Part shown: piece by piece, positions 1-64,000 of the stretch
Position numbering within the stretch: the stretch's first letter is position 1
Layout of the letters: every line of letters starts with the position of its first letter
Assembly (NCBI RefSeq): GCF_006385685.1
Contig: NZ_VFRP01000004.1
Span: 186,001-250,000, forward strand
Length of the DNA: 64,000 nt
Source: Amaricoccus solimangrovi
GTDB lineage: Bacteria; Pseudomonadota; Alphaproteobacteria; Rhodobacterales; Rhodobacteraceae
Direction of reading: 5' to 3'
Translations under genes and position numbers: made by a program
Notes under the pieces: model-generated
Told to the model about the DNA's origin: nothing
The model's input: only the letters and a program-made list of their open reading frames with translations
Databases searched by the model: none

Positions 1-421
1 TCGCCGCCGAGCGCAGCATCGCCGGGCCGCCGATGTCGATGTTCTCGATGCAATCCGCGACCGGGGCGCCGGAGGCGACCGTCGCCTCGAACGGGTAGAG
101 ATTGACGACGAGCAGGTCGATCGGCCCGATCCCGTGCGCGGCGAGCGCGGCCTGATGGCTCTCGGCGTCGCGCACCGCGAGCAGCCCGCCGTGGACCACC
201 GGATGCAGCGTCTTGACGCGCCCGTCGAGCATCTCGGGGAAACCCGTGAGCTCGGCGACGTCGCGCACGGGCAGGCCCGCCTGCCGGATCGCCTGGGCGG
301 TGCCGCCGGTCGAGACGAGCTCCACCCCCCGCTCCGCCAGCGCGCGCGCGAGGTCCAGAAGCCCGGTCTTGTCGGACACCGACAAGAGGGCGCGGGTGAT
401 GGGCACGAGATCGGCGGGCAT
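1..421 (-). CDS. purH: PurH N-terminal part (IMP cyclohydrolase / AICAR formyltransferase), truncated by window edge
   Basis: The first 140 codons of the bifunctional enzyme for the last two steps of de novo IMP synthesis; the rest lies beyond base 1. The reverse strand reads [20 protein letters not shown], then a stretch with [10 protein letters not shown] and [15 protein letters not shown]. These are typical of the MGS-like IMP cyclohydrolase domain at the PurH N terminus. The ATG at 421 is preceded by GAAGGA about 8 bases upstream, so the start is well supported. It lies 35 bases downstream of the heparinase-like gene on the same strand, and rsmB and htpX precede that gene, so one transcript is possible. 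The C-terminal transformylase domain cannot be checked here. Confidence 0.93.
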
Positions 422-456
422 GGGGGCGGTTCCTTCAAGGGGCTCTGGCGCGGCCC

Positions 457-2217
457 TCAGGGTTCGGCCGGCGCCCGCGCGAACGGGTCGGACGCGCGCG
501 GAGCCTCGGCGACGCGTCCGAAGGACCAGGTGATCTGCCCCAGATACTCGACCACCTCCGCGCGGACAACCACCTGTTTGGTCGTCCGTGGCCGCGCCGC
601 CCCGGGGTCGAACCAGACCGAATCCTCGATCTCGATCTCGCCCCCGGCGGCGCGGAACTGCCAGGGATCACCCTCCGGAACGGTGAGCGTCGCGACCTGG
701 CGATAGCCGTCGAATTCCACCCCGATCGACGGGTGGAGGTGGAAGCGCGCGGCGATGACCACGGATCCGCGCGCCGCCGCCCGGTCGAAGCGGGCGCGCG
801 CCTTCGCATCGGTCACGCTCAGGATTTCCTCGCCCCGCGCCTCGCGGCCGCGCGCGTCGAGAAAGATCCGCCGCTCGTGCAGGAGCCCGTGGCTCGCCAC
901 GTAGCCGTCCTGCGTCGCGAGCAGCCACATGCCGGTCGCGTCCTGCGCCTGCCGCACCGAGACCAGCGTCGGCCCGTCCTCCAGCCGTTCGCCGAAGGTC
1001 CGCGCCGCGAAATCGCGCGAGACGATCCGGGCGGAGGAGCGGTTGTCGACCTCGACCGTGCTCGCCGCCGCGGTCTGGCGGCAGAGATGCGCCCAGTCCG
1101 CGCCGAAATCCTGCCCCGGGCCGGCGTTGACGACGAGCGGCTGGCGGCCGTCGCTCATCTCGAAGGCGAGCGCGGAGGCATGGGCGCCGAGCGCCGCCGC
1201 GCCCGACGGGGGCGCCGCGCCGTCCATGACGAGCGTCAGGCGCCCGCCGGTCAGCCGGACATAGCCCATCGGGAGCCGGGGCTTGGCCTGCGCGCCGAGG
1301 CGCAGTTCCGCGAGCGCGAGGTCGAGCCGCTCCGGCGTTCCCGGCCCGCCGCCATGGAAGCGCGCGAGCGCGCCGTCGCCGAGACGGAGCGCGCGCAAAA
1401 CCGGCACCGCCCGGGCGATCGCGGCGAGAAGCGCCGGGCTCGCGGGCGCCGCGCCGTCCTCGAGCAGCCGCGCGGTCCAGGTGAGCAGGATCACCGCCTC
1501 CGCCAGATCCTCGGGCACCCGGGAGGCCATCGCCCCCTCGGCGTCGATATATTCCCCCGCCACCTCGCCCAGCAGGGCGACATGCGCGCCATGCTCGCGA
1601 TGCGGCAGAACCCGGCCAACCCAGACGAGACCCGCGAGCGCGCGGAGCCGGGCGAGCCCGTCCGGCGCCTTCTCCCAGGCCGCGCCGAGATAGCGCCCCT
1701 GGGCGGCGAGCGCGCGCCAGAAGCGATCCGCCCCGCCCTGATCGACGCCCTGGGTCAGCATCCCGGCGTGCAGGCTCCAGGCCATCGCGCGAAGGCCCGC
1801 GCTTTCCGGCGCCCAGCCGGGGCCGGAGCCCGAGCCGTAGTGCCGGATCCAGTCGAAGGTCCAGGATTGCGCGAGGCCGCGCGCCGCCCGGCTCCCGAGC
1901 GTCGCGAGATCCTCGAGCCAGCGGAAATCCTGCCGCGCCGCCTCGACGCGCGCCACCTGCCCCGCGGGCGGAACGGCGTCCCAGATCGAGCCCGGCCCCA
2001 CGGGGAGTTCGAGCCCGTCGAACACGGGCCAGAGGCCAGCCACCATGCGCCGCCCGCGATCCGCGTCGCCGTGCAGCGGCGGCTCTGGCAGCGTCTCGGC
2101 CACCTTCGGCTTGGCCCCGAGCTTCGCGCGGCTCGCGCGGACGCGGTTCCGCAACTGATCGCCGGGACGCGCCAGCCGGGCGCCCAGCGCCTTCAGGAAC
2201 AGAGCGGAATTCGCCAT
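457..2217 (-). CDS. Heparinase II/III family protein
   Basis: 586 residues. The N-terminal half is alpha-helical and rich in Trp and Arg (around residues 90-250, e.g. [10 protein letters not shown]). The C-terminal half is beta-rich, with features typical of the heparinase II/III-like domain of polysaccharide lyases, such as [20 protein letters not shown] and [15 protein letters not shown]. The family contains lyases that cleave uronic-acid polysaccharides, but this alphaproteobacterial branch sits among housekeeping genes and its substrate is unknown. No signal peptide is obvious, which is odd for a secreted lyase. It lies between rsmB and purH on the same strand. The ATG at 2217 gives the conventional start. 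The family call is confident; a lyase activity is inference. Confidence 0.85.
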
Positions 2218-2355
2218 GACGGCTTCGAAAACTGCCTCGGGAACCAGAATTTTCGTGTCCCCGTGAGCCTAGAGCATCCCGGGAAGGCGGGAAACGGCTT
2301 TCGGGGACAGGAGTTCACGCGCCTCCGCCGGCGTGGCTTCCGTGCCATCCCGGGT

Positions 2356-3684
2356 TCAGCCCCGGGCGAGCACCGCGGCGAAGAACCCGTCCATCCCGCC
2401 GCGCTCCGCCCAGAAGTCCGGCCGCGTCCGGAGCGCGCCCTCGGGCGTGATCCAGGCCGGATCGAGCCCGAGCCCGGCGGGCGGCGGAAGGGGCCGCGCC
2501 TCCGGCGTCTCCGCGCGGAAACGCGCGATCCGCTCCTCCCCTTCCGCGGGCAGGAGCGAGCAGACGCAGTAGACGAGGCGCCCGCCCGGGGCGAGCCAGG
2601 TCCAGGCGCGGGCGAGCAGCGCGGCCTGAAGCCCGGTCAGCGCCGCCACCTCGGCGCCGCCGCGCAGATGCGGCAGGTCGGGATGGCGCCGGATGGTCCC
2701 GGTCGCCGAACAGGGCGCGTCGAGCAGGATGGCGTCGAACGGCGCCTCCGGCGCCCAGTCCCGCGCATCCGCGACGACGATCTCGGCCCCGAGCCCGGTC
2801 CGCGCGAGATTGTCGCGGAGCCGCCCGAGCCGCCCCTCCGAAATGTCGAGCGCGGTGACGCGCGCGCCCGCCGCGGCGAGTTGCAGCGTCTTTCCCCCCG
2901 GCGCGGCGCAGAGATCGAGCACGCGGAGCCCCGCCACCGGCCCGAGCAGGCGCGCGGGCAGCGCGGCGGCGACGTCCTGCACCCACCAGTCGCCGCTCTC
3001 GTAACCCGGCAGCGCGGAAAGCTGGCTCCGCGTCCGGAGCCGGAGCGAACCGGTCGGCAGGAGTTCGGCGCCGAGCCGCTCGGCCCAGAGCGCGGCCGCC
3101 GCCGGATCGCGCGGAGTGAGATCGACGGGCGGCGGTCCGGCGTGATGCGCGGCGGTGATGGCGGCGAGCACCTCCGGCCCATAGGCGCGGCGGAGCGGCT
3201 TCGCGAGCCAGGGCGGCGTCTCCGCCTCCGCCGCCGTTTCCCAGAGCTCCGCCCCGCGTTCGCCGATCCGCCGGCCGACCGCGTTGACGAGCCCGGCGAG
3301 ATGGCGCCCCTTCGGATGCTGGCGCGTCAGCCGGACGGCCGCGTCCACCGCCGCGTGCGCCGGCACCGCGTCGAGCCGCGTCTCGGCCACGGCGAGGCGG
3401 AGCGCGTTCAGCGCCGGGGCGGCGGGGGGCTTGGTCAGGAAGGCCGAGAGCACGGCGTCGATCCGGCCGAGATGGCGCAGCGCGCCGGTCGCGAGCGCCT
3501 GCGCCCGCGCCCGGTCGGCCGGGACGAGGCCGGCGAGCGGCCCGGCGGGCGCCGCGATCTGATCGGCGAGGCTCGCGCCACGTTCGAGCACGCCGGCGAG
3601 GAGCGCGGCGGCGGCGCTCCGCGCCGCGAGGCCCGGCACCGCCTCGGGACGGTCCGCGCCCGCCCGCGCCTGGGCCCGGCTCAC
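2356..3684 (-). CDS. rsmB: RsmB/NOP-family 16S rRNA cytosine-C5 methyltransferase
   Basis: 442 residues, the usual RsmB size. The N-terminal ~140 residues are NusB-like and helical. A SAM-dependent methyltransferase domain follows. Visible motifs are [15 protein letters not shown] (SAM-binding motif I), [18 protein letters not shown] (motif IV with its Cys) and [15 protein letters not shown] (motif VI with the catalytic Cys). The family uses SAM to make m5C in 16S rRNA. The start is a GTG at 3684 that overlaps the htpX stop in a GTGA, so translation is probably coupled to htpX. The Thr of the usual YCTCS motif is Val here. RsmB rather than RsmF is favoured by the NusB-like N terminus. Confidence 0.92.
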
Positions 3685-4637
3685 CGGCGCCCGGCGGGCC
3701 GGCCCGCGCTCGGAATGCTGGTGGGCCGCAGGCCCGCCTCGTCGAACGCCCGCTCCGGCATCGGCGCGCGGCGCGCGGACCCGCCCGCGCGGCCACCGCC
3801 CGCCATCGCCTCGAGCGCGCGGATGCGGTTCTCGACATTCGGGTGGGTCGAGAAGAGGTTGTCCATGCGCTGGCCCGAGAGCGGGTTGATGATGAAGAGC
3901 GGCGCCGTCGCCGGGCTGCGCTCGGCGCTCGGCATCTCGATCCGGTGCGCGTGGCCGGAGATCTTGCGCAGCGCGCTCGCAAGCGCGAGCGGCTTGCCGG
4001 AGATCTCGGCGCCCAGCTTGTCGGCGGAATATTCCCGCGTCCGGCTGATCGTCATCTGGATCACCATCGCCGCGAGCGGCGCGAAGAAGACCGCGAGCAG
4101 CACCGCGATCGGCCCGAGCGGGTTGTCGCGGTCGCGCGAGCCGCCCCCGAAGAAGAGGCCGAACTGCGCGAGCATCGAGATCGCGCCCGCCACCGTGGCC
4201 GCGACGGTCATGATGAGCGTGTCGCGGTTCCTGATATGGGCGAGTTCGTGGGCGATCACGCCTTCGAGTTCCTCCCGGCTCAGGAGCTGGAGGATGCCGG
4301 TCGTCGCGGCGACGGCGGCGTTTTGCGGATCGCGCCCGGTCGCGAAGGCGTTCGGCTGGTCGGCGCGCACGATGAAGACGCGCGGCATCGGCAGGCCGGC
4401 GTTCTTCGCGAGTCGCGCGACCATGTCGTGGAGCTCCGGCGCGGAGGCCCGTGTCACCGCCTCGGCGTTATGCGCGCGCAGCGCCAGCTTGTCGGAATTC
4501 CAGTAGGCGAAGGCATTGGTCCCGATCGCGAAGACGAGCGCGATCAGCATGCCGCCGGTGCCGCCGATCAGGTAGCCCACGCCCATGAAGAGCGCGGTCA
4601 GCCCGGCGAGCAGCAGCATCGTCCTGAAGTAGTTCAT
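3681..4637 (-). CDS. htpX: HtpX-type membrane zinc metalloprotease
   Basis: 318 residues from the ATG at 4637 ([19 protein letters not shown]). The open frame extends 24 codons further, but the canonical HtpX N terminus and a GGAGG four bases upstream fix this start. Two hydrophobic segments lie at about residues 5-50. The M48 zinc site [13 protein letters not shown] lies near residue 135, with further membrane segments at about 150-210. A Glu in the EYSADK region is the probable third ligand. The C terminus has the [14 protein letters not shown] stretch usual in HtpX. The enzyme takes part in quality control of inner-membrane proteins. It is the first gene of a probable htpX-rsmB unit and is divergent from the DUF1674 gene. 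Confidence 0.94.
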
Positions 4638-4728
4638 CCGTCCTCCACCCCCGAAGCCGCGTCGAACCGCCCTTGCGAGCGGCGGCGCCGGGACCATATG
4701 ATCGGCCAACCGATCCGGGAGACTATAT

Positions 4729-4917
4729 ATGTCCAGCCAGCCGACTGAAAAAGAGGCGCGTCAGGCCGCCCAGGCCGCCCGCGCGCTGGCCGAAGCCGCG
4801 GAACGGCGCGCGGGCGAGCCCGCGCGGATCCTTCCCGTCGAGCACGGCGGCCCCTCCGGCCCCGAGCCGACACGCTACGGCGACTGGGAGAAGAAGGGCA
4901 TCGTCAGCGATTTCTGA
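4729..4917 (+). CDS. DUF1674 family protein (SDHAF4-like)
   Basis: A 62-residue protein with an Ala-rich helical N terminus and the signature C terminus [17 protein letters not shown], which defines DUF1674. Eukaryotic members (SDHAF4) help load the flavinated subunit during succinate dehydrogenase assembly. A similar role here is an inference from the family, since no sdh genes are in the window. The ATG at 4729 is preceded by an AT-rich CTATAT stretch and only a weak Shine-Dalgarno. It is divergent from htpX across 91 bases and is followed after four bases by a glycosyltransferase-like gene, so the two probably share a transcript. Confidence 0.9.
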
Positions 4918-4921
4918 GACG

Positions 4922-5740
4922 ATGCCGGGCGCGCCGATCAAGCAGGTCGTCTGCATCAACTGGGGCACCAAGTACGGCGCGCCTTACGTGAACCGGCTCT
5001 ACGCCGGGGTCGCGCGCAACATCACGCCGCCCTTCAGCTTCACCTGCTTCACCGACACCGAGGCGGGTCTGCGCCCGGAGGTGCGGCGCTTCCCGCTGCC
5101 GCCGATCGACGTGGCGATGCCGACGGGGACGAAGGGGATCTGGCCGAAGGCGCGGCTCTGGGGGGCGGAACTCGGAGATCTGACCGGGCCGGTGCTGTTC
5201 ATGGATCTCGACCTCGTCGTGACCGGGAACATGGACGGGTTCTTCACCGAAGGGGCCCCGGATGACGTGATCCTCGCCCGAAATCCCTCCACGCCGCTCG
5301 AGAAGCTCGGCCAGACCTCGCTCTTCCGCTTCCCCGTCGGCAAGCTCCTGCCGCTTCAGGAGCGGTTCCGGGCCGATCCGCAGGGAGTCGCGGACACCTA
5401 CCGTTTCGAGCAGCGCTTCGTCACGCGCGAGGCGCCGGGCGGGATCTCGTTCTGGCCTTCGGGCTGGGTCAGGAGCTTCCGCAACGACTGCGCCCGGCCG
5501 TTTCCGCTGAACTTCTTCCTGCCGCCCCGGCTGCCGGAAGGCGCGAAGGTGGTGATCTTTCCGGGTGGCCTGCTGCCGCCGCATGCGATCGCCGGGCACT
5601 GGGGCCGGCACTACCGGCCGATGACGCGGATGGAGCACCTCAGGGGCGTGTTCGGGCCGGACCGCCCCGACCCGCCGCTGCGCTATCTGCGGCATTTCAT
5701 CCTGCCGAGCGACTGGGTGGCGAAGGCCTGGGCGGAGTGA
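4922..5740 (+). CDS. Glycosyltransferase-like protein of unknown acceptor
   Basis: 272 residues from MPGAPIKQVVCINWGTKYG. The frame is open upstream through the DUF1674 gene, but that part is low-complexity shadow, so the ATG four bases after the DUF1674 stop is taken. The N terminus resembles a Rossmann-type GT-A start (VVCINWGTKYGAPYVNRLY). At about residues 95-105 there is VLFMDLDLVVTGNMDGF, in which DLD matches the metal-binding DxD of GT-A glycosyltransferases. No membrane segment is visible, so it is probably cytoplasmic. The sugar donor and acceptor cannot be deduced. It ends just before a palindromic repeat that separates it from polA. Confidence 0.72.
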   Translation: MPGAPIKQVVCINWGTKYGAPYVNRLYAGVARNITPPFSFTCFTDTEAGLRPEVRRFPLPPIDVAMPTGTKGIWPKARLWGAELGDLTGPVLFMDLDLVVTGNMDGFFTEGAPDDVILARNPSTPLEKLGQTSLFRFPVGKLLPLQERFRADPQGVADTYRFEQRFVTREAPGGISFWPSGWVRSFRNDCARPFPLNFFLPPRLPEGAKVVIFPGGLLPPHAIAGHWGRHYRPMTRMEHLRGVFGPDRPDPPLRYLRHFILPSDWVAKAWAE

Positions 5741-5770
5741 GCGGGGACGGCGGCGCGGGGTGAAGGGGAT

Positions 5771-5827
5771 GGCGGACCGAGGTCCGCCCTACGCCCCGTA
5801 GGGCGGACATTTGTCCGCCGCCCCCTC
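5771..5827. repeat. Tandem palindromes between convergent genes (copy 1 of a dispersed repeat)
   Basis: Two near-identical palindromes stand in tandem: GGCGGACC-GA-GGTCCGCC (5771-5788) and GGCGGACA-TT-TGTCCGCC (5802-5819). A third inverted pair, CCCTACG/CGTAGGG, links them. The 32 bases 5796-5827 recur with one mismatch at 63252-63283, also between convergent genes. No oligo-T follows either arm. Likely roles are a bidirectional termination or RNA-stabilising element, or a REP-type repeat. Confidence 0.75.
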
Positions 5828-5831
5828 GCGC

Positions 5832-8657
5832 TCAATGCGCCGCCGCCCAGTTCGCGCCGCTGCCCGCCTCCACGACCAGCGGCACGTCGAGCGCGAGGAC
5901 CGGCATCGTCGCCGCCTCCATCACCGCCCTGACCGCCGCCGCCGTCTCCTCGACCGCGCCGGCCTCGACCTCGAAGAGAAGCTCGTCGTGCACGGTCAGG
6001 AGCATCTTCGCCGGCAGCCCCGCGATCGCCGCCGGCACCCGGATCATCGCGCGGCGGATGATGTCGGCGGCGGTGCCCTGGATCGGCGCGTTGATCGCCG
6101 CGCGCTGGGCGAAACCCGCGTGCGGCCCCTTCGCATTGATCTCGGGCGTGTGGATGCGCCGGCCGAACAGCGTCTCGACATGGCCGTTCGCCTTGGCGAA
6201 GGCGACGGTCGCGTCCATGTACTCGCGGATGCCGGGGAAGCGCTCGAAATAGGTGTCGATGAACTTCTTCGCCACGTCGCGCGGGATGCGCAGATTGTTG
6301 GCGAGACCGAAGGCCGAGATCCCGTAGATGACGCCGAAATTGATCGCCTTCGCCTGCCGGCGGATGTGGCTCGGCATCCCCTCGATCGGCACGCCGAACA
6401 TCTCGGAGGCGGTCATCGCATGGATGTCGAGCCCCTCGCGGAACGCCTCCTTGAGCGCGGGAATGTCGGCGATATGGGCGAGGATGCGGAGCTCGATCTG
6501 GCTGTAGTCGAGGCTCAGCAGCTGCTGGCCCTTCTCGGCGACGAAGGCCTCGCGGATCCGCCGCCCCTCCTCGGTCCGGACCGGGATGTTCTGCAGGTTC
6601 GGATCGGTCGAGGCGAGCCGGCCGGTATTGGCGCCCGCGATCAGGTAGGAGGTGTGCACCCGCCCGGTGCGCGGATTGATCGCCGCCTGCAGCGAATCGG
6701 TATAGGTCGATTTCAGCTTCGAGATCTGGCGCCAGTCGAGCACCCGCGCCGGCAGGTCGTGCCCCTGCGCCGCGAGTTCCTCGAGGATGTCGGCGCCGGT
6801 CCCGTAGGCGCCGGTCTTGCCGCGCTTGCCGCCCGGCAGGCTCATCTGGTCGAACAGAACCTCGCCGAGCTGCTTGGGCGAGCCGATGTTGAACCTGCCC
6901 CCCGCGAGCCTGTGGATCTCGTCCTCGAGCCCCGCCATGCGCTGGGCGAAATCGCCGGAGAGGCGCGACAGCTGGCCCCGGTCCACGCGGATCCCGTGCG
7001 CCTCCATCTCGGCCAGCACCGGGACGAGCGGGCGTTCCAGCGTCTCGTAGACCCGCGTCACCTTCGCGAAAGGGAGCCGGGGGCGCAGCGTCGCGCGGAG
7101 CCGCCAGGCAACCTCCGCCTCCTCCGCCGCGAAGGGCGCGGCGGCCTCGATCACGACTTCCCCGAAGGTCTTGGGTCCGCGCCCGCCCATCAGCGACTTG
7201 CGCGGGATCACCGCGTGGCCGAGATATTTCTCGGCCAGCAGGTCGAGCCCGTGCCCGTGCAGCCCGGCGAAGAGCGCGTAGCTCAGGAGCATCGTGTCCT
7301 CGATCGGCGCGACCGCGACCCCGTGGCGGAGCAGGATCTTGGTGTCGGCCTTCATGTCGTGGCCAATCTTCAGGATCGCCGGATCCTCGAGCACGGGACG
7401 CAGCAGCGCGAGCGCGTCGTCGAGGGGCATCTGGCCCGGCACGCGGGTCTCGCCGCTCAGCAGATCGGCGGGGCCGCTCATGTGGCCGAGCGGGAGATAG
7501 GCGCGCTCGCCCGGCCCGGTCGCGAGCGAGATCCCGACGAGATCGGCCAGCATCTCGTCCGGGCCGTCCATCTTGACGCCGATCGCCACCGTGTCGCGAT
7601 CCGCGATCCGCGCGACCCAGGCTTCGAGCGCCGCGGCGTCGCGGATGACCTCATGGCGCGCGGGATCGAGCGGCGGGAATTCCGGCCGGGCCGGACCCTG
7701 CGACGCCTCCGCGCGCGGCGCGGCGCCCGCGCCCGGCGCCGTCGCGGCCTCGGCGACCGGCGCCGCGACGCCGAGCTTCGCGGCGACGCGCGCGGTCAGC
7801 GTGCGGAATTCCATCCTGTCGAGAAAGCCGAGCAGCGTCTCGGGATCGGGCTCGCGCACCTCGAGCGTCTCGAGCGGCTCCTCGACCGGCGTGTCGCATC
7901 TGAGCGTCACCAGATCGCGCGAGACGCGGATCTGGTCGGCGAAATTGATCAGCGTCTCGCGCCGCTTCGGCTGCTTCACCTCGGAGGCGCGGGCGAGCAG
8001 CGTGTCGAGATCGCCGTAATCGGCGATGAGCTGCGCCGCCGTCTTGATGCCGATCCCGGGGGCGCCGGGGATGTTGTCGACGGAATCGCCCGCGAGCGCC
8101 TGCACCTCGATCACATGCTCGGGATAGACGCCGAACTTCTCGAACACCTCGTCGCGCCCGATCCGCCGGTTCTTCATGATGTCGAACATCTCGATCCCGG
8201 GCCGGACCAGCTGCATCAGGTCCTTGTCCGAGGAGATGATCGTCACATGCCCCCCCGCCTCGGCCGCCTGGCAGGCATAGGTCGCGATGATGTCGTCGGC
8301 CTCGTAGCCCTCGAGCTCGACGCAGGCGAGGTTGAAGGCGCGCGTCGCCTCCCGGATCAGCGGGAATTGCGGGCGCAGGTCCTCCGGCGGCTCCGGCCGC
8401 TGCGCCTTGTAGGCGGGATAGAGCGCGTTGCGGAAGGTCCGGGCGGAATGGTCGAAGACGACGGCGACATGGGTCGGCGCGTCGGCCCCCTTCGCATCCT
8501 CGACCATCTTGTAGACCATGTTGCAGAAACCCGCGACGGCGCCGATCGGCAGGCCGTCGGACTTCCGCGTGAGCGGCGGCAGGGCGTGATAGGCGCGGAA
8601 GATGAACCCCGAGCCGTCGATCAGATGGAGATGATGCCCCTTGCCGAAACGCTCCAC
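5832..8657 (-). CDS. polA: DNA polymerase I
   Basis: 941 residues with the full three-domain layout. The 5' nuclease lies at about 1-300 (LHLIDGSGFIFRAYHALPPL, YEADDIIATYA, AGDSVDNIPGAPGIG). A 3'-5' exonuclease-like domain lies at about 340-530 and the family A polymerase at about 550-941 (LLSLDYSQIELRILAHI for motif A, RRQAKAINFGVIYGIS for motif B, LTVHDELLFEV for motif C). The polymerase and 5' nuclease sites look intact. The proofreading site does not: the DxE of Exo I aligns with G360 and K362, and the Exo III YxxxD is FxxxE (509-513). Only the Exo II Asp (D438) remains. The gene is convergent with the glycosyltransferase-like gene. It fills gaps and removes primers in replication and repair. 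Confidence 0.97.
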   Translation of the reverse strand: MERFGKGHHLHLIDGSGFIFRAYHALPPLTRKSDGLPIGAVAGFCNMVYKMVEDAKGADAPTHVAVVFDHSARTFRNALYPAYKAQRPEPPEDLRPQFPLIREATRAFNLACVELEGYEADDIIATYACQAAEAGGHVTIISSDKDLMQLVRPGIEMFDIMKNRRIGRDEVFEKFGVYPEHVIEVQALAGDSVDNIPGAPGIGIKTAAQLIADYGDLDTLLARASEVKQPKRRETLINFADQIRVSRDLVTLRCDTPVEEPLETLEVREPDPETLLGFLDRMEFRTLTARVAAKLGVAAPVAEAATAPGAGAAPRAEASQGPARPEFPPLDPARHEVIRDAAALEAWVARIADRDTVAIGVKMDGPDEMLADLVGISLATGPGERAYLPLGHMSGPADLLSGETRVPGQMPLDDALALLRPVLEDPAILKIGHDMKADTKILLRHGVAVAPIEDTMLLSYALFAGLHGHGLDLLAEKYLGHAVIPRKSLMGGRGPKTFGEVVIEAAAPFAAEEAEVAWRLRATLRPRLPFAKVTRVYETLERPLVPVLAEMEAHGIRVDRGQLSRLSGDFAQRMAGLEDEIHRLAGGRFNIGSPKQLGEVLFDQMSLPGGKRGKTGAYGTGADILEELAAQGHDLPARVLDWRQISKLKSTYTDSLQAAINPRTGRVHTSYLIAGANTGRLASTDPNLQNIPVRTEEGRRIREAFVAEKGQQLLSLDYSQIELRILAHIADIPALKEAFREGLDIHAMTASEMFGVPIEGMPSHIRRQAKAINFGVIYGISAFGLANNLRIPRDVAKKFIDTYFERFPGIREYMDATVAFAKANGHVETLFGRRIHTPEINAKGPHAGFAQRAAINAPIQGTAADIIRRAMIRVPAAIAGLPAKMLLTVHDELLFEVEAGAVEETAAAVRAVMEAATMPVLALDVPLVVEAGSGANWAAAH

Positions 8658-8687
8658 ATCAATGGCCCCCTCGGCCTCAGGTCGGGA

Positions 8688-8873
8688 TCAGTGGTGACCG
8701 GCTTCGGCGCCGGGCTTCAGCACGTAGCGCCTGTCGCAGTAGCCGCATTCGACATAGCCCTTCACGGGATCGATCTCGAGCCAGACGCGGGGATGTCCGC
8801 CCGCCCCGCCGCCCCCGTCGCAGGCGACGCGGCTCTTGGTCACTTCGATCATCTCCGGCTCGGGCGCAGGCAT
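8688..8873 (-). CDS. zf-CHCC zinc-finger protein (NDUFS6-like domain)
   Basis: 61 residues. After an acidic N terminus it carries VACDGGGGAGGHPRVWLEI and then YVECGYCDRRYVL, giving the C...H...CxxC pattern of the zf-CHCC domain. The same domain is found in the NDUFS6 accessory subunit of mitochondrial complex I and in stand-alone alphaproteobacterial proteins. A link to complex I is family knowledge; nothing nearby confirms it. The ATG at 8873 gives MPAPEPEMIEV. It lies 30 bases upstream of polA on the same strand. Confidence 0.85.
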   Translation of the reverse strand: MPAPEPEMIEVTKSRVACDGGGGAGGHPRVWLEIDPVKGYVECGYCDRRYVLKPGAEAGHH

Positions 8874-9002
8874 GAAGGGGCTCCGTGATTGGGCGCGGGT
8901 CGCGCCTGATTAGCCCCAAGTTAGCCGGGCGGCAATGGGCGCCGCAACGGGAGAAGCGGCGCCCGGCGCGGCGGACGACCAGACGGCGGGTGAGGCGGCG
9001 GG

Positions 9003-9950
9003 TCAGGCGGCGGCCGCGTCGAGCCAGGCGCCGAGCCGTCCGAGCGTGCGCTTCCCGCCCTCGATCGCGCCGAAGGTGCGCGCGACGTTGTCGCGCACCT
9101 CGACCGAGGCGAAGCGCATCGTGAGCGTGAGCCGGGTGCCCTCCGGCACGGCCGCGAAGGTCACGTCGGTGTCGAAGACCGAATCCTCCACCTCGTCCTC
9201 GCCCTGGTGGCGATAGGCGAGATGACGCGCCGGATCGACGGTGACGAAGCGGATCCGGTTCGGATAGTTCCGCCCCTCCGGCCCGTGCATGGTGAACTGC
9301 CAGACGCCGTTCTCGCGGAAGTCGAAGGCATGCGTCGTGGTCGTGAATCCGTCCGGCCCCCACCATTCCCCGAGCGCGCCGGCCTCCGACCAGGCGCTCC
9401 AGACGTGCCGGGGCGGATGCGGAAAGATCCGGATGAGCCGGATCACCGGCTCGCCCGCGGGCGCCGGGTCCGCGGCGATCATCTCGGAGAGGCGGGCGTC
9501 GAGGCGCGCGAGCGCCTCCGCCCAGCCCGCGCGATGCAGGTCGCGGGTCGCCTCGTCGGCGAAGGGACCCATCCCGAGGCCGAGCCGGGTGCCCTCCTCC
9601 CGGTCGGAGAGGGTGAATTCCACCCGGTATTCCGGGCCGCGCGGCCCGTCCCCCGCCACGCGGCGCTGGCTCTGCGCGATCCGGCGGCCGGGATCGATCT
9701 CCAGATAGACGCCCTCGACCCAAGCCAGCGCCCCGTCCGCGCCGGTCATCTCGCAATGCCAGGCGCCGCCCTCGCGGAAGTCGCCGGCGCCGTCGGTCAC
9801 GGTGAACCCCTCGGGCGCGCACCAGCGCCGCTGGCGGGGGCCTTCGGCCAGGGCGGCGAAGACGAGGGCGCGGGGCGCGTCGACATGGCGGGTGAGTTCG
9901 AACCGGTACCCCGGCCGGTCCGCCGTCCGGGTGTCACTGCTCGCTTCCAT
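9003..9950 (-). CDS. Tandem AHSA1/SRPBCC-domain protein
   Basis: 315 residues containing two SRPBCC (START-like) domains. The first spans about 15-155 (LTRHVDAPRALVFAALAEG...GDFREGGAWHCEM) and the second about 165-312 (LIRIFPHPPRHVWSAWSE...FDFRENGVWQFTM...GGKRTLGRLGAWL). Single-domain AHSA1-type proteins usually have about 150 residues, so this is a two-domain fusion. The family binds hydrophobic ligands in a deep cavity; the ligand here is unknown. The start overlaps the end of the ArsR gene by 17 bases. This ArsR + AHSA1 operon is a common arrangement in which the regulator controls its partner. Confidence 0.85.
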   Translation of the reverse strand: MEASSDTRTADRPGYRFELTRHVDAPRALVFAALAEGPRQRRWCAPEGFTVTDGAGDFREGGAWHCEMTGADGALAWVEGVYLEIDPGRRIAQSQRRVAGDGPRGPEYRVEFTLSDREEGTRLGLGMGPFADEATRDLHRAGWAEALARLDARLSEMIAADPAPAGEPVIRLIRIFPHPPRHVWSAWSEAGALGEWWGPDGFTTTTHAFDFRENGVWQFTMHGPEGRNYPNRIRFVTVDPARHLAYRHQGEDEVEDSVFDTDVTFAAVPEGTRLTLTMRFASVEVRDNVARTFGAIEGGKRTLGRLGAWLDAAAA

Positions 9951-10302
9951 CGGAAATCCCCCCTCTCAGCTCCGGCGGGCCGGGGTCGAACGCGTGAAGC
10001 GTCAGGTCCCAATGCCCGCGATATTCGTCGAGCCAGTCCGAAACCGCCCTGAGGGGCGCGGGTTCCAGACGGCAGGGGCGCCATTGCGCCGCGCGGCCGC
10101 GCGCGATCAGCCCGGCGCGCTCCAGCACCTTCAGATGCCGCGAGACGGCGGGCAGGCTCATCGCGAAGGGCGCCGCGATCTCGCCCACCGTCGCCTCCCC
10201 CCGGGAGAGCCGCGCGAGAATCGCCCGGCGGGTCGGATCGGCGAGCGCCGAGAGTGTCGCGGAGAGCGCGTCGGGCTCATGGGCCGGAACGAGCAGGGCC
10301 AT
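9934..10302 (-). CDS. ArsR/SmtB-family transcriptional regulator
   Basis: 122 residues with a winged helix-turn-helix: LSALADPTRRAILARLSRGE, then EIAAPFAMSLPAVSRHLKVLERAGLI. No metal-binding Cys pair (ELCVCDL type) is visible, so it belongs to the metal-independent group usually paired with AHSA1 proteins. It overlaps the downstream SRPBCC gene, which suggests co-transcription. The ATG at 10302 has no clear Shine-Dalgarno, and an inverted repeat begins five bases upstream of it, so the regulator probably represses its own operon. The short 5' region suggests a leaderless or near-leaderless transcript. Confidence 0.9.
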   Translation of the reverse strand: MALLVPAHEPDALSATLSALADPTRRAILARLSRGEATVGEIAAPFAMSLPAVSRHLKVLERAGLIARGRAAQWRPCRLEPAPLRAVSDWLDEYRGHWDLTLHAFDPGPPELRGGISDGSEQ

Positions 10303-10307
10303 GCTAT

Positions 10308-10339
10308 TTAGCAGGTTCGTTAATTAACATGTCTGCTAA
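10308..10339 (-). promoter_or_regulatory. Inverted-repeat operator upstream of arsR
   Basis: TTAGCAG (10308-10314) and CTGCTAA (10333-10339) form 7-base inverted arms around an AT-rich centre that itself contains GTTAATTAAC. This is the only AT-rich stretch here and it abuts the arsR start, as expected of an autoregulatory ArsR site overlapping a promoter. Confidence 0.6.
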
Positions 10340-10349
10340 GTACACGGAT

Positions 10350-10377
10350 CGGGGCGCCGCGTCAATGCGGCGCCCCG
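10350..10377 (-). terminator. Hairpin downstream of the HIT gene
   Basis: CGGGGCGCCGC, loop GTCAAT, GCGGCGCCCCG: a perfect 11-base stem. It lies 46 bases after the HIT stop and before the arsR operator. Neither strand has a T-run after it, so it may act in RNA stability or in termination that needs a factor. Confidence 0.5.
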
Positions 10378-10404
10378 TCTCAGGCCCGTCTCAGGCCCGT
10401 CTCA
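10374..10404. repeat. Three tandem 11-base repeats
   Basis: The unit CCCGTCTCAGG is present exactly at 10374-10384 and 10385-10395, followed by a near copy at 10396-10404. It starts inside the right arm of the neighbouring hairpin and lies between the HIT stop and the arsR operator. Confidence 0.7.
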
Positions 10405-10423
10405 CGCTTCTCCCGGCCACGCC

Positions 10424-10807
10424 TCAGCTGGCGGCGACGAGCATCCGCCCGAGCGGCCGGCCCGCGAGGATATGGATATGCATGTGCGGCACTTCCTGAT
10501 GCGCGTTCTCGCCGGAATTGGCGATCAGCCGGTAGCCCGCCCCGCCCTCTCCCGGGGCGGCGCCGAGCTCGCGGGCGATCCGGGCGACGGTCCGGTTGAA
10601 GTCCACGATCTCCTCGGCGCTGGCCTCGGCGCCGAAATGGTCGAAATTCACATAGGCCCCCTTCGGGATCACCAGCACATGCGTGGGCGCCTGGGCGCGG
10701 ATGTCGTGGAAGGCGAGGCAGTGCTCGGTCTCGAGCACCGTCTTGTTCGGGATCTCGCCGCGCAGGATGCGGGCGAAGATGTTCTCGGGATCGTAGTCAT
10801 AGGCCAT
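10424..10807 (-). CDS. HIT-family nucleotide-binding hydrolase
   Basis: 127 residues from MAYDYDPENIFARILRGEI; the GGGAGG about 7 bases upstream supports this ATG over the 14-codon-longer frame. The histidine-triad motif VPHMHIHIL lies near the C terminus, with the usual FHDIRAQAPTHVLVIPK stretch near residue 50. HIT proteins of this type hydrolyse phosphoramidate or phosphoanhydride bonds of purine nucleotides (for example AMP-lysine in the Hint group). The physiological substrate cannot be told from sequence. The gene stands alone between a divergent hydrolase gene and the ArsR operon. Confidence 0.9.
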   Translation of the reverse strand: MAYDYDPENIFARILRGEIPNKTVLETEHCLAFHDIRAQAPTHVLVIPKGAYVNFDHFGAEASAEEIVDFNRTVARIARELGAAPGEGGAGYRLIANSGENAHQEVPHMHIHILAGRPLGRMLVAAS

Positions 10808-10934
10808 GCGATTGCCTCCCTCTGGGTTCCGGCGCGAAGCAAGAGGCAAAGCGCGCCGAGGTCAAGCCCGAGCCGCGCTTGCCAAGCCGGCGCGGTTGGA
10901 GGAGCCTCGGTCGGTGACCGGCGGAGGGAGAGCG

Positions 10935-11465
10935 ATGCTGCTGAACGCGCGAGGCTCGGAGCTTCTGGTGATCGACGTCCAGCCCCGGCTGATGGCGGCG
11001 ATCGACCAGGCGGCGGCGATGATCCTGAACCTGACGCGGCTCACGCGCGCGGCGCGGATGCTCGGCGTGCCGGCGCGCTTCGCCGAGCAGAGCCCGGAGA
11101 AGCTCGGGGCCACGCTGCCGGAACTCGGCGCCCGGCCGGAGGAGGTGATGGAGAAGGCGACCTTCGACGCGCTGGCGACGCCCTCGGTCGCGGAGCGGCT
11201 GAACCTCGAAGCCACGCTGGTCGTCGCCGGGGCGGAGGCGCATGTCTGCGTGACGCAGAGCGTGCTCGACCTGCTCGGGCGCGGCGCGAAGGTCGCGGTG
11301 GTCGCCGACGCGGTCGGCTCCCGCGCCCCGGCGAACCGGGAGGCGGGGCTCGCGCGCATGGCGCGCCACGGCGCGGAGATCGTGACGACCGAGATGGTCC
11401 TCTTTGAATGGCTCGGCGCCGCGACGCATCCGGAGTTCAGGGCGGTCACCGCCCTGATCAAGTAG
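10935..11465 (+). CDS. Isochorismatase-like cysteine hydrolase
   Basis: 176 residues from the ATG at 10935, which follows GGAGGGAG. The longer open frame upstream lacks family similarity. The family triad can be traced: Asp in LLVIDVQPRL, Lys in VMEKATFDAL, and Cys in AGAEAHVCVTQSVLDLL. The length fits the YcaC-like branch of the isochorismatase superfamily, which hydrolyses amide or imide bonds; true isochorismatase activity is unlikely in this context. It ends two bases before the adenosine kinase stop on the opposite strand. Confidence 0.85.
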   Translation: MLLNARGSELLVIDVQPRLMAAIDQAAAMILNLTRLTRAARMLGVPARFAEQSPEKLGATLPELGARPEEVMEKATFDALATPSVAERLNLEATLVVAGAEAHVCVTQSVLDLLGRGAKVAVVADAVGSRAPANREAGLARMARHGAEIVTTEMVLFEWLGAATHPEFRAVTALIK

Positions 11466-11467
11466 GG

Positions 11468-12466
11468 TCAGACGAGCCCGCCGTTCGCGAAGAGCTCGCG
11501 CAGATCCGCCTCCGGCCGCGCGCCGATATGGCTGATTACCTCGCCCGCCGCCGCGCAGCCCATGCGCGCGCAGGTGATCCAGTCGCGCCCGGTGGCGACG
11601 CCGAAGAGGAAGCCCGAGGCGAAGAGATCGCCCGCGCCGGTCACGTCGACCACCTTCGCATCGGCCGCCGCCGGCGCGTGCACCCGCGTCTCGCCGGCTA
11701 GCACATGCGCGCCCCGCGCGCCGACCGTGCAGGCGGTGATCGGGATCTCTCCCTGCGCGCGCAGCATCGCCGCTTCCAGATCGTCGGTCTGGTAGAGCGA
11801 CTGGAGCTCGTGCTCGTTCGCGACCAGCAGGTCGACGTCGTCGCGGATCATGCGCAGGAACTCGCCCCGGTGCCGTTCGACGCAGAAGGGATCGGAGAGG
11901 GTGATCGCCACGCGCCCGCCCGCGGCCTTCGCCGCCCGCACCGCCTTCTCGAAGGCCGCGATCGAATCCGGCCCGTCGAAGCGGTAGCCTTCGAGGAAGA
12001 TCCATTCGGCCGCCGCCATCTCGGCCTCGTCGATGTCGGCGGGCGCGAGGAATTCGGACACGCCGAGATAGGTCGACATCGACCGCTCGCCGTCCGGGCT
12101 CACCAGCACCATGCAGCGCCCGGTCTCCGCCGCGTGCTCCTTCGGGGCGAGCGGCGTCGCGTAATGCGCGCCTTGCGCGCGCAGGTCATGGGCGAAGATC
12201 GCGCCGAGCTGATCGTCCTTCACCTTGCCGACATAGGCCGTGCGCGCGCCGAGCGCCGCGAGCCCCGCGATCGTGTTCGCAGCCGAGCCGCCGGAAACCT
12301 CCCGCGCCGGACCCATCCGGCCGTAGAGTTCGACCGCGCGGTCGGTATCGATCAGCGTCATGATCCCCTTCTCGACGCCATTCGCGGTCAGGAACTCGTC
12401 CTCGACCGTGGAGATCACGTCGACGATGGCGTTGCCGATGCCGACAACCTGATAGGCCTTGTTCAA
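11468..12466 (-). CDS. PfkB-family adenosine/sugar kinase
   Basis: 332 residues of ribokinase fold. N-terminal substrate-binding features are VVGIGNAIVDVIS and SGGSAANTIAGLAALG. The C-terminal catalytic motif VDVTGAGDLFASGFLFG carries the anion hole and the Asp base. Length and motifs fit the adenosine kinase group common in alphaproteobacteria, which phosphorylates adenosine with ATP; other nucleosides or sugars are possible. The start is a TTG at 12466, preceded by GAGGAGAAG and overlapping the nth stop as TTGA, so it is probably translated by coupling to nth. Confidence 0.85.
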   Translation of the reverse strand: MNKAYQVVGIGNAIVDVISTVEDEFLTANGVEKGIMTLIDTDRAVELYGRMGPAREVSGGSAANTIAGLAALGARTAYVGKVKDDQLGAIFAHDLRAQGAHYATPLAPKEHAAETGRCMVLVSPDGERSMSTYLGVSEFLAPADIDEAEMAAAEWIFLEGYRFDGPDSIAAFEKAVRAAKAAGGRVAITLSDPFCVERHRGEFLRMIRDDVDLLVANEHELQSLYQTDDLEAAMLRAQGEIPITACTVGARGAHVLAGETRVHAPAAADAKVVDVTGAGDLFASGFLFGVATGRDWITCARMGCAAAGEVISHIGARPEADLRELFANGGLV

Positions 12467-13107
12467 AGGTTCTTCTCCTCGAACTCACAGAGATCACGAA
12501 TGAGACAGAGCCGGCACGCGGGCGCGCGGGCGCGGCAGACGTAGCGGCCGTGCAGGATCAGCCAGTGATGGGCGTGGAGCTGGAAGGGCGCGGGCACGTG
12601 GTCTTCGATCGCCCGCTCCACCGCCACCACGTCGCGCCCAGGCGCGATGCCGGTGCGGTTGGCGACGCGGAAGATGTGGGTGTCGACCGCCTGCGCCGGA
12701 AAGCGCCACCACATGTTGAGAACCACGTTCGCGGTCTTGCGCCCTACCCCCGGCAGCGATTGCAGCGCGGCGCGCGAACTCGGCACCTCGCCACCGTACT
12801 GCTCGACGAGGATGCGCGAGAGCGCCATCACGTTCTTCGCCTTGTTGCGGTAGAGGCCGATGGTGCGGATGTGCTCGATGAGCCGCTCCTCGCCGAGATC
12901 GAGCATGGCCGCGGGCGTCGTCACCTCGCGGAACAGCGCCTCGGTCGCCTTGTTCACGCCCTTGTCGGTCGCCTGCGCCGAAAGCGCGACGGCGACGAGC
13001 AGCGTATAGGCGTTGACATGGTTGAGCTCGCCCTTCGGTTCGGGCTCGGCCGCGTGGAAGCGGCTGAAGATCTCGTGGATCGTGAGGTAGTCGAGCTGCG
13101 CCGCCAT
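12463..13107 (-). CDS. nth: Endonuclease III
   Basis: 214 residues from MAAQLDYLTIHEIF, supported by GGGAGGG upstream; the open frame is 12 codons longer. It has the helix-hairpin-helix LPGVGRKTANVVL with its catalytic Lys, the Asp in AVDTHIFRVANR, and a C-terminal 4Fe-4S loop with Cys spaced C-x6-C-x2-C-x5-C (CRARAPACRLCLIRDLC). The enzyme removes oxidised pyrimidines and cuts abasic sites in base excision repair. It is followed by the adenosine kinase gene with a 4-base overlap. Confidence 0.96.
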   Translation of the reverse strand: MAAQLDYLTIHEIFSRFHAAEPEPKGELNHVNAYTLLVAVALSAQATDKGVNKATEALFREVTTPAAMLDLGEERLIEHIRTIGLYRNKAKNVMALSRILVEQYGGEVPSSRAALQSLPGVGRKTANVVLNMWWRFPAQAVDTHIFRVANRTGIAPGRDVVAVERAIEDHVPAPFQLHAHHWLILHGRYVCRARAPACRLCLIRDLCEFEEKNL

Positions 13108-13195
13108 GCGCCCTCCCTTCGCACGGGCCGCGCGGCCCGGCAAGCGCGAGAGCGCTTCCGGACCCCGCGAAACACGGTTGGGCGGGACGGCGCGG

Positions 13196-13513
13196 TCAGC
13201 CCGCGCAGTCGCGGCAGGTCGCGGCGTGCGGCACGGCGTCGAGCCGTTCCTCGGCGATCGGCTCGCCGCAGACGGCGCAGGTTCCGTAGCTGCCCTGCCG
13301 GATCCGGTCGAGCGCCGCCTCGATCATCCGGATCTCCTGCAGGCCCGCGGCGCCGAGATCCTCGAGCACCTCCTCGTCCTCGCGCTCGACCGCTTCCTCG
13401 CCGGTGCCGACCGGCTCGTCGAGCGCGTCGTCGATCCGGTGCAGCCGCGCGTTCAGGTAGTCGAGCCGCGCCCGAAGCTGCTTCTCGTGAATCTCGACGC
13501 TCGATTCATTCAT
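13196..13513 (-). CDS. DksA/TraR-family C4 zinc-finger protein
   Basis: 105 residues from ATG 13513, with GGAGAAGG upstream. A coiled-coil-like helical pair lies at about 10-70 (EKQLRARLDYLNARLHRID, EDEEVLEDLGAAGLQEI). The zinc finger follows: CAVCGEPI...AATCRDC, two CxxC pairs 17 residues apart. It is shorter than classical DksA (about 150 residues), and the coiled-coil tip DxxDxA motif of DksA is not clear. It may bind the RNA polymerase secondary channel like other family members, but that is inference. It follows thiD after 40 bases. Confidence 0.85.
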   Translation of the reverse strand: MNESSVEIHEKQLRARLDYLNARLHRIDDALDEPVGTGEEAVEREDEEVLEDLGAAGLQEIRMIEAALDRIRQGSYGTCAVCGEPIAEERLDAVPHAATCRDCAG

Positions 13514-13553
13514 GGCCTTCTCCCCATCCCGGAGCGTTCCGGTGCTTTTTCGC

Positions 13554-14387
13554 TCAGCCAATGCCCTGGGGGCCATCCTTGTCAAGGCCGCGCCAGAGCG
13601 CGTGGAAATGATGGACCGGCCCGTGCCCGTGCCCGACCGCGAGTTCTTCCGCCGCCGCGATCGCGCCGGAGAGCCAGTCCTTCGCCCGGCGCGCCGCGAC
13701 CTCCGGCGCCGCCCCCCGCGCCAGTTCCGCGGCGAGCGCGCTCGAGAGCGAGCAGCCGGTGCCATGGGTGTTGCGCGTCGGAACCCGCGGCCCTTCGAGC
13801 CAGGCGAGGCCCGCCGCCGTCGCCAGCACGTCCGGGCTCGCCTCGCCCGCGAGGTGCCCGCCCTTCAGGAGCACCGCCTCCGGGCCGAGATCGAGAAGCG
13901 CGCGGGCCTGATCCGCCATCTCCGCCCGCGACGTCGCCTCGTCCCGGCCGAGCAGCGCGGCGGCCTCGGGCAGGTTCGGCGTCAGCATCGTGGCGACGGG
14001 CAACAGCGCGGAGCGGAGCGCCGCCACCGCCTCGGGCATCAGAAGCGCGGCGCCGCCCTTGGCGATCATCACCGGGTCGAGCACGACCGGCACGCCCCGG
14101 AGCGGCGCCAGCGCGGCGCCGACGGCCTCGGCGACCTCGGCCACGCCGATCATGCCGATCTTGACCGCGTCGACGCGGATGTCGGCGAGGATCGCCTCGA
14201 TCTGCGCGGCGACGAAGGCGGGCGGGACCGGGTGGATGCCGGCGACGCCGGTGGTGTTCTGCGCGGTGAGCGCGGTCAGCACCGCCATGCCGTAGCCGCC
14301 GCGCGCGGCGAAGGTCTTCAGATCGGCCTGGATCCCGGCGCCGCCCGAGGGATCGGAGCCCGCGATGGTGAGCAGGTTCGGGATCAC
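13554..14387 (-). CDS. thiD: Hydroxymethylpyrimidine / HMP-phosphate kinase
   Basis: 277 residues of ribokinase fold. Family features are LLTIAGSDPSGGAGIQADLK at the N terminus, VVLDPVMIAKGG in the middle, VLLKGGHL, and the catalytic THGTGCSLSSALAAELA near residue 215. ThiD phosphorylates HMP and HMP-P to give the pyrimidine half of thiamine. The start is a GTG at 14387 that overlaps the thiE stop (GTGA). It is the last gene of the riboswitch-controlled thiM-thiE-thiD unit. Confidence 0.95.
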   Translation of the reverse strand: MIPNLLTIAGSDPSGGAGIQADLKTFAARGGYGMAVLTALTAQNTTGVAGIHPVPPAFVAAQIEAILADIRVDAVKIGMIGVAEVAEAVGAALAPLRGVPVVLDPVMIAKGGAALLMPEAVAALRSALLPVATMLTPNLPEAAALLGRDEATSRAEMADQARALLDLGPEAVLLKGGHLAGEASPDVLATAAGLAWLEGPRVPTRNTHGTGCSLSSALAAELARGAAPEVAARRAKDWLSGAIAAAEELAVGHGHGPVHHFHALWRGLDKDGPQGIG

Positions 14388-15040
14388 GCCACGCCCTCCC
14401 GCGCCAGCGCGATCTCGCCCGCGAGCGCGCGGCTCGCCGCCTCCGGATCGGGCTGGCCGCAGATCGCCGAGACGACCGCGAGGCCCGCCGCCCCGGCGGC
14501 GAGCACAGCGCCGGCGTGGCCGGGCTTCAGCCCCCCGATCGCGACCGAGGGGACCGGGCTCGCGGCCACGAGGCGCGCCAGCCCGTCGAAGCCGATGGCG
14601 GGCTTGTGGCCGGGCTTCGTCCCGGTCGCGAAGACCGGACCCGCGCCGGCGTAGTCGACGAGCGCGGGATCGATCGCGCGGGCGAGCGCCTCGGTCTCGA
14701 CGGAGAGACCGAGGATCGCGTCCGCGCCGATCCGGGCCCGCGCCTCGGCCGGCGACATGTCCTCCTGGCCGATGTGGAGCCCGTCGGCGCCGAGCACGCG
14801 CGCCGCCTGCACGTCGTCGTTGACGATGAGCGGCACGCCGGAGCCCGCGAGCGCCGCCCGGAGCGCGCGGCCGCTCTCGATCATCCGGGCGGTCCCGCCC
14901 TCCTTGTCGCGCAGCTGGATCATCGTCGCCCCGCCCCGGACGGCGGCGCGCGCGGTCTCGACGAGGCCGGGGCCGGCGCAGAGTCCGGGATCGAGCACGA
15001 GGTAGAGCGAAAGGGCTCGGGGGTTCATCGCATGTCTCAT
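14384..15040 (-). CDS. thiE: Thiamine-phosphate synthase
   Basis: 218 residues if the ATG at 15040 is used, which overlaps the thiM stop in an ATGA. An ATG four codons later (15028, MNPRALSLYLVLD) is the alternative. TIM-barrel features are MIQLRDKEGG, VPLIVNDDVQAARVLGADG, HIGQEDMSPAEAR and GPVFATGTKPGH. ThiE joins HMP-PP and thiazole phosphate to give thiamine phosphate. It is coupled to thiM upstream and thiD downstream by 4-base overlaps, so the three proteins are probably made together. Confidence 0.94.
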   Translation of the reverse strand: MRHAMNPRALSLYLVLDPGLCAGPGLVETARAAVRGGATMIQLRDKEGGTARMIESGRALRAALAGSGVPLIVNDDVQAARVLGADGLHIGQEDMSPAEARARIGADAILGLSVETEALARAIDPALVDYAGAGPVFATGTKPGHKPAIGFDGLARLVAASPVPSVAIGGLKPGHAGAVLAAGAAGLAVVSAICGQPDPEAASRALAGEIALAREGVA

Positions 15041-15837
15041 GCGGGAAGGACGCGGCCGGGCGCGTCGAGTTCCGCCGGGCCGACCGCCGCCAGCGCGTCG
15101 AGGAACATCCAGCCGAAGCCGCCGGGGCCCCGCGCCTCGCGCGCCGCCATCTCGCCGGCGGCGGCGAACATCGCCAGCGCCGCCACCGTGGCCTCGAAGA
15201 GCCGGTCGGGGCGGGTGGCGGCGAAGGCGCCGACGAGGCAGGTCAGCGCGCAGCCGAGCGCCGTCACCCGCGGCATCAGCGGCGAGCCCCCCGCGATCCG
15301 CGCCGAGCGCGTGCCATCGGTCACGAAATCGACCTCGCCCGTGACCGCGACCACCGCCCCGCTCGCGCGGGAGAGCGCGACGGCCGCGCCCTCGGCGGCG
15401 GCGACCGGGTCGCCGCTGTCGACGCCCCGCCCCGAACCGGCGCCGCCCGCGAGCGCGAGGATCTCGGAGGCGTTGCCGCGCAGGATGTCGGGGCCGAGCG
15501 CCATCAGCCCGGCGGTGGCGCGGCGGCGGAAATCGGTGGCGAAATGGGCGACGGGGTCGAGCACCCAGGGCCGGCCCGCCGCCTTCGCCGCCTCGGCCGC
15601 GGCGCGCATGCCGCCGAGCCATTCGGGCGAGAGCGTGCCGATATTGACGGTCAGCGCGCCGGCGATCGCCGCGAATTCGCCGGATTCGCGCATGTCATGC
15701 ACCATCGCCGGCGAAGCGCCGGCCACGAGCAGCGCGTTGGCGGCGATGTTCATCGCGACGAAATTGGTGATGCACTGGACGAGCGGCGCCCTGGCGCGCA
15801 TCTCCTCGAGAAGGGTTCCCGGACCCGGCTCCGCCAT
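15037..15837 (-). CDS. thiM: Hydroxyethylthiazole kinase
   Basis: 266 residues. Typical ThiM motifs are PLVQCITNFVAMNIAANALL, MVHDMRESGEFA, WVLDPVAHFATDFR and GCALTCLVGAF, with the anion-hole Gly-Cys in place of GAGD. The enzyme phosphorylates 4-methyl-5-hydroxyethylthiazole, a salvage route into thiamine. ATG 15837 has a strong GGGAGGAAAAG upstream. It is the first gene after the TPP riboswitch. The order thiM-thiE-thiD suggests a salvage cassette; de novo genes (thiC, thiG) are not in the window. Confidence 0.95.
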   Translation of the reverse strand: MAEPGPGTLLEEMRARAPLVQCITNFVAMNIAANALLVAGASPAMVHDMRESGEFAAIAGALTVNIGTLSPEWLGGMRAAAEAAKAAGRPWVLDPVAHFATDFRRRATAGLMALGPDILRGNASEILALAGGAGSGRGVDSGDPVAAAEGAAVALSRASGAVVAVTGEVDFVTDGTRSARIAGGSPLMPRVTALGCALTCLVGAFAATRPDRLFEATVAALAMFAAAGEMAAREARGPGGFGWMFLDALAAVGPAELDAPGRVLPA

Positions 15838-15840
15838 CTT

Positions 15841-15972
15841 TTCCTCCCGCGCGGGGGGAAGCGGCCCGGCGGGGCGAGGCGGCCCCGATCCGAAACGGCT
15901 CCCTCCGCCAGCATGATCTGGTTCAGGTTCGAAGGGTGCCTCTCAGCCCGCGCGGCACGCGGGCGCCCCCGG
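15841..15972 (-). promoter_or_regulatory. TPP (THI-box) riboswitch upstream of thiM
   Basis: The minus strand carries the conserved core: CTGAGAGG (15941-15948), ACCCTTCGAACCTGA (15925-15939) and CTGGCGGAGGGA (15902-15913). It starts at a G-rich P1 side near 15972. Between aptamer and thiM, TTCCCCCC-GCGC-GGGAGGAA (15860-15841) can fold over the thiM Shine-Dalgarno with one mismatch. This suggests control of translation initiation when TPP is bound. Confidence 0.93.
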
Positions 15973-16042
15973 TTTCAGGGCGGTTTTCTGGCAGATCGGG
16001 GCGGCGAAGTCACGCCGAAACCGCGCGCCGCCCCCAAAGCGG

Positions 16043-16073
16043 ACAGGCCCGCTCCGGGGTGGAGCGGGCCTGT
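16043..16073 (-). terminator. Hairpin downstream of the F0 operon
   Basis: ACAGGCCCGCTCC, five-base loop, GGAGCGGGCCTGT: a perfect 13-base stem, 26 bases after the atpF stop and before the thi riboswitch region. On the minus strand only a short TTT lies nearby (CCGCTTTGG), so the U-tract is weak. Position and strength still point to the end of the atp operon. Confidence 0.7.
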
Positions 16074-16099
16074 CGGGATCCGGTGTCCGGGAAACGGGG

Positions 16100-16591
16100 T
16101 CAGTGCAGGCGCGCGCCGACCTCGGAAATCGCCGCGTCGATCATCGCATTGCCGTCGGAGGCCTTGATCCGGTCGCGCAGCACATCGCCCGCGGCCGCGA
16201 CCGCGACGTTGACGGCGCGGTCCTTGATCTGGCGGATCGCGGCCTTCTCGGCGGCGTCGATCTGGTCGGTCGCGGCCGAGAGGCGCCGGGCGACCGAGCG
16301 GCGGATGTCCTCCTTGGCGGTCTCCGCCGCGCGCTCGGCATCGGCGCGCGCGTTGGCGACGATCTCGTCGGCCTGGTCGCGCACTTCCTTCTGCTTGCGC
16401 TCGTAGCTCGCGAAGAGCGCCTGGGCCTCCTCGCGCAGCGCCCGCGCCTCGGCGAGATCGGCCTTGATGCGCTCGGCGCGCTGGTCGAGCTTCGAGGCGA
16501 GCAGCCCCGGCACCTTCAGGTAGCCGAGCACGGCGACGAAGATGAGGAAGCCGAGCGTGACGACGACTTCGGTGTTGTTGAGGAAAGCCAT
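16100..16591 (-). CDS. atpF: ATP synthase F0 subunit b
   Basis: 163 residues. One N-terminal membrane helix (VVVTLGFLIFVAVLGYLKV) is followed by a long charged coiled coil (KLDQRAERIKADLAEARALREEAQALF and onward) that forms the peripheral stalk. It is the last gene of the F0 operon and starts four bases after the b' stop. As in other Rhodobacterales and related bacteria, two different b-type subunits are encoded; this one, shorter and without N-terminal extension, is taken as b. Confidence 0.92.
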   Translation of the reverse strand: MAFLNNTEVVVTLGFLIFVAVLGYLKVPGLLASKLDQRAERIKADLAEARALREEAQALFASYERKQKEVRDQADEIVANARADAERAAETAKEDIRRSVARRLSAATDQIDAAEKAAIRQIKDRAVNVAVAAAGDVLRDRIKASDGNAMIDAAISEVGARLH

Positions 16592-16595
16592 GGCG

Positions 16596-17132
16596 TCAGC
16601 CCTTCAGCCGGTTGGCGACGGCCGCGCCGACCGCCTCGGAATCCGCGGCCTTCGGCACGAAGGCCTCGACGATCGCCTGCGCGGTCTCGAGCGCGACTTC
16701 CTCGACGCTGCGGGTCGCGCTGTCCCGGATGTCGCGGATCCGCGTTTCCGATTCCGCCGTCTTCGCGGCGATCTCGGCGTCGGCCTTGGCCATCAGGGTG
16801 GAAAGCTCCGCGTTGATCTGGGCCTTGGTATCGGCGGCGATCTTCTGCGCCTCCTCCCGCGCGGTGGCGAGGGCGGCGTTGTAGGATGCCTCGGCCTCCT
16901 CGGCGCGGCGCTTGTAGAGCGCGGCCTCCTCGAGGTCGTTGGCGATCGCGTCGTTGCGCTCCGCGAGCACCGCGGCGATGCGCGGCAGCGCGAAGCGGGT
17001 CAGGATGAAATAGAGGGCGACCAGGGCGACGATCAGCCAGAAGATCATGTTCGGGTAGGTGGTGACGTCGAGCTGGGGCATGCCACCCTCGGCATGTTCC
17101 AGCTGGATCTCACTCAGGGTCTCGGTCGCCAT
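16596..17132 (-). CDS. atpX: ATP synthase F0 subunit b'
   Basis: 178 residues. An N-terminal extension (about 25 residues) precedes the single membrane helix ([22 protein letters not shown]). A long coiled coil follows ([24 protein letters not shown] and onward). Organisms with photosynthetic ancestry have a b/b' heterodimer in the peripheral stalk; this is the b' member, placed between atpE and atpF. The gene is called atpX or atpG in different genomes. Confidence 0.92.
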
Positions 17133-17202
17133 GTGTCACTCCGGCAGGGGCTCCGTGCGCGCCGCCCGGATTGGCGGCGCCCGTCAGGTCTCGATCGTAG
17201 GA

Positions 17203-17439
17203 TCAGACCGCGAACATCAGCAGGAGCGCGACGAGGAACGAGAAGATCCCGAGCGCCTCGGCGAAGGCGATGCCGATGAAGAGCGTCGCGGTCTGCTCGC
17301 CGGCCGCGCTCGGGTTGCGCAGCGCGCCCTGCAGGAAGCTGCCGGCCACGTTACCGACACCGATGCCGGCGCCGCCGATCCCGATGCAGGCCAGGCCCGC
17401 GCCGAGGTACTGACCGAGTTCCGCGATATTGCCTTCCAT
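17203..17439 (-). CDS. atpE: ATP synthase F0 subunit c
   Basis: 78 residues, the usual size. Two membrane helices flank the polar RNP loop (residues 41-43). The first is glycine-rich ([16 protein letters not shown]). The second carries the proton-binding Glu at position 61 ([13 protein letters not shown]). No sodium-specific motif is apparent, so a proton-driven ring is expected. It lies between atpB and the b' gene with 61- and 70-base gaps. Confidence 0.97.
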
Positions 17440-17500
17440 AGTGGGTCTCCCGTGGATTGGAATGGCTTCAGAAATGAGTTCGGAGCGGGGGCTCCCGGCC

Positions 17501-18250
17501 TCAGTGGCCGGGATGCAGGGCGTCGTTGAGGTAGACGCAGGTCAGGATCGCGAAGACATAGGCCTGGACGACCGCGACCATGAGTTCGAGCGCGTAGATC
17601 GTGCTGATCGCGAGGATCGGCACCACCGAGAAGAGGCCGAGCGCGCCGGCGAAGCCCGCGAAGACCTTCAGCACCGCGTGGCCCGCCATGATGTTGCCGG
17701 CAAGTCGGACGCTGTGGCTGATCGGGCGGACGAAGTAGGAGATCACCTCGATGAGCGCGAGCACGCAGCGCAGCGCGACCGTCGGCGCGCTCGACACCCA
17801 GAACAGCTTCAGGAAGCCCGCGCCGTGCTTGGCGAAGCCGATCGCGGTGACCGAGATGAAGACCGCGAGCGCCAGGATCACCGTGACGGCGATGTGCGAC
17901 GTGGTCGAGAAGCTCGTCGGGATGAGGCCGAGCAGGTTCGCGAACAGGATGAAGAGGAAGAGGGTGATCACGTAGGGGAAGTACTTCACCCCGTGCTTGC
18001 CCGTGACGTCCTCGACCATCTTGTAGACGAAACCGTAGGTGAGTTCGGCCATCGACTGGCCGCGCGAAGGGATGAGCGCCCGGCCGCGCGAGCCGAAGAC
18101 CATGAGCAGCGACACCGCCACCACGGTGATCCCGAGCCAGAGCGTCGCATTGGTCGGCGTGTACCAATGGATCTCGTCGCCGCCGAACAGCGGCTTCAGC
18201 AGGAACTGCTCCATCGGGTGGATATTGAAACCGCCGCCGCCTTCCGCCAT
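17501..18250 (-). CDS. atpB: ATP synthase F0 subunit a
   Basis: 249 residues from [29 protein letters not shown] upstream supports ATG 18250, although the frame is open much further. Five to six membrane helices are visible. The conserved helix [14 protein letters not shown] contains the essential Arg of the proton channel, and [16 protein letters not shown] carries the conserved Glu and Gln near the C terminus. It follows atpI by 14 bases. Confidence 0.97.
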
Positions 18251-18264
18251 CGCGCTCTCGCTCC

Positions 18265-18624
18265 CTAGCGCGGATCCTCGGGATCCGTGTCCGAATTCGC
18301 GGGGTCGCGGCCCATCAGCGCGGCCTCTCCCCGATGTTCCTTCACCTCGGCCGCGGTGCGCAGCATCGTCCGGACGCCGGCCGCGAAGCCAAGAAGGGCG
18401 AAGACGAGAAGGAACGCGGGTCGCGTCCCGAAGAGCTCGTCCAGCCCGTAGCCAATTCCGATGCCGAGGACCATGCCCACGACGAGTTCGATCACCATCC
18501 GCCAGGCAAGCGAGCCCTGCTGGTACTCGCTCGGCCGCCGCTCCGGCTCCTTGCGCTGCTCCCGGGCCGCCGCCAGGCGATCCTCGAGCCGCTTCATGCG
18601 TTCCGCGAACGGATCCTCGGACAT
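18265..18624 (-). CDS. atpI: AtpI/AtpQ-type F0F1 assembly protein
   Basis: 119 residues. A charged N-terminal helix ([21 protein letters not shown]) is followed by two membrane helices ([21 protein letters not shown] and [18 protein letters not shown]) and a charged tail. This is the AtpI-like protein that opens alphaproteobacterial F0 operons and is thought to help c-ring assembly or metal uptake. It is the first gene of the operon and lies 40 bases after a plausible promoter. Confidence 0.88.
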
Positions 18625-18663
18625 GGAACATCGCCCCCCGGCCAGTCCTTCGCGCGGGACAGG

Positions 18664-18691
18664 TGGTAACGGATCGTTGAAGGCCGGTCAA
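18664..18691 (-). promoter_or_regulatory. Probable sigma-70 promoter of the F0 operon
   Basis: On the minus strand TTGACC (18691-18686) is followed after 16 bases by TTACCA (18669-18664), 39 bases before the atpI ATG. No other good match was seen in this gap. Confidence 0.5.
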
Positions 18692-18858
18692 GGCCGGGAT
18701 TTACTCTTCCATTCGGTTTAACATGTTGATTTCATTATAGTCGAACTCCGGCACCGGCGCTTTGTCGCGGGCGCCGCGCCGCGCGCCCGGGCGCCGGTCC
18801 GGCCGGGTTGAAGGCGCGCTTCCGGCGCCCCATAGTCGGCGGAGGAGAGGGGAGCGCG

Positions 18859-19227
18859 ATGCGGGACGCGGAGGAACTGGATCTCGACCGGGTCTTCGCC
18901 GCGCTCGCCGATCCGACGCGGCGCGCGATCCTGACCGCGCTGCTCGCGGGGGAGGCCAGCGTGAGCGACCTCGCGGCGCCCTTCGACATCTCGCTCGCGG
19001 GGGTTTCCAAGCATCTCCAGATCCTCGCCCGCGCCGGGCTCGTCAGCCAGGTCCGCGCCGGGCGGGAGAAGACCTGCCGGCTGGAACCCGACGCGCTGAA
19101 CGCGGCCGCGATCTGGATGCGCGGCTTCGGCGGCTTCGAAGGGGTCGATCTCGACGCGGTCGAGCGGATCCTCGAAGGGCTGATCGGGGAGGACGGGGAG
19201 CGCGCCTTTCTCCCGGGTGAAGACTAG
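18859..19227 (+). CDS. ArsR/SmtB-family transcriptional regulator
   Basis: 122 residues from ATG 18859, with GGAGGAGAGGGGAG upstream; the open frame is 17 codons longer. It has an ArsR-type winged helix (FAALADPTRRAILTALLAGE, DLAAPFDISLAGVSKHLQILARAGLV) and no Cys metal site. It resembles the ArsR at 9934-10302 but has no AHSA1 partner next to it, so its target is unknown. The gap upstream is AT-rich (around 18705-18745, including TTATAGT and AACATGTT) and probably holds its promoter. It is divergent from the F0 operon. Confidence 0.88.
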   Translation: MRDAEELDLDRVFAALADPTRRAILTALLAGEASVSDLAAPFDISLAGVSKHLQILARAGLVSQVRAGREKTCRLEPDALNAAAIWMRGFGGFEGVDLDAVERILEGLIGEDGERAFLPGED

Positions 19228-19536
19228 ACGCGCCTCCCGGGAGGCGGCGGAGCGGCCCTTTGGCCGCGAGTCCGGTTTCTCCCCGCCTGTTGTCGGGACC
19301 CCTCGCTCCGGTCCTTCGGGCCGGCGCGGGCTTCCCGATGGATTTCATGCCATATGAAACAGAGGAAGAAGCAAGTGACGGGCCGGGCGCCCGGCGGGCG
19401 AACGGCCGGCGGGTGTAAGGAGGCGCGCCGCTTCGGGCCGAGCGCCCCGACAGGCGAAGGTCGTGAAGCGCGCCGCGGGCGCGGCCTTGCCACGGGCGGA
19501 GCGCCCGACGCGGCGCCACCGCCCGGAGGGCCGCTC
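19228..19536. other. 309-base gap between convergent genes, with hairpins
   Basis: No convincing gene. It holds the perfect palindrome CGCCTCCC/GGGAGGCG (19231-19246), the hairpin GCGGCC-CTTT-GGCCGC (19252-19267), a short AT-rich inverted repeat TTTCAT-GCCAT-ATGAAA (19343-19359), and a dispersed repeat at its right end. The first two probably end the arsR transcript. An 89-codon minus-strand frame here is Arg/Pro-rich and has no family features. Confidence 0.6.
19470..19532. repeat. Dispersed GC-rich repeat, copy A
   Basis: 63 bases that match 42484-42547. The last 31 bases (19502-19532) are identical to 42517-42547, and two further blocks of 13 and 10 bases are also identical. The copy begins four bases after the L,D-transpeptidase stop, reading along the minus strand. 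Confidence 0.75.
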
Positions 19537-20229
19537 TCAGATGACGCGGACCGGCGCGCCGAGCCTCACGCGGTCATAGAGGTCGATCACGTCCTGGTTC
19601 AGCATCCGGAAACAGCCGGAGGACGCCGCCCAGCCGATGCTGCCGGGCTGGTTGGTGCCATGGATCCGGAAGCCGGAATCCGCGCCCCCGAAATAGATGT
19701 AGAGCGCCCGGGCGCCGAGCGGGTTCCGGGGACCGCCCGGCATGCCCCCGGCCCAAGGCCGAAGCGAGGGATCGCGTGCGATCATTTCCGGGGGCGGCGT
19801 CCAGCCCGGCCAGCGCGCGGTCCGGGCGATCCTGCCCTCCCCGGTCCAGCCGAAACCCTCGCGCCCGATCGCGATCCCGTAGCGGATCGCCTGGCCGCCC
19901 GGCTCCACGTAGTAGAGGAACGGTCCCTTGGTATCGATGACGATCGTGCCCGGCGCCTCGGCGCCCGCGTAAGGCACGGTATGGCGCAGCAGGCCCGGCG
20001 GGAAGCGGCCGACGTCGATGGCGGGAATCGTCCAGGCGCCATCGGGGCGGGCGGCGTAGAGCGCGGGATCGACCGGCTCCGTCTCGGGGGAGAGCGACAG
20101 CCGCGCCGCCTCCGGGCTCTCCGCCTGGACCAGGCCCGCGGGCTCCGTCGGGGCGCAGGCGCCGAGCGCCAGCGCGAGGCAGGCCGCGCCCGGGGCCATC
20201 GCGGTACGAATGCGCGAAAGAAGAATCAT
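19537..20229 (-). CDS. L,D-transpeptidase (YkuD domain) lipoprotein
   Basis: 230 residues. The N terminus MILLSRIRTAMAPGAACLALALGAC has positive charge, a hydrophobic core and a lipobox ending in Cys, so it is probably a lipoprotein. The C-terminal YkuD domain shows IHGTNQPGSIGWAASSGCFR, with the catalytic His and Cys in HGT...SSGCFR. The family cross-links peptidoglycan 3-3 or attaches proteins to it. ATG 20229 is chosen because it gives a proper signal peptide; its upstream GAGAGG is unusually close. A GTG 15 codons earlier is possible. The gene stands alone. Confidence 0.9.
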   Translation of the reverse strand: MILLSRIRTAMAPGAACLALALGACAPTEPAGLVQAESPEAARLSLSPETEPVDPALYAARPDGAWTIPAIDVGRFPPGLLRHTVPYAGAEAPGTIVIDTKGPFLYYVEPGGQAIRYGIAIGREGFGWTGEGRIARTARWPGWTPPPEMIARDPSLRPWAGGMPGGPRNPLGARALYIYFGGADSGFRIHGTNQPGSIGWAASSGCFRMLNQDVIDLYDRVRLGAPVRVI

Positions 20230-20346
20230 CCTCTCACCGGCGAACGAAATGAAGCGGCGCCCCGACCATAGCACAGGGGCGCGCGATTCCGCCGCCGGAC
20301 CCGTCGTTCCGGCCGGTTTTTCTCGCGGATTGGTTGACGGGACCGT

Positions 20347-21312
20347 TCAGCCGCGGGCGGCGTCGTAGATCATGTCGATCATGCGCTGGTTCCCGCGGGA
20401 GAATTCGAGCGGGCAGGCGTAGTCCGCGCCATCGAGCACCGCGGCGTTGAACGCGTCGATCTGCGCCCGGTACTGGTCCGCCGCCGGGAACCGCTCGATC
20501 GTCGTCACCCCGTCGGCGGCGCGAAGCTCGATCGCCGACTCGCCGTAGACGCGGGCGTTGAACGGCGTCGTGACCGAGACGAAGCCCTTGTCGCCATGGA
20601 AGACCATCTGTTGCCGGGGCGCCATCCGCATCGAGACGTAGAAGTCGAGCAGGAAGCCCGGGAATGCGACCCGCGCCGTGGCGGTCGCGTCGATCCCCAT
20701 GTCCCAGTCGATCACCGCCGAGGCGGAGACGGGCTCCGCCCCGGTGACGAAGCGGGTGGTGACGCTCGGATAGACGCCGATGTCGCGCAGCGCGCCGCCG
20801 CCGAGTTCGGGCATGTTGCGGATGTTGGCCGCGTCGGCGTTGAAGAAGCTGAAGGCGCCCTGAACGAGGCGGAGCGTTCCGATGGCGCCCGAGTCGACGA
20901 GCTCGCGCACCCGGCGCCATTGCGGATGATGCGTGACCATGAAGGCCTCGGCCGCGAGCAGGCCCGTCTCGTCGCGGAGCGCGATCAGGGGATCGATCTC
21001 CTCGGCGCGAAGGGCGATCGGCTTCTCGCAGAGCACGTGCTTTCCGGCGCGCAGGCAGCGCGCCGTCCACTCGACATGCTGGCTGTTCGGCAGCGGAATG
21101 TAGACGGCGTCGATACCGGGATCCGCGAGCATCGCGTCATAGTCGTCGAAGACGCGCAGGCCCGGATAGACCGCGAAGGGCTCCGCCTTCCCCGGCGAGC
21201 GGCTCGCCACCGCCGCGACGACGCCGCGGTCGCTGATGTGGATCGCCGGCGCCAGAAATTCCCGCGCGATCTTCGCCGCCCCGAGAATACCCCATCTCAC
21301 CGCCTCGGCCAT
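20347..21312 (-). CDS. Gfo/Idh/MocA-family oxidoreductase
   Basis: 321 residues. The N-terminal Rossmann fold has RWGILGAAKIAREFLAPAI, followed by VYIPLPNSQHVEWTARCLRAGKHVLCEKPIAL with the conserved EKP lysine that starts the substrate domain. The C-terminal part is the usual beta-sheet substrate domain (GGGALRDIGVYPSV). These enzymes use NAD(P) on sugars, inositols or trans-dihydrodiols; the substrate cannot be assigned. ATG 21312 has GGAGGGC upstream. It follows rpoH by about 70 bases on the same strand, but no functional link is evident. Confidence 0.9.
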   Translation of the reverse strand: MAEAVRWGILGAAKIAREFLAPAIHISDRGVVAAVASRSPGKAEPFAVYPGLRVFDDYDAMLADPGIDAVYIPLPNSQHVEWTARCLRAGKHVLCEKPIALRAEEIDPLIALRDETGLLAAEAFMVTHHPQWRRVRELVDSGAIGTLRLVQGAFSFFNADAANIRNMPELGGGALRDIGVYPSVTTRFVTGAEPVSASAVIDWDMGIDATATARVAFPGFLLDFYVSMRMAPRQQMVFHGDKGFVSVTTPFNARVYGESAIELRAADGVTTIERFPAADQYRAQIDAFNAAVLDGADYACPLEFSRGNQRMIDMIYDAARG

Positions 21313-21383
21313 GCCGCCCTCCGTTCACAGGTCGGGCGGACCCTAGGGCGGAAGGCGGCGGGAGGCAAACGGCGAACCGCGCG

Positions 21384-22280
21384 TCAGTTGACCGAAGGCA
21401 CGAGACCGGTCTCGGCGGCGCGCTCGCGCATCACCTTCTGCAGCTTCTCGAAGGCGCGGACCTCGATCTGGCGGATGCGCTCGCGGCTGACGCCGTATTC
21501 CTGGCTCAGGTCCTCGAGGGTCATCGGCTCGTCCTTCAGCCGCCGCTCGGTCAGGATGTGGCGCTCGCGCTCGTTGAGGCTTCCCATCGCCTCCATCAGC
21601 AGGCCCTGCCGGCTCTCGAGCTCGTCGCGCTCGGCGAGCGCGGCGGCCTGGTCGGCGTCCTCGTCCTCGAGCCAGTCCTGCCACTCCGCCGTGCCCTCGC
21701 CGTCGCCCTTGATCTGGGCGTTGAGGCTCGCGTCGCCGCCCGACATCCGGCGGTTCATCGAGATCACCTCGTCCTCGGAGACGTTGAGGTCATGGGCGAT
21801 CCGCGTCACGTTCTCGGGCCGAAGCTCGCCGTCCTCGATCGCGCCGATCTTGTTCTTCGCCTTGCGCAGGTTGAAGAAGAGCTTCTTCTGCGCCGCCGTG
21901 GTGCCCATCTTCACGAGGCTCCACGAGCGCAGGATGTATTCCTGGATCGAGGCGCGGATCCACCACATCGCATAGGTCGCGAGGCGGAAGCCCTTCTCGG
22001 GCTCGAACCGCTTGACCGCCTGCATCAGGCCGACATTGGCCTCCGAGATCACCTCGGCGATCGGCAGGCCGTAGCCGCGATAGCCCATGGCGATCTTGGC
22101 GGCGAGACGCAGATGGCTCGTCACCAGCTGGTGCGCCGCGTCCGTGTCCCCGTGATCGACCCAGGCCTTGGCCAGCATGTATTCCTGCTCGGGCTCGAGC
22201 ATCGGGAACTTGCGGATCTCCTGCATGTACCGCGACAGACCCTGTTCGGGCGACGGCGCGGGAAGTTTCGTATAGCTCAC
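21384..22280 (-). CDS. rpoH: RNA polymerase sigma-32 factor (heat shock)
   Basis: 298 residues. It has sigma-70 family regions 2 (ISEANVGLMQAVKRFEPEKG, FRLATYAMWWIRASIQEYIL) and 4 ([21 protein letters not shown]-like, near residue 260). Between them is the RpoH box QKKLFFNLRKAKNKI, which identifies it as sigma-32 rather than a housekeeping sigma. The start is a GTG at 22280 with GAGAGGAGG upstream. A GC-rich hairpin sits just upstream of that ribosome-binding site. Some alphaproteobacteria have two rpoH genes; only one is in this window. Confidence 0.96.
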   Translation of the reverse strand: MSYTKLPAPSPEQGLSRYMQEIRKFPMLEPEQEYMLAKAWVDHGDTDAAHQLVTSHLRLAAKIAMGYRGYGLPIAEVISEANVGLMQAVKRFEPEKGFRLATYAMWWIRASIQEYILRSWSLVKMGTTAAQKKLFFNLRKAKNKIGAIEDGELRPENVTRIAHDLNVSEDEVISMNRRMSGGDASLNAQIKGDGEGTAEWQDWLEDEDADQAAALAERDELESRQGLLMEAMGSLNERERHILTERRLKDEPMTLEDLSQEYGVSRERIRQIEVRAFEKLQKVMRERAAETGLVPSVN

Positions 22281-22293
22281 GCATCCTCCTCTC

Positions 22294-22311
22294 GCCGGGG
22301 CGATCCCCGGC
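22294..22311 (-). promoter_or_regulatory. Hairpin in the rpoH 5' leader
   Basis: On the minus strand GCCGGGG-ATCG-CCCCGGC forms a perfect 7-base stem that ends a few bases before the rpoH Shine-Dalgarno. It could modulate access of the ribosome. Further upstream the leader is AT-rich (TTCATACTATATG), which probably holds the promoter. Confidence 0.45.
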
Positions 22312-22349
22312 TCGCTGTCATATAGTATGAACCGACCGTTCTTCTAATG

Positions 22350-23396
22350 TTAAACATCCGCGTGACCGAGCCGGCGCAGCCGGTCGACCAGATCGCGGAA
22401 GTCCCCGGGCGGCGGCGCCTCGAAGCGCATCGCCTCCCCCGTCACCGGATGAACGAAGCCGAGCGTCCGGGCGTGCAGCGCCTGACGCGGGAAACCGGCC
22501 TCGACCCCCACCCGCTTGCCGTAAACGCGGTCGCCGATCAATGGATGCCCGGCGAAGGTCATGTGCACGCGGATCTGGTGGGTCCGCCCGGTCTCGAGCC
22601 AGCATTCGACGAGCGAGGCGACCGGCGGCGCCCCGGGCGGGCCGAAGCGTTCGAGCACGCGCGCCCGCGTCACCGCGCGGCGTCCGTCCCGGCTCAGCAC
22701 CGCCATGCGCTTGCGATCGCCCGGATGCCGGCCAATCGCCCCCTCGATCCGGAGCACGCCGCCCGGCTCCCAGGAGATGCCCGCGAGTCCCCGGAGCCGG
22801 GGATCCGCCGGGTCCGGCGCGCCGCGCACCACGGCGAGGTAGCGCCGTTCGAGGTCATGCGCCTTGAATTGCGCCGCGAGCCCCTGATGGGCGGCGTCGT
22901 CCTTGGCGACGACGAGCAGGCCGGAGGTTTCCTTGTCGATCCGGTGGACGATGCCGGGGCGTATCTCGCCGCCGATGCCAGAGAGCGAGCCGCCGCTGTG
23001 ATGGAGAAGCGCGTTGACGAGGGTGCCGTCCCGCTGGCCGGGCGCCGGATGCACGACGAGCCCCACGGGCTTGTCGAGAACGATCAGATGGGCATCCTCA
23101 TAGACGATTTCAAGCGGGATGTCCTCCGGTTGCGCGGCGGCGGGAATCGGCGCGGGCAGGGTCAGCGTGAACTCTCCCCCCGCGACCCGCGCCTTCGGGT
23201 CGGAGACGACCACGCCGTCGGCGCGCGCGACCGCGCCCTCCGCGATCAGCGCCTGGAGGCGGGAGCGGCTGAGGCCGAGCCCCTCTGGCACCGCCGCCGC
23301 CAAGGCCTTATCAAGCCGCGATTCGGGGCCGGCGGCCAGCGCGACCCGGATCTCCCGCGGCGGGGGAATGCGAGACGAAGGCGGAGGCAAAGTCAT
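22350..23396 (-). CDS. rluD: RluD-type 23S rRNA pseudouridine synthase
   Basis: 348 residues. An N-terminal S4 RNA-binding domain lies at about 15-85 (SRLDKALAAAVPEGLGLSRS). The RluA-family catalytic domain follows, with the catalytic Asp in IVHRIDKETSGLLVVAK and later GRTHQIRVHMTFAGHPLIGD. An S4 domain plus this length fits RluC/RluD; RluD (positions 1911, 1915 and 1917 in E. coli) is the likely one. The ATG at 23396 lies on the complement of the start codon of the divergent membrane-protein gene. rpoH follows downstream after about 70 bases. Confidence 0.9.
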   Translation of the reverse strand: MTLPPPSSRIPPPREIRVALAAGPESRLDKALAAAVPEGLGLSRSRLQALIAEGAVARADGVVVSDPKARVAGGEFTLTLPAPIPAAAQPEDIPLEIVYEDAHLIVLDKPVGLVVHPAPGQRDGTLVNALLHHSGGSLSGIGGEIRPGIVHRIDKETSGLLVVAKDDAAHQGLAAQFKAHDLERRYLAVVRGAPDPADPRLRGLAGISWEPGGVLRIEGAIGRHPGDRKRMAVLSRDGRRAVTRARVLERFGPPGAPPVASLVECWLETGRTHQIRVHMTFAGHPLIGDRVYGKRVGVEAGFPRQALHARTLGFVHPVTGEAMRFEAPPPGDFRDLVDRLRRLGHADV

Positions 23397-23724
23397 GGCC
23401 CGCGGGGCTCCCGATAGCGAGGAATTGCCGGAAACGCCGTCGCTGCGCCGGCTGAGGCGGCTCGTGACGACGCTGACGATCACGTTGATCCTCGGCGTGA
23501 TAACGGTCGTCGCGCTGCTTGTCATCCGCCTCGCCCAGATGACGCCGCCGCCACCCCTGCCCGCGACGATCGCCCTGCCGGCGGGCGAGCGGGCGACGGC
23601 GCTGACGCGCGGCGCGGGCTGGGTCGCGGTCGTGACCGTCGACGCCGGGGGCCGCGAGCGGATCCGGGTGATCGACGCCGAGACCGGGGCTCCGCGCGGC
23701 GTGACCGAGATCGCGCCCCGCTGA
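23395..23724 (+). CDS. Small single-span membrane protein (DUF6476-like)
   Basis: 109 residues with one hydrophobic segment at about 22-46 (LVTTLTITLILGVITVVALLVIRLA), preceded by Arg-rich sequence. The probably periplasmic part carries a beta-rich stretch (WVAVVTVDAGGRERIRVIDAETG). Short proteins of this kind sit beside rluD in Rhodobacterales and, as far as I recall, are grouped as DUF6476; the function is unknown. Its ATG (23395-23397) and the complementary rluD ATG overlap in one CATG. GGAGG upstream supports the start. Confidence 0.8.
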   Translation: MARGAPDSEELPETPSLRRLRRLVTTLTITLILGVITVVALLVIRLAQMTPPPPLPATIALPAGERATALTRGAGWVAVVTVDAGGRERIRVIDAETGAPRGVTEIAPR

Positions 23725-23797
23725 GCCCGGCCGCGGCTTCCGCTCCCCCCGCCAGTCTGGCACACTCTCCCGATCACACGAATCTCCGAAAGACGCG

Positions 23798-25786
23798 ATG
23801 TCGCTTCCCCCCGGTTTCATCGACGAACTGCGCGATCGCGTGTCGCTCGCCCAGGTGATCGGGCGCAAGCTGACCTGGGACAGGAAGTCCAACGCCGCGC
23901 GGGGCGACTACTGGGCGCCCTGCCCGTTCCACCAGGAGAAATCGGCCTCGTTCCACGTCGATGACGCGCGGGGCTACTACTACTGCTTCGGCTGCCACGC
24001 GAAGGGCGACGTGGTGACCTTCCTGCGCGAGACCGAGAATCTCGGCTTCATGGAGGCGGTGGAGCGGCTCGCCGGGATCGCCGGCATGACCATGCCCGCC
24101 CGCGATCCGGAGGCGGCGAAGCGCGCCGAGAAGCGCAACGGCCTCGTCGAGGCGATGGAGGCGGCGGTCCAGTTCTACCGGATGAACCTGCATGGCGCGC
24201 GCGCGATCGAGGCGCGAAGCTATCTCGACCGCCGGGGGCTGACCGCCGGCACCCAGACGCGTTTCGACCTCGGCTACGCCCCCGACAGCCGGACGGCGCT
24301 GATCGAGCATCTGAAGGGCAAGGGCTTCGCGGTCGAGAAGATCGTCGAGGCGGGGCTCGCCGGGGTGCCGCGCGAGGGCGGCGCGCCCTATGACCGTTTT
24401 CGCGGCCGGATCATGTTCCCGATCCGCGACGCCCAGGGCCGCGCCATCGCCTTCGGCGCCCGCGCGCTCGGCCCGGGGCAGGAGCCGAAATACCTCAACT
24501 CGCCCGAGACGCCGCTCTTCGACAAGGGCCGCGGCCTCTACAACATCGGCCCGGCCCGCGCGGCGGCGGGCAAGGCCGGGACGATCCTCGTCGTCGAGGG
24601 CTACATGGACGTGATCGCGCTCGCCCAGGCCGGATTCGAGAACGCCGTCGCGCCGCTCGGCACCGCGATCACCGAGACGCAGCTGCGGACCTTCTGGCGG
24701 ATGACGCCGGAGCCGCTCGTCATGCTCGACGGCGACGCGGCGGGGCTGCGCGCGGGGCAGCGGCTGATCGACCTCGCGCTGCCGCTTCTCGGCGGGGGCC
24801 AGTCGCTGCGCTTCGTGATCCTGCCCCCGGGCCAGGATCCCGACGACGTTCTGCGCGACGGGGGGGCGGCGGCGATGACGGCGTTGATCGGCGCGTCGCG
24901 GCCGCTGCTCGACCTGCTCTGGAGCCGGGAGACCGAGGGCGCGGTGCTCGACAGTCCGGAGCGGCGCGCCGCGCTCGACGCGCGGCTGCGCGCGCATCTC
25001 GGCAGGATCGCGGACCCGGGCCTGCGCGCGCATTACGAGGCCGAGATCCGGACGCGCCGCGCCGAACTCTTCGCGCCCCGGCGCGACGGCGCGGCGGCGG
25101 GACGGCGGACAGGCGGAACGCGCAAGGCGGCCCCGCCGCGGCGCGGCCGCGCGCCCGCGGGCGGACCGGTCGCGAGCACGCGCGCCTCGCTGCTCGCGCG
25201 GGGCGAGGCGGCGATCGCCGAGGCGCGGGTGCGCGAGAGCGCGATCCTCTACGGCTGCCTGAACCACCCCGAGATCGCGCTGGCGCAGGAGGAGCGACTC
25301 GGCCGCGCCGATTTCCACTGCGCCGATCTCGCGGAGATTCGCGACGCCCTCTTGTCCGCGCTGCTCTCCATCCTAAATGGCGAATCGCGCGCCGAATCGG
25401 TGGCGACTCTCGTGGCACGGCGGCTGGGGCGGGACGTGTTGGCGGATCTCGATTGTCTCGGACAGGTTCGGGCGAACCCGCATCTGCGCGCCGACGCGGA
25501 TCCGGAGAAGGCCGCGCTCGCGGTCGAGGAGGAACTGATCCGTCAGGCGGCGCTGACCGGCTGGCTGGCCGAGACGCGCGACGCGGCGGCCGGGCTGAGC
25601 CGCGACACGGTGGACTGGATCGGACCGAGATTGCGCCGCGCCGCCGAGGCCGCGCACGAGGCGGGCATCAGGCCCCTCGCCGGGGAAAACGCCGATCTCG
25701 GGATCGAGCGCGAGGAATTCGCCTCCACGCTGGCAAGCGTGGAAGAGCAGCAACGGGCGCACAGGAACCGGAAGCGAAAATCCTGA
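23798..25786 (+). CDS. dnaG: DNA primase
   Basis: 662 residues in the normal order. An N-terminal zinc-binding domain (CPFHQEKSASFHVDD, YYYCFGCHAKGDVVTF) supplies a CHCC set. The catalytic core has the Toprim motif LVVEGYMDVIALAQAGF and the metal-binding VMLDGDAAGLRAG. After a Pro/Arg-rich linker (about 430-460), the C-terminal part contacts the helicase. It makes RNA primers at the replication fork. The Shine-Dalgarno before ATG 23798 is weak. rpoD follows, matching the dnaG-rpoD arrangement of many bacteria. Confidence 0.97.
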   Translation: MSLPPGFIDELRDRVSLAQVIGRKLTWDRKSNAARGDYWAPCPFHQEKSASFHVDDARGYYYCFGCHAKGDVVTFLRETENLGFMEAVERLAGIAGMTMPARDPEAAKRAEKRNGLVEAMEAAVQFYRMNLHGARAIEARSYLDRRGLTAGTQTRFDLGYAPDSRTALIEHLKGKGFAVEKIVEAGLAGVPREGGAPYDRFRGRIMFPIRDAQGRAIAFGARALGPGQEPKYLNSPETPLFDKGRGLYNIGPARAAAGKAGTILVVEGYMDVIALAQAGFENAVAPLGTAITETQLRTFWRMTPEPLVMLDGDAAGLRAGQRLIDLALPLLGGGQSLRFVILPPGQDPDDVLRDGGAAAMTALIGASRPLLDLLWSRETEGAVLDSPERRAALDARLRAHLGRIADPGLRAHYEAEIRTRRAELFAPRRDGAAAGRRTGGTRKAAPPRRGRAPAGGPVASTRASLLARGEAAIAEARVRESAILYGCLNHPEIALAQEERLGRADFHCADLAEIRDALLSALLSILNGESRAESVATLVARRLGRDVLADLDCLGQVRANPHLRADADPEKAALAVEEELIRQAALTGWLAETRDAAAGLSRDTVDWIGPRLRRAAEAAHEAGIRPLAGENADLGIEREEFASTLASVEEQQRAHRNRKRKS

Positions 25787-25797
25787 GCATTTGAGAC

Positions 25798-25830
25798 GAA
25801 TCATTGCGAATCATTGCGAATCACTGATTC
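25798..25830. promoter_or_regulatory. Cluster of four GANTC sites in the dnaG-rpoD gap
   Basis: GAATC occurs at 25798, 25808 and 25818 in a 10-base tandem repeat (unit GAATCATTGC), and GATTC at 25826. The last copy forms the palindrome GAATCA-C-TGATTC (25818-25830). GANTC is the target of the CcrM DNA methylase of alphaproteobacteria, so methylation-sensitive control of rpoD is possible. A repressor or activator site spaced at about one helical turn is the alternative. Confidence 0.5.
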
Positions 25831-25894
25831 GTGCGAGACATACCGAGACTTCTCCCGAACGGGATCCCCCGGGACGCAAGGCATGGAGTTGAGA

Positions 25895-27955
25895 ATGGCG
25901 AAAGACATGGAGCCGCGCAAGCCCGAGGAAGGCCAGGACAACTCCGGCCCGATGCTGGACATGAGCCAGGCCGCGGTCAAGAAGATGATCGCGGCGGCCA
26001 AGGCTCGCGGCTATATTACCTATGACGAACTGAACCAGGTCCTGCCGCAGGATCAGGTGTCCTCGGAGCAGATCGAGGACGTGATGGCGATGCTCAACGA
26101 GATGGGTATCAACGTGACCGAGGCGGACGACAGCGACGACGAGGAAGAGGGCGGCGAGACCGCCGAGGCATCGGAATCCGACAGCGGCTCGCGCGAGCTC
26201 GCGGTCACCTCGGTCGGCGGCGAATCGCTCGACCGGACCGACGATCCGGTGCGCATGTACCTGCGCGAGATGGGTTCGGTGGAGCTCCTGTCCCGCGAGG
26301 GCGAGATCGCGATCGCCAAGCGCATCGAGGCGGGGCGCAACACGATGATCCTCGGGCTCTGCGAGAGCCCGCTCACCTTCCAGGCGATCACGATCTGGCG
26401 CGACGAGCTGCTCGACGAAGCCATCATGCTGCGCGACGTGATCGACCTCGAGACCACCTTCGGCGCCTCGATGGAGAGCGACGAGGTCGAGAGCGTGCTC
26501 TCGGCGCTCAAGAGCACCTCCGATCCGCTCGGCGAGCCGGCGCCCGGCCTTCGCCCCGCCCGCCCGGCGCCCGCGGCCGCCCCGGCGCCGGCCGCCGCCC
26601 GCGACGCGCAGGCGGCGGACGAGGAGGAGGAGGAGGACGGCGCCCCCACCCCCGCCGACGAGGAGGAGGAGGAGGATCAGGGCAACCTGTCGCTCGCCGC
26701 GATGGAGGCGGCGCTGAAGCCGCAGGTGCTCGAGACGCTCGACCGGATCGCCGGCGATTACGCGCGCCTCGCCGAGATGCAGGACAGCCGCATCTCCGCG
26801 ACGCTCAATCTCGACGAGACCTTCTCCTCGGGCCAGGAGCGGGAATACCAGCGGCTGCGCGGCGAGATCGTGGAGCTCGTGAATTCGCTCCACCTGCACA
26901 ACAACCGCGTCGAGGCGCTGGTCGACCAGATCTACGGGATCAACCGCAAGATCATGGCGCTCGACGGCGCGATGGTGAAGCTCGCCGACCAGGCGCGGAT
27001 CAACCGCCAGGAATTCATCGACGAATACCGCGGCACCGAACTCGAGCCCGGCTGGCTCGACCGCGTCGCCAGGCTCGGCGGCCGCGGCTGGGACCAGCTC
27101 GCGACGCGCTACCGCGACAAGGCGGAGGACATCCGCTTCGAGATGGCCGAGGTCGGCCAGTATGTCGGCGTCGACATCTCCGAATTCCGCCGCATCGTCT
27201 CCCAGGTCCAGAAGGGCGAGAAGGAGGCGCGGCAGGCGAAGAAGGAGATGGTCGAGGCGAACCTCCGCCTCGTGATCTCGATCGCGAAGAAATACACGAA
27301 CCGCGGCCTGCAGTTCCTCGACCTGATCCAGGAGGGCAACATCGGGCTGATGAAGGCGGTCGACAAGTTCGAGTACCGCCGGGGCTACAAGTTCTCGACC
27401 TATGCGACCTGGTGGATCCGGCAGGCGATCACGCGCTCGATCGCCGATCAGGCGCGCACGATCCGCATCCCGGTCCACATGATCGAGACGATCAACAAGC
27501 TGGTCCGCACCGGCCGCCAGATGCTCCACGAGATCGGCCGCGAGCCGACCCCGGAGGAGCTGGCCGAGAAGCTGCAGATGCCGCTCGAGAAGGTCCGCAA
27601 GGTGATGAAGATCGCCAAGGAGCCGATCTCGCTCGAAACGCCGATCGGCGACGAGGAGGATTCGCAGCTCGGCGATTTCATCGAGGACAAGAACGCGATC
27701 CTGCCGCTCGACAGCGCCATTCAGGGCAACCTGAAGGAGACGACGACGCGGGTGCTGGCCTCCCTCACCCCGCGCGAGGAACGCGTGCTCCGGATGCGCT
27801 TCGGGATCGGCATGAACACCGACCATACGCTCGAGGAGGTCGGCCAGCAGTTCAGCGTCACCCGCGAACGCATCCGCCAGATCGAGGCGAAGGCGTTGCG
27901 GAAGCTGAAGCACCCGAGCCGGTCGCGGCGGCTCAGGAGCTTTCTGGATCAGTAA
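25895..27955 (+). CDS. rpoD: Housekeeping sigma factor (sigma-70)
   Basis: 686 residues from [14 protein letters not shown], supported by GGAG six bases upstream. Region 1.1 lies at about 20-75 ([20 protein letters not shown]), region 1.2 near [17 protein letters not shown], and a non-conserved region follows. Region 2 is [20 protein letters not shown] to [20 protein letters not shown], and region 4 ends with [18 protein letters not shown]. Between regions 1.2 and 2, residues about 213-263 are Pro/Ala-rich and then carry runs of Glu. This acidic insert is common in alphaproteobacterial RpoD but marked here. It is the main promoter-recognition subunit of RNA polymerase. Confidence 0.97.
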
Positions 27956-27968
27956 CTGGCCTTAAACG

Positions 27969-28478
27969 ATGGCTCTCAGTGATAGCCTCTCTGCAGCGGC
28001 TCTGGTTGTCGCGCTAATAGCCCTATGGTTAACGTGGGTGTCTTGGCGTCGGCAGTTTCGGCCTATTGTATCGGCTGCGGTTAAGACGCGAGCCTCTGGA
28101 AATGCTGCGACGATCTACGATTTAGTGCTCCAGAACTCCGGCACTATGCCAGCTCGGAATATTTCCATTCGAGCCAAGTCTGAAACTCTTCAGGCAGCAC
28201 TCGGAGAACAAGCCACCCAAAGCCAGAAGCAGCAATGGCTCGCTTGCTTCGAGCCAAGCAAATCGATACGAATCCTACAAAATGGCGACACAACATCTTG
28301 CTCATTCGGCTTTACGAGCAGAGAGGAGACCAGTTTTTGGAAATACGGTTCAGAAATCGAATTAGATATCATATATTACGATTGGTTTGAGCGCAGAATT
28401 TCTGAAACTCAAATCATATGCATCGAAAATTCTAAAAGTTTTACTCCCTACCATTGGACTGACGGAGACGACGGGTAG
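27969..28478 (+). CDS. AT-rich orphan membrane-anchored protein
   Basis: 169 residues, not recognised. One N-terminal hydrophobic helix (SLSAAALVVALIALWLTWVSW) is followed by Arg-rich sequence and a probably cytoplasmic beta-rich domain (TIYDLVLQNSGTMPARNISI, ILQNGDTTSCSFGFTSRE). In that domain an immunoglobulin-like pattern is possible but unproven. Five counted 60-base lines average about 43% GC against about 72% in a flanking line, and TTA and ATA codons occur, so the gene was probably acquired by transfer. It lies 13 bases after rpoD and just before a toxin-antitoxin pair. A defence or stress role would be speculation. Confidence 0.7.
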   Translation: MALSDSLSAAALVVALIALWLTWVSWRRQFRPIVSAAVKTRASGNAATIYDLVLQNSGTMPARNISIRAKSETLQAALGEQATQSQKQQWLACFEPSKSIRILQNGDTTSCSFGFTSREETSFWKYGSEIELDIIYYDWFERRISETQIICIENSKSFTPYHWTDGDDG

Positions 28479-28480
28479 CA

Positions 28481-28509
28481 TTGACTGAGCGTACGCAATT
28501 ACGTATACT
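28481..28509 (+). promoter_or_regulatory. Toxin-antitoxin promoter with embedded palindrome
   Basis: TTGACT (28481-28486), a 17-base spacer, then TATACT (28504-28509) is a strong sigma-70 match. The expected transcript start falls at or within a base or two of the GTG start codon of the antitoxin at 28516. The spacer holds the palindrome GCGTACGC and a related ACGTAT, a likely antitoxin operator. Confidence 0.7.
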
Positions 28510-28515
28510 TGCCCC

Positions 28516-28770
28516 GTGCGAACCCTCTCCTCCGCCGCCCTGCGCGCCAACCTTTCCGCCGAGATGGACAAGGTGAACGACGACCACGAGCCGGTCATCA
28601 TCACCCGCGCCAAGGGCAAGCCCGTGGTCATGGTTTCGCTCGAAGATTGGGCCTCGATGGACGAGACGACGTATCTCCTTTCCAGCCCGCGCAACGCTGA
28701 ACGCCTTCGGGAAGCCGTGGAAGGCCTGAAGGCGGGCGACGCGGTCCGGCGCGACCTGATCGAAGAGTGA
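28516..28770 (+). CDS. YefM/Phd-family antitoxin
   Basis: 84 residues with a GTG start. The N-terminal Phd/YefM fold (SSAALRANLSAEMDKVNDDH, PVIITRAKGKPVVMVSLEDW) is the DNA-binding and dimerisation part. The C-terminal half (NAERLREAVEGLKAGD) is the usual disordered toxin-binding arm. It neutralises the toxin encoded next and probably represses the operon by binding the palindrome at the promoter. Stop and toxin start overlap as GTGA. There is no Shine-Dalgarno before the GTG, in line with a leaderless mRNA. Confidence 0.92.
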   Translation: MRTLSSAALRANLSAEMDKVNDDHEPVIITRAKGKPVVMVSLEDWASMDETTYLLSSPRNAERLREAVEGLKAGDAVRRDLIEE

Positions 28771-29021
28771 ACCTCGCCTTTCATCCCGCGGGCTGGGACG
28801 ACTATCTTCACTGGCAAGCCACCGACAAAGCGATGCTCCGCAAGCTGAACGGCTTGATCCAGGAATGCATGCGTCACCCGTTCGAGGGCACAGGCAAGCC
28901 CGAGCCGCTCAAGGGCGATCTCGCAGGCTTCTGGTCTGGCCGGATCGACCGCGAGCATCGGCTGGTCTACCGCGTCACGGCGACGGCCGTCGAGATCGTC
29001 CAGTGCCGCTACCACTACTGA
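28767..29021 (+). CDS. YoeB/Txe-family mRNA interferase toxin
   Basis: 84 residues, exactly the length of E. coli YoeB. The catalytic residues fall at the same positions: E46 in GTGKPEPLKGDL, R65 in REHRLVYRV and H83 in the terminal CRYHY. The RelE-fold family cuts mRNA in the ribosomal A site. All key residues are present, so the toxin is probably active. It starts with a GTG that overlaps the antitoxin stop, which keeps toxin translation behind that of the antitoxin. Confidence 0.95.
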   Translation: MNLAFHPAGWDDYLHWQATDKAMLRKLNGLIQECMRHPFEGTGKPEPLKGDLAGFWSGRIDREHRLVYRVTATAVEIVQCRYHY

Positions 29022-29095
29022 TCCGCGCCCTTCCCACCCTTGCCGCCGCTCCGAAAGCCCGGTAATCCCGGACCGACAGCGATGGAGAAGGGCCA

Positions 29096-29947
29096 ATGAC
29101 CGCCAGCGATCAAAGCCTTCTGGTCTCGACCGACTGGCTCGCCGCGCATCTCGGCGCCCCGGATATCCGGGTGCTCGATGCGAGCTGGCACATGCCGGCG
29201 GAAGGGCGCGACGCCCAGGCCGAGTACCGGGAGCGCCATATTCCCGGCGCGCGTTTCTTCGATATCGACGAGATTTCCGACGAGCAGTCCGACCTGCCGC
29301 ACATGGCGCCGCCGGTCGAGAAGTTCATCAGCCGGATGCGCGCGATGGGCATCGGGGACGGGCACCGGGTGATCGTCTACGACACGAAGGGCCTCTTCAG
29401 CGCCGCCCGGGTCTGGTGGCTGTTCCGCCTCTTCGGCAAGACCGACGTCGCCGTGCTCGACGGCGGCTTTCCGAAATGGCTGGCCGAGGGGCGGCCGGTC
29501 GAGGACGGGACGCCGATCCTGCGCGACCGGCATTTCACCGCCCGCCGCGACGCGAGCCTGGTGCGCGACGTGACCCAGGTCGCGGCGAGCGCGAAGCTCG
29601 GCGACGCGCAGATCGTCGATGCCCGCTCGCCCGCCCGCTTCCGGGGCGCGGAGCCGGAACCGCGGCCGGGGCTGCGCTCCGGGCATATCCCGGGGGCGTT
29701 CAACGTGCATTACGCGGCGCTCGTGAACGCGGACGGCACGCTGAAGGCACCCGATGAGCTCAGGGCGGCGTTCGAGGCGGCCGGGGTCGATCTCGCGAAG
29801 CCGGTCGTGACCTCCTGCGGCTCGGGCGTCACCGCGGCGGTGCTGAGCCTCGCGCTCGAACGCCTCGGCCACCGGCAGCACGCGCTCTACGACGGGTCAT
29901 GGGCCGAGTGGGGCTCCTACCCCGATCTCGCGGTCGAACAGGGGTAG
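29096..29947 (+). CDS. sseA: 3-mercaptopyruvate sulfurtransferase (two rhodanese domains)
   Basis: 283 residues. The first, inactive rhodanese domain lies at about 5-140 (VLDASWHMPAEGRDAQAEYR, HIPGARFFDIDEISD). The second is at about 160-280 and carries the catalytic Cys in the loop SCGSGVTAAVLSL. A CGSGVT-type loop is typical of 3-mercaptopyruvate sulfurtransferase rather than thiosulfate sulfurtransferase. The enzyme moves sulfur from 3-mercaptopyruvate to an acceptor in cysteine breakdown. It is followed after three bases by the GNAT gene and then the aminotransferase, suggesting one transcript. Confidence 0.93.
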   Translation: MTASDQSLLVSTDWLAAHLGAPDIRVLDASWHMPAEGRDAQAEYRERHIPGARFFDIDEISDEQSDLPHMAPPVEKFISRMRAMGIGDGHRVIVYDTKGLFSAARVWWLFRLFGKTDVAVLDGGFPKWLAEGRPVEDGTPILRDRHFTARRDASLVRDVTQVAASAKLGDAQIVDARSPARFRGAEPEPRPGLRSGHIPGAFNVHYAALVNADGTLKAPDELRAAFEAAGVDLAKPVVTSCGSGVTAAVLSLALERLGHRQHALYDGSWAEWGSYPDLAVEQG

Positions 29948-29950
29948 GGC

Positions 29951-30496
29951 ATGAGCCTCAAGGCCGGCGACAGCGTCGAAGTGACGATCACCCATCTCGA
30001 GATGGCGGCGCGGCCCGCGCATCCGATCCCGCACATGCCCGCCGGCGCCCCCTCGATGCTGGTCGCCGCCGAGCGGCCGCCGGCCTGGTACTTCCTCCAG
30101 CTCTACGACGCGGTCGGCGCCGATTACGAATGGACCGACCAGCACCAGCGGAGCACCGAGGAACTCGCGGGGCTCCTGCGCGATCCGAAGGTGACACTCT
30201 GCACGCTGATCCGGGCGGGCTGGCCGCACGGGTTCTTCGTGCTCGACGCGCGCGCCGAGGGGGTCTGCGACCTGTCCTATTTCGGGCTGGTGGCGGAGGC
30301 GATGGGCCAGGGGCTCGGCACCTTCCTGCTCTGCACCGCCGTCCACATGGCCTGGGACCAGCCCGGCACGCGGCTCGTCACGGTCAACACCAACACGCTC
30401 GACCATCCCCGGGCGCTGCCGCTCTATCAGAAGGTCGGCTTCCAGCCCACGCGGCGCGAGGTCGTGACCCGGATCCTGAATCGCGACCGCGCCTGA
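29951..30496 (+). CDS. GNAT-family N-acetyltransferase
   Basis: 181 residues. The acetyl-CoA binding motif A is FGLVAEAMGQGLGTFLLCTAVHMAW (Q/RxxGxG/A type), followed by VNTNTLDHPRALPLYQKVGF, the standard C-terminal half of the fold. Substrate not deducible. The N-terminal third (HPIPHMPAGAPSM, AAERPPAWYFLQLYDAVG) is characteristic of a GNAT branch found beside sseA in Rhodobacterales. It lies between sseA and the aminotransferase with gaps of 3 and 41 bases. Confidence 0.88.
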   Translation: MSLKAGDSVEVTITHLEMAARPAHPIPHMPAGAPSMLVAAERPPAWYFLQLYDAVGADYEWTDQHQRSTEELAGLLRDPKVTLCTLIRAGWPHGFFVLDARAEGVCDLSYFGLVAEAMGQGLGTFLLCTAVHMAWDQPGTRLVTVNTNTLDHPRALPLYQKVGFQPTRREVVTRILNRDRA

Positions 30497-30537
30497 CGGA
30501 AGGCCGCGCGCGCGCCCCGCGCCCCGGAGGAGAACCC

Positions 30538-31719
30538 ATGCTCGAAGCCCTGAATACGCCCGCCCCCGACAAGATCATCGAACTGATGGGCCTCTACGCG
30601 GCCGACACCCGGGAGGACAAGCTCGACCTCGGCGTCGGCGTCTACAAGGACGCCCAGGGCCGCACGCCGATCATGCACGCCGTCAAGGCGGCGGAGAAGC
30701 GGCTCTGGGAGGAGCAGACGACGAAATCCTACGTGGCGCTGCTCGGCGACACGGAATTCGTCGAGCAGATGCGCGGCCTCATCTTCGGCGAGGCGGTGCC
30801 CACCGACCGGATCGCGGGCTGCCAGACGCCCGGCGGCACCGGCGCGGTGCACCAGCTCTTCGAGCTCATCCAGCGCGCCGACCCGGAGGCGAGCGTCTGG
30901 TATTCGGATCCGACCTGGCCGAACCACCCGGCGATGCTCGCCCATCTCGGCATCGAGGCGAAGACCTACCGCTATTTCGATGCCGCGACCTGCGAGGTGG
31001 ATTTCGAGGGCATGCTCGCCGATCTCGCCGGAGCGAAGGTCGGCGATGTCGTGCTGCTGCACGGCTGCTGCCACAACCCGACCGGCGCCAATCCGACGCT
31101 GGAACAGTGGCGCACGCTGGCCGAGCTCTTCGCGCGGCGGGGGCTCGTGCCGATGATCGACCTCGCCTATCAGGGCTTCGGCGACGGGATCGATTCCGAC
31201 GTGGCGGGCCTGCGCTACATGGCGGGACAGGTGCCCGAGATGCTGGTCGCGGCCAGCTGCTCGAAGAACTTCGGCCTCTACCGCGACCGGGTCGGCGCCG
31301 CCTTCGCGATCAGCTCAGCCCCGAACCTGACGCCGATCGCGCGCGGCAACCTCGCCTCGCTCAACCGGATGAACTTCTCCTTCCCGCCCGATCATGGCGC
31401 GAAGACCGTCGCGATCATCCTCGGCGACAGCGGGCTCCGGATGGACTGGGTCACCGAGCTCGAGGGGATGCGGCGCGGCATGCTGACGCTGCGCCAGAGC
31501 TTCGCCGAGGCGCTGCGGCGGGCGACGAATTCCGACCGCTACGATTTCGTCGCGACCCACCGGGGCATGTTCTCCCGGCTCGGCCTCACGCCCGAACAGG
31601 TGGCCCTGCTCCGGAGCGATCACGGGATCTACATGACCGGCGACAGCCGGATCAACATCGCGGGGCTTCCGGCCCAAGGGCTCGACAAGCTCGCCGCCGC
31701 CATCGCGGCGGTGGAATAG
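30538..31719 (+). CDS. tyrB: Aromatic/aspartate aminotransferase (class I)
   Basis: 393 residues from ATG 30538, preceded by GGAGGAGAAC. Fold type I motifs of the aspartate/aromatic group: DLGVGVYKDAQGRTPIM near the N terminus, HGCCHNPTGANPT with the Asn, IDLAYQGFGDG, and SCSKNFGLYRDRVGA with the PLP-binding Lys, then SRINIAGL with the substrate-carboxylate Arg. The enzyme moves amino groups between aromatic or acidic amino acids and 2-oxo acids. It may supply 3-mercaptopyruvate-type oxo acids to sseA upstream; that link is inference. It is convergent with the cold-shock gene. Confidence 0.92.
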   Translation: MLEALNTPAPDKIIELMGLYAADTREDKLDLGVGVYKDAQGRTPIMHAVKAAEKRLWEEQTTKSYVALLGDTEFVEQMRGLIFGEAVPTDRIAGCQTPGGTGAVHQLFELIQRADPEASVWYSDPTWPNHPAMLAHLGIEAKTYRYFDAATCEVDFEGMLADLAGAKVGDVVLLHGCCHNPTGANPTLEQWRTLAELFARRGLVPMIDLAYQGFGDGIDSDVAGLRYMAGQVPEMLVAASCSKNFGLYRDRVGAAFAISSAPNLTPIARGNLASLNRMNFSFPPDHGAKTVAIILGDSGLRMDWVTELEGMRRGMLTLRQSFAEALRRATNSDRYDFVATHRGMFSRLGLTPEQVALLRSDHGIYMTGDSRINIAGLPAQGLDKLAAAIAAVE

Positions 31720-31750
31720 GACCCGCGGCAGGCACCGGTCCCAACGAAAA

Positions 31751-31794
31751 GAGGCCCGCGCGGGCGGGCCTCAGGTCGCGCCCCGAGGGGCGCG
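31751..31794 (-). terminator. Terminator of the cold-shock gene
   Basis: GAGGCCCGC-GCGG-GCGGGCCTC (31751-31772) gives a 9-base stem, followed on the minus strand by TTTTCGTT, a proper U-tract. A second perfect hairpin, CGCGCCCC-GA-GGGGCGCG (31777-31794), stands between it and the csp stop. On the plus strand they may also serve the aminotransferase transcript. Confidence 0.8.
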
Positions 31795-31835
31795 GGCGGC
31801 CGGATCCGTCAGGCGGACCGGCCTTTGACGCGCGA

Positions 31836-32045
31836 TCAGCGCACCAGCGCGATCTGGCTGGCCGAGGTGCGGCCGTCGCGGCCGGTCTCGAGCTCGTAGC
31901 TGACCTTCTGTCCGTCCGCGATCTCGCGAAGCCCGGCGCGCTCCAGCGCCGAGATGTGCAGGAACACATCCTTGCCGCCGCTCTCGGGCTGGATGAACCC
32001 GAAGCCCTTGGTGGCGTTGAACCATTTCACAGTGCCGTTGGCCAT
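31836..32045 (-). CDS. Cold-shock domain protein
   Basis: 69 residues from MANGTVKWFNATKGFGFI. The RNP1 motif is KGFGFI and RNP2 is VFLHIS, both complete. It binds single-stranded RNA or DNA and melts RNA structure. The open frame is 17 codons longer, but the family start is clear. The 174 bases between it and the dapB stop are non-coding and less GC-rich than their surroundings, as expected of the long regulatory 5' leaders of cold-shock genes. It has its own terminator. Confidence 0.95.
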   Translation of the reverse strand: MANGTVKWFNATKGFGFIQPESGGKDVFLHISALERAGLREIADGQKVSYELETGRDGRTSASQIALVR

Positions 32046-32219
32046 TCTCTTCGTCTCCAGTGAAGCCGCCCGCGAAATGCGGCGGCCGCGGGTCAAGTCA
32101 AACCAAGATCGATAGTCTGACCGGCGAGACGACGAGCAGATAGTTCGAGAGGTAACTTTACCGGCTGCTCACCTACGACAGAATCGGCCTCCGCGCAACG
32201 GGATTTGCCCGCGCCCGGC

Positions 32220-33035
32220 TCAGAGACCGAGGCCGAGCACGTCGCGCATCGTATATTCGCCGGGCGCGCGCCCCTGTCCCCAGAGCGCCGCGCGCACCGC
32301 GCCGCGCGCGAAGAGCATGCGGTCGCTCGCGACATGGCCGAGCGTGACCCGCTCGCCGGCGCCGGCGAAGAGCACCTCGTGCTCGCCGATCACGTCGCCG
32401 CCGCGCAGGCTCGCGAAGCCGATCGCCCCCTCGGGCCGCGGGCCGGTCAGCCCGTCGCGGCCGGCGACGCGCGCCTGGTCGAGCAGGACGCCCCGTCCCT
32501 CCGCCGCCGCCTCGCCCAGCATCAGCGCCGTGCCGGAGGGCGCGTCGACCTTGTGGCGGTGGTGGGTCTCGACGATCTCGATGTCGTAATCGGGGCCGAG
32601 CACCGCCGCCACCTTCCGGGTGAGCTCGACGAGCAGGTTGACGCCGACGCTCATGTTGCCGGAGCGCACGATCACCGCGTGGCGGCCGGCGGCGCGCAGA
32701 TGCGCGAGATGCGCGGGCTCGAGCCCGGTCGTGCCGATCACATGCGTCAGCCGCGCCTGCGCCGCGAGTTCGGCGAAGCCCACCGTCGCCTCCGGCGTCG
32801 TGAAGTCGAGCACCGCCTGGCTGCGCGCGAAGACCTCGAGCGCGTCGTCGTCGACCTTCACGCCGACCGGCGCGCCGCCCATCGCCTCGCCGAGGTCCTG
32901 CCCCGCCCAGGGGTGCCCCGGCCGCACCGTCGCACCGCTGAGGTAGGCGCCCGGCGCCTCCTCGACCGCCGCCACCAGCATGCGCCCCATCCGGCCGGCG
33001 GCGCCGACGACCGCGATCCCCACGCCCTTTTCCAT
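32220..33035 (-). CDS. dapB: 4-hydroxy-tetrahydrodipicolinate reductase
   Basis: 271 residues from [20 protein letters not shown], with GGGAGA upstream; the frame stays open for about 800 more codons as antisense shadow. The N-terminal dinucleotide-binding motif is [11 protein letters not shown]. The DapB signature is [16 protein letters not shown] with the catalytic His and Lys. GTTGL and [10 protein letters not shown] are also family-typical. The enzyme reduces the lysine and diaminopimelate precursor with NAD(P)H. It is divergent from rbfA. Confidence 0.96.
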
Positions 33036-33125
33036 GCTATTCTCCCGTCCAGTCGCGCGGATCCTCCGGGGCGAAGCGACGCCGCCGCCCTTGACTCCGC
33101 GCGCGCGTGATAGGATGTGACCCGG

Positions 33126-33521
33126 ATGGCAAAGACAAGACCCCTTTCCGGCGGCCCGAGCCAGCGCCAGCTGCGCGTGGCGGAGGTGATCCGGCGCGCG
33201 CTGTCGGACATCCTCGCCCGCGGCGACGTGCACGATCCCGAGCTCGGCTCGGCCTCGATCACCGTGGCCGAGGTCAAGGTCTCGCCCGACCTCAGGCATG
33301 CCACCGTCTTCGTCCTGCCGCTCGGCGGGGTGAATACCGAGGGCGTGCTGAAGGCGCTGACGCGCAACCGGCAGGAGTTGCGCCGGCAGGTGACGGGCCA
33401 GATCGACCTGAAATTCTCGCCGGAGCTGAGCTTCCAGCCGGACCGGCGTTTCGACCAGATGGACCGGACCCGCGAATTGCTGAATTCGCCCGAGGTGCGC
33501 CGGGACATCGATTCCGACTGA
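33126..33521 (+). CDS. rbfA: Ribosome-binding factor A
   Basis: 131 residues. The KH-like fold shows [21 protein letters not shown], then [20 protein letters not shown], and the C-terminal [19 protein letters not shown]. RbfA helps the maturation of the 30S subunit, including 16S 5' end processing, and is important in the cold. ATG 33126 is chosen; a GTG three codons earlier is possible. It is followed by truB after 12 bases, a common rbfA-truB pair. Confidence 0.94.
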
Positions 33522-33533
33522 CGAGGTTTTCCC

Positions 33534-34448
33534 ATGGCCAGACGTCGACGCGGCCGGCCGGTGCACGGCTGGCTCCTGATCGACAAACCCGCGGGGCCGA
33601 CCTCGGCCCAGGTGGTGGCGAAGGTCCGCTGGGCGCTCGACGCGTCCAAGGCGGGGCATGCCGGCACGCTCGATCCCGCGGCGACCGGGCTTCTCGCCGT
33701 CGCGCTCGGCGAGGCGACGAAGACGGTTCCCTATGTGACCGACGCCGACAAGTGCTACCGCTTCACGGTGCGCTGGGGCGCGCGGACGGCGACCGACGAC
33801 GCCGAGGGCGCGGTGATCGCGACGAGCGACGCGCGGCCCGCGCCGGGAGAGATCGCGGCGGCGCTCGCCGCCTTCCGGGGCGACATCCTTCAGATCCCGC
33901 CCGATGTCTCGGCGGTGAAGGTCGAGGGCGAGCGCGCCTATGACCTCGCCCGCGCGGGCGAGACGCTGGAACTCGCGGCCCGGCCGCTCCACGTCGCCCG
34001 GCTGGAACTCGTCGGCACGCCCGACGCCGATACCGCCGTGCTGGAGATGGAATGCGGCAAGGGCGGCTATGTCCGCGCCATCGCCCGCGATCTCGGCGCG
34101 GCGCTCGGCTGCCACGGCCATGTGACGGAGCTGCGCCGCCTCTGGGCCGGCCCCTTCGACGTCGCGGACGCGATCGGCCTCGACGAGGTGGATCGCCTCG
34201 CGCGCACCCCCGATCTCGACGCGCGCCTGCTGGGGCTCGAGGCGGGCCTGGGCGACCTGCCCTGCCTGCCGGCGACGCCGCAGGGCGCGGCGCGGCTCCG
34301 CAACGGCAATCCCGGTCTCGTCCTGTCCTCGAACGTCGATTACGGCGACGAGGCCTGGGCGAGCTACGAGGGCGCGCCGGTCGCGATCGGCGTCTATCGC
34401 GGCGGCGAGCTGCACCCGACCCGCGTCTTTCGGCTCGACGCCGATTGA
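33534..34448 (+). CDS. truB: tRNA pseudouridine-55 synthase
   Basis: 304 residues. The N terminus [17 protein letters not shown] and the catalytic motif [16 protein letters not shown], with the nucleophilic Asp, are typical of TruB, as are [10 protein letters not shown] and [12 protein letters not shown]. It makes pseudouridine 55 in the T-loop of tRNAs. ATG 33534 has a GAGG upstream. It follows rbfA closely, so the two are probably co-transcribed. Confidence 0.96.
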
Positions 34449-34487
34449 CGATGCCCCATAATCCCTCCGCGCAGGCGGGGGGATGGC

Positions 34488-36047
34488 ATGGACGACGGCT
34501 CGAAACCGGGTGAGACGCTGACGGCGCGGCCGCTCGTCACCGCCTATGAGGCCTTTCCGGAACTCGAACGGCTCTTCCTCGGCGCGACGACGGAAATCTG
34601 GGCCGGGTTCCGGATCTTCGATCTCAGGACGAAGCTGCGCTCGCCCGAGGGGCGGGCCGTCGGCGAGAGCTGGTTCGACCTGATCGTGCACCGGCTGCGC
34701 GCGGGCGTGAGGATCCATTTCCTGCTCGCCGATTTCGATCCCGCGCTGGCGACGCCGCTGCATCGGGGAACCTGGCGCTCGGTGCGGCAGTTCTGCGCGG
34801 CGCGCGAGATGGCCGGCGGCGCGGGGCTCGACCTTCTCGCCACGCGGCACGGCGCGCGGGCGGGCCTCGCCCCCCGCGGCCTCTTCTGGCCGGGCGTTCT
34901 CGCGAAGATCAGGGGCCAGATCCAGGCCCTGCGCGAGCTCGAGGAAGCCGAGCGGCGCGAGGCGCTCAGCCTCGCCGTCGGCCTGCGCCCCTGGATCCGC
35001 GATCCGCTCGCGGGCGGCTTCGCCTTCCGGCTCTGCCCGGTTCCGCATATCCATCCGGCGACGCATCATCAGAAGCTCGCGGTCTTCGACCGGCGCGCGC
35101 TCTTCATCGGCGGACTCGATCTCGACGAGCGGCGCTACGACGACCCGCGCCACGACCGCCCGGCGGAGGAGACATGGCACGACGTCTCCGTCGTCACCGA
35201 GGCGCCGGACTGCGTCGCGGCGGCGCAGGCCCATCTCGAGGCGATGCTGGGCGGGCAACCGCCGCCGCCGCCCCAGAGCCGGGGCAACCCCCGCCTCGTC
35301 CGCACCGTCTCGCGCGCGGGATCGGCCAATCCCTTCCGGCTCTCGCCCCGGCCGATGATCCGGGAATCGGAGGCGGAGCATTTCCGGATCTTCGCGGCGG
35401 CGCGCCAGCTCATCTTCATCGAGACGCAGTATTTCCGCCACCGGCCGCTCGCCCGGGCGCTGGCGCGGGCGGCGCGTCGCAACCGTGATCTGCAGCTCAT
35501 CATGATGCTGCCGGCGGCGCCGGAGGAGGTGGCCTTCGAATCACGTCCCGGGCTCGACTCGCGCTTCGGCGAGTACCTGCAGGCGCGCTGCGTGCGGAAG
35601 GTGAAGAGCGCCTTCGGACCCCGCGCCTTCATCGGCATGCCGCTTCGGCCCGTGCCCTCGCGGAGCGCGTCGCGCGACACGGCGCTCGGCTCCGACATCG
35701 TCTATATCCATGCGAAAGTGACGGTCGCCGACGACCGGGCGGGGCTGGTCGGCTCGGCCAATCTCAACGGCCGCAGCATGCGCTGGGACACCGAGGCGGG
35801 CGTGGTCTTCGACGACGCGCCCACCGTCGCGCATCTGCGCCGCCGGCTCTTCGAGCACTGGCTGCCGCCGGACGCGCCCGCGGCGGCCTACGACCTCGCC
35901 ACCGCCCGCGCGGCCTGGAGCGAGATCGCGCGCGAGAACACCCGACGCCCGCCTCGGGAGCGGCGCGGCTTCATCGTGCCCTACAACGTGCGACCCGCCG
36001 AGGAATTCGGCCAGCCGGTGCCGGGCGTGCCCGAGGAACTCGTCTAG
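34488..36047 (+). CDS. Phospholipase D-superfamily protein
   Basis: 519 residues with two HKD motifs: HQKLAVFD (H194, K196, D201) and HAKVTVAD (H408, K410, D415), each followed by the usual Gly-rich segment ([11 protein letters not shown] and [19 protein letters not shown]). Both sites are complete, so hydrolase or transferase activity on phosphodiesters is likely. There is no signal peptide, and the layout (long region between motifs, [10 protein letters not shown]-like stretch) is that of PLD-like enzymes acting on phospholipids rather than cardiolipin synthases with membrane helices. It follows truB by 39 bases. The physiological substrate is unknown. Confidence 0.87.
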
Positions 36048-36048
36048 C

Positions 36049-36207
36049 TCAGAGGCACACGCCGTCGATCACCACCCCGCCCGAGCCGCCGTCGTCGCAA
36101 CCGGTCTGGCGGCTCTGGAGCAGCGGGTGCTTCGGCGGCGCGGGCCCGGAACAGGCGGAAAGGGCGAGGACCTGCCCGAGCACGAGCAGGAACAAGGCGT
36201 GGCGCAT
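36049..36207 (-). CDS. Small lipoprotein
   Basis: 52 residues from MRHALFLLVLGQVLALSAC. A short signal peptide ends in the lipobox LSAC, followed by about 34 residues with a second Cys pair (TGCDDGG and the terminal GVCL). GGGGAG upstream supports ATG 36207; the open frame is longer. It ends two bases after the phospholipase D-like stop on the other strand. Function unknown. Small lipoproteins of this size are often missed in automatic annotation. Confidence 0.65.
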   Translation of the reverse strand: MRHALFLLVLGQVLALSACSGPAPPKHPLLQSRQTGCDDGGSGGVVIDGVCL

Positions 36208-36274
36208 CTCGACATCTCCCCTCGTCGCGGGCCAGAGCATCCCAGCCCCGGCCGCCGCGATCAAGAGCGGAGGA

Positions 36275-37096
36275 TCAGGCGGCGCGGTCCCAGGTCGGGT
36301 GGAAACGGCCGGCGGGCGACAGCGTGAAGATCTCGCAGCCGTCCTCGGTCACGCCGATCGAATGCTCGAACTGGGCCGAGAGCGAGCGGTCCTTCGTCAC
36401 CGCCGTCCAGTCGTCGTCGAGCACCTTGGTCTCCGGCCGGCCGAGGTTGATCATCGGCTCGATCGTGAAGAACATCCCCGGCTCCAGCACCGGTCCCGAG
36501 CCCCAGCGGCCGTAATGGAGCACGTTCGGCGCGGCGTGGAACACCCGGCCGAGCCCATGGCCGCAGAAATCGCGCACCACCGAGCAGCGGTTGGCCTCGG
36601 CGAAGCGCTGGATCGCGGCGCCGATGTCGCCGAAGGTATGGCCGGGCCTCACCTGCTCGATGCCCTTGAAGAGGCAGTCGTGGGTGATGTCGATCAGCCG
36701 CTCCGCCTTGCGGTTGGGCGTGCCCGCGACATACATCCGGCTCGAGTCGCCGTACCAGCCGTCGACGATCACTGTGACGTCGATGTTGAGGATGTCGCCG
36801 TCGCGCAGCCGCTTGTCGGAGGGGATGCCGTGGCAGACGACATGGTTGATCGAGATGCAGGAGGCGTGCTGATAGCCCTTGTAGCCCACGGTGGCCGAGA
36901 TCGCGCCGGCGGCGCGAATCATGTCGTGGATCGCCGTGTCGAGTTCGAGCGTCGAGACGCCCGGCTTCACCAGCGGCGCGACGCGATCGAGAATATCCGC
37001 GACCAGATGCCCCGCCGCGCGCATTCCGGCGAAATCCTCTGGCGCGTGAATGCGAATGCCGTCCTTGTTCAGGCGGCTCGGCGAATAACCTTCCAC
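36275..37096 (-). CDS. map: Type I methionine aminopeptidase
   Basis: 273 residues from a GTG at 37096 (VEGYSPSRLNKDG) with AGGAG eight bases upstream; no ATG fits. The five metal ligands are visible: Asp in NIDVTVIVDGWYGD (two), His in CGHGLGRVFH, Glu in FTIEPMINLG and Glu in FEHSIGVTEDG. A His in NHVVCHGIP is the usual catalytic residue. The enzyme removes the N-terminal Met from nascent proteins. It follows the region divergent to the MoCF-domain gene. Confidence 0.94.
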   Translation of the reverse strand: MEGYSPSRLNKDGIRIHAPEDFAGMRAAGHLVADILDRVAPLVKPGVSTLELDTAIHDMIRAAGAISATVGYKGYQHASCISINHVVCHGIPSDKRLRDGDILNIDVTVIVDGWYGDSSRMYVAGTPNRKAERLIDITHDCLFKGIEQVRPGHTFGDIGAAIQRFAEANRCSVVRDFCGHGLGRVFHAAPNVLHYGRWGSGPVLEPGMFFTIEPMINLGRPETKVLDDDWTAVTKDRSLSAQFEHSIGVTEDGCEIFTLSPAGRFHPTWDRAA

Positions 37097-37339
37097 GGCG
37101 GTGTCTCCTGACAGTCTGATCGTCCCCTCGAAGCGTGCGGCGGGCGGAATGCCGAAGATCGGGATCCCCGCCCGGAATATCAGCCGCGGACCCCGCGCAC
37201 AGTGGCATGTAGGCCTTCGGCCCGCCGGGGGCAACCGCCCCGGCCCTCCGCCGCCCGCGGGACCGCGTTGCATCGCGCGCCGGCTTGGGTCTCTGATGGC
37301 GCGAGAACCGCCACCCGAGAAACCGCCCGGAGACCCGCC

Positions 37340-38089
37340 ATGACCCCCGTCGACCCAGGCCCGACCGCCGCCATGATCACGATCGGCGACGAGATCCTCT
37401 CGGGCCGGACCCAGGATGCGAACATGCCCTTCCTCGCCCAGGCGCTGGCCGCCAAGGGCATCCCGATGCGGGAGGCGCGCGTCGTGCCCGACGTGGCCGA
37501 GGAGATCGTCGCGGCTGTGAACGCGCTCCGCGCGAAATACACCCATGTCTTCACCTCGGGCGGGATCGGCCCCACCCATGACGACATCACCGCCGATTGC
37601 GTCGCGGCCGCCTTCGGCGTCGGGATCGGCGTGCGCGAGGATGCGCGGGCGATCCTCGCCACCAATTACGCCGATCCGGAGCGCGACCTGAACGAGGCGC
37701 GGCTCAGGATGGCGCGGATCCCGGACGGGGCCGCGCTGATCGACAACCCGGTCTCGAAGGCCCCGGGCTTCACGCTCGGCAACGTGCATGTGATGGCCGG
37801 CGTGCCCCGCGTATTCCAGGCGATGGTGGCGGCCCTGCTGCCCGGCCTCGCGGACGGGGTGCCGGTCCTGAGCGAGTCGATCCGGATCGACCTGCCGGAG
37901 GGACGGATCGCGGGGCCGCTGCGGCTGGTCGCCGAGGCGCATCCGGACGTCTCGATCGGCAGCTATCCGTTCCAGAACGACGGAGGCTTCGGCGCGAACA
38001 TCGTCGCGCGGAGCACGGATCCGGCGGCGCTGGCCGAGGCGATGGCGGCGCTGCGCGAGATGGCGGCGCTGCTCGCCGCGCCGGCCTGA
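37340..38089 (+). CDS. MoCF/CinA-N-domain protein
   Basis: 249 residues. The N-terminal ~170 residues are a molybdopterin-binding (MoCF) domain: AAMITIGDEILSGRTQDAN, VFTSGGIGPTHDDITADCVA and APGFTLGNVHVMAGVPRVFQ. The C-terminal amidase domain of full CinA is absent, which is the rule for this short group. It may bind a nucleotide such as ADP-ribose or a molybdopterin; the exact role is unknown. ATG 37340 is chosen over the longer open frame. The 243-base gap to the divergent map gene shows no clear promoter by eye. Confidence 0.85.
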   Translation: MTPVDPGPTAAMITIGDEILSGRTQDANMPFLAQALAAKGIPMREARVVPDVAEEIVAAVNALRAKYTHVFTSGGIGPTHDDITADCVAAAFGVGIGVREDARAILATNYADPERDLNEARLRMARIPDGAALIDNPVSKAPGFTLGNVHVMAGVPRVFQAMVAALLPGLADGVPVLSESIRIDLPEGRIAGPLRLVAEAHPDVSIGSYPFQNDGGFGANIVARSTDPAALAEAMAALREMAALLAAPA

Positions 38090-38141
38090 GCGCAGCTTTC
38101 CCTTGCCTTGACCGGGGAGAAGGCCTTACCAGCGAAGGCGC

Positions 38142-38227
38142 CGGGGCTTGGCGAAATTGGTAGACGCAAGGCACTTAAAATGCCTCGGGCTTGTCCCGTA
38201 CCGGTTCGATTCCGGTAGCCCCGACCA
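38142..38227 (+). tRNA. tRNA-Leu(UAA)
   Basis: 86 bases including the encoded CCA. The acceptor CGGGGCT pairs with AGCCCCG. The D stem is GCG/CGC, the anticodon arm AGGCA-CTTAAAA-TGCCT has anticodon TAA, the long variable arm is CGGG-CTTGT-CCCG (class II), and the T arm is ACCGG-TTCGATT-CCGGT. It reads the rare UUA and UUG codons. Confidence 0.95.
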
Positions 38228-38231
38228 ACCC

Positions 38232-39644
38232 TCACTCCGCCGGGGCCGGCCGCGCCCGATGTCCCGAGACCGCCGCGCCCGCCTCGCGCGGCAGGCGCAG
38301 GAAGACGGCCGCGGCGATGACCGCGACCCCGGCGACGCCGAGGAAGGCGGTGTGGAAATCCGCGAGCGTCAGTCCGGCGGCTCCGCCCCGCGCCCGGCTC
38401 GAGACGTCGAGAATGGCCCCCGCGAGCGCCACGCCGGTCGCGAGCGAGATCTGCTGCGCCACCGCGTTGATCGCGGTCGCCTGCGAACTGTCCGCGTCGG
38501 TCACCTCGGCGAAGACGAGCGCGTTCACCCCGGTGAAGTAGAGCGAGCGCAGCACGCCGCCCGCGTAGAGGCAGGCCATGATGAGCGCGACCGGCGTCGC
38601 TGGCGTGAAACTCGCGTTGATCGCGATGAAGAGCGCCGAGGCGAGCGCGCCGAAGCCGAGCAGATCGCGGAAGCCGAAGGCGCGGAAGGCACGCCGGGCG
38701 ACGAATTTCGAACTGAGCGCGCCCGCCGCCGCGACGAAGGTCACGAGGCCGGAATGGAAGGCGTCGAGCCCGAAGCCGAGCTGCAGCATCAGCGGCAGCA
38801 GGAACGGGATTGCCCCGATGCCGATCCGGAAGAGCGACCCGCCGAGGATGCCGGCGCGAAACAGCGGGTGCCGCAGCATCGCCGGATCGAGCAGCGGAAA
38901 GGGCGCGCGGCGGGCGTGCCGGACGTAGCCGAGGCTCGCCGCCAGGCCGATCGCGATCGTCGCATAGCCATAGGCGATCGGCAGCGCGGGCAGGCTCACG
39001 ACCGACATGCCGAAGACGATTCCCGCGACGGCGAGCCCGCAGAGGACGAAGCCCGGCAGGTCGATCGGGCGCGGCTCCCGCGGCGCGCCATCCTCGAGGA
39101 AGCGGGTCACCAGCAGGATTCCGGCCACGCTGATCGGCACGTTGATCCAGAAGATCCAGTGCCAGCTGAGGTAGGTGGTGAGAAAGCCGCCCAGCGGCGG
39201 GCCGAGCAGCGGGCCGATCAGCGCGGGGATCGTGAGCCAGGCCATGGCGCTCACCAGATCCTCGCGCCGCGTGGCCCGGACGAGGATGAGCCGGCCGACC
39301 GGCGTCATCATCGATCCGCCGATCCCCTGCAGGAACCGGGCGAGCACGAAACCCTCGATCGATCCGGCGAAGGCGCAGGCGACCGAGCCCATCGCGAAGA
39401 TCCCGATCGCGAGGCGGAAGACGTGCTTCGCTCCGAACCGGTCGGCCATCCAGCCGGAGATCGGGATGAAGATCGCGAGCGCGACCAGATAGGAGGTCAC
39501 GGCGAGCTTCAGCGACACGGGCGACGTGCCGATATCGGCCGCGATCGCCGGCAGCGAGGTGGCGATCACCGTCGAATCCATCTGCTCCATGAAGAGCGAG
39601 ACGGCGAGCACCAGCGGAGTGATTGGAGCGTTCAGGCGGGGCAA
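38232..39644 (-). CDS. MFS drug:H+ antiporter, DHA2-like
   Basis: About 470 residues with some 13-14 hydrophobic segments. Motif C-like and DHA signatures are LFMEQMDSTVIATSLPAIAAD in the first helix, GWMADRFGAKHVFR between helices 2 and 3 (motif A) and FLQGIGGSMMTPVGRLIL. These fit the MdtD/EmrB group of multidrug exporters. The TTG at 39644 (LPRLNAPITPLVL) with GGAAG upstream is the likely start, since the longer frame adds an Arg-rich tail; this is not certain. The stop lies five bases after the tRNA-Leu, on the opposite strand. The substrate is unknown. Confidence 0.88.
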   Translation of the reverse strand: MPRLNAPITPLVLAVSLFMEQMDSTVIATSLPAIAADIGTSPVSLKLAVTSYLVALAIFIPISGWMADRFGAKHVFRLAIGIFAMGSVACAFAGSIEGFVLARFLQGIGGSMMTPVGRLILVRATRREDLVSAMAWLTIPALIGPLLGPPLGGFLTTYLSWHWIFWINVPISVAGILLVTRFLEDGAPREPRPIDLPGFVLCGLAVAGIVFGMSVVSLPALPIAYGYATIAIGLAASLGYVRHARRAPFPLLDPAMLRHPLFRAGILGGSLFRIGIGAIPFLLPLMLQLGFGLDAFHSGLVTFVAAAGALSSKFVARRAFRAFGFRDLLGFGALASALFIAINASFTPATPVALIMACLYAGGVLRSLYFTGVNALVFAEVTDADSSQATAINAVAQQISLATGVALAGAILDVSSRARGGAAGLTLADFHTAFLGVAGVAVIAAAVFLRLPREAGAAVSGHRARPAPAE

Positions 39645-39741
39645 GGAAATCTTCCGGGAACTGGTTCCGGAACGCGCCGCGCTCCGGGCGAGGGGCCAGA
39701 TAGCCCGGAGGTGCCCCCGCGGCAATGGTTCGCGAGCCAAA

Positions 39742-41355
39742 CTATTCGTCGTCGGCGTCTCCGGGCGGCAGCAGCGCCTCCAGCGCCTCGATCCGGTCCG
39801 CCTCGGATGGCGGCTTGTCCCAGCGGAGCCGGCTGATCCGGGGAAAGCGCATCGCGACCCCGGACTTGTGCCGGGTGGACCGGTTCAGCCCCTCGAAGGC
39901 GACTTCGAGCACGAGGCCGTGGCCGGGTTCCGCCCGCACCGCCCGCACCGGGCCGAACCGCTCGACGGTGTTGTCGCGCACGAAGCGGTCGATGCGGACG
40001 AGTTCCTCGTCGGTGAAGCCGAAATAGGCCTTGCCCACGGGGACGAGCGCGCCATCCGGCGCCCAGACGCCGAAGGTATAGTCGGAGTAATAGCCGGAGC
40101 GCTTGCCGTGCCCGCGCTGCGCGTACATCAGCACCGCGTCGATCACGCGGGGATCGCGCTTCCACTTGTACCAGTGGCCGGCCGGGCGGCCTGCGAGATA
40201 GGGGCTGTCGCGGCGCTTCAGCATCACGCCCTCGATCACCTCCTCCGGCGGCGCGGCCCGTTCGCGCGCGAGTTCGGCCCAGCTTTCGAAGCCGATGAGC
40301 GGCGAGAGGTCGAACCGGTCGCGGTCGAGCCCCGCCGCGAAGGCCTCGAGCCGGGCGCGGCGGGCGTCGAAGGGCGCGGGCCGCAGATCCTCCCCGCCCT
40401 CGCGCAGCAGGTCGTATAGGCGGAGGAAGGCCGGGAAGCGCCCCATCTCGCGCGCCGTCACCGTCTTGCGGTTCAGCCGCCGCTGCAGGTCGCCGAAGGG
40501 CGCCGCCCCGGCCCCGAGCCCCTCCGGCCGCGCGACGAGCAGTTCCCCGTCGAGCGTCGCATCGAAGCGCATCGCCTCGACGAGATCGGGAAAGGCGCGC
40601 GAGATCTCCTCGCCCGTGCGCGAATAGAGCCGCTGGCCCTCCGGCCCGGCGGAGGCCTGCACCCGGATCCCGTCCCATTTCCATTCCGCGCGGAAATCGG
40701 CCGGGTCGAGCTTCGCCCGGTCGGCCTCCTCCAGCGGATGGGACAGCATGACGGGGCGGAAGCCGAGCCGCGTGTCCGCGGCCGGCCGCGCCCCCGTTCC
40801 GCCGAGCCAGGCGAAGAGCGCCGCGTAGGGCGGCTCCAGCCCGTGCCAGACCTCCTCGATCTCGTTCACGTCCCGGCCGCCGAAATCGGCCAGCGCCTGT
40901 TTCGCGAGTCGGGCCGAGACGCCGACGCGCAGCCCGCCGGTGACGAGCTTCAGGAGCGCGAAGCGCGCGGGCGCGTCGAGCGCGTCGAGCCGGCGCTCGA
41001 CCAGGCGCGGCGCCTCGCGCCGGGAGGCGCCGCGCAGTTCCGCGACAACCTCCCCCAAGGGCGGGTCGGCGGGCGGGGTGGCGCCTTCGGGCCACATCAG
41101 CGCGATCGTCTCCGCCAGATCGCCGACGAAGTCGTGGGAGAGCGCGAAGAGTTCCGGATCCGCCCGCTCGGCGATCAGCGCGCGGAGCATCGCGGGCTTC
41201 ACCGTGTCGAGCCGCAGGTCGCCGGTGATCGCCGCGAGCCCCCAGCCGCGATCGGGATCGGGCGCCTCCGCCAGATAGGCCTCGATCAGCCGCAGCTTGC
41301 CGTTGCGCGACGGCGTGAGCGACAGGCGGTCGAGCAGGGTGGCGAAGCGGCGCAT
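39742..41355 (-). CDS. ATP-dependent DNA ligase (ligase-associated repair type)
   Basis: 537 residues. An N-terminal domain of about 200 residues is followed by the nucleotidyl-transferase core with the AMP-binding Lys in EWKWDGIRVQ (motif I). DGELLVARPEG (motif III), EGVMLKRRDSPY (motif IV) and HWYKWKRD (motif V) follow, then the OB domain. It seals nicks with ATP. The start ATG overlaps the stop of the MBL exonuclease gene by one base. In many bacteria this ligase and exonuclease occur with a DEXH helicase and a PdeM-type phosphoesterase; those two are not adjacent here. Confidence 0.92.
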   Translation of the reverse strand: MRRFATLLDRLSLTPSRNGKLRLIEAYLAEAPDPDRGWGLAAITGDLRLDTVKPAMLRALIAERADPELFALSHDFVGDLAETIALMWPEGATPPADPPLGEVVAELRGASRREAPRLVERRLDALDAPARFALLKLVTGGLRVGVSARLAKQALADFGGRDVNEIEEVWHGLEPPYAALFAWLGGTGARPAADTRLGFRPVMLSHPLEEADRAKLDPADFRAEWKWDGIRVQASAGPEGQRLYSRTGEEISRAFPDLVEAMRFDATLDGELLVARPEGLGAGAAPFGDLQRRLNRKTVTAREMGRFPAFLRLYDLLREGGEDLRPAPFDARRARLEAFAAGLDRDRFDLSPLIGFESWAELARERAAPPEEVIEGVMLKRRDSPYLAGRPAGHWYKWKRDPRVIDAVLMYAQRGHGKRSGYYSDYTFGVWAPDGALVPVGKAYFGFTDEELVRIDRFVRDNTVERFGPVRAVRAEPGHGLVLEVAFEGLNRSTRHKSGVAMRFPRISRLRWDKPPSEADRIEALEALLPPGDADDE

Positions 41356-42371
41356 CAGTCCTCCGCCTCGTCCTCGTAGCCGACGAGATGCAGCGGCCGC
41401 GCCGCGCGCCGCTCGAGCGCGCACCAGCGCAGCAGCGCCTCTTCCCGGCCATGGGTGATCCAGGTCTCCGCCGGGGAGAGTTCGGTCAGCGTCGCGGTCA
41501 GTTCGGACCAGTCGGAATGGTCGGAGATGACGAGCGCGAGTTCGACACCCCGCTGCCGTGCCCGCGCGCGCACGCGCATCCAGCCGGAGGCGAAGGCGAT
41601 CAGCGGATCGGCGAAGCGCCGGACCCAGGTTGCCGCGAAGGCCGAGGGGGGACCGAGCACGATCTCCCCCGCGAAGCCCCTGCCCCGCTGCCCGGCCACG
41701 GTCGCCGGGGCGAGCGGGCCGAGATCGATGCCGCGCGAGACGTAGTAGTCGCACATCCGCGAAAGCGCGCCATGGATCCGGATCGGCGCGTCATGGCCCA
41801 CGTCGCGCAGGAGCCGGATGAGCCGCTGCGCCTTGCCGAGCGAATAGGCGCCGACGAGATGCGCCCGGTCCGGGAAGAGCGCGAGCGAGTCGAGCAGCCG
41901 CCGCGCCTCCGCCTCCGGCGGCGGATGGCGGAACACCGGCAGGCCGAAGGTCGCCTCGGTGATGAAGATGTCGGAGGGGACAGGCTCGAAGGGCGCGCAG
42001 GTCGGATCGGCCGCGCGCTTGTAGTCCCCCGCCGCCGTGATCCGGAGCCCGCGCCAGGCGACGGAGATCTGCGCGGAACCGAGCACATGGCCCGCGGGAT
42101 GGAACGAGACCGCGACGCCGCCGATATCGACCACCGCGCCCGGCACCGCCTCCTGCCGCGCGCCGGCGAAATCCTCGCCCATCCGGATCGCCATGATGTC
42201 GAGCGTCTCGCGCGTCGCGAGCACCGCGCCATGGCCGGCACGCGCGTGGTCGGAATGCCCATGGGTGACGAGCGCGCGCGGCACCGGCCGGACCGGATCG
42301 ATGTGGAAATCGCCCGGAGGGCAATAGAGCCCCTCGGGGCGCGGAACGAGGAGGTCCGAGGGGCGGATCAT
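41355..42371 (-). CDS. Ligase-associated MBL-fold exonuclease
   Basis: 338 residues of metallo-beta-lactamase fold of the beta-CASP/SNM1 type. The metal-binding motif is VTHGHSDHARAGHG, followed by HPAGHVLGSAQI, AGDYK with its Asp, ITEATFG and ISDHSDW, and the C-terminal ETWITHGREEALLRW. It is the nuclease partner of the ATP-dependent ligase encoded next, with which it overlaps by one base (TGATG). Together they are thought to process and seal DNA ends after damage. It begins after a gap that holds a dispersed repeat. Confidence 0.92.
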   Translation of the reverse strand: MIRPSDLLVPRPEGLYCPPGDFHIDPVRPVPRALVTHGHSDHARAGHGAVLATRETLDIMAIRMGEDFAGARQEAVPGAVVDIGGVAVSFHPAGHVLGSAQISVAWRGLRITAAGDYKRAADPTCAPFEPVPSDIFITEATFGLPVFRHPPPEAEARRLLDSLALFPDRAHLVGAYSLGKAQRLIRLLRDVGHDAPIRIHGALSRMCDYYVSRGIDLGPLAPATVAGQRGRGFAGEIVLGPPSAFAATWVRRFADPLIAFASGWMRVRARARQRGVELALVISDHSDWSELTATLTELSPAETWITHGREEALLRWCALERRAARPLHLVGYEDEAED

Positions 42372-42483
42372 TTCGCTTCAACCGCGAGGCGGGTCGGGAG
42401 TTCCCGCGAGGATGGCCGCGGAACCGCCGTCTGTCGGGCGCGGCCCGCCGGCATCCTTCCGCCACGGGCGCGGCCCCTGAAAT

Positions 42484-42547
42484 GCGCCGCGGGCGCCAGG
42501 CTCGCCACGGGCGCGCCGCCCGACGCGGCGCCACCGCCCGGAGGGCC
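42484..42547. repeat. Dispersed GC-rich repeat, copy B
   Basis: 64 bases matching 19470-19532, including a 31-base identical block (42517-42547). It lies in the 245-base gap between the exonuclease start and the csbD stop. That gap shows no gene. Confidence 0.75.
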
Positions 42548-42583
42548 TTTCTCCATGCGAAAGGCCGCCCCTGGGGGCGGCCT
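42544..42583 (-). terminator. Double hairpin downstream of csbD
   Basis: AGGCCGCCCC-TG-GGGGCGGCCT (42562-42583) is a perfect 10-base stem. A second, overlapping pair, GGCCTTTC/GAAAGGCC (42544-42566), shares bases with it. On the minus strand the first stem is followed by TTTCGC. It probably terminates the csbD transcript. Confidence 0.7.
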
Positions 42584-42616
42584 CGCCAGTCATGCGCGAA
42601 AGGTTCCGGCGCGGGG

Positions 42617-42808
42617 TCAGGTGCGATCGACGACGTCCTTGGCCGCGTCCTTCGCATCGCCCTTCGCCTGCTGCAGCTTGCCCTTGGCCTCCTGCCCGGC
42701 GCCCTCCGCCTCCATCTCGGGGTCGTCGAGCGCGCGGCCGGTCGCTTCGCGGGCCTTGCCGGCGAGTTCGTTGGTCGTGCCCTTCACCTTGTCCGTCGTG
42801 CTGCTCAT
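42617..42808 (-). CDS. CsbD-family stress protein
   Basis: 63 residues from MSSTTDKVKGTTNELAGKAR. The Lys/Ala-rich repeats (KVKGTTNELAGKAREATG, GKLQQAKGDAKDAAKD) are typical of CsbD, a small, hydrophilic protein induced by general stress in several bacteria. Its molecular function is not known. The AGGGAA upstream favours ATG 42808 over one five codons earlier. It has its own terminator. Confidence 0.85.
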   Translation of the reverse strand: MSSTTDKVKGTTNELAGKAREATGRALDDPEMEAEGAGQEAKGKLQQAKGDAKDAAKDVVDRT

Positions 42809-42913
42809 TCTGTTCCCTTTCATTTCACTGGGTCAGTGACGCCGGGAAAACGACGGGGAACGCGATTGGTTGCACGGGAGCCGATCACGGCCCGCTGAGC
42901 GGCGCGCCGCCGC

Positions 42914-45900
42914 TCAGGCCGGCGCGGAAACGCCTTCCGGTCGCCGGGATTCCGCCACGTCGCCATGCGAGATGTAGGTGTAGAACATCGGCACGACGAA
43001 GAGGGTGAACATCGTCCCGATCAGCATGCCGGTGAAGATCACGAGCCCGATCGAGTAGCGCGCCGCCGCGCCCGCGCCCTCGGCGAAGATGAGCGGGATC
43101 ACCGCGAGCGCCATCGCCGCCGTCGTCATCAGGATCGGCCTGAGACGGACCTTGGCCGCGGCCACGATCGCCTCGCGTTTCGAGAAGCCGTGCGCCTCGC
43201 GCTGCTGGTTGGCGAATTCGACGAGCAGGATGCCGTGCTTGGTGATGAGGCCGATCAGCGTGATGAGCCCGACCTGGGTGTAGATGTTGAGCGTGCCGAG
43301 CCCGAGGTTGAGCGGCAGGACCGCCCCGAAGATCGAGAGCGGCACCGACATCAGGATGATGAACGGGTCGCGCAGGCTCTCGAACTGCGCCGCGAGCACC
43401 AGATAGATCACCACGATGGCGAGCGCGAAGGCGATCAGCAGCGTGTTGCCCTGCGTGACCTCGAGCCGCGACTGGTCCGAATAGTCGATGAAGAACCCGT
43501 CCGAGATCTCCTCCTCGGCGATCTGGCGCAGCGTCGCGAGCCCCTCGCCCGAGGTGACGCCCGGCAGCGGCAGCGCCGAGAGGGTGGCGGAGTTGAGCTG
43601 GTTGAACTGTTCGATCGCGGCGGGCGAGGCGTTGGTGCCCACGGTCACGACCGAGGAGAGCGGCACCATCTCGCCGGTCGAGGCGCGCACGAAGAAGTCG
43701 CCGAGCTGGTCGGGATTGGCGCGCCATTCGCGCGGCACCTGGGTGATCACGTCGTAGCTGTTCGAGTCGCGGTCGAATTGCCCGATCGAGGCGCCGCCGA
43801 CCATGAGGCCGAGCGTGTTGCCGATGTCGGCGACCGAGACGTTGAGGCTGGCCGCGCGGTCGCGGTCGATCGTGACGCGGGTCTGCGGCTGGTCGAAGGA
43901 CATCGAATCCTGCACGACGATGTACTTGCCGGTCGCGGTGGCGCGCTGCTTGATCTTCTCCGCGAGTTCGTAGACCCGCTCGGGCGAATAGATCGACTGC
44001 AGCACGAGCGAGATCGGCAGCCCTCCGCCCGCGCCGGGCAGCGTCGGGGGCGCGAAGACGAAGCCCTGCATCCCCGCCTGGCGGTTCAGCATCACCTGGA
44101 TTTCCTGCTGGATCTCGCCCTGCGACCGGTCGCGCTCCGCCCAGTCCTTCAGCGCCCAGATGTAGAAGGCCGAGCCGGGCGTGCCGAGCGCGCCGCCGAT
44201 CGAGAAGCTGGTGCGCACCTCCGGCGTGTCCTTGGAGAGTTCGTAGATCTGGTCGGTATAGAGCTTGGTATATTCGTTCGTCGCGTATTTCGGCCCGTTC
44301 AGGATCGCGAAGAGCGCGCCCGAATCCTCGTCCGGGGCAAGCTCGGAGGTGGTGTTGAGGAACATGAAGACCGTGACGCTGAAGAGCGAGACCACCATCA
44401 GCAGCGTCACCGGGCGATAGTCGAGCGAGCTCGACACCCGGCGCTCGTACCAGTTCGCGAGCCCGTCGAAGGCGCGGTCGACGATACGCTGGAACCGCCC
44501 CGGCTCCCCCGCCTTCAGGAGCCGCGCCGACATGGCCGGCGTGATCGTGAGCGCGATCACGCCCGAGAGGATCACCGCGCCGGCGAGGGTGAAGGAGAAT
44601 TCGCGGAAGAGCGCGCCGGTCAGCCCGCCGGTGAAGCCGAGCGGCGTCAGCACGGCGGCGAGCGTGATCGTCATCGCGACGACGGGCCCCGCGATCTCCT
44701 TCATGCCGATGACCGACGCCTCCATCGGCGTCAGCCCCTCCTCGATATGGCGGTGGATGTTCTCCACCACCACGATCGCGTCGTCGACGACGAGCCCGAT
44801 CGCGAGAACCATCGCAAGCAGCGACAGCAGGTTGATCGAATAGCCGAGCGCGAGCAGCAGGAAGCAGACGCCGATCAGCGACAGCGGAATCGTCACGATC
44901 GGCATCAGCACCGAGCGGAACGAGCCGAGGAATAGGATGATCACGATCACGACGATGACCACCGCCTCGCCGATCGTCTTGAACACCTCGCGGATCGAGG
45001 CGGAGATGGTCTCCGTCGAATCGTAGACGAGTTCGATCGACATGCCGCGCGGCAGCGAGGCGTTGATCGCGGGAAGTTCCGCCACCACCGCGTCCGCGAC
45101 GTCGAGCGGGTTCGCCGCCGGGGTCGGGAAGATGCCGATGAAGGTGCCGGCCTTGCCCCCGAAGGTCACGATGGTGTCGTGGTTCTCGGCCCCGAGCTCG
45201 ATCCGTGCCACGTCGCGCAGCCGCACCACCGCGTCACCCTCGCCCCGGATCGGCAGCGTGCCGAAGGCCTCGGGCGATTGCAGCGTCGACTGCAGCGTGA
45301 TCGATGTCGCGGTGAACTCGTTCTCGGTCTTGCCGGGCGCGGAGAGGAAGTTCGAGTTGCTGATCGCCTGCAGCACCTCGCCCGCCGTCACGCCGCGGGC
45401 CGCGAGCGCGAGCGGATCGAGCCAGATCCGCATCGAATAGTTCGCCGCGCCGATGATCTCGATCTCCGCGACGCCGGGGATGGTCGACATCCGGGGCCGG
45501 ATCACCCGGTCGAGATATTCGGTCAGCTGCTCCTGGTTCATGTTCGGGTTCTGCGCCGCGAGATAGAGGAGCGCGAACTGCTGGCCGGTACCCTTGACGA
45601 TCGACGGATCCTCCGCCCCGTCGGGCAGCTGGCTCCGCACCTGCTGCACCTTCGCGAGCACCTCGGTCAGCGCGACGTCCGGATCGGAGCCGAGCTTCAT
45701 GTGGACCTGCACGACGCTGACCGAGGGCGTCGATTGCGAGGTGACGTAGTCGATGTTCTCGGTCGTGGCGACCGCCTGCGCGATCGGCGAGGTGATGAAG
45801 CCCTGGATCAGGTCGGGCGGCGCGCCCTGGTAGACGGTGGTGACGGTCACGACCGTCTCCTCGACCTCGGGATATTCCCGGATCGCGAGGTTGAAGATGC

Positions 45901-45982
45901 CGTAGAACCCCGCCAGCAGCATGAAGGCCGCGAGCACCGTCGAGAGGACGGGCCGGCGGATGAAGAGCTCGCTGAGGTTCAT
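42914..45982 (-). CDS. RND-family efflux pump inner-membrane subunit (AcrB-type)
   Basis: 1022 residues, normal for the family. Twelve membrane helices are expected; the first follows MNLSELFIRRPVLSTVLAAF. The proton-relay region is AIGLVVDDAIVVVENIHRH with the Asp pair in helix 4. Further conserved parts are FTGGLTGALFREFS and QREAHGFSKREAIVAAA near the end. It exports hydrophobic compounds using the proton gradient. The adaptor gene precedes it by 10 bases, so the two form an operon. No outer-membrane channel gene is present; such pumps often borrow a TolC made elsewhere. Confidence 0.95.
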   Translation of the reverse strand: MNLSELFIRRPVLSTVLAAFMLLAGFYGIFNLAIREYPEVEETVVTVTTVYQGAPPDLIQGFITSPIAQAVATTENIDYVTSQSTPSVSVVQVHMKLGSDPDVALTEVLAKVQQVRSQLPDGAEDPSIVKGTGQQFALLYLAAQNPNMNQEQLTEYLDRVIRPRMSTIPGVAEIEIIGAANYSMRIWLDPLALAARGVTAGEVLQAISNSNFLSAPGKTENEFTATSITLQSTLQSPEAFGTLPIRGEGDAVVRLRDVARIELGAENHDTIVTFGGKAGTFIGIFPTPAANPLDVADAVVAELPAINASLPRGMSIELVYDSTETISASIREVFKTIGEAVVIVVIVIILFLGSFRSVLMPIVTIPLSLIGVCFLLLALGYSINLLSLLAMVLAIGLVVDDAIVVVENIHRHIEEGLTPMEASVIGMKEIAGPVVAMTITLAAVLTPLGFTGGLTGALFREFSFTLAGAVILSGVIALTITPAMSARLLKAGEPGRFQRIVDRAFDGLANWYERRVSSSLDYRPVTLLMVVSLFSVTVFMFLNTTSELAPDEDSGALFAILNGPKYATNEYTKLYTDQIYELSKDTPEVRTSFSIGGALGTPGSAFYIWALKDWAERDRSQGEIQQEIQVMLNRQAGMQGFVFAPPTLPGAGGGLPISLVLQSIYSPERVYELAEKIKQRATATGKYIVVQDSMSFDQPQTRVTIDRDRAASLNVSVADIGNTLGLMVGGASIGQFDRDSNSYDVITQVPREWRANPDQLGDFFVRASTGEMVPLSSVVTVGTNASPAAIEQFNQLNSATLSALPLPGVTSGEGLATLRQIAEEEISDGFFIDYSDQSRLEVTQGNTLLIAFALAIVVIYLVLAAQFESLRDPFIILMSVPLSIFGAVLPLNLGLGTLNIYTQVGLITLIGLITKHGILLVEFANQQREAHGFSKREAIVAAAKVRLRPILMTTAAMALAVIPLIFAEGAGAAARYSIGLVIFTGMLIGTMFTLFVVPMFYTYISHGDVAESRRPEGVSAPA

Positions 45983-45992
45983 CGCGCCGCCC

Positions 45993-47111
45993 CTACTGCC
46001 CGATGGCCCGGAATTCGGCGTCGGCGGGATTGATCGTGTTGTCGATCTTCACCGGGGCGCCGGTGAAGAGGCGGTTCTGGCCCGCCGTGACCACGACATC
46101 GCCCGGCGAGAGCCCGGAGGTGACCTCCACCCGGCCGAGCGAGCGGCGGCCCACCTGGACGAAGACCTGCTCGACCGTCGTCTTCTTCTGGTCGCCCTCG
46201 CCCTCTTCCTGCACCACGTAGACGCCGTCGCCGTAGAGCGTCGAATTGACGGCGGTCTGCGGCAGCGAGATCACGCCCTCCTCCGCCGGAAGCTCGACGC
46301 GCACCCGCAGGAACTGGCCGGGATTGAGCGAATGGCCGGGATCCTCGATCTCGGCCCGCACGGTGACGAGCCGGCTGTTCGGGTCGATCCGGGGCTCGAT
46401 GCCGATCACCTGGCCCCGGAGCGAGATGTCGCCCACCTCGGAAGTCGCCACGACGGGCATGCCGATCCGCACGATGCGTCCCTGCTGCTCGGGGATCGAG
46501 AAGTCGACGCGCATCGAATCGAGATCCTGCAGCGTCGCATAGACCGTGCCGGCGGCCAGATACTGGCCGACATCGACCTGCGGGATGCCGATCGTGCCGG
46601 CGAAGGGCGCGCGCAGCGCCTTCTGGCGCATCACGGCGGTCAGCTTCTCGACCTCCGCCCGCGCGCTGGTCGCGCTGGCCTGGGCCTCGTCGAGGTCGTT
46701 CGCCGCCGTCACGCCCCGCGCCTGGAGCGTCTGCTGGCGTTTCAGCTGGGTCTCGCTCAGGTTCAGCGTCGCATTCGCCGCGGCGAGGTCGGCCTGTTCG
46801 ATCGCATCGTCGAGCTGGACGAGGATCTCGCCCGCCTCGACCTCGTCATTGGCCTGGAACCGGATCTGCTTGACGATGCCCGGCGTCTCCACGCCGAGTT
46901 CGACGCCCTGTTTCGCGCGGGCGGTGCCGATGGCCTCGACCCCCGGGGTCCAGGTTCCGGGCTCGACCGCGACGGTCGAGACCGCCACCGGCTCGGGCTG
47001 CCGGTTGGCGAAGAACTGCCCGATCATCTTGTCGCGGAACAGGTTGAAGCCGACGATGCCGCCGACGACGAGCCCGAGCAGGATGACCGCGATAATAAGC
47101 CGTTTGATCAT
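45993..47111 (-). CDS. RND periplasmic adaptor (MFP) subunit
   Basis: 372 residues from MIKRLIIAVILLGLVVGGIV, which gives a membrane anchor; the open frame is 24 codons longer. It has a lipoyl half-motif at about 65-100 (GIVKQIRFQANDEVEAGEIL), an alpha-hairpin of about 60 residues (LNLSETQLKRQQTLQARGV), the second lipoyl half (RAPFAGTIGIPQVDVGQYL), then the beta-barrel and membrane-proximal domains. It joins the pump to an outer-membrane channel. It precedes the pump gene in the same operon. The Shine-Dalgarno is weak. Confidence 0.94.
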   Translation of the reverse strand: MIKRLIIAVILLGLVVGGIVGFNLFRDKMIGQFFANRQPEPVAVSTVAVEPGTWTPGVEAIGTARAKQGVELGVETPGIVKQIRFQANDEVEAGEILVQLDDAIEQADLAAANATLNLSETQLKRQQTLQARGVTAANDLDEAQASATSARAEVEKLTAVMRQKALRAPFAGTIGIPQVDVGQYLAAGTVYATLQDLDSMRVDFSIPEQQGRIVRIGMPVVATSEVGDISLRGQVIGIEPRIDPNSRLVTVRAEIEDPGHSLNPGQFLRVRVELPAEEGVISLPQTAVNSTLYGDGVYVVQEEGEGDQKKTTVEQVFVQVGRRSLGRVEVTSGLSPGDVVVTAGQNRLFTGAPVKIDNTINPADAEFRAIGQ

Positions 47112-47290
47112 CCGACACCCGATCCCACAGACCCGAAACTCCGCCCGCCGCGGGGCCGCGTGCCGCCCGCGCGCGCCGGACAAAATACGACCGCCTCAAG
47201 AAATTCGCGAGAAGTCCTGCGCTGTTTCGGTCACGCGGTCAAGTCTCCGCGACGGGATCCGCGACCTGGACGAGTAGCGGACGAGCGCGG

Positions 47291-47319
47291 TTGATCCGGG
47301 CGACGCCGATGCCTAACAC
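47291..47319 (+). promoter_or_regulatory. Candidate promoter of the lipoprotein gene
   Basis: TTGATC (47291-47296), a 17-base spacer and TAACAC (47314-47319), about 30 bases before the lipoprotein ATG at 47352. It is a moderate match, in the gap divergent to the MFP gene. Confidence 0.4.
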
Positions 47320-47351
47320 TGCGCGCGACGTATCGAGAAGGAGGGACTGCG

Positions 47352-47906
47352 ATGCGGAACATTCTGGCTCTGACGGGCGCGGCCGCGCTGGCGCTCGCCG
47401 CCTGCGCGGGTCCGATGGCGGGACCGCGGACGGCCGCCACGGGCGAGACGATCCTGGCCCAGGGCACGGTCGTCTCGGTCGATCAGGCGACGCGCGAGGT
47501 CGTGATCGCGGGGCCCGAGGGCAACCGGATCGCCTTCGTGGCCGGGCCGGAGGTGCGCAACCTCGCCCAGGTCGCGGCCGGCGACACGGTCACGGTCGGC
47601 TATCACGATTCCGTCGTGCTCAGCATGGCCGAGGCCGACGCGCCGCAGGGCAGCGTCGCGGGGGTGTCGCGGGCGCCCGAGGGCGCGCGGCCGTCGGGCG
47701 GCGCGGTCATCGCGACCGACGTCGTGGTGACGGTCGTCTCCTACGACGACAAGTCGGGCTTCGCCGTCTTCCGCACCGACGACGGCGTGACCCATCGCGC
47801 CACCGTGCCGCCGGAACTGCGCACCTTCGCCGAGCGCGCCGCGCCCGGCAGCCGCGTCAAGGTGTCGCTCACCGAGGCGCTCGCGGTCAGCGTGACCGAG
47901 AACTGA
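47352..47906 (+). CDS. Lipoprotein of unknown function
   Basis: 184 residues. The signal peptide MRNILALTGAAALALAAC ends in a lipobox (LAAC), preceded by GGAGGGA eight bases before the ATG. The mature part has repeated beta-rich stretches (GTVVSVDQATREVVIAGPEG and VVTVVSYDDKSGFAVFRTDDG). Both are similar to each other, so an internal duplication of a small beta-barrel is possible. No family is recognised with confidence. It is convergent with marR and shares a terminator hairpin with it. Confidence 0.75.
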   Translation: MRNILALTGAAALALAACAGPMAGPRTAATGETILAQGTVVSVDQATREVVIAGPEGNRIAFVAGPEVRNLAQVAAGDTVTVGYHDSVVLSMAEADAPQGSVAGVSRAPEGARPSGGAVIATDVVVTVVSYDDKSGFAVFRTDDGVTHRATVPPELRTFAERAAPGSRVKVSLTEALAVSVTEN

Positions 47907-47917
47907 CGCCGGGAACG

Positions 47918-47944
47918 GCCCCGCCGCGCGGCGCGCGGCGGGGC
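47918..47944. terminator. Bidirectional hairpin between convergent genes
   Basis: GCCCCGCCGCGC, loop GGC, GCGCGGCGGGGC: a perfect 12-base stem between the lipoprotein stop and the marR stop. No T-run on either side. Confidence 0.65.
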
Positions 47945-48418
47945 TCAGGGCTCGTCCGCGCCCAGGACCGCGCGAATGGCCCGGAGCGTCGGCAGCGCGT
48001 CGCGCAGACGCCCCGGGCCGAGTTCCTCGAGCAGGTCGTCGAAGACCGGCGCCATCGCGATCACCGCGCGGTCGCGCGCGGATTGGCCGGCGGGGCTGAT
48101 GCCCACCCATTTGCGGCGCGCGTCGTCCCAGTCGGGACGGACATGGACGTAGCCCGCCGCGTCGAGCCGGTTCAGCGTGTTGGTCATCGCCCCCTTCGTC
48201 ACGTGGAAGATCCGGGCGAGCTGGCCGGGGGTCTTTTCGCCGCCGAGCCGCGCGAAATGGTTGAGCACCATGAAATGCGACAGCTCCATCCCCCGGGGCA
48301 GCGCGCGCTGCAGCCGGCCGCGGGCCAGCTGCTCGATCATCACGATCTCGCTGAAGAAGACGATCACCATCGGATCGCGCGGCGATTCGACCGGCGCGCG
48401 CCGGGGAGGCCGGCTCAC
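47945..48418 (-). CDS. MarR-family transcriptional regulator
   Basis: 157 residues with a winged helix-turn-helix: GMELSHFMVLNHFARLGGE, then TPGQLARIFHVTKGAMTNTLNRLDAAGYV. The wing is RPDWDDARRKWVGIS. The N-terminal helix FFSEIVMIEQLARGRLQRAL suits dimerisation. Ligand and targets are unknown; the RND pump next door is a candidate, but the two genes are separated by a lipoprotein gene and a terminator. It starts with a GTG that overlaps the nitrilase stop (GTGA), so it belongs to the comF-grxC-nitrilase unit. Confidence 0.9.
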   Translation of the reverse strand: MSRPPRRAPVESPRDPMVIVFFSEIVMIEQLARGRLQRALPRGMELSHFMVLNHFARLGGEKTPGQLARIFHVTKGAMTNTLNRLDAAGYVHVRPDWDDARRKWVGISPAGQSARDRAVIAMAPVFDDLLEELGPGRLRDALPTLRAIRAVLGADEP

Positions 48419-49278
48419 GAGGTGGCGGGCTCCGCCGGCGCCTGGACGGCGGGCCGCTCGAAGCTCCGGTCATGGCGAAGCTGCGGCACCATGTCACGGA
48501 CCTTGCGCACCTCGGTCAGGTCGAGATTGGCGAAGATCACGCCCGGCCCGTCCGGCGCCTCGGCCAGGATCTCGCCCCAGGGGCCGACGATCAGGCTGTG
48601 ACCATAGGTGCGCCGATCCGGCCCCTCCGTCACCGCGTGATGCCCCGACTGGGCGGCGGCGAGGATGAAGCAGCCGGTCTCGATCGCGCGGGCGCGCAGC
48701 AGCACGTGCCAGTGGGCGCGCCCCGTCGGCACGGTGAAGGCGGCGGGCACGGTGATGATGTCGGCGCCGGCCTGGCCCAGTGCCCGGTAGAGCGCCGCGA
48801 AGCGCATGTCGTAGCAGATGCTGAGGCCGAGCCGCGCCCCCGGCAGATCCGCGACCACGGCCCCGGTCCCCGGGCGGAAGGCGGCGGATTCGCGGTAGGA
48901 CTCGCCCTTCCCGAGCGCCACGTCGAACATGTGGATCTTGTCGTAGCGCGCCGCGATCGCCCCGTCGGGCGCGATCAGGAAGGAGCGGTTGGCGAAGCGG
49001 CCGTCCGCGTCGTGGGTCAGGATCGCGAGACTGCCGATGACGAGCCAGATCCCGCGCTCCGCGGCGATGTCGCGCAGCCGCGCCAGCGTCGGGTCGTCCT
49101 CCTCGTGGCGCAGCATCGCATTCTGGCGCGCCCGGCTCGAGGAGACGATGTTGGTGACCTCGGGCGTGACGACGAGCGTGGCGCCGCCATCCGCGGCCTG
49201 GCGCACCAGACCCTCCGTCGTCGCGAGATTCGCGGCCGGGTCGTCGGAGGAACAGAGCTGGACAAGGGCGACGCGCAT
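48415..49278 (-). CDS. Nitrilase/omega-amidase family carbon-nitrogen hydrolase
   Basis: 287 residues. The catalytic triad is visible: Glu in VVTPEVTNIVSS, Lys in ARYDKIHMFDVAL and Cys in GLSICYDMRF. The sequence resembles the Nit1/Nit2-type subgroup, which hydrolyses deaminated glutathione or omega-amides; substrate assignment is inference. The ATG at 49278 is used, though an open frame extends upstream through the grxC gap. It lies 10 bases after grxC, and glutathione-linked neighbours (glutaredoxin) fit a deaminated-glutathione amidase. Confidence 0.9.
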   Translation of the reverse strand: MRVALVQLCSSDDPAANLATTEGLVRQAADGGATLVVTPEVTNIVSSSRARQNAMLRHEEDDPTLARLRDIAAERGIWLVIGSLAILTHDADGRFANRSFLIAPDGAIAARYDKIHMFDVALGKGESYRESAAFRPGTGAVVADLPGARLGLSICYDMRFAALYRALGQAGADIITVPAAFTVPTGRAHWHVLLRARAIETGCFILAAAQSGHHAVTEGPDRRTYGHSLIVGPWGEILAEAPDGPGVIFANLDLTEVRKVRDMVPQLRHDRSFERPAVQAPAEPATS

Positions 49279-49288
49279 CCGACCGCCC

Positions 49289-49549
49289 TCAGCCCGCCGC
49301 GAGCAGCGGGTCGAGCCCGCCCGCGCGGTCGAGCGCGTTGAGATCGTCGAAACCACCGATATGGCGTCCGCCGATGAAGATCTGCGGCACCGTGCGGCGG
49401 CCCGCCGCGCGCTGCACCATCTCGGCCCGGCGTCCGGGCTCGGCGGCGACGTTGATCTCCTGAAAGTCCGCGCCCTTCGCGGTCAGGAGCCGTTTCGCGG
49501 CCATGCAGTAGCCGCAGGTCGGGGTCGTGTACATGAGGATCGGGGGCAT
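49289..49549 (-). CDS. grxC: Glutaredoxin 3
   Basis: 86 residues. The active site is TPTCGYCMAAKRLL with a CxxC pair, followed by the cis-Pro TVPQIFIGGRHIGGFDDL and the glutathione-binding GG. It is a dithiol glutaredoxin that reduces disulfides with glutathione. The family's normal length is 80-90 residues. It lies 30 bases after comF and 10 before the nitrilase-type gene. Confidence 0.95.
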   Translation of the reverse strand: MPPILMYTTPTCGYCMAAKRLLTAKGADFQEINVAAEPGRRAEMVQRAAGRRTVPQIFIGGRHIGGFDDLNALDRAGGLDPLLAAG

Positions 49550-49579
49550 CGCACATCCTGGGTGAGGCCGTTCCCGGAA

Positions 49580-50365
49580 CTATATAGATCCGAACTCCGC
49601 GAACGCAACGCGCGCGAGGACGAGCACATCCACCCGCGCCGCGCCGCCTTCCCGCAACGCCCCGGCGCAGGCCGAGAGCGTGGCGCCGGAGGTCAGCACG
49701 TCGTCGATCAAGAGGATCGAGCGCCCCTCGATCCGCGGCCGGTGGCGGGGCGCGACGGCGAAGGCGCCGGCCTGGTTGCGGGCGCGGGCCTCGCGGTCCA
49801 TGCCTTCCTGCGGCGTGGTGAAGCGCCGGCGGGTCAGGAGGTCCACCGCCACGGGACGCTCCGCCCGGCGGGCGAGCGCGCGGGCGAGTTCGGCGGACTG
49901 GTTGTAGCGCCGCCGGAGCAGACGGCGCCAGTGCAGCGGCACGGGTGCGATCAGATCGGCCCGGGCGAGGAGCCTTCCCCCGGCGGGCAGCATCCATTCC
50001 GCCAGCGTGTCGCGCATGTCGAGCCGGTCGCCATGCTTGAAGGCGAGCACGACGCGCCGCGCCGCGCCGCCGTAGAGGACCGCCGCCGCGCCCGCGTTCC
50101 ATCCGGGCGGGTGCCGGCGGCAGGGGTCGCAGACATCGGCGCCGTCGATCACCGCGGCGGCGTCGTCCATGAGTCCGGAGGCTTCGCCGACCAGGGGCAG
50201 GCCGCATTTGACGCAGGCCTCGCCCGAGATGAAATGCGTGTCGCGCCAGCAGGCGGCGCAGAGGCCGCGCTCCCCCTCCGTCATCTCGCCGCAGGCGAGG
50301 CAGCGCGGCGGGTAGAGCGTGTCGACGAGCGGGCCGATCACGGTGGATTTGAGCCGCTGGAGCAT
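49580..50365 (-). CDS. comF: ComF-family phosphoribosyltransferase-like protein
   Basis: 261 residues. An N-terminal double zinc finger (LYPPRCLACGEMTEGERGLCAACW, ACVKCGLPL, CDPC) is followed by a type I PRTase fold with the PRPP loop ILLIDDVLTSGATLSACAG. Conserved parts are VLAFKHGDRLD, PVPLHWRRLLRRRYNQSAELA and RNQAGAF. ComF takes part in DNA uptake in some competent bacteria; its role elsewhere is unclear. It is the first gene of a comF-grxC-nitrilase-marR unit and is divergent from the methyltransferase gene across 50 bases. Confidence 0.93.
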   Translation of the reverse strand: MLQRLKSTVIGPLVDTLYPPRCLACGEMTEGERGLCAACWRDTHFISGEACVKCGLPLVGEASGLMDDAAAVIDGADVCDPCRRHPPGWNAGAAAVLYGGAARRVVLAFKHGDRLDMRDTLAEWMLPAGGRLLARADLIAPVPLHWRRLLRRRYNQSAELARALARRAERPVAVDLLTRRRFTTPQEGMDREARARNQAGAFAVAPRHRPRIEGRSILLIDDVLTSGATLSACAGALREGGAARVDVLVLARVAFAEFGSI

Positions 50366-50415
50366 GGCCTTCTCTCTCCGTCTCGCCTATGGCTGCGCCC
50401 TTGCGAGGACATCCG

Positions 50416-51309
50416 ATGCCGACACCGCCAGCCCTGTTCGATCCCGACCTGCTCGCCCTGCGGCGCGCGCGCGCCGAAGCCGGGGAGCCCGCCGATTTCC
50501 TGCGCGAGGCCGCCGCCGCCGAGATCGCAGAAAGGCTGAGCGAGGTTAACAGGAGCTTTCGCGCCCCGGTGATCATCGGGCCGCGCGGCGCGCTCTGGGC
50601 CGAGGCGCTCGGCCTGCCGGGGGCGCGGCTGATCCCCGACGCGGAGGTGCTGGACCTCGCCGAGGGCGAGGCGGATCTGATCGTGCACGCGCTGGCGCTG
50701 CACTGGGCGAACGATCCGGTCGGCCAGCTCGCCCAGGCGCGGCGCGGCCTGCGGCCGGACGGTCTCTTCATCGCTGCGCTCTTCGCCGGCGAGACGCTGA
50801 CGGAGCTGCGCCGCGCGCTCGCGGAGGCGGAGGTTGAGACGACCGGCGGGCTCAGCCCCCGGGTGGCGCCGATGGGCGAGATCCGCGACCTCGGCGGCCT
50901 GCTGCAACGCGCGGGGCTCGCGCTGCCGGTCGCGGATTCGCAGCGGCTGCCGGTCAGCTATGCGACGATGTTCCATCTGATGCGCGACCTGCGCGCGATG
51001 GGGGAGACCAGCGTGCTGCGCGAGCGGAGCCGGCGGCCGATGCCGCGCGCGCTCCTCGCCCGCGCGGCGGAGATCTACGCGGAGCGGTTCGGCGACGCGG
51101 AGGGGCGCGTGGGCGCGACCTTCGAGATCGTCTATCTCACCGGCTGGGCCCCCTCCCCCGACCAGCGCAAGCCGCTCCGCCCCGGCTCCGCCGCCGCGCG
51201 GCTCGCCGACGCTCTCGGCACCGAGGAGCATGGGGCGGGGGAACGCGCGGGGGACGCGCGGGTTCAGGAAGATCGCAACGAGGGAGCGGGAGAGAATGGG
51301 ACGAGCTGA
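50416..51309 (+). CDS. SAM-dependent methyltransferase (BioC/NDUFAF5-like)
   Basis: 297 residues from MPTPPALFDPDLLALRRARA; GAGGA upstream supports ATG 50416. The N terminus, with its FLREAAAAEIAERLSEV stretch, matches the alphaproteobacterial group related to mitochondrial NDUFAF5. The class I fold has an atypical glycine-poor motif I (VIIGPRGALWAEALG), then EADLIVHALALHWANDPVGQ. NDUFAF5 hydroxylates an Arg of complex I; BioC methylates malonyl-ACP. Which of these applies is not clear. It precedes hemH. Confidence 0.82.
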   Translation: MPTPPALFDPDLLALRRARAEAGEPADFLREAAAAEIAERLSEVNRSFRAPVIIGPRGALWAEALGLPGARLIPDAEVLDLAEGEADLIVHALALHWANDPVGQLAQARRGLRPDGLFIAALFAGETLTELRRALAEAEVETTGGLSPRVAPMGEIRDLGGLLQRAGLALPVADSQRLPVSYATMFHLMRDLRAMGETSVLRERSRRPMPRALLARAAEIYAERFGDAEGRVGATFEIVYLTGWAPSPDQRKPLRPGSAAARLADALGTEEHGAGERAGDARVQEDRNEGAGENGTS

Positions 51310-51348
51310 GAGATGGCCGGATCCGGAGCGGAGGGACGGGAGGCCCGC

Positions 51349-52410
51349 ATGACCGACAGCCTGAAGCCCGGCGAGGGCCGCCTCGCCTTCGCCCCCGCCG
51401 ACCATCCCGCCGTGCCGCCCGCCCGGATCGGCGTGATCCTCTCCAATCTCGGGACGCCGGATGCGACCGACTACCGGTCGATGCGCCGCTACCTCGGCGA
51501 GTTCCTCTCCGACCAGCGGGTGATCGACTATCCGCGCTGGAAGTGGCAGCCGCTGCTCCAGCTCGTCATCCTGTCGCGCCGGCCGTTCTCCTCCGGCAAG
51601 AACTACGAGGGGATCTGGGACAAGGAGCGCGACGAGAGCCCGCTGCTCACCATCACCCGGGCGCAGACGCGCGCGGTGGCGGAGGCGCTGACGGCCGCGC
51701 ATGGCGACCGGATCATCGTCGATTTCGCGATGCGCTACGGCAATCCGTCGACGGAATCGGTGATCGGGAAGCTGGTGGGGAAGGGCTGCGAACGGATCGT
51801 GTTCTTTCCGCTCTACCCGCAATACGCGGCGCCGACGACCGCGACGGCGAACGACCAGGCGTTTCGCGCGCTGATGAAGCAGCGCTGGCAGCCCGCCTTC
51901 CGAACCGTGCCCGCCTATTACGACGAGCCGCTCTACATCGAGGCGCTGGCCGGGTCGGTCGAGCGCGCCTATGCCGGGCTCGAGCGGCGGCCGGAGATGC
52001 TGCTCACAAGTTATCACGGCATGCCGGAGCGCTACCTCGCGCTTGGCGACCCCTATCATTGCCAGTGCCAGGCGACGACGCGGCGCCTGCGCGAACGGCT
52101 CGGCTTTCCGGCCGAGGAGGTGCGCGTCACCTTCCAGTCGAAGTTCGGCCCGGAGGAATGGCTGAAACCCTACACGGTCGAGGAGGTCGCGCGGCTCGCC
52201 AAGGCGGGGGTGAGGCGCCTCGCGGTCATCGCGCCCGCCTTCTCCGCGGATTGCGTCGAGACGCTGGAGGAGATCCGGGGCGAGATCCGCCACGCCTTCG
52301 AGGCGGCGGGCGGGGAGGAATTCACCTACATCCCCTGCCTCAACGACGACCCGGCGCATGTGAGGATGCTTGTCACGATCCTCGAGCGGGAACTTTCCGG
52401 CTGGCTGTGA
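51349..52410 (+). CDS. hemH: Ferrochelatase
   Basis: 353 residues from MTDSLKPGEG, with GGGAGG before ATG 51349; an ATG 12 codons earlier has a poor ribosome site. Family features are VILSNLGTPDATDYRSMRRYL at the N terminus, the catalytic region SYHGMPERYLALGDPYHCQC with the His, then FQSKFGPEEWLKPYT and APAFSADCVETLEEI with the catalytic Glu. It inserts iron into protoporphyrin IX. No C-terminal 2Fe-2S Cys set is obvious. It is convergent with a small minus-strand gene. Confidence 0.96.
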   Translation: MTDSLKPGEGRLAFAPADHPAVPPARIGVILSNLGTPDATDYRSMRRYLGEFLSDQRVIDYPRWKWQPLLQLVILSRRPFSSGKNYEGIWDKERDESPLLTITRAQTRAVAEALTAAHGDRIIVDFAMRYGNPSTESVIGKLVGKGCERIVFFPLYPQYAAPTTATANDQAFRALMKQRWQPAFRTVPAYYDEPLYIEALAGSVERAYAGLERRPEMLLTSYHGMPERYLALGDPYHCQCQATTRRLRERLGFPAEEVRVTFQSKFGPEEWLKPYTVEEVARLAKAGVRRLAVIAPAFSADCVETLEEIRGEIRHAFEAAGGEEFTYIPCLNDDPAHVRMLVTILERELSGWL

Positions 52411-52480
52411 GTTCTGCTTCCATGTCGGGGATCGCGGCGGGTTTCCGACCTATGGGAGGTATTGCCTCCTCCAGACGCAA

Positions 52481-52507
52481 GACGGGCCAGGAAGAACCTG
52501 GCCCGTC
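52481..52507. terminator. Bidirectional hairpin after hemH
   Basis: GACGGGCCAGG, loop AAGAA, CCTGGCCCGTC: a perfect 11-base stem, 71 bases after the hemH stop and 29 bases before the end of the 65-residue minus-strand gene. Neither side has more than two Ts. Confidence 0.65.
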
Positions 52508-52535
52508 TCAGATCGGCAAGTCGTTCAGGACGGCT

Positions 52536-52733
52536 TCAGACCGCCTCCGGAGCGGACGCCGGCTGGATCGGCCGGACGATGCCGGCGGAAAACGAGCGGT
52601 CGCCCCGCCGGATCGGCTGGCCGCGGTACAGTTTGCGGCCGTCCCGCACGAGGACGTCGCCGTTGGCGAGGGATTCGACGAATTCGCCCTGAATCGAGAC
52701 ACAACTGGAAACTCGGATCGTCTGATACAGCAT
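52536..52733 (-). CDS. Small hypothetical protein, 65 residues
   Basis: Starts MLYQTIRVSSCVSIQGEFVE and continues with GDVLVRDGRKLYRGQPIRRG. The sequence is not low-complexity and looks like a small beta-barrel. Proteins with this start seem to be conserved in Rhodobacterales, as far as I can recall. The GGTGG upstream favours ATG 52733; a GTG three codons earlier is the alternative. A -35-like TTGACC (52767-52762) lies upstream without a good -10. It is flanked by a terminator hairpin and a gap of about 100 AT-richer bases. Function unknown. Confidence 0.6.
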   Translation of the reverse strand: MLYQTIRVSSCVSIQGEFVESLANGDVLVRDGRKLYRGQPIRRGDRSFSAGIVRPIQPASAPEAV

Positions 52734-52834
52734 CTTTTCCACCCTATGATCTGTGCTGTTGGGTCAAGATTTTACGGGAACCCTCTCCGAGTGTCACGGT
52801 AAATTCGTAAAAATTCCACCAAAGGTTGTATCGA

Positions 52835-53224
52835 CTAAAGTAGGTCGCGCAGAACCGGGATCACCGGGAGATCGGCCGGCGGCATCGGATAGTCGCTCAG
52901 ATCGCGGGCGCGGACCCATTTCAGCGCCTGATGTTCGCGGTTGATCGGAACGCCTTCCCACCGGCGGCATACGAACAGCGGCATCAGCAAGTGAAAGTCG
53001 GCGTAAGCGTGGCTGACAAATGTGAGCGGCGCGAGGCAGCTCTTCCACGTGCCGATTCCAAGCTCTTCCTGCAACTCTCGAATGAGCGCATGCTCCGGAG
53101 ACTCGCCATCCTCGACCTTGCCGCCCGGAAATTCCCAGAGGCCGGCGAGATTTTTTCCCTCCGGTCGCTGCGCGAGCAGTACTCTTCCGTCCGAATCAAT
53201 CAGCGCGACGGCCACGACGAGCAT
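52835..53224 (-). CDS. mutT: MutT-type Nudix hydrolase (8-oxo-dGTP diphosphatase)
   Basis: 129 residues. The complete Nudix box is GGKVEDGESPEHALIRELQE plus ELGI. The N-terminal VAVALIDSDGRVLLAQRPEGK and WEFPGGK are typical of MutT, which removes 8-oxo-dGTP from the nucleotide pool. ATG 53224 is chosen from a long open frame; it has only a weak Shine-Dalgarno. It follows argJ by 38 bases and is the last gene of a prsA-like/argJ/mutT run. Confidence 0.92.
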   Translation of the reverse strand: MLVVAVALIDSDGRVLLAQRPEGKNLAGLWEFPGGKVEDGESPEHALIRELQEELGIGTWKSCLAPLTFVSHAYADFHLLMPLFVCRRWEGVPINREHQALKWVRARDLSDYPMPPADLPVIPVLRDLL

Positions 53225-53262
53225 CAGCCGCCGGGGTGATTCGCCTTGCGCGCCCGCCCCGG

Positions 53263-54561
53263 TCACGAGCGGTAATCGGCGTTGATCTCGATGTAGCGAT
53301 GCGTGAGGTCGCAGGTCCAGACCGTGGCCGCGCCCGCGCCGATCCCCAGATCCACGCCGATCACGAGCTCGGCCTGCTTCATGTAAGCGGCGCCCGCGGC
53401 CTCGGTATAGCTCGGGGAGACCCAGCCGTTCTCCGCCACGAGAATGTCGCCGAAGCGGATCGAGAGCCGGTCGCGATCGGCCTGCTCGCCGGACTTGCCC
53501 ACCGCCATCACCACGCGGCCCCAGTTCGGATCCTCGCCGGCGAGGGCGGTCTTGACGAGCGGGGAATTGGCGATCGCGAGGCCGACCTTCCGCGCCGCCC
53601 GATCGGAAGCCGCGCCGGTCACGGCGATCTCGACGAATTTCGTCGCCCCCTCGCCGTCGCGCACCACCTGATGCGCGAGGTCGAGCATCACGCCTTCGAG
53701 CGCGTCGCGGAAGAGCGCGGCGCGCGGATCCTCGGCGCTCGCGATCACCTCCATCGGCGCGCGGCCGGTCGCGGCGACGATCAGCGAATCCGAGGTCGAG
53801 GTGTCGCCGTCCACCGTGATGCAGTTGAACGTCTCCTCGTTGATCGAGGCGACCATCCGGGAGAGCAGTTCCTGCTCGATCGCCGCGTCGGTGAAGATGA
53901 AGACCAGCATCGTCGCCATGTCCGGCGCGATCATGCCCGAACCCTTGGCGAAGCCGGAGATCCGGACGTCGGTGCCGTCGAGATCGACGAGCGCCGTCGC
54001 GCCCTTGGCGAAGGTGTCGGTCGTCATGATCGCCCGCGCCGCGCGGCCGGCGGCGCCGGGATCGAGCGCGTCGCGCAATTCGCCGAGTTTCGCGGTGATC
54101 CGCTCGGCGGGCAGCGGCTCGCCGATGACGCCGGTGGAGGCTACGAAGACATGGTTCGCCGGGATGCCGAGGAGATCGGCGGTGGCGTTCACCGTCGCGT
54201 CGACCGCCGCGCGGCCGACCCCGCCGGTGAAGGCGTTCGAATTGCCCGAATTGACGAGGATGGCATAGCCGCCCGCGCCGGCGCCCTCGCGCGCGATCGC
54301 AGCGAGATTTTCCTCGCACCGGAGCACCGGGGCGGAGCGCGTCGCGGAGCGGGTGAAGACGCCGGCCACCGAGGCGCCTTCCGCGACCTCGGCCAGCATC
54401 ACGTCGAGCCGGCCCTTGTAACGCACGCCCGCCTCGACCGCGGCGAAGCGCACACCCGCGATCACGGGCAGCTCCGGGAAGCCGCCGGCCGGGGCCAGGG
54501 GCGAAATCAGCGGCGCGGCGACGGGCGCCGGCTTCTTCTTTTTCTTCTTGTCCTTCGACAT
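53263..54561 (-). CDS. argJ: Bifunctional ornithine acetyltransferase / N-acetylglutamate synthase
   Basis: 432 residues from MSKDKKKKKKPAPVAAP; a Lys-rich head of about 12 residues is unusual but present in the frame. The self-cleavage site is GMIAPDMATMLVFIFTDA, with the Thr that becomes the N terminus of the beta chain. SGNSNAFTGG and ASTGVIGEPLP lie before it; VDGDTSTSDSL and GEDPNWGRVVMAVG after it. It recycles the acetyl group in arginine synthesis. It lies between the PPIase and mutT genes. Confidence 0.96.
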   Translation of the reverse strand: MSKDKKKKKKPAPVAAPLISPLAPAGGFPELPVIAGVRFAAVEAGVRYKGRLDVMLAEVAEGASVAGVFTRSATRSAPVLRCEENLAAIAREGAGAGGYAILVNSGNSNAFTGGVGRAAVDATVNATADLLGIPANHVFVASTGVIGEPLPAERITAKLGELRDALDPGAAGRAARAIMTTDTFAKGATALVDLDGTDVRISGFAKGSGMIAPDMATMLVFIFTDAAIEQELLSRMVASINEETFNCITVDGDTSTSDSLIVAATGRAPMEVIASAEDPRAALFRDALEGVMLDLAHQVVRDGEGATKFVEIAVTGAASDRAARKVGLAIANSPLVKTALAGEDPNWGRVVMAVGKSGEQADRDRLSIRFGDILVAENGWVSPSYTEAAGAAYMKQAELVIGVDLGIGAGAATVWTCDLTHRYIEINADYRS

Positions 54562-54628
54562 CTCGATCCGCCCCCCGCGTCTGTCAACGGACGCCGAGTA
54601 CACCGACCCGGCGCCCGTTGGAAGCGGG

Positions 54629-55516
54629 TCAGTTCAGCAGATCGTTGTCGCGGATGGCCGCGGCCGGCACGGCGGCCGCCTTGATCTCGATATTGGCCGC
54701 GGCGCGCAGCTTCTCGAGCTGGTCCTGGAAGGCCTTCTGCCGCAGCTGCTGCTCGATCTGCGGGCGCGATTCCTCGAGGCTCGGCGGGCTGCTCTCGCGC
54801 GTGTCGTTGAGCTTGATGAGATGCCAGCCGAACTGGGTCTGGATCGGGCCCGAGACCTCGCCCTTCTTCATGTCGACGACGGCGGTCTCGAATTCCGGCA
54901 CCATCTGGCCCTTGCCGAACCAGCCGAGCTCGCCGCCCTGCTGGGCCGAGCCGTCGGTCGAATTGTCCTTCGCGACCTGCGCGAAATCGGCGCCGCCGTT
55001 GATGTCGTCGAGCAGCTTCTTCGCCTCGTCCTCGGTCTTCACGAGGATGTGGGAGGCGTCGTATTCCGGCGCGGGCTGGAAGTCCTTCACCTGCTCGTCA
55101 TAGGCGGCCTTCACCGCCTCGTCGCTGACCGGCGCGCTCATCGCCTTGTCGGCGACGATGTTCGCCAGCGCGGCGCGGCGGTCGTTCTCGAGCTGCAGTT
55201 TCACGGCCAGCGGATCCTCGTCCGGATTGGCCGAGACGCTGTCGGCGAGCACGAGCTGGTCGGCGAGCTGCTGGACGAGGCCGGACATCAGCGTCTCGTC
55301 GGGAAGCTGCTGATACTGCGCGGGAAGGCGCTCGCGCATCGCGACGACATTGCCGAGCGTGATGTCGGTGCCATTGACGGTCGCGACCACCGTGTTCACA
55401 TCATAGTTGGCGGTCTTCGCGGCGTCGGCCGGCTTCGCGGCCTCGGCATCCTGCGCGTAGGCGCCCGGAACCAGTGCCGCGCTGGCCAGAAGGCCCGCGA
55501 TCAGAAGGTTGCGCAT
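54629..55516 (-). CDS. Periplasmic PpiC-type peptidyl-prolyl isomerase
   Basis: 295 residues. A signal peptide (MRNLLIAGLLASAALVPGAYA) ends with AYAQ, so export to the periplasm is likely. The chaperone-like helical part follows (RERLPAQYQQLPDETLMSGL). A parvulin domain lies at about 150-245 (YDASHILVKTEDEAKKLLDD, GGELGWFGKGQMVPEFE, TQFGWHLIKL). It probably folds exported proteins. It is divergent from secA, the motor of the same export pathway, across a 268-base gap. Confidence 0.93.
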   Translation of the reverse strand: MRNLLIAGLLASAALVPGAYAQDAEAAKPADAAKTANYDVNTVVATVNGTDITLGNVVAMRERLPAQYQQLPDETLMSGLVQQLADQLVLADSVSANPDEDPLAVKLQLENDRRAALANIVADKAMSAPVSDEAVKAAYDEQVKDFQPAPEYDASHILVKTEDEAKKLLDDINGGADFAQVAKDNSTDGSAQQGGELGWFGKGQMVPEFETAVVDMKKGEVSGPIQTQFGWHLIKLNDTRESSPPSLEESRPQIEQQLRQKAFQDQLEKLRAAANIEIKAAAVPAAAIRDNDLLN

Positions 55517-55594
55517 CCGTTTCTCCCGTTGGTGGTCCGCCTTCGGCGGGGTCCACGTAAAAGCCTCCGGGCGCGCCCCGGAGAGGGGGCGCCG

Positions 55595-55622
55595 TTGACA
55601 GGCACGGCTGGCCCGCTTACAT
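55595..55622 (+). promoter_or_regulatory. Candidate promoter upstream of secA
   Basis: TTGACA (55595-55600), a 16-base spacer and TTACAT (55617-55622), about 160 bases before the secA start. The -35 is perfect; the -10 is moderate. A hairpin CTCCGGG/CCCGGAG (55565-55583) lies just upstream. The rest of the prsA-secA gap shows no gene. Confidence 0.45.
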
Positions 55623-55784
55623 CCCTAGCCGGCTGAGCGGGGTCCGACCGCGCGCAGGGCGCAGACTTAGACCGTTCGCATCCAGTGAACAAGCTAGCCC
55701 GTCATGACAATTCGGTGGGCTCCGAACCGAGGTCGGCTGACGCATTCGGCGCCCAGGCGCCGGGAGATTTGAGGACAAGGATTC

Positions 55785-58562
<2,778 letters not shown>

Positions 58563-58624
58563 CCGGTCCCCGGAGGGTCCGGACGGGCGGCCGGGCGACC
58601 GGCCCAATCCGGAGGAGCCTTTCC

Positions 58625-59200
58625 GTGACCCTCACCGACGCGACCGTCGACCGTTACCTGACCTTCTTCCGCGCCGCCGAGGCGCTCAAGGACACGATGC
58701 GCAGCGGCCACACCAGCCAGGGCCGCCGCGAGAGCACGGCCGAGCACAGCTGGCGGCTCTGCCTGATGGCGCTGACCCTCGCGCCCGAACTCGAGGGCGT
58801 CGACGTCGCCCGGCTGATCGCGCTCCTCATCGTCCATGATCTCGGCGAGGCGATCAGCGGCGACATTCCCGCGCCCGAGCAGACCGGCGACAAGACGGCG
58901 GAGGAGCGCCGCGACCTGCTGACGCTGCTCGCCCCCCTGCCCGAAGCGTCGCGCGCGCGCATCCTCGCCTTCTGGGACGAGTACAATGCGATGGCGACGC
59001 CCGAGGCGCGGCTCGCGAAGGGGCTCGACCGGCTCGAGACGGTGCTCCAGCACAGCCAGGGCGACAATCCCCCCCAATTCGACATCGGCTTCAACCTCGG
59101 CTACGGCCGGGCACAGACCGACGCGCACCCGCTGATCGCGGCGCTTCGCGCGCCCGTGGACGCCGAGACCGAGCGGCTGGCGCGGGAGCGGGCCCGATGA
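58625..59200 (+). CDS. HD-domain hydrolase (YfbR/HDDC2-like)
   Basis: 191 residues from a GTG at 58625, which follows GGAGGAG; the longer open frame is shadow of secA. The HD motif is complete: ESTAEHSWRLCLMAL (His), LLIVHDLGEAISGDIP (His-Asp) and KGLDRLETVLQH (Asp). The size and the HDLGE stretch fit 5'-deoxynucleotidases of the YfbR/HDDC2 group, which dephosphorylate dNMPs. It follows secA by 62 bases and overlaps the DUF1810 gene by four bases. Confidence 0.88.
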   Translation: MTLTDATVDRYLTFFRAAEALKDTMRSGHTSQGRRESTAEHSWRLCLMALTLAPELEGVDVARLIALLIVHDLGEAISGDIPAPEQTGDKTAEERRDLLTLLAPLPEASRARILAFWDEYNAMATPEARLAKGLDRLETVLQHSQGDNPPQFDIGFNLGYGRAQTDAHPLIAALRAPVDAETERLARERAR

Positions 59201-59610
59201 GCGCGGGGCTGGAACGCTTCGTGACCGCCCAGGCGCCGGTCTGGCAGGCGGTCGAGGCCGAACTGGCCGCCGGACGGAAGCGAAGCCACTGGATGTGGTT
59301 CATCTTTCCGCAGATCGCCGGACTCGGCCGGAGCGCGACCTCCGTCCATTACGCGCTCGACGACATCGGGGAGGCGCGCGCCTACCTCGCCCATCCGCTG
59401 CTCGGCGCGCGGCTTCGCCGGGCGGCGGAACTGATGCTGACGCATCGCGGCCAGCCGGCGGAGCGGATCCTCGGCGGCATCGACGCGGTCAAGCTGCGCT
59501 CCTCGATGACGCTCTTCGCCGCCGCTGACCCGTCCGAGCCGCTCTTTCCCGCGGTGCTCGATGCCTTCTTCGAGGGAAGCCCCGACCCCGCGACGCGCGC
59601 CCTCATCTGA
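59197..59610 (+). CDS. DUF1810 family protein
   Basis: 137 residues. The hallmark is RKRSHWMWFIFPQIAGLGRS, followed by ARAYLAHPLLGARLRRAAEL and DAVKLRSSMTLFA, all typical of DUF1810. These are small, helical, cytoplasmic proteins of unknown function; a structural similarity to calpastatin has been noted in the family description. Its ATG overlaps the HD gene stop (ATGA), so the two are probably translated together. An imperfect stem-loop near 59618-59641 may end this transcript. The gap to 59843 holds no other clear signal. Confidence 0.9.
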   Translation: MSAGLERFVTAQAPVWQAVEAELAAGRKRSHWMWFIFPQIAGLGRSATSVHYALDDIGEARAYLAHPLLGARLRRAAELMLTHRGQPAERILGGIDAVKLRSSMTLFAAADPSEPLFPAVLDAFFEGSPDPATRALI

Positions 59611-59843
59611 CGCCGCGGCGGGCAACGGTCGCGTTGCTCGCCAAAGCGTTAGGCGGATTCCCCCCCACGGGGTAAGTTTTTCGCGGGTCGCGCCCGCGAA
59701 TTGTGGCCCCGCCCGGCGGGAGGGTGCTAAGAGGGCTTCGGGAGATCCGGACCCGGTCACGGGTACCTCCAGGGGGAACGCGCGGCGCGGCGTTCTCGCG
59801 AGGGAAGAGTTCTTCCGGTGTGGGGTTGTGTAAGGTTCAGGCG

Positions 59844-60788
59844 GTGGTTGCTCGGTTTTCGACGGTGGCCCTCATGCGCGAGGAGCCCGAGGTCGTGGCG
59901 CGTTTCGCCACGTATTATCACGATCTGGGCGCCCGGATGGTGCTCATCTACCACGACGGGCCAGCCGATCATCTGCGGGATCTGAACGACGCCCGGACGA
60001 CGATCATCGCCTGCGACGATGCCTTCTGGGAGCGGCTCGGTGGCCGGCCGCCCGGGCTCGAGGAACGGCAGGCGGCCGTCTTCGCAAGCGGCATGGCGCG
60101 GTGCGAGACGGAGTGGGTCCTGCTCTGCGACGGCGACGAATTCGTCTTCGGAGACCGGCCCGTCGAGCAGTTCCTGGAATGGATCCCGGAGACGGTCGAT
60201 TCGGTGCGGCTGCGCACGGCCGAGGCGGTCTGGGGCCCGGGGGACGAGGTGGACACGCCCTTCGGCTGCACCTGGTTCCGGGTGCCCTGGACCAATGTCC
60301 GGCTCTGGAAGCTGCTGCGGCGGGTGGTCTACGGGAAGCAGTGCCGGTTCCTGCGGCGCGGGCTGGTCGCCCATGTCTCGGGCAAGCAGTTCCTCAGGAC
60401 CGGCCGCCGCTACACCAATATCGGCAATCACTATTCCGAGCGCGACGGGGTCCAGATCACCGTCTGGGCGCATGACCTCGGCCGCGGCGGCGCGGGCATG
60501 TTCCTCGGCCATTTCGACGCGATCGGCTTCCAGCGCTGGCGCCAGAAATGGGCGCAGCGCATCAGCCGCGAGACGCAGACGAGCCGGATGGCCAATACGC
60601 GCGCGGCCCAGATGGACGTGATCGCCGCGGCGATGGCGAAGGGCGACGCGGCGACGCGGCGGGTCTTCATGGACCTCTACGCGCTGAACCGCTGGCAGGC
60701 GCGCATCCTGAGCACGCTCGGCTACGCCTTCCAGCGCGACATCTTCCGGCGCGCCCGGACCGAGGACGGAGAGCGCCGCCGGCCCTGA
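59844..60788 (+). CDS. Glycosyltransferase family 2-like protein
   Basis: About 314 residues from a GTG at 59844 (VVARFSTVALMREEPEVVARF); no ATG fits and the ribosome site is weak, so the start is uncertain. The N terminus matches GT2-type enzymes of the Glyco_tranf_2_4 group: MREEPEVVARFATYYHDLGA, then WVLLCDGDEFVFGDRP, with a DGD that fits the metal-binding DxD. Later come NIGNHYSERDG and LGHFDAIGFQRWRQKW. It probably transfers sugar to a cell-surface or exopolysaccharide acceptor. It stands alone, with no polysaccharide genes near it. Confidence 0.75.
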   Translation: MVARFSTVALMREEPEVVARFATYYHDLGARMVLIYHDGPADHLRDLNDARTTIIACDDAFWERLGGRPPGLEERQAAVFASGMARCETEWVLLCDGDEFVFGDRPVEQFLEWIPETVDSVRLRTAEAVWGPGDEVDTPFGCTWFRVPWTNVRLWKLLRRVVYGKQCRFLRRGLVAHVSGKQFLRTGRRYTNIGNHYSERDGVQITVWAHDLGRGGAGMFLGHFDAIGFQRWRQKWAQRISRETQTSRMANTRAAQMDVIAAAMAKGDAATRRVFMDLYALNRWQARILSTLGYAFQRDIFRRARTEDGERRRP

Positions 60789-60884
60789 GCCGATCCGGGA
60801 TCGGACCGCGGACCGATACTTTCGTCGGAGGGCCGTTTGCCCGGCGTCACGCCGCGTATAGGTTACGCGCCGTGGGAGGATGAC

Positions 60885-61862
60885 ATGAAGAACAACATGG
60901 TTGGATTCGCCGCCGCCCTGCTCGGCGCGGCGCTGCTTGGCACGGCCGCGCTGGCCGAGACGCCGGTCCTGCGCATCGCCGCGCAGAAATCCGGCACGGT
61001 GAACTGGGAACTCGAGACCATCAAGGATCAGGGGCTCGACGGGAAGAACGGCTTCGACCTCCAGGTGATGGACGTCGCGGCGGGCCCCGCGGGCCAGGTC
61101 GCCTTCCAGGGCGGCGAGGCCGATGCGATGGTCACCGACTGGATCTGGGTCGCGCGCCAGCGCGCCGCCGGGGAAGACTATGTCTTCATCCCCTATTCCC
61201 GCGCGGTCGGCGGGCTCATGGTCCCGGGGGACAGCCCGGCTAAGACGCTCGCGGACCTCAAGGGCGCGAAGATCGGCGTCGCGGGCGGGCCGCTCGACAA
61301 GAGCTGGATCCTGCTGCGCGCCTATTCGCAGAAGGAATACGGTTTCGACCTCGCCGACCAGACCGAGCAGGTCTTCGGCGCCCCGCCGCTGATCGCCGAG
61401 GTGGCGGAGCGGGGCGAGGTCGGCGGCGCGATCAACTTCTGGCATTTCCTCGCGAAGATGAAGGTCGCGGGCATGCGCGAGCTGATCGGCGTCTCGGAGG
61501 TCGCGGAGGCGCTCGGCCTCGACCCCGACACGCCGCTGCTCGGCTATGTCGTCCGGGGGGAACTGCTGCGTGACCAGCCAGAACTGGTGCATGGCTTCGC
61601 CACCGCCTCGCGCGAGGCGAAGGAACTGCTCGCGAGTGATCCCGCCGCCTGGGACCACATCCGCCCGATGATGAACGCCGCGGATGAGGCGCAGTTCGAC
61701 GCGCTGAAGGCGGGCTTCATCGCCGGCATTCCGGCGGACGGGCCGGTGAACGAGGAGGCCGCCGGCCGGATGCTGGGCCTGATGGCGCGGATCGGCGGCG
61801 ACGAACTGGTGGGCGGCGCGACGACGTTGCCAAAGGGGCTCTTTGTCCAGCCCGGCAGTTGA
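60885..61862 (+). CDS. ABC transporter substrate-binding protein (NitT/TauT type)
   Basis: 325 residues from MKNNMVGFAAALLGAALLG; GGGAGG precedes ATG 60885. A signal peptide ends near ALAETP. The mature part is SsuA/NMT1-like: VLRIAAQKSGTVNWELETIKDQGLD, GGEADAMVTDWIWVAR and GVAGGPLDKSWILLRAYSQKEYG. The substrate cannot be read from sequence; relatives bind sulfonates, nitrate or pyrimidine precursors. A palindrome GGCGTCACGCC lies about 30 bases upstream. It is the first gene of a three-gene importer and overlaps the permease gene by 20 bases. Confidence 0.88.
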   Translation: MKNNMVGFAAALLGAALLGTAALAETPVLRIAAQKSGTVNWELETIKDQGLDGKNGFDLQVMDVAAGPAGQVAFQGGEADAMVTDWIWVARQRAAGEDYVFIPYSRAVGGLMVPGDSPAKTLADLKGAKIGVAGGPLDKSWILLRAYSQKEYGFDLADQTEQVFGAPPLIAEVAERGEVGGAINFWHFLAKMKVAGMRELIGVSEVAEALGLDPDTPLLGYVVRGELLRDQPELVHGFATASREAKELLASDPAAWDHIRPMMNAADEAQFDALKAGFIAGIPADGPVNEEAAGRMLGLMARIGGDELVGGATTLPKGLFVQPGS

Positions 61863-62658
61863 GAACCGGGACCGGATCGCACGCCCCCCGGTCCGGAGCG
61901 GCGGCCGCCGGGGTGGCGGCCCTTGGGTCGCGCTCGCCTCGATCGCGCTCCTGATCGCGGTCTGGTCGGTCGCGGCGCTGGTCCAGCGCGACCCGCGGAT
62001 CCTGCCCGGCCCCTGGATCGTCGGCCCGCTGACCTGGCACGAACTCGTCGCCGGCCCCCTGCTGACGGATATCGGCGCGACGCTGCGGCGCGTCGCGCTC
62101 TCCTTCCTCATCGCGATGGGGCTCGGCGCCGGGCTCGGGATCGCCATGGGGCGCAGTTCGCGGCTCGACCGCTGGCTCGATCCCTGGCTGATCTTCTTCC
62201 TCAACCTGCCCGCGCTGGTGCTGATCGTGCTCGCCTATCTCTGGATCGGGCTGAACGAGACCGCCGCGGTGCTCGCGGTGGCGGCGAACAAGATCCCGAC
62301 CGTCGTCGTGACGATGCGCGAAGGCGCGCGGGCGCTCGACCCGAAGCTCGCCGACATGGCGCGGGTCTTCCGCATGACCCCGCTCGCGCGGCTCCGCCAT
62401 GTCGAGGCGCCGCAACTCGCGCCCTATGTCGCGGCGGCGGGCCGGTCGGGGATCGCGCTCATCTGGAAGATCGTGCTGGTCGTCGAATTCCTCGGCCGCT
62501 CGAACGGAGTCGGATTCAGGATCCACATGTATTTCCAGCTCTTCGACGTGGCGCGGGTGCTCGCCTATGCGCTCAGCTTCGTCGCGGTCATGCTGCTCAT
62601 CGAGGCGGCGGTGTTCCGCCCCTGGGAACGCCGGGCGACGCGATGGCGCGCGGGGTGA
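61843..62658 (+). CDS. ABC transporter permease (NitT/TauT type)
   Basis: 271 residues from a TTG at 61843 with AAGGGG upstream. About six hydrophobic segments are seen, the first at about 27-47 (VALASIALLIAVWSVAALV). The EAA loop that contacts the ATPase is the region around MREGARALDPKLADMARVF and LRHVEAPQLAPYVAAAGRSG. It overlaps the substrate-binding gene by 20 bases and the ATPase gene by 16, so the three are tightly coupled. Confidence 0.9.
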   Translation: MSSPAVENRDRIARPPVRSGGRRGGGPWVALASIALLIAVWSVAALVQRDPRILPGPWIVGPLTWHELVAGPLLTDIGATLRRVALSFLIAMGLGAGLGIAMGRSSRLDRWLDPWLIFFLNLPALVLIVLAYLWIGLNETAAVLAVAANKIPTVVVTMREGARALDPKLADMARVFRMTPLARLRHVEAPQLAPYVAAAGRSGIALIWKIVLVVEFLGRSNGVGFRIHMYFQLFDVARVLAYALSFVAVMLLIEAAVFRPWERRATRWRAG

Positions 62659-63257
62659 TCGCGCTCGACCTCGCGTCGAAGCATTTCGGCGACCGGCCGG
62701 TGCTCGGCCCCATCGCCTTCGCGGTGGCCCCGGGCGAGGCGGTCGCGCTGACCGGCCCCTCGGGCGCGGGCAAGACCACGCTCTTGCGGATCCTCGCCGG
62801 ACTCGACCGGGATTTCGAGGGATCGCTCAGCGCGCCGGCGCGGATCGCGATGGTGTTCCAGGAGCCGACGCTCCTGCCCTGGCGCGACGCGGCGGCGAAC
62901 ATCATGCTCACCACCGGGGCGGACGCCGCCACCGCCGAACGGCTGCTCGGCGAGGTCGGGCTCGCCGGGCGCGGCGCGGCCTATCCGGGCCAGCTCTCGC
63001 TCGGCCAGCAGCGGCGCCTCGCGCTCGCGCGGGCGCTGGCGGCGGAGCCGGAACTGCTGCTGCTCGACGAGCCCTTCGTCTCGCTCGATCCCGCGCTGGT
63101 CGAGGAGATGCTGACGCTGACCGAGGCGGTCCTCCGGCGGCGGCGGGCGGCGAGCGTGCTCGTCACCCATTCCCGCGCCGAGGCGGAACGGCTCGCCGAC
63201 CGGATCGTGACGCTTGGCGGAAGCCCCGCCCGGATCGTGAGCGAGGAGCGTCCGTAG
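62643..63257 (+). CDS. ABC transporter ATPase (NitT/TauT type)
   Basis: 204 residues, short for the family. All catalytic motifs are present: Walker A GPSGAGKTTLL, the Q loop MVFQEPTLLPW, the signature LSLGQQRRLALARALA, Walker B LLLLDEPFVSLD and the switch His in VLVTHSRAEAERLAD. The C-terminal regulatory extension is missing. It drives the importer formed with the two preceding genes. It ends just before copy 2 of the palindromic repeat. Confidence 0.92.
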   Translation: MARGVIALDLASKHFGDRPVLGPIAFAVAPGEAVALTGPSGAGKTTLLRILAGLDRDFEGSLSAPARIAMVFQEPTLLPWRDAAANIMLTTGADAATAERLLGEVGLAGRGAAYPGQLSLGQQRRLALARALAAEPELLLLDEPFVSLDPALVEEMLTLTEAVLRRRRAASVLVTHSRAEAERLADRIVTLGGSPARIVSEERP

Positions 63258-63283
63258 GGCGGACATCTGTCCGCCGCCCCCTC
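63252..63283. repeat. Dispersed palindromic repeat, copy 2
   Basis: 32 bases that match 5796-5827 with one mismatch. It is centred on GGCGGACA-TC-TGTCCGCC (63258-63275) and lies between the stop codons of two convergent genes, overlapping both ends by a few bases. Confidence 0.8.
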
Positions 63284-63968
63284 AGAACGGCGCCGCGCTC
63301 TCGAAGGCCACATGCGCGCCGCCCTCCGGATGCCGGAAGGCGAGCCGCGCGGCGTGAAGCTGCAGCCGAGGCGCCGCGGCGAGCGCCTCGGGCGGCGCGT
63401 AGAACCGGTCGCCGAGGATCGGATGGCCGAGGCTCTTGAGATGCACGCGCAGCTGATGGCTGCGCCCGGTCAGCGGACGCAGCGCCACGCGGGTCGCCGC
63501 CGCCTCCCGTTCGAGCACGCGCCATTCGGTGACGGCGGGCTTGCCGCGCTCGTGGCAGACCATCTGCAACGGCCGGTTCGGCCAGTCGCAGATCAGCGGC
63601 AGGTCGATCCGGCCTTGGTCCGCCGCCATCAGCCCGGCGACGCGGGCCACATAGGTCTTGCCGACCTGCCGCCGCTCGAACTGCCAGCCGAGATGGCGCT
63701 GGGCGAGCTTCGTCCGGGCGAAGACCATCAGCCCCGAGGTGTCGCCGTCGAGCCGGTGGATCAGCAGCGCCTCCGGGAAATCCGCCCGCACCCGCGCCTC
63801 GAGGCAATCCTGGGGGCCGGGCGGCTTCGCGGGCACCGAGAGCAGGCCGGAGGGTTTGTCCACGATCAGGATCCCGGCGTCGGCGTGGACCAGGCGATAG
63901 GTCTCCGCCGGAGGGTCCGGCGGGGAAGGGCGATACCCGGACGGCAGCAAAGGCTGTCGAATATGCAT
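63282..63968 (-). CDS. RluA-family pseudouridine synthase
   Basis: 228 residues without an S4 domain, unlike the RluD at 22350-23396. The catalytic motif is LIHRLDGDTSGLMVFAR; further conserved parts are LIVDKPSGLLSVPA, LTGRSHQLRVHLKSLGHPIL and LQLHAARLAF. Size and lack of S4 fit the RluA group, which modifies 23S rRNA and tRNA; the exact target is uncertain. ATG 63968 sits in an AT-rich inverted repeat (GAATATG/CATATTC, 63959-63978) that covers the start codon. The last 32 bases of the window hold its promoter region at most. Confidence 0.9.
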   Translation of the reverse strand: MHIRQPLLPSGYRPSPPDPPAETYRLVHADAGILIVDKPSGLLSVPAKPPGPQDCLEARVRADFPEALLIHRLDGDTSGLMVFARTKLAQRHLGWQFERRQVGKTYVARVAGLMAADQGRIDLPLICDWPNRPLQMVCHERGKPAVTEWRVLEREAAATRVALRPLTGRSHQLRVHLKSLGHPILGDRFYAPPEALAAAPRLQLHAARLAFRHPEGGAHVAFESAAPF

Positions 63969-64000
63969 TTACATATTCCGCGAACTGGGTGCATATCCCC

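Follow-up and report, generated by a model that had tools for sequence, protein, structure and literature searches.

The GANTC cluster between dnaG and rpoD

In the window (the whole 64-kb stretch of Amaricoccus solimangrovi DNA that was analysed, on contig C71), dnaG is followed on the same strand by rpoD, and the gap between the two genes holds four GANTC sites. GAATC starts at 25798, 25808, and 25818, and GATTC starts at 25826, giving spacings of 10, 10, and 8 bp. The cluster (25798–25830) lies 64 to 96 bp upstream of the rpoD start, a codon that we picked by similarity to relatives. The features of the locus are as follows, in window coordinates:

23798–25786, + strand: dnaG, DNA primase, the upstream gene (NCBIfam TIGR01391, 392 bits, cut-off 284)
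25787–25894: dnaG–rpoD gap of 108 bp, home of the cluster
25797–25803, − strand: site 1, TGATTCG (CGAATCA on the + strand), within 10-bp repeat unit 1 (25797–25806); fits YGAKTCK
25807–25813, − strand: site 2, TGATTCG, within 10-bp repeat unit 2 (25807–25816); fits YGAKTCK
25814–25819, + strand: tentative −35 element TTGCGA, from alignment; weak, the consensus scan giving no sigma-70 promoter
25817–25823, − strand: site 3 (site A), TGATTCG, the genus-conserved copy
25825–25831, + strand: site 4 (site B), TGATTCG, 8 bp from site 3
25837–25842, + strand: tentative −10 element GACATA, 17 bp after TTGCGA, from alignment; weak, missed by the scan
25895–27955, + strand: rpoD, housekeeping sigma-70 (NCBIfam NF004208, 909 bits, cut-off 555)

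All four sites are strictly TGATTCG or its complement CGAATCA, and the broader motif YGAKTCK is matched by 4 of 4. They originate in a direct repeat with a 10-bp unit (CGAATCATTG, CGAATCATTG, CGAATCACTG), which continues into TGATTCG. An initial annotation of this DNA had reported four GANTC within 33 bases between dnaG and rpoD, which we confirm. It had also placed them in helical phase, a description that suits sites 1 to 3, which are exactly 10 bp apart, and fails for site 4, at 8 bp. The last copy had been called a perfect palindrome; this is loosely right, in that sites 3 and 4 together form the inverted repeat CGAATCA-C-TGATTCG, whose centre is odd.

A consensus scan of the rpoD upstream region returned no sigma-70 promoter. 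The tentative TTGCGA-17-GACATA pair would place site 4 in the promoter spacer, a weak assignment that comes from the alignment. In Caulobacter, starts with GANTC between the −10 and −35 elements are described as forming a class that is activated at a time of its own (PMC4287350).

Two further observations concern the neighborhood. Toward its 3′ end, dnaG contains five GANTC in 114 bp (25296, 25336, 25382, 25394, and 25405), of which three fall in a stretch of 28 bp. On the − strand at 21384–22280, roughly 3.6 kb from rpoD, an ORF resembles an RpoH-type (sigma-32) factor as judged by eye; if it is one, two sigma-factor genes lie close together.

GANTC is sparse on the host contig, with 323 sites in the 271,875 bp of C71, or one per 842 bp, and the earlier estimate of one per about 360 bases was thus too generous. 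Among the 430,675 bp examined (C71 whole, C60 in part), the rpoD cluster is the sole window with 4 GANTC in 33 bp. Its raw density is matched on contig C70, where 4 GATTC lie within 28 bp (C70:16319–16346), none with YGAKTCK flanks. The surrounding stretch (C70:16292–16371) has six GATTC/GAATC in 80 bp, again lacking YGAKTCK flanks; it lies between ORFs and resembles a small repeat. The spaced triple GANTC-N5-GANTC-N5-GANTC occurs once in the A. solimangrovi genome, and it was found in 3 of 60 relatives with different sequences and on contigs other than that of rpoD.

The flanked motif sets the locus apart further. In 12 other GANTC-group stretches of the same genome, chosen from GANTC pair lists (genome-wide lists that leave aside the pair type GATTC...GAATC), we found no instance of three YGAKTCK within 45 bp. 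On C71, rpoD is the only group of at least three YGATTCG in 60 bp, alongside three further pairs, and the 158.8 kb read from C60 contain no YGATTCG pair in 60 bp. In 400 kb of a complete relative genome (G083; stretches sampled at intervals plus the rpoD stretch), the sole place where as many as two YGATTCG fall in 60 bp is rpoD.

Overall GANTC counts fall below expectation, with 93 in the window versus 371 and 372.5 in two runs of dinucleotide-preserving shuffles, and 323 on C71 versus 729 expected from independent bases. We draw no conclusion from this depletion about selection by CcrM: palindromes of the same composition occur 225 to 617 times on C71. GANTC in alphaproteobacteria is described as under-represented overall and enriched between genes (PMC3973325), so a mild intergenic excess is to be expected anyway.

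Conservation, motif, and spacing in the Rhodobacteraceae

We searched 121 relatives, obtained an rpoD match in 117, and read the upstream DNA of 70 Rhodobacteraceae loci and of 39 alphaproteobacterial genomes of other families; G093 and seven other-family genomes are absent from these sets, and the other-family set (n = 40) includes a second rpoD-like copy of the family member G074. In a 140-bp promoter window, the 70 family loci carry a mean of 3.41 GANTC, compared with 0.82 after shuffling and 0.26 in upstream coding DNA. The 40 other loci carry a mean of 0.35 (27 with none, one with two). Of the 70 family loci, 64 have at least two YGAKTCK upstream of rpoD and 56 have three or more. A set of 80 named loci found by RpoD similarity, which overlaps partly with the 70, gives 74 and 72, respectively; genera carrying the sites in this named set include Ruegeria, Rhodovulum, Paracoccus, and Jannaschia. 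G076, a genome with no site in the narrow 140-bp window, does carry three sites, roughly 110 bp farther upstream. We found that 90% of the 239 GANTC in family promoters fit YGAKTCK, versus 35% of the 93 in the 64-kb window and 52% of the 52 in upstream coding DNA. The frequencies per 200 bp are 3.74 GANTC and 3.34 YGAKTCK upstream of rpoD in the 70 loci, 0.19 and 0.05 upstream of gcrA in 21 control genomes, and 3.0 and 1.1 upstream of ccrM in the same 21 genomes. The initial annotation had proposed looking for the same cluster upstream of rpoD in relatives, and a GANTC cluster is indeed conserved there across the family.

The 10-bp register is not part of what is conserved. All ten congeners carry TTGCGAATC (site A), eight of them have the A-8-B pair, and the tandem 10-bp triple occurs in 0 of 10, which leaves helical phasing unsupported as the essential feature. 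We reject 10-bp phasing as a family trait; what is conserved is a set of YGATTCG sites that favor spacings of 8, 13, and 21 bp. The essence of the locus is a conserved multi-site element of GcrA/CcrM type at the sigma-70 gene, which the phased copies merely embellish locally.

A rough RpoD tree (67 rows of at least 300 residues, several of the CcrM-lacking rows being long branches) groups A. solimangrovi with its congeners and with an Amaricoccus MAG (L021, at zero branch length to congener G010), with a bootstrap that did not converge; G424 and G247 are scored as bearing the cluster in this tree solely through a wider window. The rpoD element looks like an invention of the family, since GcrA matches occur in 29 of 48 other-family genomes and the rpoD cluster is no feature of those families. 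It follows likewise that GcrA alone does not predict the cluster.

Substitution counts define the motif. The 70 loci contain 157 exact TGATTCG versus 3.3 in shuffles and 56 first-base variants versus 12.9, of which 48 are CGATTCG, whereas changes at the remaining positions are near or below chance (central base, 7 versus 5.8). Thus, the selected motif is YGATTCG. Because the central base is constrained and CcrM does not need it, methylation alone does not explain the motif; the constraint indicates that a protein, most likely GcrA, recognizes the motif together with its flanks. We name GcrA as the candidate reader mainly because the motif that we derived agrees with its published extended motif: GcrA activation in Caulobacter is described as using TGATTCG and, more broadly, YGAKTCK (PMC7987155). 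The GcrA targets of Brevundimonas are described in the same source as not showing this preference (PMC7987155).

Spacing is also uneven. Among 351 pairs of neighboring GAWTC sites 5 to 40 bp apart, from 150 loci that are not independent of one another, 49 are spaced 8 bp, 59 are spaced 13 bp, and 50 are spaced 21 bp. All three of the A, B, and C sites are kept in 8 of the 150 loci, and none of the 8-, 13-, or 21-bp pairs is present in 38. Since 8 + 13 = 21, the family plausibly started from an A-8-B-13-C arrangement, with members later losing one site.

CcrM and GcrA across the family

The A. solimangrovi genome encodes both proteins. The gcrA gene (C71:34513–35109) scores 158 bits, above the Pfam cut-off, and less than 1 kb beyond it an ORF at C71:35972–37033 matches CcrM, with CcrM itself (PDB 6pbd, E 7e-167) as its best solved-structure match. 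The same contig carries rpoD, at a distance of about 175 kb from both genes. The ccrM gene whose presence the initial annotation had proposed to verify is therefore found. Neither protein reaches its NCBIfam equivalog cut-off (CcrM, 639 of 830 bits; GcrA, 152 of 280 bits), these cut-offs having been set on Caulobacter-type sequences, and the PF18284 profile, which represents the wrong family for CcrM, has no match in the genome. Within the family, methylation of GANTC by CcrM has been demonstrated in Paracoccus aminophilus, as described in PMC3925955.

Among the family genomes that are at least 90% complete (395), we detected CcrM at E ≤ 1e-60 in 384 and no such match in 11. In three genera, g15 (G024, G421), g54 (G063, G424), and g84 (G093, G440), neither of the two species sampled has a CcrM match at this threshold, and these absences are possibly real losses.

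Presence of CcrM is associated with the rpoD sites. At least two sites occur in 75 of 83 genomes with CcrM versus 3 of 9 without it (92 genomes, Fisher p 0.0003, kinship ignored), in a sample that was deliberately enriched for absent or divergent CcrM and from which G093 and G440 (each with a match that lacks the N-terminus) and G156 (no match) were excluded. In the unselected 70 loci, CcrM accompanies 63 of those with at least two sites and 4 of those with fewer, and it is missing from 1 and 2, respectively. The 8 of 83 CcrM-bearing genomes with fewer than two sites comprise six divergent-CcrM lineages (G018, G027, G235, G386, and G438 with no sites, G406 with one) and two congeners, G001 and G008, which have one site each despite CcrM. 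Exceptions in the other direction are G004, G163, and G240, in which two to four sites are kept and CcrM was not found; assembly gaps could account for the missing gene. G260 and G063, with no CcrM found and no sites, are nested in tree groups that mostly bear the cluster, and several deep lineages bear CcrM and lack the rpoD cluster. With exceptions on both sides, we reject a rule by which presence of CcrM equals presence of the cluster.

A candidate replication-linked element at the sigma-70 gene

The cluster probably serves the rpoD promoter as a regulatory element of GcrA/CcrM type that ties sigma-70 synthesis to replication. In the proposed mechanism, CcrM would methylate the GANTC cores at rpoD, and GcrA bound to sigma-70 RNA polymerase would recognize methylated YGATTCG within the core promoter or adjacent to it. 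We infer that the outcome would be activation of rpoD transcription by this complex rather than repression. Passage of the replication fork would leave the sites hemimethylated until CcrM acts again, and rpoD expression would be expected to shift with replication of the locus. GcrA is reported to act as a cofactor of sigma-70 in Caulobacter. Because GcrA works through sigma-70, a feedback loop may result, in which the GcrA–sigma-70 complex controls the sigma-70 gene. Several sites in place of one might make the response stronger or steeper.

This arrangement resembles the sigma-70 promoters controlled by GcrA and CcrM in Caulobacter, described for ctrA P1, ftsZ, and mipZ, in having upstream GANTC, the YGAKTCK motif, and a genome that encodes both CcrM and GcrA. 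It differs from them in that the target is the sigma-70 gene itself, with three to five sites at 8-, 13-, and 21-bp spacings, and in being recognized here from sequence alone. As described for Caulobacter, more than one site within 50 bp is present at 11 of 96 cell-cycle-regulated starts with GANTC (PMC4287350). In another alphaproteobacterium, Brucella abortus, CtrA is described as binding the rpoD promoter (PMC2877005), a precedent for a cell-cycle master regulator at rpoD. The Brucella case differs in its regulator, CtrA, and in the motif of that regulator, which the family rpoD loci lack (see below).

We weighed four other explanations against the GcrA/CcrM reading. The sites could be operators for another, uncharacterized YGATTCG-specific protein that controls rpoD, with GANTC incidental and methylation playing no part or a secondary one. 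Such a protein would fit a motif constrained beyond GANTC (central base included), the preference for 8-, 13-, and 21-bp spacings, the retention of sites in G004, G163, and G240, and the near confinement of the cluster to rpoD in the sampled stretches, as for a dedicated regulator. We nevertheless think it unlikely, given that the derived motif coincides with the published extended motif of GcrA, that 6 of 9 CcrM-less genomes lack the cluster, and that the operator patterns of LexA and CtrA are absent from 70 of 70 loci. The LexA operator, which we take to be GTTC-N7-GTTC or one of the variants tried, and the CtrA operator TTAA-N6/7-TTAA (exact pattern only) each occur in 0 of 70 family loci, and we reject both as the identity of the sites. 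The pattern GTTC-N7-GTTC is also given in PMC7987155.

Methylation by CcrM might instead act on the rpoD promoter directly, through binding of polymerase or a repressor and without GcrA. Every site has the GANTC core, and the ccrM leader, where about one of three conserved GANTC fits YGAKTCK, indicates that methylation-only control may exist in the family; at rpoD, though, the flanks and the central base are selected and are unneeded for CcrM methylation, and we regard direct action as quite improbable. It is very hard to credit that the cluster forms a hairpin or terminator in the RNA of the rpoD leader, an idea that draws on the inverted repeat of sites 3 and 4. Folding of the cluster is no better than that of shuffles (z 0.27), a terminator scan of the leader and an Rfam search both gave no match, and neighboring sites in many relatives are direct repeats (GATTC-13-GATTC) that are unable to pair. 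We thus set aside hairpin, terminator, and Rfam element alike. Tandem slippage in A. solimangrovi could have produced the two extra 10-bp units, which are found in 0 of 10 congeners and may well be neutral. As an account of the cluster as a whole, a neutral accident has almost no standing and is already contradicted by conservation: 64 of the 70 family loci and 74 of the 80 named ones keep the rest of the cluster, with motif and spacing constrained.

If the GcrA/CcrM reading is correct, the cluster suggests a tie between the cell's basic capacity for transcription and DNA replication in the Rhodobacteraceae. It would add another main target and offer a plausible route for coupling total transcription capacity to chromosome replication. 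A stronger version, which we put forward tentatively and think somewhat less probable than its negation, is that the GcrA/CcrM system of the family has been rewired: rpoD would be its principal family-wide target, fork passage would reset a multi-site methylation switch, and the GcrA–sigma-70 loop would scale global transcription capacity with chromosome replication. The cluster is relevant to rewiring of the GcrA regulon and provides a concrete promoter that can be tested in tractable strains.

We found no published description of this GANTC cluster at rpoD in the texts on CcrM, GcrA, and rpoD that we examined, although supplementary tables could list rpoD. An alphaproteobacteria-wide comparison used one representative per order, and the word rpoD is absent from its main text (PMC7987155). 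Earlier comparative work suggested that methylation might have little importance for gene regulation in the Rhodobacterales.

The ccrM leader of the same genomes also carries a conserved upstream GANTC group. It is unlike that of rpoD in its spacing, in its mixed central bases, and in its 1.1 versus 3.34 YGAKTCK per 200 bp. In A. solimangrovi (G000:C71:35847–35885) and in the loci L314–L333, three GANTC upstream of ccrM surround a TTGAC-like hexamer. In 19 of the 21 genomes these sites are spaced 22–24 and 11 bp, a regularity that suggests a conserved methylation feedback on ccrM.
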